Positions 1 to 34,300 of a stretch of 34,300 nucleotides of DNA are shown in pieces. Below the pieces are notes generated by a model, which was not told the origin of the DNA, did no database searches, and saw only the letters and a program-made list of their open reading frames with translations. Position 1 is the stretch's first letter. Each line of letters opens with the position of its first letter. The stretch covers positions 1 to 34,300 of the forward strand of contig JAUZOF010000006.1 in assembly GCA_030706585.1 (NCBI GenBank), read 5' to 3'. Source of the DNA: Bacteroidota bacterium. GTDB taxonomy: Bacteria; Bacteroidota; Bacteroidia; Bacteroidales; UBA7332. Both the position numbers and the translations under genes were made by a program.

Positions 1-274
1 CATCTACGACTACAAAAACCTGCTCCAATGGAATTTTTTCAGTCTGCATCCAGTAGCGGACAGCATTTCCGCTGAGATTCATATAAGTGGACGGTTTTAG
101 CAGGATAAGCGTTCTGCCTTTCACTTTCAACTCACAAATAGCACCGTAACGGATATCTGTAAAAACAAGATTGGACTCTTTAGCTAAAGCGTCCAATACC
201 CGGAATCCTATGTTGTGGCGGGTCATCTCGTACTCACTTCCGATATTCCCCAAGCCAACGATTAAGTACTTCAT
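1..274 (-). CDS. pth: Peptidyl-tRNA hydrolase (N-terminal part; continues past the left edge)
   Basis: Minus-strand translation from ATG at 274: [33 protein letters not shown]..., with Pth N-terminal signature and [12 protein letters not shown] motif; adjacent to L25 as is common. Confidence 0.93.
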
Positions 275-318
275 TTTTCTAATTTAAGTGGCGACCTTGG
301 TGGTCAACCGAACTAAAA

Positions 319-897
319 TTATTTACCTTTTGCAGCAGCCAGAGCACCTCTTGCAGCTCTTGTCAACTTAACGGCACAAACTACAGCATTTTTAGCGTTC
401 ATCAGTTCGAGGTTCTCGTATGACAATTCACCAACCTGGATAGTTTTACCAAGACCAAGGCTTGAGATGTTGATGTGAAGTTTTTCAGGAACGTTGTTGT
501 AAAGAGCTTTAACGCGAAGTTTACGCATTTCAAGGCTCAATTTACCCCCTTGTTTAACACCTTCAGCCAAACCATCAAGTACAACAGGTACTTCGATTGT
601 AATTGCCTTGTCTTCGAAGATTTCAAGGAAGTCAACGTGCAAAATACGATCTGATACCGGGTGGAACTGAAGATCTTTAATGATAGCGTTGTAAGTTTTG
701 CCATCGATAGTTAATTCTACTTTAAAGATTTCAGGAGTGTAGATCAATTTACGGATAGCATCCTGAGTTACAGTGAAGTGAACTGTTTCAGCACCACCAT
801 ACAATACACCAGGAATAGCATCGCTTTTACGGATACCTTTAGCAGCTTTTTTTCCGAGGTCTGCTCTACCCTCTGCTGACAATTGAAAAGTTTTCAT
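319..897 (-). CDS. rplY: 50S ribosomal protein L25 (Ctc-type, general stress protein)
   Basis: 192 aa ORF; L25/TL5 N-terminal pattern (GKKAAKGIRKSDAIPGVLYGG) and C-terminal Ctc domain. Confidence 0.93.
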   Translation of the reverse strand: MKTFQLSAEGRADLGKKAAKGIRKSDAIPGVLYGGAETVHFTVTQDAIRKLIYTPEIFKVELTIDGKTYNAIIKDLQFHPVSDRILHVDFLEIFEDKAITIEVPVVLDGLAEGVKQGGKLSLEMRKLRVKALYNNVPEKLHINISSLGLGKTIQVGELSYENLELMNAKNAVVCAVKLTRAARGALAAAKGK

Positions 898-1032
898 TTT
901 TGTTTGATTTTGTGTTACTCAAAATTAAGTTTTCACTTGCTTAATTTCCCATCACACGGACGTTCTTAAAAAGCGCTGCAAAAGTAAGCATTTCCCGCCT
1001 ATTTTCAAAACGATATATCCAAATAAATAAAT

Positions 1033-1060
1033 GCCCCGCCAGAAACAACTCCGACAGGGC
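1033..1060 (-). terminator. Probable rho-independent terminator downstream of the metallopeptidase gene
   Basis: GCCCCGCC...GACAGGGC hairpin just after the stop of 1090..1773 (minus). Confidence 0.5.
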
Positions 1061-1089
1061 AAACTTTATCTCATATTACGTAAGGCAAA

Positions 1090-1773
1090 TTAATCACGAC
1101 GACTTCCGCCCAGATAGATCATTATATAATATACCAACGTAGCCAACGAACTCAAAGCTGCAACAACATAAGTATATGCCGCCCAACGCAAAGCATCGGT
1201 CGCCTTATCATGTGTATTTACATTAGTAATCCCCGCACGGCTCAACCAGACTATAGCACGGCTACTGGCATTGACTTCCACCGGTAAAGTAATAAAGCTA
1301 AACAGCGTTGTCATGGCAAACAAAAGAATCCCAAATAACAGCAATTCAGGGAATGTCTTGAGTGTAAAAATCCCCGCCAGCAATATCCACTGCACCCAGT
1401 TAGATGCAAAACTTACCACCGGTACCAGTTTACTTCGCATTTGCAAAAAGCTATAGGCTGTAGCATGCTGTACAGCGTGACCACATTCATGAGCAGCAAC
1501 AGCAGCCGCTGCAACACTATTACTGTAATAAACATCTTCACTCAGATTCACGGTTTTATCTGCCGGATTGTAATGGTCTGTCAAACGACCTTCCACCGAA
1601 AGCACTTTTACATCATAAATACCATTATCGTGAAGCATTTTTTCAGCCACATCTTTACCAGTCATCCCATTAGGAATGGGCACTTGTGAATATTCATCAA
1701 ACTTACTGCGAAGTCTGCTCTGAATCAACCAACTAATCAGTGCAAAACCAATAAAAATAACATAGATCATCAT
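1090..1773 (-). CDS. Zinc metallopeptidase, YugP-like membrane protein
   Basis: 227 aa; HECGHAVQHA zinc motif with several hydrophobic helices. Confidence 0.9.
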   Translation of the reverse strand: MMIYVIFIGFALISWLIQSRLRSKFDEYSQVPIPNGMTGKDVAEKMLHDNGIYDVKVLSVEGRLTDHYNPADKTVNLSEDVYYSNSVAAAAVAAHECGHAVQHATAYSFLQMRSKLVPVVSFASNWVQWILLAGIFTLKTFPELLLFGILLFAMTTLFSFITLPVEVNASSRAIVWLSRAGITNVNTHDKATDALRWAAYTYVVAALSSLATLVYYIMIYLGGSRRD

Positions 1774-2005
1774 AATGATTCAATTTTAAGTTTCAACATA
1801 GCCTATTCAAATGTCATACCAAACTAAAAAGGTCTGACTCATTGCCAAAATGTCAGACATTCAACTTAACTCACGGCCACTTTTGACATTTCGGAGGTAA
1901 AATTACTTTGACAGAAGATATTGCTGAAATCTTTTTCCTCAAAAATTGTTTTGACTCAATCCTCATTTAGCTAAATATTCGCAATACAACCATCAGAAAA
2001 AGAAA

Positions 2006-2031
2006 AGCCCGCCATTTTACAACAGCGGGCT
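2006..2031 (-). terminator. Rho-independent terminator downstream of the ferredoxin gene
   Basis: AGCCCGC-12 nt-GCGGGCT hairpin followed on the minus strand by TTTTCTTTTTC. Confidence 0.75.
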
Positions 2032-2051
2032 AACGAAATAATATCCAACTT

Positions 2052-2255
2052 TTACTCCTCTTCACAGCGGATTACATTCACCGGACAGCTATCAACCGCC
2101 TCTTTGATTTCATCCGAAAACTCACTGTAATCAACACCTTCGATTACATGCATTTTATCTGACACTTCAAATACTTCTGAAACAATAGATTCACACATAC
2201 CGCATGCAATACAGCTATCCTGGCTTTCATCGAGCCATACTTTTTTTACTTTCAT
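2052..2255 (-). CDS. 4Fe-4S ferredoxin, single cluster
   Basis: 67 aa; CIACGMCE ... CPVNVI cysteine pattern. Confidence 0.9.
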   Translation of the reverse strand: MKVKKVWLDESQDSCIACGMCESIVSEVFEVSDKMHVIEGVDYSEFSDEIKEAVDSCPVNVIRCEEE

Positions 2256-2560
2256 AGTTCTTTTGACAGTTAATTATTAGACGTTCTATCTTGAACGATT
2301 CTAAAACAACCCACCATCATGAAGGTTGAGTAGATTCAGACAATTTAAACTCTTTTCAGAGCTGTTGGTTCCAATATGAATACCCCCCAAGCTTTAACTG
2401 ACAATTATAAAGTCTGAAGACACATCACTACAGCAAGTAGCCACATACAAATACAGCTGTAAAACCATGTACTTTCTGGCAGAAACAATTAAAATGTGAT
2501 GTGACGCTGCTTCAGCCACCCGAAAACCAACACTTATTGAATAGTAAAAGCAACTGTAGC

Positions 2561-2672
2561 GGGATAAAAACAGGTAAATAATAACAGATATAACAGGAGA
2601 TAAACAGGGATAAAACACATTTAAATGGTGTTTTATCCCTGTTATATCTCTGTTATATGCCTGTAATATCCC
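2561..2672. repeat. Long imperfect inverted repeat with a 16-bp perfect core stem
   Basis: Core AACAGGGATAAAACAC-atttaaatg-GTGTTTTATCCCTGTT at 2603..2643; outer arms carry ATAACAG(A/G)-type motifs and TATCCC/GGGATA ends. Confidence 0.8.
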
Positions 2673-2835
2673 TATTATATATAACAATGAGACATGCCTT
2701 AATACCAACTAACCGGTGCTCTACACTGGCTATTACCAACAGAAACTTATATTGATACTTGTTTTAGTGGCACAGCAATGATAAAAGAGAAATTGACATT
2801 AACTTACCTACCGTTATCTTTCGGGATGACTATAG

Positions 2836-4062
2836 TTAAGGAAGAGAGGAATACCCATTACGTATTTTCCATAGGAAATATTTTTCCAGGATCACCTTGT
2901 TGACATCATAGAAAACATTCGGAATCATAATAGCAAAGTTACGGGGCTTAAATAAGTGGTCAGAGAGGATAATCACCTCCTTTTTGCCGGCATCCATAAT
3001 ACAGACACCCGGAATTTTACCCCATGATTTTTCTTTCAACTTAGTCTCACCGTTAATAGAACGAAGGATATTTTCTGCTACAATCTTGCCTGTTTCGTCG
3101 CTGGGATAACCTGTCTTAGGAACAGAGAAAGGCACTTCACCCTGTTTAAAAGGCGGTACCACATTTACAGTCAATCCTGCCGCCCAGATATTGGAATATT
3201 TCCTATGTCGGTAATCCAATCCAACATCAAGAAAGCCATTAGCAGTCGCCTCCAATTTTGGAGAATTTGCAATAAAATCAACACCAACAAAAGGAGGCAT
3301 AAGCATGGTAAACTTAAATGGCAAAGATTCACCGTTGGTTAGCTTTACACTATCAGGTGTCACCTCCGTCACACCAACACCTGTACGGTAATGAATATTA
3401 AACATTTGCATAAATTTCTTCAACATCGCTTCCCCCATCGGCATTCCTTCAATGCCAAAGTGACCAAGAAAAGTCTCAGGAGTTACCCAGTATAAATCTA
3501 CTTTTTTCCGGATTTTCTGCTCACGCAACCATTTCTCCATATTAAAAAGAAACTCGTATGCGGCCCCCATACATCCTGCATTTTGAGTAGCCCCGATAAC
3601 CATTGGCCCGGGATTCTTTTTAAACTCCTCCAATGCAGCTTTTGCAGCCAAAGCTCCGGTTGGATGACCAATATAATGAGCATACTCTTTGACACCCGGC
3701 GCAATATCATGTTTTACTTTTGGCCCCGTAGCGATTATGAGCTGGTCATATTCAAAATTCCCCTGCTCGGTTGTAACGATTCTTGTATCAGGATCAACAC
3801 TTAATGCTATAGTTTGAACAAATGCTATCCCTGCTTTTTCAAATACCCCTCTCCTCGGCACACTAATTTGCGCCACATTGCGTCGACCAAAAGGCACCCA
3901 AATCAATGAGGGAATAAACAGAAAATCAGGATTACGGTCAATTACAGTCACATTAACACTGCCCTTTAGCTTTTTCTTCACTTCCATAGCAGCGGTCATT
4001 CCGGCAAAATTGCCTCCAATCACTAGGACTTTCATAATCATTATATTTAAATTATTAGACAT
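2836..4062 (-). CDS. NAD(P)/FAD-dependent oxidoreductase, sulfide:quinone oxidoreductase-like
   Basis: MKVLVIGGNFAGMTAAMEV dinucleotide-binding fold, second FAD motif (YSNIWAAGLTVNV), SQR/NDH-2-like layout. True start may be one of the internal Met residues (MIMKVLVIGG). Confidence 0.85.
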   Translation of the reverse strand: MSNNLNIMIMKVLVIGGNFAGMTAAMEVKKKLKGSVNVTVIDRNPDFLFIPSLIWVPFGRRNVAQISVPRRGVFEKAGIAFVQTIALSVDPDTRIVTTEQGNFEYDQLIIATGPKVKHDIAPGVKEYAHYIGHPTGALAAKAALEEFKKNPGPMVIGATQNAGCMGAAYEFLFNMEKWLREQKIRKKVDLYWVTPETFLGHFGIEGMPMGEAMLKKFMQMFNIHYRTGVGVTEVTPDSVKLTNGESLPFKFTMLMPPFVGVDFIANSPKLEATANGFLDVGLDYRHRKYSNIWAAGLTVNVVPPFKQGEVPFSVPKTGYPSDETGKIVAENILRSINGETKLKEKSWGKIPGVCIMDAGKKEVIILSDHLFKPRNFAIMIPNVFYDVNKVILEKYFLWKIRNGYSSLP

Positions 4063-4343
4063 TAATCATTTGAGTCATATTCCAGAAACTAAACTTCTCA
4101 TTTCATCTTCACCTACACCACAACATATATACACGTATTTATATTTGCAAATATACTACTATTTCAATCGGATTGTAATTTACCAATACGATTTTTTTTA
4201 TGTTGTAGAATACCCTCTTACAATCAATACAGGAAAAAGACGTGCTATCAATGCAAAATACTCAAAACACCCCAATCGCTTCACCTCCTTTAAATTCTGA
4301 CTATATTTGCATTCTCTAAATTCCAATCCCCTTTCAATATTGC

Positions 4344-5384
4344 ATGAAGCAGATACACATCTACTATTTTTCAGGCACAGGCAATGCCCGGATGGTCGCT
4401 CGTTGGATGAATGAAGAAGCGCAAAACGCCGGACTCGAAAGCCGCGTGATCAACGTTTCGCAAAACCGCATAGCCAGAGAGATGACTCCCGATACGATGC
4501 TGGGATTCATCTCCCCCACCCACGGCTTCAACTACCCGCCGCTGATGATATATTTCCTGCTACGAATGCCTACGACCAAAGAACACCAACCCGTATTCCT
4601 GATGAATACCCGGGCTGGTATGAAGTTTGGCCCGCTTTACATCCCGGGATTATCGGGGATCGCGTTGTGGCTGGCAGCTTTTATCCTTTGGACGAAAGGG
4701 TACCACGTGGCGGGAATGCGCTCCATCGACATGCCGTCAAACTGGATTTCGCTCCACCCCGGCTACGGACCGAAGACAATCGTAGCCATCGTTGCCCGGT
4801 GCGAAAAGAAGACCCGTCATTTCGCCCGACAGATTTATTCAGGCAAAAAAATATACCGTGCGGCATGCGACATTGTACAGGATGCGCTGATTTCGCCCAT
4901 CGCCATCGCCTATTTCCTGGTGGGACGTTTTATTTTATCCAAAACATTGTATGCCACCCGCGCCTGCAACCGTTGCGGGAAGTGCATCAAAGAGTGCCCC
5001 GTGAAAGCCATCTACGAAGTGGCCGACCGCCCCTACTGGAGCTTCCGCTGCGAGAGTTGCATGCGCTGCATCAACAACTGCCCGCAACGGGCCATTGAGG
5101 CGGGGCATGGGATGTTTGCCGCCATTATGGTATTGGTTTATACCTTTGTAATAAGCGCTTTCTACCGATATTTTCCGGTCAGCAAATGGGGCATCTTCAA
5201 CAGCGATTCGTTTCTTGACAAACTGGCACGGTTTACACTGGAAAGCTTTATCGTATTGGTATTTCTGGTCTTCTGCTACCGGCTAATACATCATCTGCGC
5301 CGATACCGGTGGATCGATGCGATGATTACCTATACCTCATTGACCAAACTTAAATTCTGGAGAAGATATAAAGCGCCAGAGTGA
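4344..5384 (+). CDS. EFR1-family protein: flavodoxin-like N-terminus, 2x[4Fe-4S] ferredoxin, C-terminal membrane helices
   Basis: YYFSGTGNARMVARWM (FMN-binding type motif); CNRCGKCIKECP and CESCMRCINNCP; hydrophobic C-terminal segments. Confidence 0.88.
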   Translation: MKQIHIYYFSGTGNARMVARWMNEEAQNAGLESRVINVSQNRIAREMTPDTMLGFISPTHGFNYPPLMIYFLLRMPTTKEHQPVFLMNTRAGMKFGPLYIPGLSGIALWLAAFILWTKGYHVAGMRSIDMPSNWISLHPGYGPKTIVAIVARCEKKTRHFARQIYSGKKIYRAACDIVQDALISPIAIAYFLVGRFILSKTLYATRACNRCGKCIKECPVKAIYEVADRPYWSFRCESCMRCINNCPQRAIEAGHGMFAAIMVLVYTFVISAFYRYFPVSKWGIFNSDSFLDKLARFTLESFIVLVFLVFCYRLIHHLRRYRWIDAMITYTSLTKLKFWRRYKAPE

Positions 5385-5443
5385 AATGCTTCCGGATTTT
5401 ATACCTAAGTTTGCTCCCGATTCATTAACCTATATTTTTCCGA

Positions 5444-7567
5444 ATGGAGATTTTCATTTCACTCATTGCCAAATCGCTCTCCATGAGCGAAAAACAGGTA
5501 AACAATACTATAAAGCTTTTTGATGAAGGCGCCACCATCCCCTTCATCAGCCGTTACCGCAAAGAAGCAACCGGCGGACTGGACGAAATCAAGGTAGCCG
5601 ACATCAAGGAACAGCATGAAAAGCTCACCGAAACCCAAAAGCGCAAACAGACCATCCTCAGCACCATCGAAGAGCAGGGCAAACTGACCGGTGAGCTGAA
5701 GAAACGTATCGAAGAGAGTTGGTCGCTCACCGAACTGGAGGATATCTACCTTCCTTATAAACCCAAACGCCGCACACGCGCCGAAATCGCCCGAGAAAAG
5801 GGACTAGAACCTCTGGCCAAAATACTGATGGTTCAACAGGAGAATAACCTCACCCGTCGTGCCCTACAGTTTGTCAATGACCAGGTTGCCAACGAGGAGG
5901 AGGCGCTCAAAGGCGCCCGCGACATCATTGCCGAATGGGTTAACGAAAACGAACGTGCCCGCAATTCGGTCCGAAACGTATTTTCCAGAGAGGCCGTAAT
6001 CTCTACCTCTGTCGTAAAAGGCAAAGAGGAAGAAGGGGTAAAATACCGCGACTACTTCAATTGGAGCGAACCACTGAAACGCTGTTCGTCACACCGCTTG
6101 CTGGCGATCCGTCGCGGAGAGACGGAAGGTTTTCTCAAGGTATCCATCTCCCCCGAGGACGACCATTGCATTGACCGCCTCAACGGCATTTTTGTAAAAG
6201 GCAATAACGAGGCATCGCAACAGGTAGAAGATGCGGTAAAAGATGCCTACAAGCGTCTGCTGAAATCTTCCATCGAAACGGAATTTGCCAACGAATCGAA
6301 AGAAAAAGCCGACGTAGAAGCAATCCGGGTCTTTGCCGAAAACCTTCGCCAGCTGCTTTTGGCAGCACCGCTGGGGCAAAAACGAGTGATGGGTATCGAC
6401 CCCGGTTACCGCACAGGATGTAAAATCGTCTGCCTTGACGCACAGGGAAATCTGATGCATAACGAAGCCATCTTCCCGCATCCACCACAAAACGAAAAAA
6501 TACAAGCATCTCGTAAAATCACCCAACTGGTGGAAAGTTATAATATCGAAGCCATCGCCATCGGTAACGGCACCGCCAGCCGCGAAACGGAACAGTTCAT
6601 CACCAACCTTCGCTATGACCGCAAGGTTCAGGTCTTCGTAGTCAGTGAAAACGGAGCATCCATCTATTCCGCGTCAAAAGTGGCACGGGAAGAGTTTCCG
6701 CAATACGATGTAACCGTCCGTGGAGCCGTCTCAATCGGGCGCAGATTGATGGATCCTTTGGCCGAATTAATCAAAATTGACCCGAAAAGCATCGGTGTCG
6801 GTCAGTACCAGCACGATGTGGACCAGTCCCTGCTCAAAAAGACCCTTGACCAAACCGTAGAAAACTGTGTGAACTTAGTCGGCGTCAATGTAAATACGGC
6901 CAGCAAGCATTTGCTGACCTACATCTCGGGATTAGGGCCTCAATTGGCACAAAATATCGTCAATTTCCGTGCTGAAAACGGACCGTTCCACAATCGCCGG
7001 GAACTGATGAAAGTCCCCCGCATGGGAGAGAAGGCTTTTGAGCAAAGTGCCGGATTCCTTCGTATTCCTGATTCCGATAATCCGCTGGATAATTCAGCAG
7101 TCCACCCTGAAAGCTATGGTATAGTGGAGAAGATGGCAAAAACGGTTGGCTGTAACGTTCAGGAACTTATCACTAACAAAGAGCTAAAAAAGCAACTAAA
7201 ACTGGAAGACTTCACCACCGACAAAGTTGGTCTTCCCACCCTGCTCGACATTATGGAAGAGCTGGATAAACCAGGTCGTGACCCGCGTCGTATTATTAAA
7301 GTCTTCGAGTTCGACCCAACGGTTAAAACGATCAACGACCTGCGCGAAGGGATGAAACTTCCAGGCATTGTGACCAATATCACCAACTTCGGCTGCTTCG
7401 TTGACATCGGTATTAAAGAAAACGGACTTGTTCACGTGTCACAACTGGCAGATCGTTTTGTTTCTGATCCGACTGAAGTTGTTTCGATTCACCAGCATGT
7501 TCAGGTAAAGGTTCTTTCTGTAGATTTCGAGAGAAAACGGGTACAACTGACGATGAAGGAAGGTTGA
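5444..7567 (+). CDS. tex: Tex family RNA-binding transcriptional accessory protein
   Basis: 707 aa; Tex N-domain, YqgF-like (MGIDPGYRTGCKIVCLD), HhH region and C-terminal S1 domain (GIVTNITNFGCFVDIGIKENGLVHVSQL). Confidence 0.96.
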   Translation: MEIFISLIAKSLSMSEKQVNNTIKLFDEGATIPFISRYRKEATGGLDEIKVADIKEQHEKLTETQKRKQTILSTIEEQGKLTGELKKRIEESWSLTELEDIYLPYKPKRRTRAEIAREKGLEPLAKILMVQQENNLTRRALQFVNDQVANEEEALKGARDIIAEWVNENERARNSVRNVFSREAVISTSVVKGKEEEGVKYRDYFNWSEPLKRCSSHRLLAIRRGETEGFLKVSISPEDDHCIDRLNGIFVKGNNEASQQVEDAVKDAYKRLLKSSIETEFANESKEKADVEAIRVFAENLRQLLLAAPLGQKRVMGIDPGYRTGCKIVCLDAQGNLMHNEAIFPHPPQNEKIQASRKITQLVESYNIEAIAIGNGTASRETEQFITNLRYDRKVQVFVVSENGASIYSASKVAREEFPQYDVTVRGAVSIGRRLMDPLAELIKIDPKSIGVGQYQHDVDQSLLKKTLDQTVENCVNLVGVNVNTASKHLLTYISGLGPQLAQNIVNFRAENGPFHNRRELMKVPRMGEKAFEQSAGFLRIPDSDNPLDNSAVHPESYGIVEKMAKTVGCNVQELITNKELKKQLKLEDFTTDKVGLPTLLDIMEELDKPGRDPRRIIKVFEFDPTVKTINDLREGMKLPGIVTNITNFGCFVDIGIKENGLVHVSQLADRFVSDPTEVVSIHQHVQVKVLSVDFERKRVQLTMKEG

Positions 7568-7633
7568 CTTTTAACTTTTTGAATATATCTCAATAGAAAA
7601 ACAAACCAAAATATTTCCTATTTTTGCAAACAT

Positions 7634-7666
7634 CAACTGACAACAAACTGTTGTCAGTTGTTTTTT
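7634..7666 (+). terminator. Terminator-like hairpin between tex and the nucleotidyltransferase gene
   Basis: CAACTGACAACA-aac-TGTTGTCAGTTG followed by TTTTTT. Confidence 0.7.
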
Positions 7667-7718
7667 AACGACAACATCAGCACATTACAGCATAGATAAA
7701 ATCATAATATCAAGATAA

Positions 7719-8867
7719 ATGGCTAAAAAAGTATTTGTTTCCGGATGCTACGATATGCTACACAGCGGACACGTGGCATTTTTTATGGAAGCAGCTCAAT
7801 TGGGCGATCTTTACGTCGGATTAGGCTCTGACAAAACAATCCAGGATCTGAAAGCCCGCAAAACAATCAACTCGGAAGAGGAACGTCTGTTTATGGTCAA
7901 AGCCCTTAAAGTGGTAAAAGACGCGTGGATCAATACAGGAAATGGTCTGCTTGACTTCGAAAAAGAGCTCAGAGAGCTGAAACCGGATATTTTCTTCGTC
8001 AATGAAGACGGGCACAGCCTGGAAAAAGAAAAAATCTCCAAAGAGCTCGGCATTGAATACGTAATCAGTAAACGCGTTCCTCATGTTGGACTACCTGTTC
8101 GTTCCACAACTGCTCTTCGCCAGGAATGTCGTATTCCCTACCGCATTGACCTCGCCGGAGGGTGGCTCGATCAACCTTATGTATCGAAATATGCAGCCGG
8201 CCCGGTACTCACTATTTGTATCGAACCGGACTATGAATTCAACGACCGAAGCGGAATGTCCACCAGTTCACGTAAAAAAGCAATCGAACTCTGGCAGACA
8301 GATATTCCAGCGGGCGATAAAGTAAAACTAGCAAAAACTCTCTTCTGCTTTGAAAATCCCCCTGGCACACAATATGTGAGCGGATCACAGGATTCCTTAG
8401 GCATTGTTTTACCGGGGCTGAATAAACATTGGTACGATAAGGGAAATTATTGGCCTACTAATATTCAATCTATCACTGATAACGATACTTTATCCTGGAT
8501 TGAGGATCATATTTATATGATTCCGTTATATCCACGCAATTCGAGCTACAATGTATTGGACAACACCCATATCAATGAAGAGGGAGCTGCGCGCCTTGGC
8601 AAAGCAGCACAAGATTGCTGGGAAGCCATACAAGCCAAAGACCTTAAAGCATTTGGCAATGCCTTTCGCGAATCATTTGAAGCACAAATATCCATGTTTC
8701 CCAATATGATTACGGACGGGGTTTGGGAACAGATCGAGAGCTATAAAGATATGGCCTATGGTTGGAAACTCAGCGGCGCAGGTGGAGGCGGTTACTTAAT
8801 CTTTATTTCTGAGAACCCAATAGAACCGGCCATTAAAATCAGAATCAGAAGAGGCACTATTGAATAG
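7719..8867 (+). CDS. Bifunctional cytidylyltransferase-like / GHMP-kinase-like fusion protein
   Basis: N-terminal KVFVSGCYDMLHSGHVAFF (nucleotidyltransferase HxGH) and GHMP-like elements PYRIDLAGGWLDQP and KLSGAGGGGYLIF. Confidence 0.82.
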   Translation: MAKKVFVSGCYDMLHSGHVAFFMEAAQLGDLYVGLGSDKTIQDLKARKTINSEEERLFMVKALKVVKDAWINTGNGLLDFEKELRELKPDIFFVNEDGHSLEKEKISKELGIEYVISKRVPHVGLPVRSTTALRQECRIPYRIDLAGGWLDQPYVSKYAAGPVLTICIEPDYEFNDRSGMSTSSRKKAIELWQTDIPAGDKVKLAKTLFCFENPPGTQYVSGSQDSLGIVLPGLNKHWYDKGNYWPTNIQSITDNDTLSWIEDHIYMIPLYPRNSSYNVLDNTHINEEGAARLGKAAQDCWEAIQAKDLKAFGNAFRESFEAQISMFPNMITDGVWEQIESYKDMAYGWKLSGAGGGGYLIFISENPIEPAIKIRIRRGTIE

Positions 8868-8880
8868 TAGAATCGTATAT

Positions 8881-8918
8881 AAAAGCGTGACTGAAGTCAT
8901 TTTTCAGTCACGCTTTTT
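8881..8918 (+). terminator. Rho-independent terminator
   Basis: AAAGCGTGACTGA-agtcattt-TTCAGTCACGCTTTTT. Confidence 0.88.
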
Positions 8919-9112
8919 GATTGTTTGTCCACAAGAAAAACAGCAAGTATCTTCAGAAAACAAGTCCTTTCATGCAAGCTCCCACACACATACACATTAT
9001 TTAACAGCATTCTATCTAACTATGCCTCTGTGCATAAGCCAATCTCAAACATATTGAACACAATTTTCATCACATAAAAATTTGTCAGATCAAACAAAAG
9101 CACTACTTTTGC

Positions 9113-9119
9113 ACACGTA
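9113..9119 (+). promoter_or_regulatory. -7 box upstream of the first tRNA-fMet
   Basis: Approximate position; CTACTTTTGCACACGTAAACAT precedes the tRNA, matching TAnnTTTG, with TTTG about 19 nt upstream; repeated as TACCTTTGCACACGTAAACAT before copy 2. Confidence 0.65.
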
Positions 9120-9124
9120 AACAT

Positions 9125-9200
<76 letters not shown>

Positions 9201-9236
9201 AGTAAAGAGTATCTGTTTAAGATACTCTTTTTTTAT
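9201..9236 (+). terminator. Terminator after the first tRNA-fMet
   Basis: AAGAGTATC-tgttta-GATACTCTT followed by a T tract. Confidence 0.85.
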
Positions 9237-9331
9237 ACGGGTTCTATACTCTCGAGGTAGCATAATCAGAAAATATTTCGCAAAGGTGTTGCAACTTAAA
9301 ATAAAAGCATTACCTTTGCACACGTAAACAT

Positions 9332-9404
<73 letters not shown>

Positions 9405-9407
9405 CTA

Positions 9408-9442
9408 AAAAGGACGATTTATTTAAATCGCCCTTTTTCTTT
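9408..9442 (+). terminator. Terminator after the second tRNA-fMet
   Basis: AAAGGACGATTT-att-AAATCGCCCTTT followed by a T-rich tract. Confidence 0.8.
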
Positions 9443-9456
9443 TTACTATCACTATC

Positions 9457-10428
9457 TTATTCGGTTATCCAATTCTTATCAAAAGGAGCCATTGGCTCTG
9501 AGGTGTAATTCAAATCCTCTATCACAGGGATTTTCACCTTATACAATTTACCCGAGACATTGGAAATACTCTTACTTCGTAACCATGGATTAAAATCTTT
9601 AATAAGATAATAGGTCGTATTATTGTCTGTGGCAAATTTGTACAAATCATCCACGGGTGCATTAACAACAACCTCATTACAGCGAATTGGCTTATAAAGT
9701 TGATTAGCTTTTATAGTATAGCCGTATTTTGACGGATGAGACATTAATTCCTTCGCAGCAAGAATCCGAAATACATAACGTGATGTTTCCTCAACAAGCC
9801 ACAAATCAAGAGATGTATTGGCTTTTTGATTTTCAAGCTCTGTTGTGATACGTCCCGCACCGATATTATATGCAGCCGCCACTGAAGGCCAGTTCTGGAA
9901 CTTGGCATACATATCCTTCAGATATTTACAAGCTGCAATGGTTGACAACTCAACGTGCATCCTTTCGTCAATAGTATCATTTACCTCCAGACCATACTGA
10001 CGTCCTGTTGCCGGCATAAACTGCCACAATCCGGCAGCTTTGGCCGGTGAGATCGCACGCACATTCAGACTACTTTCTATAACGGCCAGATATTTCATAT
10101 CGTTTGGAATCCCCATCCGTTCCAATATAGGTTCAATCACCGGAAAATATCGGTTAGCTAACTTAATAATACGCAAAGTAGATGACTGCATATAAACCAT
10201 CGTGGTCAATTCGCGATCAAATCGCTCATACATATCGTAGCGCTTAAGATCAATTGCCTGACCACAAAACTCAATTCTGGGAGAAAAGGCAGGAGCAGGC
10301 GAAAGCGGGACAATCTCGACTTTCTCTTTAACCGGTTTAGGGCGACTGGCATCAATATCCGCCGCCATGGTTACGAATGCCGGAAATGCAACACCGGCAC
10401 AAAAAGTTATTACTTTGTTTATCTTCAT
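9457..10428 (-). CDS. Lytic transglycosylase (SLT domain, MltD-like)
   Basis: IESSLNVRAISPAKAAGLWQFMPATGRQYGL ... AAYNIGAGRI: SLT catalytic-region signature; signal peptide. Confidence 0.92.
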   Translation of the reverse strand: MKINKVITFCAGVAFPAFVTMAADIDASRPKPVKEKVEIVPLSPAPAFSPRIEFCGQAIDLKRYDMYERFDRELTTMVYMQSSTLRIIKLANRYFPVIEPILERMGIPNDMKYLAVIESSLNVRAISPAKAAGLWQFMPATGRQYGLEVNDTIDERMHVELSTIAACKYLKDMYAKFQNWPSVAAAYNIGAGRITTELENQKANTSLDLWLVEETSRYVFRILAAKELMSHPSKYGYTIKANQLYKPIRCNEVVVNAPVDDLYKFATDNNTTYYLIKDFNPWLRSKSISNVSGKLYKVKIPVIEDLNYTSEPMAPFDKNWITE

Positions 10429-10444
10429 ATTCCAAATAAAAAAG

Positions 10445-10473
10445 AGAAGCTTTGATTAAAAAATCAAAGCCTC
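10445..10473 (-). terminator. Rho-independent terminator downstream of the T9SS cargo gene
   Basis: On the minus strand: GAGGCTTTGATT-tttt-AATCAAAGCTTC followed by a T-rich tract. Confidence 0.8.
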
Positions 10474-10492
10474 TGAGTTATCCTAAAAAATA

Positions 10493-11821
10493 TCATTTAT
10501 TGCTGAATACATTTACAGCACCTTTTTCCTTATACTTATGCCCATCAGATCCTGTCGCTTCTATTACATAAAAATAAGCCCCGGTAGAAACATAATTTCC
10601 ATTCACCTTTCCATTCCATCCTTTTGAAGGATCAGTCCAATAAAACAACTGAACGCCCCATCGATTAAATATCCAACCTTTAAAGCTTGAAAGCGATTTA
10701 TACGAAACCTTAAACTCATCATTAATCCCATCCCCATTGGGTGAAAACGCATTTGGAACTTTCAATCCTGATTCGGAAACATCAATTGACTCAGAATAAG
10801 TGGATTCACAGGAGTCTTTAGCATTTACGACAGATAAATTCACCTTATATTTTCCACTGTTGAAGGTATAACGAAGTGATTCATCTGAGGAAGCTGTTAT
10901 TTTATTGTCCAGGGAATCCAGAATAGACCAACTGAAATAGGTAGCAACTGGTTTATTCGCATAAGCCGTAAAAGTAATATCAAACGGAGCTGTACCTGTT
11001 GTCGAGCTTGCGTCTTCTCCCCTGACCATATTATTGGACTCATTACGAAGAGGATTGTGTTCATGAATTACAGTTACTTTTACCCTTTTTGCCAAATAGA
11101 TATCAGGGCTTTCGGCGGCATTACCCAGCTTCCAATCGTATGCAAACTGATCGGCAACTCCAAAATTGGTATTCATTAACGGGAGTTCATCATCAAAGAG
11201 ATATATCCCCCCACCAGTTTTTAGATTATCACCATAAGTAAGCGTTATAACAGTGTCCATTGGAATGTATGCTTTTGATATAGGATCAAACGTCATTGAT
11301 TTATAAGACAATGCCCAGTTAACGTCATAATATTTAGCATTCGAAACAGAAGGTGCATAATATGGAATAGAATATTTTCTATCTAACCCTTTAGAGTTTA
11401 GCACAAGTTGATCACAGGAACTAATTGGATTTGCCCCTAAATAAATCGACTTATTCAGTCTTAAAGAATCCTTATAATCCTGATAGTCTATCAACCACAC
11501 CCAGTATGTTTTATCGTTATACGAAAGAGAATACCCCCTTTCACTTTCCGTTTTCTTTAACGTGTACGATGTGGAACCAGGAATAAGCACAGGATCTTTC
11601 CCACTACTATATTTATACCATTGAGGAGATGTAGTTTCATCACTAAACGTCATTGTTACATCATCCAAATTATAGCAAACATAAACAAAGGACAAAGGAT
11701 CAGAAGTCTGAATCCTTATGGGTTTATTTGAACCACCAGACGTTACATTAATAGATTCTGCATGTATGGTCAAACAAGAAACCGCTACAGTGAAAAACAA
11801 TAGTGAAATAAATTTTCTCAT
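10493..11821 (-). CDS. T9SS type B sorting domain (gliding-motility-associated C-terminal domain) secreted protein
   Basis: C-terminus VPNAFSPNGDGINDEFKV...FNRWGVQLFYW...GWNGKVNGNYVSTGAYFYVIEATGSDG...; start re-assigned to MRKFISLLFFTVAVSCLTIHA (signal peptide) rather than the 11938 ORF start. Confidence 0.9.
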   Translation of the reverse strand: MRKFISLLFFTVAVSCLTIHAESINVTSGGSNKPIRIQTSDPLSFVYVCYNLDDVTMTFSDETTSPQWYKYSSGKDPVLIPGSTSYTLKKTESERGYSLSYNDKTYWVWLIDYQDYKDSLRLNKSIYLGANPISSCDQLVLNSKGLDRKYSIPYYAPSVSNAKYYDVNWALSYKSMTFDPISKAYIPMDTVITLTYGDNLKTGGGIYLFDDELPLMNTNFGVADQFAYDWKLGNAAESPDIYLAKRVKVTVIHEHNPLRNESNNMVRGEDASSTTGTAPFDITFTAYANKPVATYFSWSILDSLDNKITASSDESLRYTFNSGKYKVNLSVVNAKDSCESTYSESIDVSESGLKVPNAFSPNGDGINDEFKVSYKSLSSFKGWIFNRWGVQLFYWTDPSKGWNGKVNGNYVSTGAYFYVIEATGSDGHKYKEKGAVNVFSNK

Positions 11822-12014
11822 TATAAATTGATAATTATAATTCCAGATTAATGACATATAAAATCTATCAAACTCCATCTCAAAATTAATACTTTTACCG
11901 GTTACCTGTTCTATTTTGTACAAATAATAAGTACACAAAGCGTTTTAAAGGCACTATTGCAATATTATTTCTAATTTTGCAGGAGTAATTTTCTTACCTA
12001 AAGAAATAAGAATT

Positions 12015-14006
12015 ATGCGCACACTAAAATTCCTCCTTTTGAATCTGGCATTATTGCTATCGTCAACGCTATCATCACAGGATTTGCCATACAAAAAAGA
12101 AACGAAAGAGGGCAAAGAATATTACATTTATCAGGTCGCTTCAGGTGAAGGACTTTATTCTATTTGTAAGAAATTCAATATTACCCAGGACGAAATCATC
12201 AAAAGTAATCCGGATATCGAGAACGGACTGAAATCAGGACAAACACTCCGTATCCCCGTAAAAAAGCCCAATGGCAAGCAAGACGAATCAGGGTTCTTTT
12301 ATCACACTATCGAACAAGGTGAAACACTGTCATCTATTGCTATTATGTACGGCGTCTCAACGGCATCTATTAAAAAGCTAAATCCTGAATCCGATAAAAA
12401 TTTCAAGATCGGGTTTACGCTGAAAATTCCTCAGACAGTGAAAGTGGCGGAAGAAACGGGCAAGGAAGATTACAAATATCATACAATCGCACCTAAGGAA
12501 ACTCTTTCCTCTTTAGCGAAACAATATGGAATCACGATTCAGAATATTACCGACCTCAATCCCGGATTGACAGCTGAAAATTTCCAGATTGGTAAAGTTA
12601 TCCGGATTGATATATCTAAAGCGAAGAAAAACGAAGTTGAGAAAAAAGAAACCACTGAAGAAGCATTCTTCGAATATCTTACAAAGAAAAATGAAACTCT
12701 ATATAGCATCAGCCGTAAATTCAATGTACCCATCGATTCTATTCTGACAACAAATCCGGGATTAGCCGGACGATTCAGAGCTGGAATCATCATCAAAATA
12801 CCGACTCCGGCCCAAACAGAAAAACAGCTTCCCGAAAAAGAAGAGGAAACACAACAAGAAGCTAAGCCTACAGAAGAGACACCTATCATTACACCTGCAA
12901 CTATCGAACCTATCAAAGTTGCGGTACTGTTGCCTTTTATGCTGGATGAAACCGGGGAAGAAGCATCTAAACAGTCCCGTCGTTTCATCGAGTATTACGA
13001 AGGGTTGCTGCTTGCTGTGGAAAAGCTGAGAAACCAGGGGGTTTCAATCAATCTTTACGTACACGATACCGGATCTGAAAGCAAATCGATCAATAAAATC
13101 CTCCACTCTCCTGAAATGAGCGATGTGCAGATGATTATCGGACCATTTTATAGTGCACACATTACACCGGTGGCAAAATTTGCCAAAGCGAATAACATCT
13201 CTCTTGTCATTCCATTCACTTCAAAAAATGAAGATGTGCTGACCAATTCACACATTTTCCAGGTAAATACACCTCATTCTTACCTCTACTCAGAAGCATC
13301 TCAGATGTTCTGTAAACAATTCAGAAACGCCAAGGTGATTTTCCTTTCTGAAAAAGACAAAGAGGGAGACAAGACCGAATTCATCAATACGCTGAAAACC
13401 GAACTCAAACGTAATGCAATATATTATCAGACTTACACCGTTACCGAACCGGAAGATATTGAAAAGATAACTTCGGTATTATCGGAAAGCGAAGAAAATA
13501 TAATCGTTCCGACTTCCGGGACATCTAATGCTATCAAGCCTTTTATTCCGGAATTGCAATCTGTAGCCGTTAATAACTCAAGCTACAAAATCTCCTTATT
13601 CGGATATCCGGAATGGCAAACCTACGTCAAGGATTATATTGATGCGTTTTACCGCCTGAATACCTACATTTATTCGACCTTCTTTGTAAATCCGACTGAA
13701 TATAGCTACAAGGAATTCAGTAGCCATTTCCGGAGCTGGTATCAGCGGGACATCATCAACAGTTATCCTAAGTACGGGGTGTTAGGTTATGACAGTGGCT
13801 TATATTTCCTCAAAGCACTCTCATCCACCGGAAATAACTTTGATAAAAGTATTGCAGGGAATCGTTACGATGGAATTCAGACCGGATTCTCTTTTGAGCG
13901 TGTCAACAACTGGGGCGGTTTAATCAATAAGAACGTTTATCTGATCCATTATAAGCGAAATTATGAGATTGAGAAAATCAGTCCGGATAATGTTCACTCT
14001 CGCTGA
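12015..14006 (+). CDS. LysM-repeat protein with C-terminal periplasmic-binding-protein type 1-like domain
   Basis: About four LysM modules (e.g. YHTIEQGETLSSIAIMYGVS) followed by IKVAVLLPFMLDETG...IIGPFYSAHITPVAKFAKANNISLVIPFTS, a PBP1/ligand-binding-receptor pattern. Confidence 0.87.
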   Translation: MRTLKFLLLNLALLLSSTLSSQDLPYKKETKEGKEYYIYQVASGEGLYSICKKFNITQDEIIKSNPDIENGLKSGQTLRIPVKKPNGKQDESGFFYHTIEQGETLSSIAIMYGVSTASIKKLNPESDKNFKIGFTLKIPQTVKVAEETGKEDYKYHTIAPKETLSSLAKQYGITIQNITDLNPGLTAENFQIGKVIRIDISKAKKNEVEKKETTEEAFFEYLTKKNETLYSISRKFNVPIDSILTTNPGLAGRFRAGIIIKIPTPAQTEKQLPEKEEETQQEAKPTEETPIITPATIEPIKVAVLLPFMLDETGEEASKQSRRFIEYYEGLLLAVEKLRNQGVSINLYVHDTGSESKSINKILHSPEMSDVQMIIGPFYSAHITPVAKFAKANNISLVIPFTSKNEDVLTNSHIFQVNTPHSYLYSEASQMFCKQFRNAKVIFLSEKDKEGDKTEFINTLKTELKRNAIYYQTYTVTEPEDIEKITSVLSESEENIIVPTSGTSNAIKPFIPELQSVAVNNSSYKISLFGYPEWQTYVKDYIDAFYRLNTYIYSTFFVNPTEYSYKEFSSHFRSWYQRDIINSYPKYGVLGYDSGLYFLKALSSTGNNFDKSIAGNRYDGIQTGFSFERVNNWGGLINKNVYLIHYKRNYEIEKISPDNVHSR

Positions 14007-14025
14007 TATACTGAAATAAAACACA

Positions 14026-14676
14026 ATGAAAAAGATTATTATTTCCCTTTTCCTTTTAGCAACACTGAGCCTGCAGGCACAAAACTATAAACCTGAAACC
14101 TATTTGGGGGTAAATGGAGGTGTTACTCTTTCTCAGGTTAGCTTTATTCCGGTCGTAAAACAAAGTATGTTACAGGGACTCGATGGCGGACTTACCTTTC
14201 GATATATTTCCGAAAGTCATTTCGGGTTAATCATCGAAAGTAATCTTGCTCAGCGGGGATGGAAAGAAAACTTTACCGACACGACTCTCTCCTATTCACG
14301 AACATTGAATTACCTGGAAATTCCATTCCTGACTCACGTTACTTTTGGAAACCATAAATACCGTTTTTTCGTGAATCTGGGTCCCAAAGTAGCATTTCTG
14401 CTTTCAGATAAAGAGAAGCGAAACTTTACGAACAAATTGCTGGAAGAGCATGGAAAGACAATTGATAACCGGCTGGATTATGGATTGGTGGGAGGTGCCG
14501 GATTTGAACTCCGTACCGGAGTTGGATGCTTTTTATTGGAAGGCCGTTATTACTACGCATTAAGTGATGTTTTCTCTAATGCAAAAAAGGAATATTTTGA
14601 CCGTTCGGCAAATAATTCAATATCCGTCAACCTGACTTATCTTATTCCCTGGCAAAAGCTCAATTTATCCAAATAA
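14026..14676 (+). CDS. Porin family / PorT-like outer membrane beta-barrel protein
   Basis: Signal peptide MKKIIISLFLLATLSLQAQ, GVNGGVTLSQVSF... beta-barrel alternation; ends LTYLIPW... Confidence 0.8.
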   Translation: MKKIIISLFLLATLSLQAQNYKPETYLGVNGGVTLSQVSFIPVVKQSMLQGLDGGLTFRYISESHFGLIIESNLAQRGWKENFTDTTLSYSRTLNYLEIPFLTHVTFGNHKYRFFVNLGPKVAFLLSDKEKRNFTNKLLEEHGKTIDNRLDYGLVGGAGFELRTGVGCFLLEGRYYYALSDVFSNAKKEYFDRSANNSISVNLTYLIPWQKLNLSK

Positions 14677-14678
14677 AA

Positions 14679-14716
14679 AATCGGCGGACTCAATCTGAAT
14701 CCGCCGATTTCGTTTT
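14679..14716. terminator. Bidirectional terminator between the convergent porin and uvrA genes
   Basis: AAATCGGCGGA-ctcaatctgaa-TCCGCCGATTT with flanking A/T tracts. Confidence 0.88.
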
Positions 14717-14722
14717 TCTACC

Positions 14723-17545
14723 TTAGTGAAGCTCCTGCTTCAAATATTTCGTGGTAAACGTATCGTATTTGGAACAAATCTCTTCCGGAGTGCCGGCACA
14801 CAGCAACTCACCACCTCCACGACCACCTTCCGGCCCCATATCGATGATATAGTCGGCACATTTAATGACATCCATGTTGTGCTCAATGACAATCATCGTA
14901 TTTCCTTTATCCACCAGACGATTTATTACACCCATCAGCACATTGATGTCTTCGAAGTGAAGCCCGGTAGTCGGTTCATCAAGGATGTAGAGTGTTTTTC
15001 CCGTATCACGTTTGGCGAGCTCGGTAGCCAGTTTCACGCGTTGGCTTTCTCCTCCGGATAAAGTGGTGGATGGTTGTCCGAGACGAATGTAACCCAATCC
15101 CACATCCTGAAGCACTTTCACCTTTTGCAAAATAGACGGGATGTTTTCGAAGAAATCCACCGCCGCATCAATGGTCATATCCAGCACATCGGCAATGGAT
15201 TTTCCCTTGAAGCGAACTTCGAGCGTTTCGCGGTTGTAGCGCTTGCCGTGGCAATCCTCGCAAGGGACAAGCACATCGGGCAGGAAGTTCATCTCGATGG
15301 TTTTGTAACCGTTTCCGCTACAGGTTTCGCATCGGCCACCGGCTACGTTAAAAGAGAATCGACCCGGCTTGTAACCGCGGATTTTTGCTTCCGGCATTCC
15401 GACAAACAGATTACGAATATCGGAAAAGACTCCGGTATAGGTTGCCGGATTCGAACGCGGCGTTCTTCCCAGCGGACTTTGATCGACAGTTACTATTTTA
15501 TCAATATGTTCGATTCCCTCGATGTTTTCGTATTCAAGCGGATCCTGCAATGAACGATAGAATTTCTGACTGATGATCGGTTGTAACGTTCCATTAATCA
15601 GACTGGACTTACCGCTACCGGAAACTCCCGCCACGCAAATCAATTTGCCTAACGGAAATTCTACATCTACGTTTTTCAGGTTGTGTCCTTTTGCTCCTTT
15701 CAGAGTAATGGACTTACCATTACCGGCACGACGCTCTTTCGGTACGGCGATTTCCATTTCGCCATTAAGATAGGCCGAGGTGAGCGTATGTTGCTTCAGC
15801 ATCTCCTGTGGAGTTCCGGAGAAAACAACCTCCCCTCCCAGCCTTCCGGCCTTCGGTCCCATGTCGATCACATAATCGGCGCTGAGCATCATATCCTTGT
15901 CGTGCTCCACGACTACCACGCTGTTGCCAGTATCGCGGAGTTGCTTGAGCGAATGAATCAGCCGGTCATTGTCGCGCTGGTGAAGTCCGATACTCGGCTC
16001 ATCGAGGATATAAAGCACATTCACGAGTTGCGAACCGATTTGCGTAGCCAGACGAATGCGCTGGCTCTCTCCACCCGAAAGCGATTGTGAGGAACGGTTG
16101 AGCGAAAGGTAATTCAAGCCCACATCGAGCAAAAAGCTCAGTCGGGAACGGATTTCCTTCAGGATTTCGGTAGCTATGACACGCTGTTTGTCGTTCAGTT
16201 GATCTTCGACGTTGGCGAGCCAAAGATTAAGCTCTGAAATATCCATCTCAGCAAGTTCCGAAATATTTTTATTGGCTATGCGATAATGCATCGCTTCTTG
16301 ATTGAGTCGGTGACCGTTACATTCGGGACAGATTGAGATTTTCACAAACTGGTTTGCCCATTTCTGTCCGGTGGCGGAAGCGCTGCTCTCCTGCTGCATC
16401 TCGATGTATTTCACCACTCCGTCATAACTGAGGAACAAGTTGGAATTTACTCCTAACACATGATTTTTAATGGAAAGACGCTCGTCTGTTCCGTAGAGGA
16501 TTTCCTCCAACGCCTCGTCGGGAATATCCTTGATCGGAGTCTTCAGTGTGAAGCCGTATTTTTCGGCAATGGCTTCGATTTGCCAGAATATCGTGGTCTG
16601 ACGGTAGCTGCCGAGGGGTACAATACCACCGTTGTGAATACTTTTATCGGAATTCGGAATGATTTTCTCCTGATCGATCTGGTTGATAATCCCCAGCCCT
16701 TTACATTTCGGGCAAGCTCCCTGCGGGGAGTTGAACGAGAAGTTGTGCGGTGCGGGTTCGCCATACGAAAGTCCGGTCGAAGGGCACATCAGCTGGCGGC
16801 TGTAGTGGCGAAGATCACCTGTATCGGGCATCAGCACCATCATCAGTCCTTCGCCCTGTTTCATCGCGGTGCGAACGCTTTGTTTGAGGCGTTGCTCGTC
16901 TTTGTTCGACACCTGAAGCTTATCGATCAGCAATTCGATGCTGTGGTTTTTATAACGGTCGAGCTTGAGGCCGGGCAGGATTTCGCGGATTTCGCCATCG
17001 ATACGGACGTTGAGATAACCTTTCTTTCGCAGGTTTTCGAAGAGCTCCTTGTAATGTCCTTTTCGGTTGCGCACCAACGGCGTGAGGATGTAAATCTTCT
17101 TGCCGATGTAGCGTTCCAGGATCAGTTCGAGGATTTGCTCTTCGGTATATTTCACCATCTTCTCGCCGGTATTGTACGAATAGGCCTCACCGGCGCGGGC
17201 AAAAAGCAGACGGAGGAAGTCGTAAATCTCGGTAGTCGTTCCCACGGTCGAGCGCGGGGAATTGTTGGTGGTCTTTTGCTCGATGGAGATCACCGGACAG
17301 AGGCCGGAAATTTTATCCACATCCGGTCGCTCCAGATTGCCGAGGAAATTGCGTGCATACGACGAGAAGGTCTCGATGTAGCGGCGCTGCCCTTCGGCAA
17401 AGATGGTATCGAAAGCCAGCGACGATTTACCGCTGCCGCTCAACCCGGTAATGATGGTAAAGCTGTTGTGCGGAATCGTCACATCTATATTTTTGAGGTT
17501 GTGGACGCGGGCGCCCAATACCTCGATCACTTCTTGCTCGTTCAT
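14723..17545 (-). CDS. uvrA: Excinuclease ABC subunit UvrA
   Basis: 940 aa; two Walker A motifs (GLSGSGKSS, GVSGSGKSS), two LSGGESQR signatures, zinc-finger cysteines (CPKCKGLG, CETCSGNGYK). Confidence 0.97.
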   Translation of the reverse strand: MNEQEVIEVLGARVHNLKNIDVTIPHNSFTIITGLSGSGKSSLAFDTIFAEGQRRYIETFSSYARNFLGNLERPDVDKISGLCPVISIEQKTTNNSPRSTVGTTTEIYDFLRLLFARAGEAYSYNTGEKMVKYTEEQILELILERYIGKKIYILTPLVRNRKGHYKELFENLRKKGYLNVRIDGEIREILPGLKLDRYKNHSIELLIDKLQVSNKDEQRLKQSVRTAMKQGEGLMMVLMPDTGDLRHYSRQLMCPSTGLSYGEPAPHNFSFNSPQGACPKCKGLGIINQIDQEKIIPNSDKSIHNGGIVPLGSYRQTTIFWQIEAIAEKYGFTLKTPIKDIPDEALEEILYGTDERLSIKNHVLGVNSNLFLSYDGVVKYIEMQQESSASATGQKWANQFVKISICPECNGHRLNQEAMHYRIANKNISELAEMDISELNLWLANVEDQLNDKQRVIATEILKEIRSRLSFLLDVGLNYLSLNRSSQSLSGGESQRIRLATQIGSQLVNVLYILDEPSIGLHQRDNDRLIHSLKQLRDTGNSVVVVEHDKDMMLSADYVIDMGPKAGRLGGEVVFSGTPQEMLKQHTLTSAYLNGEMEIAVPKERRAGNGKSITLKGAKGHNLKNVDVEFPLGKLICVAGVSGSGKSSLINGTLQPIISQKFYRSLQDPLEYENIEGIEHIDKIVTVDQSPLGRTPRSNPATYTGVFSDIRNLFVGMPEAKIRGYKPGRFSFNVAGGRCETCSGNGYKTIEMNFLPDVLVPCEDCHGKRYNRETLEVRFKGKSIADVLDMTIDAAVDFFENIPSILQKVKVLQDVGLGYIRLGQPSTTLSGGESQRVKLATELAKRDTGKTLYILDEPTTGLHFEDINVLMGVINRLVDKGNTMIVIEHNMDVIKCADYIIDMGPEGGRGGGELLCAGTPEEICSKYDTFTTKYLKQELH

Positions 17546-17651
17546 AGCGTTGTTTTTTCAGGAACGCAAATTTACGCCTTTTCGGGCAGGTAAAAAATCA
17601 ATGGCTTGGGAAGTTGCGGATTATTAACAGGGGGAATCTGGTTATTCTTAT

Positions 17652-17680
17652 ACCTGACAGGTTTTGAAAACCTGTCAGGT
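17652..17680. repeat. Perfect dispersed-type palindrome ACCTGACAGGTTTT...AAAACCTGTCAGGT
   Basis: acctgacaggttttgaaaacctgtcaggt read directly. Confidence 0.85.
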
Positions 17681-17844
17681 ATGGCACACCCACCTTTATT
17701 CAAATTTTACCACTTCGTAGGATTTTTCATCAAATGCAATCAGGGAATTAGAAAGATTCTTTTACATTTGCAATTAAGGAATATCGGAATCACCTGTTTA
17801 GACATAATATCGACTGTTGGAATAACAAAAATCAGAATCCGCCA

Positions 17845-18537
17845 ATGAAAAGATTATTCATCCCCACCCTATTGATTATACTGACAACTGCATGTAATCA
17901 CAAAAAAGCAGATTTACCAAAGGCAGATGTTCGTCCACCATTCGATACATTAATGATTAACGGCAAGGTTTACGCACTGGATTCTATCAGCGAAAACTAT
18001 TATAATTCGGTTCATTACAAATACCCATCGGATCAAGACACAATTCCGCTCGATACAAACCGAATAAAACAGACTAAAGAGGGTATCAAAATTCATTTAC
18101 AAAACAATCAAATCATATTTTTGAAAAATGATTCGACAGAGCAACATTCACCTTTCTATCATGAATATATAAAAACGCTTAGTCATATTCCATATGTCCA
18201 TGTAAAAGCACAATATTCAGAGTACTCTTATGAGATATTTATAAATCTAAAGAATGGGACGAAAATGGAATTGTGGGAACCGCCTTTGTTTTCTCCTAAT
18301 AAAAAATACTTTGTCTGTGCTTCATCCGACTTAATTGCTTGTTTTGAAGAAAATGGAATCCAACTCTACAAAGAAAAAAATGGAGGTTTTGATAAAGTAT
18401 TCGAAAAAGAAATCTCAAATTGGGGACCACATGAAGTAAAATGGGAAAATGATTCTTGCCTTGTCATCAAACGAGCAAAAGTCGATAAAACTGAGAATTT
18501 GCAGTTTGATTATGTAAGATTGAGGTTAAAGATCTGA
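17845..18537 (+). CDS. Hypothetical lipoprotein
   Basis: MKRLFIPTLLIILTTACNHKK: signal peptide with lipobox-like TTAC; no family recognised. Confidence 0.75.
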   Translation: MKRLFIPTLLIILTTACNHKKADLPKADVRPPFDTLMINGKVYALDSISENYYNSVHYKYPSDQDTIPLDTNRIKQTKEGIKIHLQNNQIIFLKNDSTEQHSPFYHEYIKTLSHIPYVHVKAQYSEYSYEIFINLKNGTKMELWEPPLFSPNKKYFVCASSDLIACFEENGIQLYKEKNGGFDKVFEKEISNWGPHEVKWENDSCLVIKRAKVDKTENLQFDYVRLRLKI

Positions 18538-18631
18538 CAAACTGGGATAGATTAGGGGAATTTTCCCGTAAATTTTGCCCCTGGAAAATTCCGAAGTCAA
18601 AATAAACCGTCAATTTCCCCTCTGGCTGGAT

Positions 18632-18708
18632 TCCGGGTCTCAAAAAACAGTTTTTTTTGAGGCTGGCGCGCGCCAGAGGCAAAAAAAACTCTTTTTTGAG
18701 ACTCCGGA
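18632..18708. repeat. ~77-nt near-perfect inverted repeat centred on CTGGCGCGCGCCAG
   Basis: Left tccgggtctcaaaaaacagttttttttgaggctggcgcg against the reverse complement of the right arm tccggagtctcaaaaaagagttttttttgcctctggcgcg: about 4 mismatches and one bulge. Confidence 0.85.
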
Positions 18709-18896
18709 TTTTCCCGGACACGAAAAAAAACGTTTGGGGAGACGTTGGAATTAGCCAGAGAGAAAAAAAACGAAAAATTCCGACATCCGGATTTTCCAGA
18801 GACCAATTTTCCCGTTTCGATTTAGCCTAAACCCATCCAGAGAGGATGATAATGATTGAAAATCTCATTTTTGTTTAACTGATAAAGAAAAAAACT

Positions 18897-19634
18897 ATGA
18901 TTGAGACATTTAATTATTCATTGTTGCCCAACGACGAATTATACACGTTGACGCAACGGGTTATGACTGCCTGCAACGGATTAAATCTGACAGATGCTTC
19001 GCCAGTGAAGCCTTTGATCAATGCCGCAGGAAATGCTTTTGAGAAATTTGACCTTGCTTTTAAGCGGGAAAGTAAAAACAGTTCCACCCCGATTCTTCGG
19101 AATCTGGATGAGATCAGAGACGAAGGTTTTCTGGCGTTCCGATTCTGCACGGAAGCCTGGAGCCACCGTGCCAATACTGAAAAACGGGAAGCTGCCCTGA
19201 AGATTCTCTCCGTGATCCGTCGGTACGACTGGAGTGCTCATGCGCTGGGCGACAAAGCCGAAACGGCGGCTTTGGCCAATCTGATCAAAGACCTCCGTAA
19301 CAATTATGCTGCTGAAATGACACTTCTGACTCTTTCGGAGTGGTTCGAGGAGATGGAGACAGCTCAGGTTGCGTATGAAAAGGGAGTTACCGAAAGCGCA
19401 GCCAACGCGCCTACCGACTTACCGACGCTGACGATTACCCGTCCGGATCTGATCAAGGCATTGAAAAATCTCTTCTCTCTGATCTCCCTGCTCGAACCTT
19501 CAATGCCGGAATTCACACCTCTGATCGCCACCATCAACAACCTCATCTCCCAATCGTTCACTTCCGCCAAGGCCGCCGCGACCCGCGCTGCCAACCAGAA
19601 AGCGGAGGAGGCGAAAAAGAGTGAGGGGCAGTAA
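18897..19634 (+). CDS. Conserved hypothetical protein, DUF6261-like
   Basis: 245 aa mostly helical protein; the family name is from recollection of the sequence style (MIETFNYSLLPNDEL...) and was not verified. Confidence 0.6.
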   Translation: MIETFNYSLLPNDELYTLTQRVMTACNGLNLTDASPVKPLINAAGNAFEKFDLAFKRESKNSSTPILRNLDEIRDEGFLAFRFCTEAWSHRANTEKREAALKILSVIRRYDWSAHALGDKAETAALANLIKDLRNNYAAEMTLLTLSEWFEEMETAQVAYEKGVTESAANAPTDLPTLTITRPDLIKALKNLFSLISLLEPSMPEFTPLIATINNLISQSFTSAKAAATRAANQKAEEAKKSEGQ

Positions 19635-19647
19635 ATTTTATTCTTTT

Positions 19648-19676
19648 CAGGGGGTGACTTCGGGTCACCCCCTGAA
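19648..19676 (+). terminator. Rho-independent-like hairpin downstream of the DUF6261-like gene
   Basis: TTCAGGGGGTGAC-ttcgg-GTCACCCCCTGAA. Confidence 0.7.
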
Positions 19677-19692
19677 TAAAAGCATTCAAACC

Positions 19693-19857
19693 ATGTCTAG
19701 AAGCATTCATATCACAATAAAGAATTTTAGAGGGTTAACAAAAAAAGAAATGGACGAACAAATGATCGACCCTAATTCAGATTTAGCCACTTGGGCCCAA
19801 AAACTGGGGATAAAAAAATCGGTTATAAAAGCCAGGAAACAAAAAAGACAATTATAA
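19693..19857 (+). CDS. Small basic protein, 54 aa, unknown function
   Basis: MSRSIHITIKNFRGLTKKEMDEQMIDPNSDLATWAQKLGIKKSVIKARKQKRQL; ATG at 19693 chosen over the upstream ORF start, which overlaps the previous gene. Confidence 0.45.
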   Translation: MSRSIHITIKNFRGLTKKEMDEQMIDPNSDLATWAQKLGIKKSVIKARKQKRQL

Positions 19858-19861
19858 TCTT

Positions 19862-20494
19862 ATGCACTACAAAAAAACTCAGGAAATCAAGTACGTCTGG
19901 CTATGGATCGGACTGCTCGTAATATTTGCGTTGTTACATAGTAATTATGCACAAGCACAAAACTCCCTACTCCAGAAAAATGCACCTGAAAAAACCGTTT
20001 TTGCATTTCTGAATTGGTATAAGAATAATAAATCAGCACTTGATCAGATAAATGTGATAAACAACTACCTCTCAGAAGACTCTAGCAAACCATATAGCAT
20101 AAACTTTCAGAAAACAGAACAGTACATATCCCTCGTACAGAAAAGCAAATGCGTTTCAGCTGAGTATCTGAATAACTGGAGAGAATACTTCAGGAAATGC
20201 GATAAGCAATTTATTAAACTTCATTTATTCGAAGGTCCGGCTGAAGGATTGGAGTTTGATTATGTCATGTTGGTCCAGGATTATGGAAATGATCTCAACG
20301 AACTGAATCGGGCTAAAGTGGTGAAAACACAAACAATAAATAATACGGCTTATGTGACCGTCGAATTTCTTTACAAAGACAAATATCTTTACAAACTGAC
20401 GAAAAATAGCAATCAGTGGCTAATTGATGGGATCAAACTTATTTCAAGTGCAAGCATAGAAGGAAATGCTGTCCATCCTTTCACAATCAAATAA
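19862..20494 (+). CDS. Hypothetical exported protein with a chimeric N-terminus
   Basis: First 19 codons almost identical to 20521..20994; then signal-peptide-like IFALLHSNYAQAQ and an NTF2/DUF3828-like-sized domain (family uncertain). Confidence 0.65.
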   Translation: MHYKKTQEIKYVWLWIGLLVIFALLHSNYAQAQNSLLQKNAPEKTVFAFLNWYKNNKSALDQINVINNYLSEDSSKPYSINFQKTEQYISLVQKSKCVSAEYLNNWREYFRKCDKQFIKLHLFEGPAEGLEFDYVMLVQDYGNDLNELNRAKVVKTQTINNTAYVTVEFLYKDKYLYKLTKNSNQWLIDGIKLISSASIEGNAVHPFTIK

Positions 20495-20520
20495 ATTATT
20501 ACAAACAATTTCGAATTCCC

Positions 20521-20994
20521 ATGCGCTACAAAGAAACCCAGGAAATCAAGTACGTCTGGTTATGGATCGGACTGCTCGTCGCTTTTCTATTCGTTTTTAT
20601 TTTGCTGATGGAGCTGGCTACAACGAAAACAATTCGTCCGGAAACCATCGCAATATTTTCATCCCTCTCCGTGCTGATGACCCTCTTCTTCAAAACCATG
20701 AAGCTGACAACCATCATTGACGAATTCAACATCTCGTACAAACTCTTTCCGTTTCATCTGACTTTCCGCAAAATCCCGTGGATGCTGATCGAGCGTTGCG
20801 AAGTCCGCACCTACAACCCAATGGGTGAATACGGCGGCTGGGGACTCAAATACGGACGTAAAAGCGGCAAGGCCATCAACCTCTCCGGTAACAAAGGTCT
20901 GCAACTCTATCTCAAAACGGGAAAGAAAATCCTCATCGGCACGCAACAGCCGGAAAGACTGGAGCAATATCTGAAGATGATCGGGAAAGTTTGA
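20521..20994 (+). CDS. Hypothetical membrane protein (two helices, cytoplasmic PH-like C-terminus possible)
   Basis: 157 aa; two hydrophobic N-terminal helices, C-terminal NLSGNKGLQLYLKTGKKILIGTQQPERLEQYL pattern. Confidence 0.7.
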   Translation: MRYKETQEIKYVWLWIGLLVAFLFVFILLMELATTKTIRPETIAIFSSLSVLMTLFFKTMKLTTIIDEFNISYKLFPFHLTFRKIPWMLIERCEVRTYNPMGEYGGWGLKYGRKSGKAINLSGNKGLQLYLKTGKKILIGTQQPERLEQYLKMIGKV

Positions 20995-21240
20995 ATAAAA
21001 AATTGACAATTCATTCAACAGTAAATCTCTGGCAACTGTCTGTTATCTTTCAGATTAAAAAAACATTGGAAACTAATCTCATCAATTCTTAGGACTAAGA
21101 GATTCAACTTTCCGTTCCTTTTTGGAATAATTGTATTAATTTTGACGTGGAAAAATTACCACAATAGATTATTTTCATCAAAACACAATTAGATCAGTAG
21201 TTTTACCGTTCTAATATCTCAAAAGTTTATAATAGTTCCT

Positions 21241-23700
21241 ATGAAGAAAATCGTATGTTTACTCTTTGCTCTGATTTGTTTTAATGTCATACAAGCGCAA
21301 TCCTTAGATCTTTTAAAGAATTTGAACACCGACGATTTGAGTGAGCAACAGGTTCAGGATATTGTCTCTAAAATGCAATCTGAAGGTGTCTCTATGAATC
21401 AGCTAGACCAATATGCCACTGCTAAAGGAGCATCCAAAGAAGAGATTGCCAAACTCAAAAAAAGAATCGTCAAATACAATGACAAATTAGGTGGAGCAAA
21501 AAAACGAATTTCTACATCTGACGAAAACCAAATGCCGGAAGAATTCCGGTTCGATCCTGAAAAGGCAAAGTATTACGAAGCTTATTTAGCAAAACAGGAT
21601 TCCATCAAAGCTGCTAAACCCAAAATCTTCGGAGCCTCGATCTTCAACGACGTTAATCTATCATTTGAGCCCAACCTGAGATTAGCGACTCCACAAAACT
21701 ACATATTAGGTCCTGATGACGAATTACTCATTGATGTCTATGGGGTATCGGAAGTCAGTCATAAAGTAAATGTCAGCCCGGAAGGAAATATCAGAATCCC
21801 CAATGTCGGTGTAATCTCTGTTGGAGGATTAACTATTGAAGAGGCAAAGAAAATAATTAAATCACGACTTGCCAGAGTTTATGGAGGAATTTCTGCAGGA
21901 AATACATTTGTTAGCATCGCGTTAGGAGATATCCGCAGTATAACGGTAAATGTTATTGGTGAAATTGTTTATCCCGGTTCATATACAATACCATCATTAG
22001 CTACTGTATTCAATGCTCTTTATCAGTCGGGCGGTCCCAAGGAAAGTGGTTCATTCCGTGATATCCAAGTGATCCGAAACAGTAAAGTAATTGCAACCAT
22101 TGACTTATATGATTTCCTGGTTTACGGCAAACAAAGTAATCTTCGCCTTCATGATCAGGACGCTATCAAAGTACTCCCTTATCGCAATCGTGTAACAATC
22201 ACCGGTGAGGTTAAAAATCCGGCTATTTTTGAAATGAAACCCGGAGAAACGCTCAAAGAACTTATCGAATTTGCCGGTGGATTTACAGAAAAAGCTTACC
22301 GCGAACGCATTACAGCTAACAGAAACACATTGAAAGAAAAGTCTGTTATTGATATCGCTTATGATGAATTCAAGATATTTAAAACCGAACCCGGAGATGA
22401 ATACAAGGTAGGTGAGATTTTGAATCGTTACACCAACCGTGTTCAAATAGCAGGAGCTGTTTATCGTCCGGGAGCCTATGCTCTTACCAAAGACATGAAT
22501 CTTAGAACTCTGCTTGAAAAGGCTGACGGACTGAAAGAAGATGCATTCGTAAATAGTGCCACCATCTTCAGAAAGAATGCAACCGGACTACCCGAAATGA
22601 CCACCTTCTGTCCTAAAGATATATTAGAAGGAAAAAGTACAATTCTTCTACAAAGAGAAGATAGTATATTCATCTCTTCTGTTCTTGATCTGAAAGAAAA
22701 AGAATTTGTTTATATTTCAGGGGAAGTGATGAACCCTGGAAGATTTCCTTTTGCTGATGGTATGAGCCTAAAGGATATTATCCTGATGTCAAATGGATTT
22801 AAGAATACGGCTAACGTAGGTGAGATTGAAATATATCGCCAAATTACGGATGAAAATATTCTGAATAAAAATATCAACAAAGCGGAATCATTTAAAATCC
22901 AGATGGACAAAAACCTGTCACTTGAGCAGACTGCTTCTTTCAAATTAAAAAGAGAAGACCGTGTCATGATTCGTCCAATTTTTGGATTTGAGAATATGAA
23001 AGATGTTAAGATCGAGGGTGAAGTCAGATCTGCAGGTAGTTATGTAATAACCTCAAAGAACCAGCGAATTTCAGATCTGATTAAATTAGCCGGAGGTTTA
23101 ACAAACTACGCTTACCCAGAAGGTGCTTTCTTAATTCGCAAGTTAGAGAGTAATGAATCCCAGAAGAAATTACTGGAAGACATCTCCGGTAGTATATCTT
23201 CAAAAGTGATAAAAAAAGGAAATGAAATTGACAGCCTAAGAGTTAAGAAAGAAATTCTCAATGAAACTCAAACCGTTGCGATTAACCTTGAAAAGATATT
23301 GAAAAAACCGGGTTCGGACTACGATCTTAAACTTGAAGCCGGTGATGTATTATCTATTCCTAAATCCCTTGAAACAGTCACAATAAACGGAGAAGTGCTG
23401 CGTCCAAACACCGTTCGTTATCAAAAAGGAAAATCTTTTGGCTTTTATGTCAACAATGCAGGTGGGTATAGTACAAATGCTAAAACGAGTAAATCTTACA
23501 TTATACATGCCAATGGTTCAGTAGAGGTTACGACCTGCTTTTTAGGACTTAAATTTTACCCGAAAGTAAAACCGGGATCACGCATTATTGTACCAGAGAA
23601 ACCAGTTAGAAAATCAATGACTACTGCAGAGACAGTTGCTATTTCAACAAGTTTGGTTTCTGTATTAGCTATATTATTAAGCGTAATAAAATCGTTTTAA
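21241..23700 (+). CDS. SLBB-domain polysaccharide export protein (Wza-like)
   Basis: 819 aa; poly_export motif YILGPDDELLIDVYGVSEVSHKVNVSPEGNIRIPNVGVISVGGLTIEEAK and multiple SLBB repeats; C-terminal hydrophobic helix. Confidence 0.93.
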   Translation: MKKIVCLLFALICFNVIQAQSLDLLKNLNTDDLSEQQVQDIVSKMQSEGVSMNQLDQYATAKGASKEEIAKLKKRIVKYNDKLGGAKKRISTSDENQMPEEFRFDPEKAKYYEAYLAKQDSIKAAKPKIFGASIFNDVNLSFEPNLRLATPQNYILGPDDELLIDVYGVSEVSHKVNVSPEGNIRIPNVGVISVGGLTIEEAKKIIKSRLARVYGGISAGNTFVSIALGDIRSITVNVIGEIVYPGSYTIPSLATVFNALYQSGGPKESGSFRDIQVIRNSKVIATIDLYDFLVYGKQSNLRLHDQDAIKVLPYRNRVTITGEVKNPAIFEMKPGETLKELIEFAGGFTEKAYRERITANRNTLKEKSVIDIAYDEFKIFKTEPGDEYKVGEILNRYTNRVQIAGAVYRPGAYALTKDMNLRTLLEKADGLKEDAFVNSATIFRKNATGLPEMTTFCPKDILEGKSTILLQREDSIFISSVLDLKEKEFVYISGEVMNPGRFPFADGMSLKDIILMSNGFKNTANVGEIEIYRQITDENILNKNINKAESFKIQMDKNLSLEQTASFKLKREDRVMIRPIFGFENMKDVKIEGEVRSAGSYVITSKNQRISDLIKLAGGLTNYAYPEGAFLIRKLESNESQKKLLEDISGSISSKVIKKGNEIDSLRVKKEILNETQTVAINLEKILKKPGSDYDLKLEAGDVLSIPKSLETVTINGEVLRPNTVRYQKGKSFGFYVNNAGGYSTNAKTSKSYIIHANGSVEVTTCFLGLKFYPKVKPGSRIIVPEKPVRKSMTTAETVAISTSLVSVLAILLSVIKSF

Positions 23701-23740
23701 ACGCCTCTAAAAGATTAATACAAAAGAGATACTGGAATAT

Positions 23741-24817
23741 ATGGAAGAAAATATTATAAACGAAGACAGCGAAATATCCATTAAGGATTTAATCAAACAC
23801 TTTAAAGACGTAAAAAGGTTGATTCGAAAGAAATCAATCACAATTTCTATAATAATAGCGCTGTCTGCAGCAATTGGACTTACAATCTCTTTAACCACTA
23901 AGCCCAAATACACAGCTTCTCTCTCTTTTGCAGTTGAAGATGATGAAAAAGCAAGTGGGATATCAAATCTGGCCAGTCAGTTTGGATTCTCATTAGGAGG
24001 TTCTTCAAGTGGAGCCTTTGGAGGAGATAATCTTTTTGAACTATTTACCTCTCATTACCTCATTGAAAAAACACTTTTATCTCCAATTACGATTGACAAC
24101 CAAAAAACCAATCTTCTCAATCTATATATTAAGACGTATGAGTTGGATGAAAAATGGAAAAAAAGCAAATTCAAAGAGATAAGAGAATTAAACTTTCCAA
24201 TTGATCAAAAACAGGAAACGTTTAGCAGACCTCAGGATAGCATTATCAAATTAATCTACGGACAGATCTTAAAAAAGCCATTGCTAACTGTTAGTAGAAG
24301 AAGTAAAAAGCTAAGCATCGGAGATATTTCTTTTGTTTCTGAGAATGAAGCTTTATCAAAATATTTCGTAGAGAACTTAACTCAAGTAACAACACAATTT
24401 TACGTTGATACAAAAACAAAAATTACCCGTCAAAACTACGAAACATTAAAGCACCAAACTGATTCTATCAAAGCTGAACTTGACAGAGCCGTTTCTCAAC
24501 GAGCATTTATGGCAGACAATCTACTTAATGCAGTTAAGCCTTCTGCAGGCATAGGTCTTGCAAAAAAACAAACAGATATACAGGTTTCCGCTAATGCTTA
24601 TATTGAAATGAAGAAAAACCTGGAAATGCTAAAAATCAGTTTAGGAAGAGAAACCCCTCTCATCCAAATAATTGATGCCCCAATTTTCCCATTAGAAAAA
24701 ATACGAATTGGTAAAATAAAAGGCACTGCAATAGGGTTTACAGTTGGGTGTTTCATCTCATTTATATATTTAATAGGACTCTTAATAATAGAAAAGTTAC
24801 GTAGTCAAATAGTATAA
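23741..24817 (+). CDS. Wzz / chain-length-determinant family protein
   Basis: Two terminal TM helices flanking a coiled-coil; KPKYTASLSFAVEDD and proline-rich PIFPLEKIRIGKIKG near TM2. Confidence 0.88.
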   Translation: MEENIINEDSEISIKDLIKHFKDVKRLIRKKSITISIIIALSAAIGLTISLTTKPKYTASLSFAVEDDEKASGISNLASQFGFSLGGSSSGAFGGDNLFELFTSHYLIEKTLLSPITIDNQKTNLLNLYIKTYELDEKWKKSKFKEIRELNFPIDQKQETFSRPQDSIIKLIYGQILKKPLLTVSRRSKKLSIGDISFVSENEALSKYFVENLTQVTTQFYVDTKTKITRQNYETLKHQTDSIKAELDRAVSQRAFMADNLLNAVKPSAGIGLAKKQTDIQVSANAYIEMKKNLEMLKISLGRETPLIQIIDAPIFPLEKIRIGKIKGTAIGFTVGCFISFIYLIGLLIIEKLRSQIV

Positions 24818-24838
24818 GCTATTCTGCTACAAATAAGG

Positions 24839-24895
24839 TACCCTATAAGTCGCCTTCTTTCTATATTGTTTTAGAAAGAATCGATTTATAGGGTA
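24839..24895 (+). terminator. Long two-part hairpin downstream of the wza/wzz-like pair
   Basis: TACCCTATAA...TTTATAGGGTA outer stem enclosing TTCTTTCTA-tattgtt-TTAGAAAGAA inner stem, then TTTTATT. Confidence 0.7.
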
Positions 24896-25057
24896 GCTTT
24901 TATTCAAACTTTTAATAAAACAGCAATGTTGTATCTTATAAACCGACTATCCCTTTGCAGCATATTATAACTTAGCAAACAGACTCTTCAAATTTTTAGA
25001 GATTTGTTAGCTGACAGATGTGAAATCTTTTATATTTGCAATATTAAAGTCTGGATT

Positions 25058-26692
25058 ATGAAGAAACAACATTTTCTCTTTCTTCTTTTTACTGTTTGTC
25101 TACCATTTACCCAAGCACAAGTAAGTGATTCAAACAATTTCCCTAAGCTTACCACAAGTAAATCGTCAGATAACTGGTTCATCGGGGCCGGGATTGGAGC
25201 TGGGATCAGTAACCACTCCCTTGAAAAAGGATTCGGTAGCTCGGGTAACTCTTCTATAAAACTTGCCCCCCCGGTAATAAATATCTTTGGAGGAAAATGG
25301 CTGACACCAGGAGTAGGTCTGCGACTAGAAACCGGAATATGGGATATCAATACATGGATTCCTCATACCACAATTTCTGGAAGTATTATTCCTCCCGGAA
25401 TAATATCGGTAAACACGACTACCACAAAAATCAAACAGGATATTCTTGGATTTGACTTACACGGTGAAGTGCTTTTTAATTTGAATAATCTCATTGCCGG
25501 ATACAATCCTGAAAGAAGAAATTCATTATCGATCTACCTGGGACCTGGAATTACAGCCATGAAGATTAAAGATTCTTCCACTGTATATAAAAACCTGATC
25601 GTTAATTCGGGATTGATTTTCGAGCATAAATTCAGCAGTTCACTCGCATTCTTTGCAGATGTCAAAGAATCAATAATTCCTTTGTATTTCAAATTCAATA
25701 CCAGTTTCAATTCGTCAAATATCAAATATGAAGGATTTGCATCGCTGACCCTCGGTGTTACTTATACTTTTCCAGGAACATACCGCGGATTCAGAACTGC
25801 ATTCTTACCGGAAGAGAAGGATAAACTCAACAAAAAAATCAACGAACTAACCGATGACAAGAGCAAACTCAATGCTGAAAACGAAAAACTCGTAAAAGCC
25901 TATGATGAACTGAAATCAGACTATGAGAAAGCGGCTCAGAGTGCTATTGAGCTCAAACAGTTGATAAAAAAATATGATCTCCCGGAGTGCAGTAAAATTT
26001 TACTTTGTGACTTCGTAAGTTTTGACATAGATAAGAGCGTGTATCAACCTAATGAAGAAGACAATATCCGTAAAGCGGCTGATGAGTTTGCAAAAAGTAA
26101 AGACTGTGTTATTGAGATCTACGGGTATGCAGATCCAAGTACGGGAACCCGCTCTTACAACCTCAACTTAAGTAAACGAAGAGCCGAATATGTAGCAAAC
26201 ATATTGAAAACGAAATACAATATTCCGGCAAACAGAATTGTAATCAAACATTTCGGGGGCAATCAGGCTCCGATCGAAAATCATGCTACGAATAAGATTG
26301 CCTTGTTCTTCTTATCTAAATCGCCATCGACAGACACTTTGGCAGAGTCAACAACAGAGCCAAAGACTGAAGCTGAAACTCGCAACCAAGAAGCTGCAAA
26401 AATACCAAAGATTGAAGCAGAACAGCCTACTCAAGCAAATTCGACTGATACCATTGCAACAGAAGTCATGCAACCCGGTTCCAGACTGACGTTACTGGCA
26501 TTGAAATATTATGGCGATAAGATTTTCTGGGTCTATATCTACGAATATAATAAGAAGAAAATCCGAAATCCGAATACTGTTCCTGTAGGAACCGTACTTG
26601 ATATTCCTTCTAAAGAGAAATACGGAATTGATTCCTCCAATCCCGAGTCAATCGCTAAAGCCAAAAGGCTATTCGGAAAAATAATGTATTAA
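25058..26692 (+). CDS. OmpA-family outer membrane protein with C-terminal LysM-like module
   Basis: Signal peptide MKKQHFLFLLFTVCLPFTQA; OmpA-like CVIEIYGYADPSTGTRSYNLNLSKRRAEYVANIL; C-term PGSRLTLLALKYYGDKIFWVYIYEYN...VPVGTVLDIP. Confidence 0.88.
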   Translation: MKKQHFLFLLFTVCLPFTQAQVSDSNNFPKLTTSKSSDNWFIGAGIGAGISNHSLEKGFGSSGNSSIKLAPPVINIFGGKWLTPGVGLRLETGIWDINTWIPHTTISGSIIPPGIISVNTTTTKIKQDILGFDLHGEVLFNLNNLIAGYNPERRNSLSIYLGPGITAMKIKDSSTVYKNLIVNSGLIFEHKFSSSLAFFADVKESIIPLYFKFNTSFNSSNIKYEGFASLTLGVTYTFPGTYRGFRTAFLPEEKDKLNKKINELTDDKSKLNAENEKLVKAYDELKSDYEKAAQSAIELKQLIKKYDLPECSKILLCDFVSFDIDKSVYQPNEEDNIRKAADEFAKSKDCVIEIYGYADPSTGTRSYNLNLSKRRAEYVANILKTKYNIPANRIVIKHFGGNQAPIENHATNKIALFFLSKSPSTDTLAESTTEPKTEAETRNQEAAKIPKIEAEQPTQANSTDTIATEVMQPGSRLTLLALKYYGDKIFWVYIYEYNKKKIRNPNTVPVGTVLDIPSKEKYGIDSSNPESIAKAKRLFGKIMY

Positions 26693-26699
26693 CAAAAAA

Positions 26700-26736
26700 G
26701 ACCCGCTGTCAAATGATTCTGACAGCGGGCCTTTTT
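26700..26736. terminator. Bidirectional terminator between convergent genes
   Basis: GACCCGCTGTC-aaatgattct-GACAGCGGGCC followed by TTTTTATT, preceded by an A tract. Confidence 0.88.
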
Positions 26737-26737
26737 A

Positions 26738-27466
26738 TTATCGAAGAAAGGCTTCAGCCTTTTCTATAGCTTCCGGTTTTCCCACATCCAATAAATAGCA
26801 GTCATTCTGCAAATAAGCCTGTAAACGTGCTTTCTCGGCAATAGAAAGATAATAGTCAATAATCGAAAACTTCCCCTCCCATTTATCCATATCGTTCAAT
26901 ACAGAAGGCGAAAGAATATGTATTCCACCAAACGAATATTTCTTGTAATCTGCCGGATTAAAGCCAGCTATCGGCGATTTCACCTCGCCGGTCACGCTAT
27001 TGGTCCAGCCCTTCATCATTCCGGTATCATCAAACAGCAACGAACGGTCTGCATCCACTTCCTTAACCAAAAGCGTTGCATCGGATTTTGAGTTAAGATG
27101 GTGCTGATACATTTTCGCCAAATCCACATCGGAAAGGATATCAACATTATGCACCAGAAAAGGTTTTCCGTCATCGAAAAACCAGGAGGCTTTTTTGATG
27201 CCCCCACCGGTTTCAAGGAGCAAGTCCTGTTCGTCCGAAATCTCGACACGAATACCAAAACGGTCGTTTTCATCTAAAAAACGAATTACCTGATTGGCAA
27301 AATGATGAACATTGACAATGATTTCATCAAAACCAGCTGCTTTGAGCTTTTCAATAGTGATTTGGAGCAGCGGTTTACCATTGACCGGAATCAAGGCCTT
27401 TGGTATCGAGTGAGTAAAAGGCTTCATGCGGGTACCGAGTCCCGCGGCAAATATGAGGGCTTTCAT
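26738..27466 (-). CDS. Sugar-1-phosphate nucleotidyltransferase, MurU-like
   Basis: MKALIFAAGLGTRMKPFTHSIPKALIPVNGKPLL signature; coupled to an AmgK-like kinase. Confidence 0.88.
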   Translation of the reverse strand: MKALIFAAGLGTRMKPFTHSIPKALIPVNGKPLLQITIEKLKAAGFDEIIVNVHHFANQVIRFLDENDRFGIRVEISDEQDLLLETGGGIKKASWFFDDGKPFLVHNVDILSDVDLAKMYQHHLNSKSDATLLVKEVDADRSLLFDDTGMMKGWTNSVTGEVKSPIAGFNPADYKKYSFGGIHILSPSVLNDMDKWEGKFSIIDYYLSIAEKARLQAYLQNDCYLLDVGKPEAIEKAEAFLR

Positions 27467-27478
27467 AATTCAAAGTGA

Positions 27479-27505
27479 CCTCCCCCAACCCCTCCGAAGG
27501 AGGGG
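27479..27505. repeat. Short GC-rich hairpin repeat (CCTCCCCCAACCCCTCCGAAGGAGGGG)
   Basis: CCCCTCC-gaa-GGAGGGG perfect stem in an intergenic gap. Confidence 0.75.
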
Positions 27506-27571
27506 AAAAAGACGCAAGCACAGCTTCTTCCTGCCTTCCCTACAGCGAAAATTGGAGTGAGATCGTTATGT

Positions 27572-28555
27572 TTAGTTTAGTTCTTTCAATAAGTTAGTCA
27601 GGTAAGGATATTCCTTGAAACCCTCCTCACCCAGCAGCGAATTAATATTGCGGATGGCTTTCGGAATCATGTCGATGAAATATTGCTTCTTCTCAATCAA
27701 GCCACGGAAGCCACCGGCACCCAACACCTGCAACAGGCGAAACAGGGCAAAGTGTCTCAATCGCTCACGGAAAGCAGCATCATCCACCGGACGATATTTG
27801 CGTAAAGAAGTCAGATAAGAATCAATCAGCAAATCAGTCATTTCAGCTGAATAGTGAGCCTCAACCTGCCAAATAAATGACGCCACATCGTAATAGACCT
27901 GTCCACGGCGACCGCCTTGAAAATCGATAAACCACGGTTCTCCGTCTTTAACAATCACATTGCGCGATTGGAAATCACGATACAGGAAAACATCGTTTTC
28001 TTCAGCTTCAAGCAGATCCGCCATGATTTCGAACTCATCTTCCAGGGTATTTTCACTAAATGCGACACCGTAAGGGCGCAGGAAACAATATTTGAAATAA
28101 TTCAAATCCCAGAAGATGCAACGACGGTCAAACTCCGCCCGGGGAAAACAAACTGAATAATCGAGTCCTTCGGCTCCTTTCACCTGAACATCGGCAAGAG
28201 CAGCCATTGTTTTGCACAGAATCTCTTTTTCATCTGCCGAATAATTATTGGCTTCACGACCTTTGGCTACATAATCAAACAGGGCCAGGTCGCCTAAATC
28301 CTGCTGAATGTAATGCATCCGATCCTCTGAAACGGCATATAACGCTGGAATCGGAAGTCCTTTTCCATTAAAATGTTGTGCGAGATAGATGAACGCCTCA
28401 TTTTCCACAGTTGATTCACCACGCGTACCAATGCAAGAATTTTTCTCACCGATCAGGCGCACATAAAAGCGGTTTGATCCGGAACCGGGAATGGCTTCGG
28501 TCGTTTTCAGCGGTTCGCCAAAGTAGTTTTCAAATAGTTGTTTTAGTTTCTCCAT
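27572..28555 (-). CDS. Phosphotransferase (APH/choline kinase fold), AmgK-like sugar kinase
   Basis: VFLYRDFQSRNVIVKDGEPWFIDFQGGRRGQVYYDVASF: APH catalytic and metal-binding loops. Start placed at MEKLKQLFENYFG (28555), since the 28612 start runs into a repeat element. Confidence 0.87.
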   Translation of the reverse strand: MEKLKQLFENYFGEPLKTTEAIPGSGSNRFYVRLIGEKNSCIGTRGESTVENEAFIYLAQHFNGKGLPIPALYAVSEDRMHYIQQDLGDLALFDYVAKGREANNYSADEKEILCKTMAALADVQVKGAEGLDYSVCFPRAEFDRRCIFWDLNYFKYCFLRPYGVAFSENTLEDEFEIMADLLEAEENDVFLYRDFQSRNVIVKDGEPWFIDFQGGRRGQVYYDVASFIWQVEAHYSAEMTDLLIDSYLTSLRKYRPVDDAAFRERLRHFALFRLLQVLGAGGFRGLIEKKQYFIDMIPKAIRNINSLLGEEGFKEYPYLTNLLKELN

Positions 28556-28569
28556 TCTGTTTTTATTTT

Positions 28570-28659
28570 TGGCACACAGATGACACAGATGCGCTGCAAC
28601 ACAGATTTCCACAGATAATCCGTGGAGATCGATTCAAATCAGTGTCATCAGTGTGCTAT
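28570..28659. repeat. Intergenic palindromic repeat, copy 1
   Basis: TGGCACACAGATGACACAGAT ... AATCAGTGTCATCAGTGTGCTA; terminal inverted match, similar to copy 2 at 29951. Confidence 0.85.
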
Positions 28660-28662
28660 TTC

Positions 28663-29937
28663 TTAAATCTTTCTTTTTCCAAAATCCTTATCCACTTTAA
28701 CCACAGCCACCCCGATAAAGGTAAATACAGTACAAAACATGACCCAAAGGAAGAAATGGGGATAGCCCAGCCATTTCTGTACTTTTCCGGCCACCATGGT
28801 CGGCAACATCATGCCCAAAGCCATAATTCCGGTGCAAATGGCGTAATGCGCCGTTTTGTATTTACCTTCGGAGAAATACATCAGGTAGACCATAAACGCG
28901 ACAAATCCAAACCCGTATCCGAATTGCTCTATAGCCACACAAGTAGAAACCGCCCACAGACTGGTTGGATAAAACTGCGATAGATAGACATAGGTCAGAT
29001 GTGGAACGTTGATCATCAATCCCATTGGCCACAACCAATATTTCAGTCCGTTGCGGGAAATAAAAACACCGCCGAGAATTCCGCCCAAAAGCAGAAAAAC
29101 GACAGATACGACTCCATACAGGAAACCTACCTCTTCCGTACTCAGACCAAGTCCGCCTGCCGATCTCTGGTCCAGCATTAACAGCTTACTGATCACCGTG
29201 ATCTGAGCTTCTCCGAAACGGTAAAACAAAATGAACAGCAGAGTTCCCCAGACTTGCTTTTTCTGGAAAAAGCTAACGAAAGTCCCTCCGAATTCTTTCA
29301 GGATATGGCTTACCGAATGTGTCTCAAGAGAGTGATCGCCGTCCGGTCTTGGCAAAGAAAACTTATGCAAAGCCAGCAGCAGAATAAAAAGTGCGGTAAA
29401 AATACCATACACGATCATCCACGCCACTTTGAGGTTTTGTGTCGTTTGCTCAATGTATCCGGCCAACATCACCAACAATCCTTGTCCGGTGATCATCGCA
29501 ATGCGGTAAGAAGTATTTCGAATGCCCATGAATGCGGCCTGATTGTGTGCCGGAAGCGCTAACATATAAAAGCCATCACAGGCGATGTCATGTGTGGCCG
29601 ATGAGAACGCCACCAAAAACAGGAAAGCAAAAGTCATTTGCACCCAATGTGTAGCATGTAAAGAGAAGGCAACTCCGGCCAATCCTACCCCAAGTATTAG
29701 CTGCATCAGAACAATCCACCAGCGCTTGGTTTTGAATATTTCCACAAAAGGGCTCCACAACGGTTTGATCACCCAGGGAAGATTGAGCCAACCGGTGTAC
29801 ATTGCGATTGTATCGTTAGCGAGTCCCAGGCGTTTGTACATGATTCCGGCCACGACCATCACCGCCACGTAGGGCAACCCTTCGGCAAAATAGAGCGAGG
29901 GAATCCAGCTCCAGGGATTTCTTGTTTTTTGTTCCAT
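28663..29937 (-). CDS. MFS transporter, AmpG-like muropeptide/sugar permease
   Basis: 424 aa with ~12 hydrophobic segments; SLYFAEGLPYVAVMVVAGIMYKRLG N-terminus as in AmpG-type PF07690 proteins; genomic context. Confidence 0.87.
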   Translation of the reverse strand: MEQKTRNPWSWIPSLYFAEGLPYVAVMVVAGIMYKRLGLANDTIAMYTGWLNLPWVIKPLWSPFVEIFKTKRWWIVLMQLILGVGLAGVAFSLHATHWVQMTFAFLFLVAFSSATHDIACDGFYMLALPAHNQAAFMGIRNTSYRIAMITGQGLLVMLAGYIEQTTQNLKVAWMIVYGIFTALFILLLALHKFSLPRPDGDHSLETHSVSHILKEFGGTFVSFFQKKQVWGTLLFILFYRFGEAQITVISKLLMLDQRSAGGLGLSTEEVGFLYGVVSVVFLLLGGILGGVFISRNGLKYWLWPMGLMINVPHLTYVYLSQFYPTSLWAVSTCVAIEQFGYGFGFVAFMVYLMYFSEGKYKTAHYAICTGIMALGMMLPTMVAGKVQKWLGYPHFFLWVMFCTVFTFIGVAVVKVDKDFGKRKI

Positions 29938-29950
29938 TTCTTGTTTTTAT

Positions 29951-30044
29951 TGGCACACTGATAACACAGATGCAAGCAACACAGATTTTCACAGATCTTT
30001 CTTATCAGTGAAAATCGATCCAAATCTGTGTCATCTGTGTGCTA
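29951..30044. repeat. Intergenic palindromic repeat, copy 2
   Basis: TGGCACACTGATAACACAGATGCAAGCAACACAGATTTTCACAGAT...ATCAGTGAAAATCGATCCAAATCTGTGTCATCTGTGTGCTA. Confidence 0.85.
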
Positions 30045-30052
30045 CAATTTTC

Positions 30053-31375
30053 TCAATATTTTTTCTCCAAAGCCACATCCCGATAGTAATGCAGCAAAAT
30101 ATCACGGTACGAATAACCTTTGTCCCCCATCACGGCAGCGCCAATCTGGCAAAGGCCGACACCATGCCCCCACCCTGCTCCAGTGAGGGTAAAACTTTCG
30201 GGAATAGCATTTTCACCCATAGATTTATCCACGACAAAGGCTGAACTATACAAGTGTGACCCCGAAAGCGATTTGCGAATGAGCAATTCTTTGCCGATTA
30301 CTAATGTCTTTTTCGTACCCACAATGCGTAGTTTTATTAATCTGCCTGAAACGCCCCGCTCCATCGGTTGCAAATCTATAATTTCTCCGAAATCAATTCC
30401 CGTGCGACGACGAATCAGATCTGATATTTCCGATTGAGAATAAGTAACCGTCCAGCGATAAAAGTCGGCTGTCTCCTGATCGTAATTGTTAAGCACCTGA
30501 CTCAGCACTTTTGCATCTTGCGTATTACAGAAGGCGTCCGGCGAAGTGCGAATCCACTTCTCGGCTTCAGCTTCGATGGTCAGGTCGGGCGTGTCGGATA
30601 TAGCGTTTTCGGCACGGTCAAAAACCTTTTGCAGATAAGGATGCGAAGCCGGTTCCCAGCAATTATCGAACTTTTCAAGTACGCCACCGCAACACTTCGA
30701 GAAACGGGCATCACAAATGGCATTATCAGAAATCAGGAGTTCCCCCCGTGTTGCTTCCACGGCTTCCACCACCTTTTCGGTCGATGCGCGGGTGATACCC
30801 TGGTAGCGCTGGCAATGATCGTCGGCACAGACATCGTACAACAGATGATCCTCGCGGTCCCACCACTTGATCCATTCGGTTTCGGTCTGCGTATCCGAAA
30901 CATACGTGACCGATTTTGCCGCCAGATCATTCTTCTTGGCCAACTGCGACAGCAACCAGCTTCGAGAAATGACGGCATGAGCTTTCAGCAGTTCAGGCGA
31001 ACTGGTCGCACTCATCTCAGACGAAATCACGCTTTTGAGATACTCCTCCACCGGAATCAGATTGACGGCAGTGATTTTGTGATTTTCCTGAATCAGTTTG
31101 AGCGAGCCACGAAACGACTGCACCTCTTTGCGCTCCCAATGGAAACCGATACCAATCACCACTTCTTTCAACGTAAATGAAGCATCGTCAGAAGCGGGCT
31201 GAAAAGTCACTTCATCGTAAAATTTACCATTGAAAATGATTTTGGCATCAATCAGATAGGCGGTATAATCGCCGGGATGAAGCTCTTCTGCTCCATTCAG
31301 CAGGTATTTTCCCTGAAAAGAAAACGGAATCTCAATGTCGGAGACTATGCCGACGGAAAGTATGGGTTCTAGCAT
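30053..31375 (-). CDS. SpoIID/LytB domain-containing protein
   Basis: VEEYLKSVISSEMSATSSPELLKAHAVISRSWLL and GWGHGVGLCQIGAAVMGDKGYSYRDILLHYY: SpoIID signatures. Confidence 0.92.
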   Translation of the reverse strand: MLEPILSVGIVSDIEIPFSFQGKYLLNGAEELHPGDYTAYLIDAKIIFNGKFYDEVTFQPASDDASFTLKEVVIGIGFHWERKEVQSFRGSLKLIQENHKITAVNLIPVEEYLKSVISSEMSATSSPELLKAHAVISRSWLLSQLAKKNDLAAKSVTYVSDTQTETEWIKWWDREDHLLYDVCADDHCQRYQGITRASTEKVVEAVEATRGELLISDNAICDARFSKCCGGVLEKFDNCWEPASHPYLQKVFDRAENAISDTPDLTIEAEAEKWIRTSPDAFCNTQDAKVLSQVLNNYDQETADFYRWTVTYSQSEISDLIRRRTGIDFGEIIDLQPMERGVSGRLIKLRIVGTKKTLVIGKELLIRKSLSGSHLYSSAFVVDKSMGENAIPESFTLTGAGWGHGVGLCQIGAAVMGDKGYSYRDILLHYYRDVALEKKY

Positions 31376-31570
31376 GGATCAATGTTATGAAGAAAGTCAG
31401 GAAAATGGATTTCGAATACTCATTCATTCAATCCATCTATCCTTTGCTCCTTTTATTTGAGGTGCAAATATAACGAATCAAGAGGGGATTTTAAGATTAA
31501 AAACGGGAAGTTGACGGAATAATTCAGCTCTAAATGAATGGAATCTAATTTTCAGCCGTTGAAGGGCTGC

Positions 31571-31831
31571 CTGTAAAAATCTAAAAGATAAAAGTTACGG
31601 TTGAAAACCATCCTATAAAATTATAGACTCATTTTCTGTCGGTTGAAAGACCCCTATAAATTTATAGATTCAAGATTTTCCATTATAAGGTCGCCTATAA
31701 ATTTATAGGACCATTTCCAACTACATTTTTTAAGCCTATAAAATTATAGCGTTAAATTCGGCGGTCAATTTTAACGCTATAATTTTATAGGACAAATTTC
31801 AATCGCCGAAATCCGATCTATAATTTTACAG
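31571..31831. repeat. Regular array of 14-bp AT-rich palindromes at exact 41-bp period
   Basis: CTATAAAATTATAG 31613, CTATAAATTTATAG 31654, CTATAAATTTATAG 31695, CTATAAAATTATAG 31736, CTATAATTTTATAG 31777, CTATAATTTTACAG 31818, plus degenerate CTGTAAAAATCTAA at 31571; 27-nt spacers with a degenerate TTTTCgrCGGTtgAAA core. Confidence 0.92.
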
Positions 31832-31977
31832 GATGATTTTCGACGGTCAAAAATCATATTCCGTAAGCTTAGAATCCAATTCCATTCATGCATTTCCACC
31901 AATATCATTTACAGCTAATGATTTTAAATCCAATTGCTACAATACAATCCGATTCATTTCCAAATTAAATCGTCGGA

Positions 31978-32007
31978 TTTGATTTCCGGAAATAATCGTT
32001 ACCTTTG
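31978..32007 (+). promoter_or_regulatory. Bacteroidetes-type promoter for the riboswitch/TonB receptor transcript
   Basis: TTTG (31978..31981) - 18 nt - TACCTTTG (32000..32007). Confidence 0.75.
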
Positions 32008-32009
32008 CA

Positions 32010-32205
32010 ACCGCTTTGGTTCCGAAGCCGCATTCGCGGTCGAGGATGAAAAGGGAATCCGGTGAGAATCCGGAACAGTCCCGCTGCTGTAAGCTTCACC
32101 AAACGTTTGGGCAAAACTTTCGCCACTGTCATGCGACGGGAAGGCCGCCCCAAACGGAAGTAAGTCAGAAGACCTGCCACGGCAACGTTAGTTCAAAAGC
32201 TTTCG
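32010..32205 (+). ncRNA. Cobalamin (adenosylcobalamin) riboswitch
   Basis: GGGAATCCGGTGAGAATCCGGAACAGTCCCGCTGCTGTAAG ... GCCACTG ... GGGAAGGC ... AAGTCAGAAGACCTGCC (B12 box). Confidence 0.95.
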
Positions 32206-32322
32206 AGGATAAAGCTGAGAAACATCCGCAAACTGATTTACTTCTTTTGCCCTTGTTGCAATCATTTATTCTGAAAGCTGTCATTGTGACTAGTCATTAC
32301 TTGTTACCTAAACACAGTTATT

Positions 32323-34300
32323 TTGATTCAAAAACGTCCATATCGAATCACATTCCGCCTCCTGAACTTATGTTTGGCTTGTGCGGCCTCTTTGTCAGTC
32401 TATTCTGAGACCGAAAAAGATTCCGTAAAAACCCAGGTTAAGTTGCAGGAAGTACTCGTGAATGGACACAACTCTCAAGTAGTCAGAGCTGCGATGCCTG
32501 TGCAGTTATTTACCGAAAATGAAATAAGCCGGTTGAATGCAGCTTCCATCTCAGACGTTGCCAAACATTTTGCCGGAGTGACTGTAAAGGATTACGGCGG
32601 CATTGGCGGATTAAAAACGGTTTCATTACGAGGTTTGGGTGCCCAGCATACCGGGGTGAGCTACGATGGTATCATGCTGAGTGATATCCAAAGCGGACAA
32701 ATCGACCTCAGCCGTTTTTCCCTGGATAACATCTCTGATATTTCGTTGAACAACGGCCAACCCAACGACATTTTCCAGACCGCACGCATGTTTGCTGCTG
32801 CGGGAGTGCTTTGCCTCAATACGAAATTGCCGGAATATGATGGAAAGAATCAACTGAGAGGAAATGCTACTGTAAAAACGGGATCATTCGGGTTATTTAA
32901 TCCGTCATTGTTCATGAATCGGACATTTGGTAAGAAATGGGCGATGAATGTATCGGCTGATGGAATTTTAGCGGATGGGAAATACAAGTTTATCCAATAT
33001 TACGGTTCCAGTTCCAATATTGGCGAAATTCTTTCCCGTAAAAACAGTGATGTCAAAAGTATCAGAACAGAACTTAATACACGTTTTGCTCTACACTCCA
33101 ACGAAAACATTTTACTAAAGCTCAATTATTACAATTCAGAAAGAGGATTGCCCGGCCCTGTTGTATTTTATAATTCATATAGTGCCAAAAGACTTTCCGA
33201 AAATAATTTCATCTCACAACTTCATTACGAAAACAAGGAATCGAATAAAATACAATACCAGGCATCGGCCAAATACAATCGTAACTTTAATTCCTTCCTG
33301 GATAAAGATTCAACGTATAATGATCCGGGAGTACAAGCAGGAGAACGGCACGAAAAATATACTCAGAACGAGATATATCTCACCTCAACTGTGAAATACA
33401 TCTATAATGATAACTTAGCCTCGGCTCTTGCAGTTGACTGGTGGTATAATAACCTCTTCAAATATGCCAGCAATCCTTTTGCTAAGTTTAATTACCCAAC
33501 CAGACATAACGGACTGGCTAACTTTTCGACTAAATACGTTACGGAATTCTGGAGTATTAACGGGAATCTGCTTTATACTTTAACCCGTGAGCAGGTTAAA
33601 ACCGGCGTCGCGGCTAAAAATCAAAACAAATTGAGTCCGACAATCGGACTTTCTTACAAACCATTCAAAAGCAGAGAGTTCAGAGTCAGATCATATTACA
33701 AGGAGGAGTTTAGAGTCCCTACATTTAATGACCTCTATTATCAGGACTTTGGAAATACGTCTTTACGTCCGGAACAAACCCGACAGTACGATGCTGGAAT
33801 TACCTTCTCTTCAAACACATTGTTAAGGGAAGCTGAGTTGTCTATCACATCTGACTTTTATTACAATAATATCACTGACAAAATCATTGCCATCCCCAAA
33901 GATCTGTTTCACTGGACAATGATCAATAAAGGAAAAGTTGATATCCTTGGCTGTGACGTAACGCTAGATTTCAGGAAAAAGGTTAGTCAGAAGCAAGTAT
34001 ACATCATCTTTAAGGGGAATTATACCTTTCAGGATATAAAAGATGTGACTCCCCGTAGCTCAACATATGGCAAACAGTTGATATACTCGCCCAAACATAC
34101 CGGAGGCTGCTCCTTAGCTTTATCCGGGCCGGGATATGAAGCAGGTTATAATCTCTGTTTTGTAAGTAGTCGCCTAACAGACAACTATCCGTTTAACACG
34201 CTGAAAGGATATCAGGATCATTCCCTGTTTGCCCAAAAGAAATTCAACAAACTGAATATAAAATGTGAAGTAAATAATCTGTTAAACAAGCAATTTGAAG
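32323..34300 (+). CDS. btuB: TonB-dependent receptor, BtuB-like vitamin B12 transporter (C-terminus beyond window); TTG start proposed
   Basis: Open frame with VLVNGHNSQVVRAAMPVQLFTENEISRLNAASISDVAKHFAGVTVKDYGGIGGLKTVSLRGLGAQHTGVSYDGI (plug domain) to ...VNNLLNKQFE; downstream of the B12 riboswitch. Not in the supplied ORF list. Confidence 0.9.
   Translation, partial: MIQKRPYRITFRLLNLCLACAASLSVYSETEKDSVKTQVKLQEVLVNGHNSQVVRAAMPVQLFTENEISRLNAASISDVAKHFAGVTVKDYGGIGGLKTVSLRGLGAQHTGVSYDGIMLSDIQSGQIDLSRFSLDNISDISLNNGQPNDIFQTARMFAAAGVLCLNTKLPEYDGKNQLRGNATVKTGSFGLFNPSLFMNRTFGKKWAMNVSADGILADGKYKFIQYYGSSSNIGEILSRKNSDVKSIRTELNTRFALHSNENILLKLNYYNSERGLPGPVVFYNSYSAKRLSENNFISQLHYENKESNKIQYQASAKYNRNFNSFLDKDSTYNDPGVQAGERHEKYTQNEIYLTSTVKYIYNDNLASALAVDWWYNNLFKYASNPFAKFNYPTRHNGLANFSTKYVTEFWSINGNLLYTLTREQVKTGVAAKNQNKLSPTIGLSYKPFKSREFRVRSYYKEEFRVPTFNDLYYQDFGNTSLRPEQTRQYDAGITFSSNTLLREAELSITSDFYYNNITDKIIAIPKDLFHWTMINKGKVDILGCDVTLDFRKKVSQKQVYIIFKGNYTFQDIKDVTPRSSTYGKQLIYSPKHTGGCSLALSGPGYEAGYNLCFVSSRLTDNYPFNTLKGYQDHSLFAQKKFNKLNIKCEVNNLLNKQFE

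Follow-up and report, generated by a model that had tools for sequence, protein, structure and literature searches.

The window analysed here, a stretch of 34,300 nucleotides, contains an intergenic row of short palindromes that recur at a constant distance, and the question is what kind of element this is and what maintains it. The array occupies positions 31571-31872 and consists of six clear units and one decayed unit; neither it nor its repeats have an assigned strand. On its left is a divergently oriented gene for a SpoIID-domain protein (30053-31375, minus strand; PF08486, E=3.9e-24), and on its right is a cobalamin riboswitch (32000-32195, plus strand) that is 99% identical in the sister species (hereafter G001). 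The preliminary description reported six palindromes in exact steps of 41 bp and a degenerate seventh near 31571, and both are confirmed. The palindromes are 14 bp long (CTATAAWWTTATAG) and start at 31613, 31654, 31695, 31736, 31777, and 31818, so that every step is 41 bp, a distance that corresponds to about four helical turns. Five of the six match CTATAAWWTTATAG exactly, namely palindromes 1 and 4 (CTATAAAATTATAG, 31613-31626 and 31736-31749), palindromes 2 and 3 (CTATAAATTTATAG, 31654-31667 and 31695-31708), and palindrome 5 (CTATAATTTTATAG, 31777-31790). The sixth (CTATAATTTTACAG, 31818-31831) has one mismatch and is perfect in G001, where the orthologous array on contig C10 shows 85% identity with one 1-bp indel. 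The decayed site at 31571 (CTGTAAAAATCTAA) is off the register by one base, and its orthologue in G001 is CTGTAAATTCTGAG.

The 27-bp spacers are related to each other through a decayed core, as had been proposed. In arrays of this type (CTATAA arrays), a spacer comprises four variable nucleotides, the dyad-symmetric core WWWWTcAAC-S-GTTgAWWWW, whose centre lies 27 bp past each palindrome start, and four more variable nucleotides. Palindromes 4 and 5, together with the arms of their common spacer, form a perfect inverted repeat (31735-31791), in which 31735-31756 pairs with 31770-31791 across a 13-nt gap; the stem noted earlier is thus present, with 22 perfect pairs and not the approximately 24 bp suggested. 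A possible outer inverted repeat of 23 nt (31534-31556 and 31867-31889, together spanning 31534-31889) is imperfect, with 78% complementarity, and is probably no true terminal repeat, given the poor conservation of its right-hand half in G001. A coding origin of the array is ruled out by stops in all six frames, the longest open run being 32 codons. Tandem Repeats Finder did not detect the array, since the likeness between units is confined to the 14-mers.

Searching the genome and its relatives by BLAST placed CTATAA arrays at only three loci of the window's own genome (G000, a draft assembly of 834 contigs): the window array and two further arrays, on contigs C157 and C2. In G001 the window array and the C2 array are retained at orthologous positions, two loci out of the three, and there was no match in the other 57 genomes of the search. 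The exact two-site pattern likewise gave no match in GTDB genomes or IMG/VR contigs, collections from which close records may be missing. Compared through a conserved protein, an uncultured Bacteroidales bacterium and a Paludibacter MAG are the closest named genomes, so that the host most likely belongs to the Bacteroidales.

The 41-bp period itself recurs with other palindromes. The window contains a second 41-bp array (18540-18870, no strand assigned) of the CTGG..CCAG / CCGG type with AAAAAACnGTTTTTT spacers; it lies just upstream of a DUF6261 gene (18897-19634), and its orthologue is at 114.9-115.3 kb of G001 C10. In a genome of another family (G065), a profile search found CTGCAAAATTGCAG with the spacer core AATTGACGGTCAATTTT at a 41-bp period and with the same offset as in the window array, such that the core RACSGTY is common to the arrays of both families and lies 27 bp from the palindrome start in each. 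A genome of a third family (G276) contains CCRCAnAnnTGYGG at 41 bp, and an autocorrelation scan found more 41-bp arrays in G001 and G065 that are built on CTACA..TGTAG, CTGCA..TGCAG, and TCCCGG palindromes. Palindrome types can also change within a locus while the register is kept: at the C2/C15 locus, CTGG-type units run on into CTATAA-type units, and at 57.1-57.8 kb of G001 C2, CTACA..TGTAG units are followed in register by CTGCA..TGCAG units. Three candidates were rejected. A profile match in G062 (L022) contained no array on inspection, weak period-41 signals in G002 (62 kb) resemble noise from AT-rich DNA, and a palindrome pair in G384 has a spacing of 42 bp and lies inside a 21-bp array. 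The literature that we searched contains no account of 41-bp arrays of palindromes from this group. Dispersed repeats of other kinds were also seen: one of about 109 bp (L170 13209-13317), possibly a MITE, is represented in G000 by roughly twenty or more copies that are 70-86% alike, and the window segments 28551-28683 and 29933-30044 each resemble, at 76-78% identity, the surroundings of the other one in the G001 orthologue, as a small dispersed repeat.

Arrays with a regular period are abundant. With the detector at one setting, 50 intergenic periodic arrays were found in a 1.19-Mb sample of G001, compared with about 4 per shuffled sample; the array densities come from such genome samples. 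The period is 20-23, 40-44, 61-65, or 81-86 bp in 40 of these arrays (p=9e-19), and when periods divisible by three are excluded, 19 of 27 are still near n x 21 bp (p=1e-7). Ten of the 50 form a 41/82-bp class that is distinct from the 21/42/63-bp one: these 41-type arrays give z scores of 26 and 22 at lags 41 and 82, about 2.5 at lags 40 and 42 (2.4 at 42), and -0.6 at lag 21, and the signal at lags 10, 31, and 52, which stand for single helical turns, is slight at most. Clear palindromy is a feature of roughly half of the phased arrays; the other half lack it. Period-23 arrays are also present in G001. Samples of named Bacteroidales show an excess at 21, 42, 63, and 84 bp, in which unannotated coding DNA adds signal at multiples of three. 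Arrays with a 21-bp period occur in other families or genera of the order, with AGAACGTGTTCT motifs in G384 (L117 1340-1640) and ATACGTAT in G003 (L137 and L139). In three G001 arrays with a period of approximately 21-23 bp (C1 301458-301980, C1 377956-378180, and C2 345242-345470), successive palindromes differ in their stems and keep their complementarity, as if palindromy itself were retained.

The comparison of G000 and G001 indicates how the arrays change. Array DNA (1933 bp) has accumulated 271 substitutions and one 1-bp indel, whereas other intergenic DNA at the aligned array loci (7349 bp) has 489 substitutions and 46 indels; this depletion of indels (odds ratio 25, p=8e-8) is calculated from only two close genomes, for loci taken from the scan and array edges chosen by the analyst, and with whole-unit gaps that split BLAST alignments omitted from the counts. 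Coding DNA at the same loci contains 3650 substitutions and 5 indels. The length of the arrays, which are not coding, is thus maintained almost as strictly as that of coding DNA. The idea that they are better conserved in sequence than other intergenic DNA is rejected, since they diverge faster (14% vs 7%); as judged from these alignments, it is the spacing of the arrays that is conserved more than their sequence. The conservation of palindromes against drifting spacers, put forward previously, is borne out, but to a modest degree (91.7% vs 86.7%, p=0.014). Apart from the 1-bp indel, the changes in length that were seen are by whole units: the two copies of one orthologous array differ in length by 205 bp, which is 5 x 41 and thus exactly five units, and the unit number is also altered between the species at C93. 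A CTACA-type 41-bp array is whole in G001 (C2 69125-69399; L181 9125-9399) and absent at G000 C115:7038, where the junction is clean and lies beside a terminator-like hairpin, with no clear target-site duplication at this one locus. Since one array can be wholly present in one species and missing in the other, no given array is indispensable. Finally, three-base inversions (AAA<->TTT) inside the palindromes distinguish some orthologues, for example CTGCATTTTGCAC and CTGCAAAATGCAC; these loop-triplet inversions, small in number, suggest template switching at hairpins.

The genes around the arrays have little in common. Gene pairs flanking the 40 phased G001 arrays are divergent, convergent, and co-directional, and this occurrence in all orientations argues against a general role as promoter, terminator, or UTR. 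The 66 array-flanking proteins hit 109 Pfam families, none of which was found in more than two members. A shared neighbour gene was considered and rejected as an explanation: two DUF6261 proteins and several unnamed proteins of approximately 240 aa adjoin arrays, and the rest are left unexplained. At L166 19216-19947, L194 3743-4483, and L102 14149-14886, the immediate neighbour of a phased array is a protein of about 245 aa, either DUF6261 or unnamed.

The window array is therefore a member of a dispersed intergenic class whose common trait is the spacing of dyad sites and not a sequence. For this class it is observed that the period is exact, that arrays are dispersed and have orthologues, that the palindrome type can change in register, and that indels are depleted. 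As the best explanation, which we put forward tentatively, the arrays may serve a dimeric protein of nucleoid type as phased DNA platforms and may spread in part as minisatellites do. An array would act as double-stranded DNA, with its symmetric sites, on about one face of the helix, cooperatively loading a dimeric protein of nucleoid type that mainly reads shape; the loaded protein would then organise or insulate the intergenic region. The spacing would be selected because symmetric sites must sit on nearly the same helix face, so substitutions would be tolerated, a one-base shift would not, and the unit number would move by whole units. New units would probably originate from tandem duplication and from template switching at the palindromes. 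This explanation is supported by the depletion of indels, by the length difference of exactly five units, by the recurrence of the 41-bp period with unrelated palindromes in G000, G001, and two other families, by the in-register switches of palindrome type, by the periods near n x 21 bp and the sharp peaks at lags 41 and 82, by the spacer core common to the window array and arrays of another family, and by the diversity of the flanking genes in all orientations. The letters change and the spacing almost never does, an indication that it is the spacing that the cell reads; selection on phasing, as proposed in the preliminary description, gains support from the near absence of indels while substitutions build up. 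What counts against the platform explanation is that no single sequence is common to all arrays, that a whole array can be missing from one of the species, that the binding protein is a predicted one, and that the palindromes are just modestly better conserved than the spacers. A single sequence-specific protein that binds all arrays is unlikely because the palindromes vary from array to array. Phased A-tract DNA, which is intrinsically curved, is described as having a periodicity linked to the helical repeat (PMC3940949), and the period of the arrays is similarly tied to it. However, the arrays are strong only at 41 and 82 bp, or at multiples of 21 bp, with almost nothing at lags 10, 31, and 52; simple A-tract curvature does not fit, since the 41-bp arrays are silent at 21 bp and weak at single turns.

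The main rival, possible though doubtful, is that the arrays are non-functional or selfish hairpin minisatellites or MITEs, which expand by template switching and tandem duplication and copy themselves to new intergenic sites, the period being simply the inherited unit length. Arrays of one type at several loci, the presence or absence of one array between species with a clean junction, the whole-unit changes in unit number, and the AAA<->TTT inversions, which hairpin template switching would give, are all in its favour. There is also a precedent in the same order: BrickBuilt, a MITE of Porphyromonas gingivalis (Bacteroidales), contains intergenic arrays of 23-nt units, that is, a minisatellite within a MITE (PMC4596501), and is comparable to the period-23 arrays of G001. 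However, BrickBuilt has one repeat sequence and a leader and a tail with terminal inverted repeats, and no such ends are established here, where neither clearly conserved terminal repeats (window vs G001) nor a clear target-site duplication (one locus) was seen. Moreover, small indels should accumulate in a neutral repeat no less often than in the DNA around it, which is not the case for the arrays, and random unit lengths would not be expected to give one exact period for unrelated sequences in different families. REP/BIME elements are described as intergenic palindromic units that form regularly spaced arrays, are dispersed genome-wide, and are binding sites for several host proteins (PMC2817692). 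The arrays here are also palindromic, intergenic, arranged in rows, and dispersed, but REPs have one family sequence per genome, whereas here the sequence varies between arrays and the base-exact spacing is kept. In fact, no single high-copy unit sequence was found, as CTATAA occurs at three loci and the other arrays have other palindromes.

It is improbable that the arrays work as structured RNA, that is, as transcribed chains of hairpins that protect, terminate, or regulate an mRNA. The predicted folding of both strands is indeed much stronger than that of shuffled sequence (z about -10 and -9), and a family of multi-hairpin elements had been proposed, of which the dispersal and the dyad symmetry are found. 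However, the strong folding follows from the repeated dyad symmetry, and permuting the spacers leaves the folding energy unchanged in most arrays, so their order is irrelevant there. Stem-loops within spacers, also mentioned earlier, exist as a few near-perfect palindromes but are not general, because pairing between the arms of a spacer (0.450) is no better than between arms exchanged among units (0.428 +/- 0.022). These results reject a designed global fold beyond the dyad repeats. In addition, nothing but the neighbouring cobalamin riboswitch reaches a family cut-off in the Rfam scan, arrays lie both between convergent and between divergent genes, and RNA hairpins would not need base-exact spacing.

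Slightly less probable again is a tandem operator through which a specific regulator would act on the SpoIID-type gene and on the gene behind the B12 riboswitch; the window array is in a divergent intergenic region and its orthologue is at the same place, but CTATAA arrays also have unrelated neighbours: one of them, for instance, is flanked by convergent genes and has a prismane-family gene at its side. A CRISPR array, a plasmid iteron, or a chromosomal origin or partition site is extremely improbable in spite of the short palindromic repeats at regular distance, because the spacers are alike, being diverged copies of one core, the repeats are just 14 bp long and partly decay or switch type in register, no Cas match was found among the ten main window proteins scanned with Pfam, and 41-bp arrays, about ten in a quarter of the sister genome, are more numerous than an origin or partition locus would be. 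The preliminary description was right to set CRISPR aside, and its suggestion of an origin or partition site is unlikely for the last of these reasons.

To our knowledge, the bacterial intergenic repeats known so far are recognised via their sequence, whereas here the spacing is far better kept, at many loci with unrelated sequences. For the same reason, namely that spacing and not sequence is kept, the class escapes homology searches and tandem-repeat finders. In its most general form the idea is somewhat unlikely: these lineages might carry on the order of at least 100 intergenic arrays per genome, in which a conserved distance between dyad sites (41 bp in one class, 21/42 bp in the other), with the site sequence drifting, would be a code of spacing instead of sequence, read by a putative DNA-organising protein. 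If true, this would be a phasing signal in bacterial intergenic DNA, and the arrays would be ready baits for the protein that reads it.
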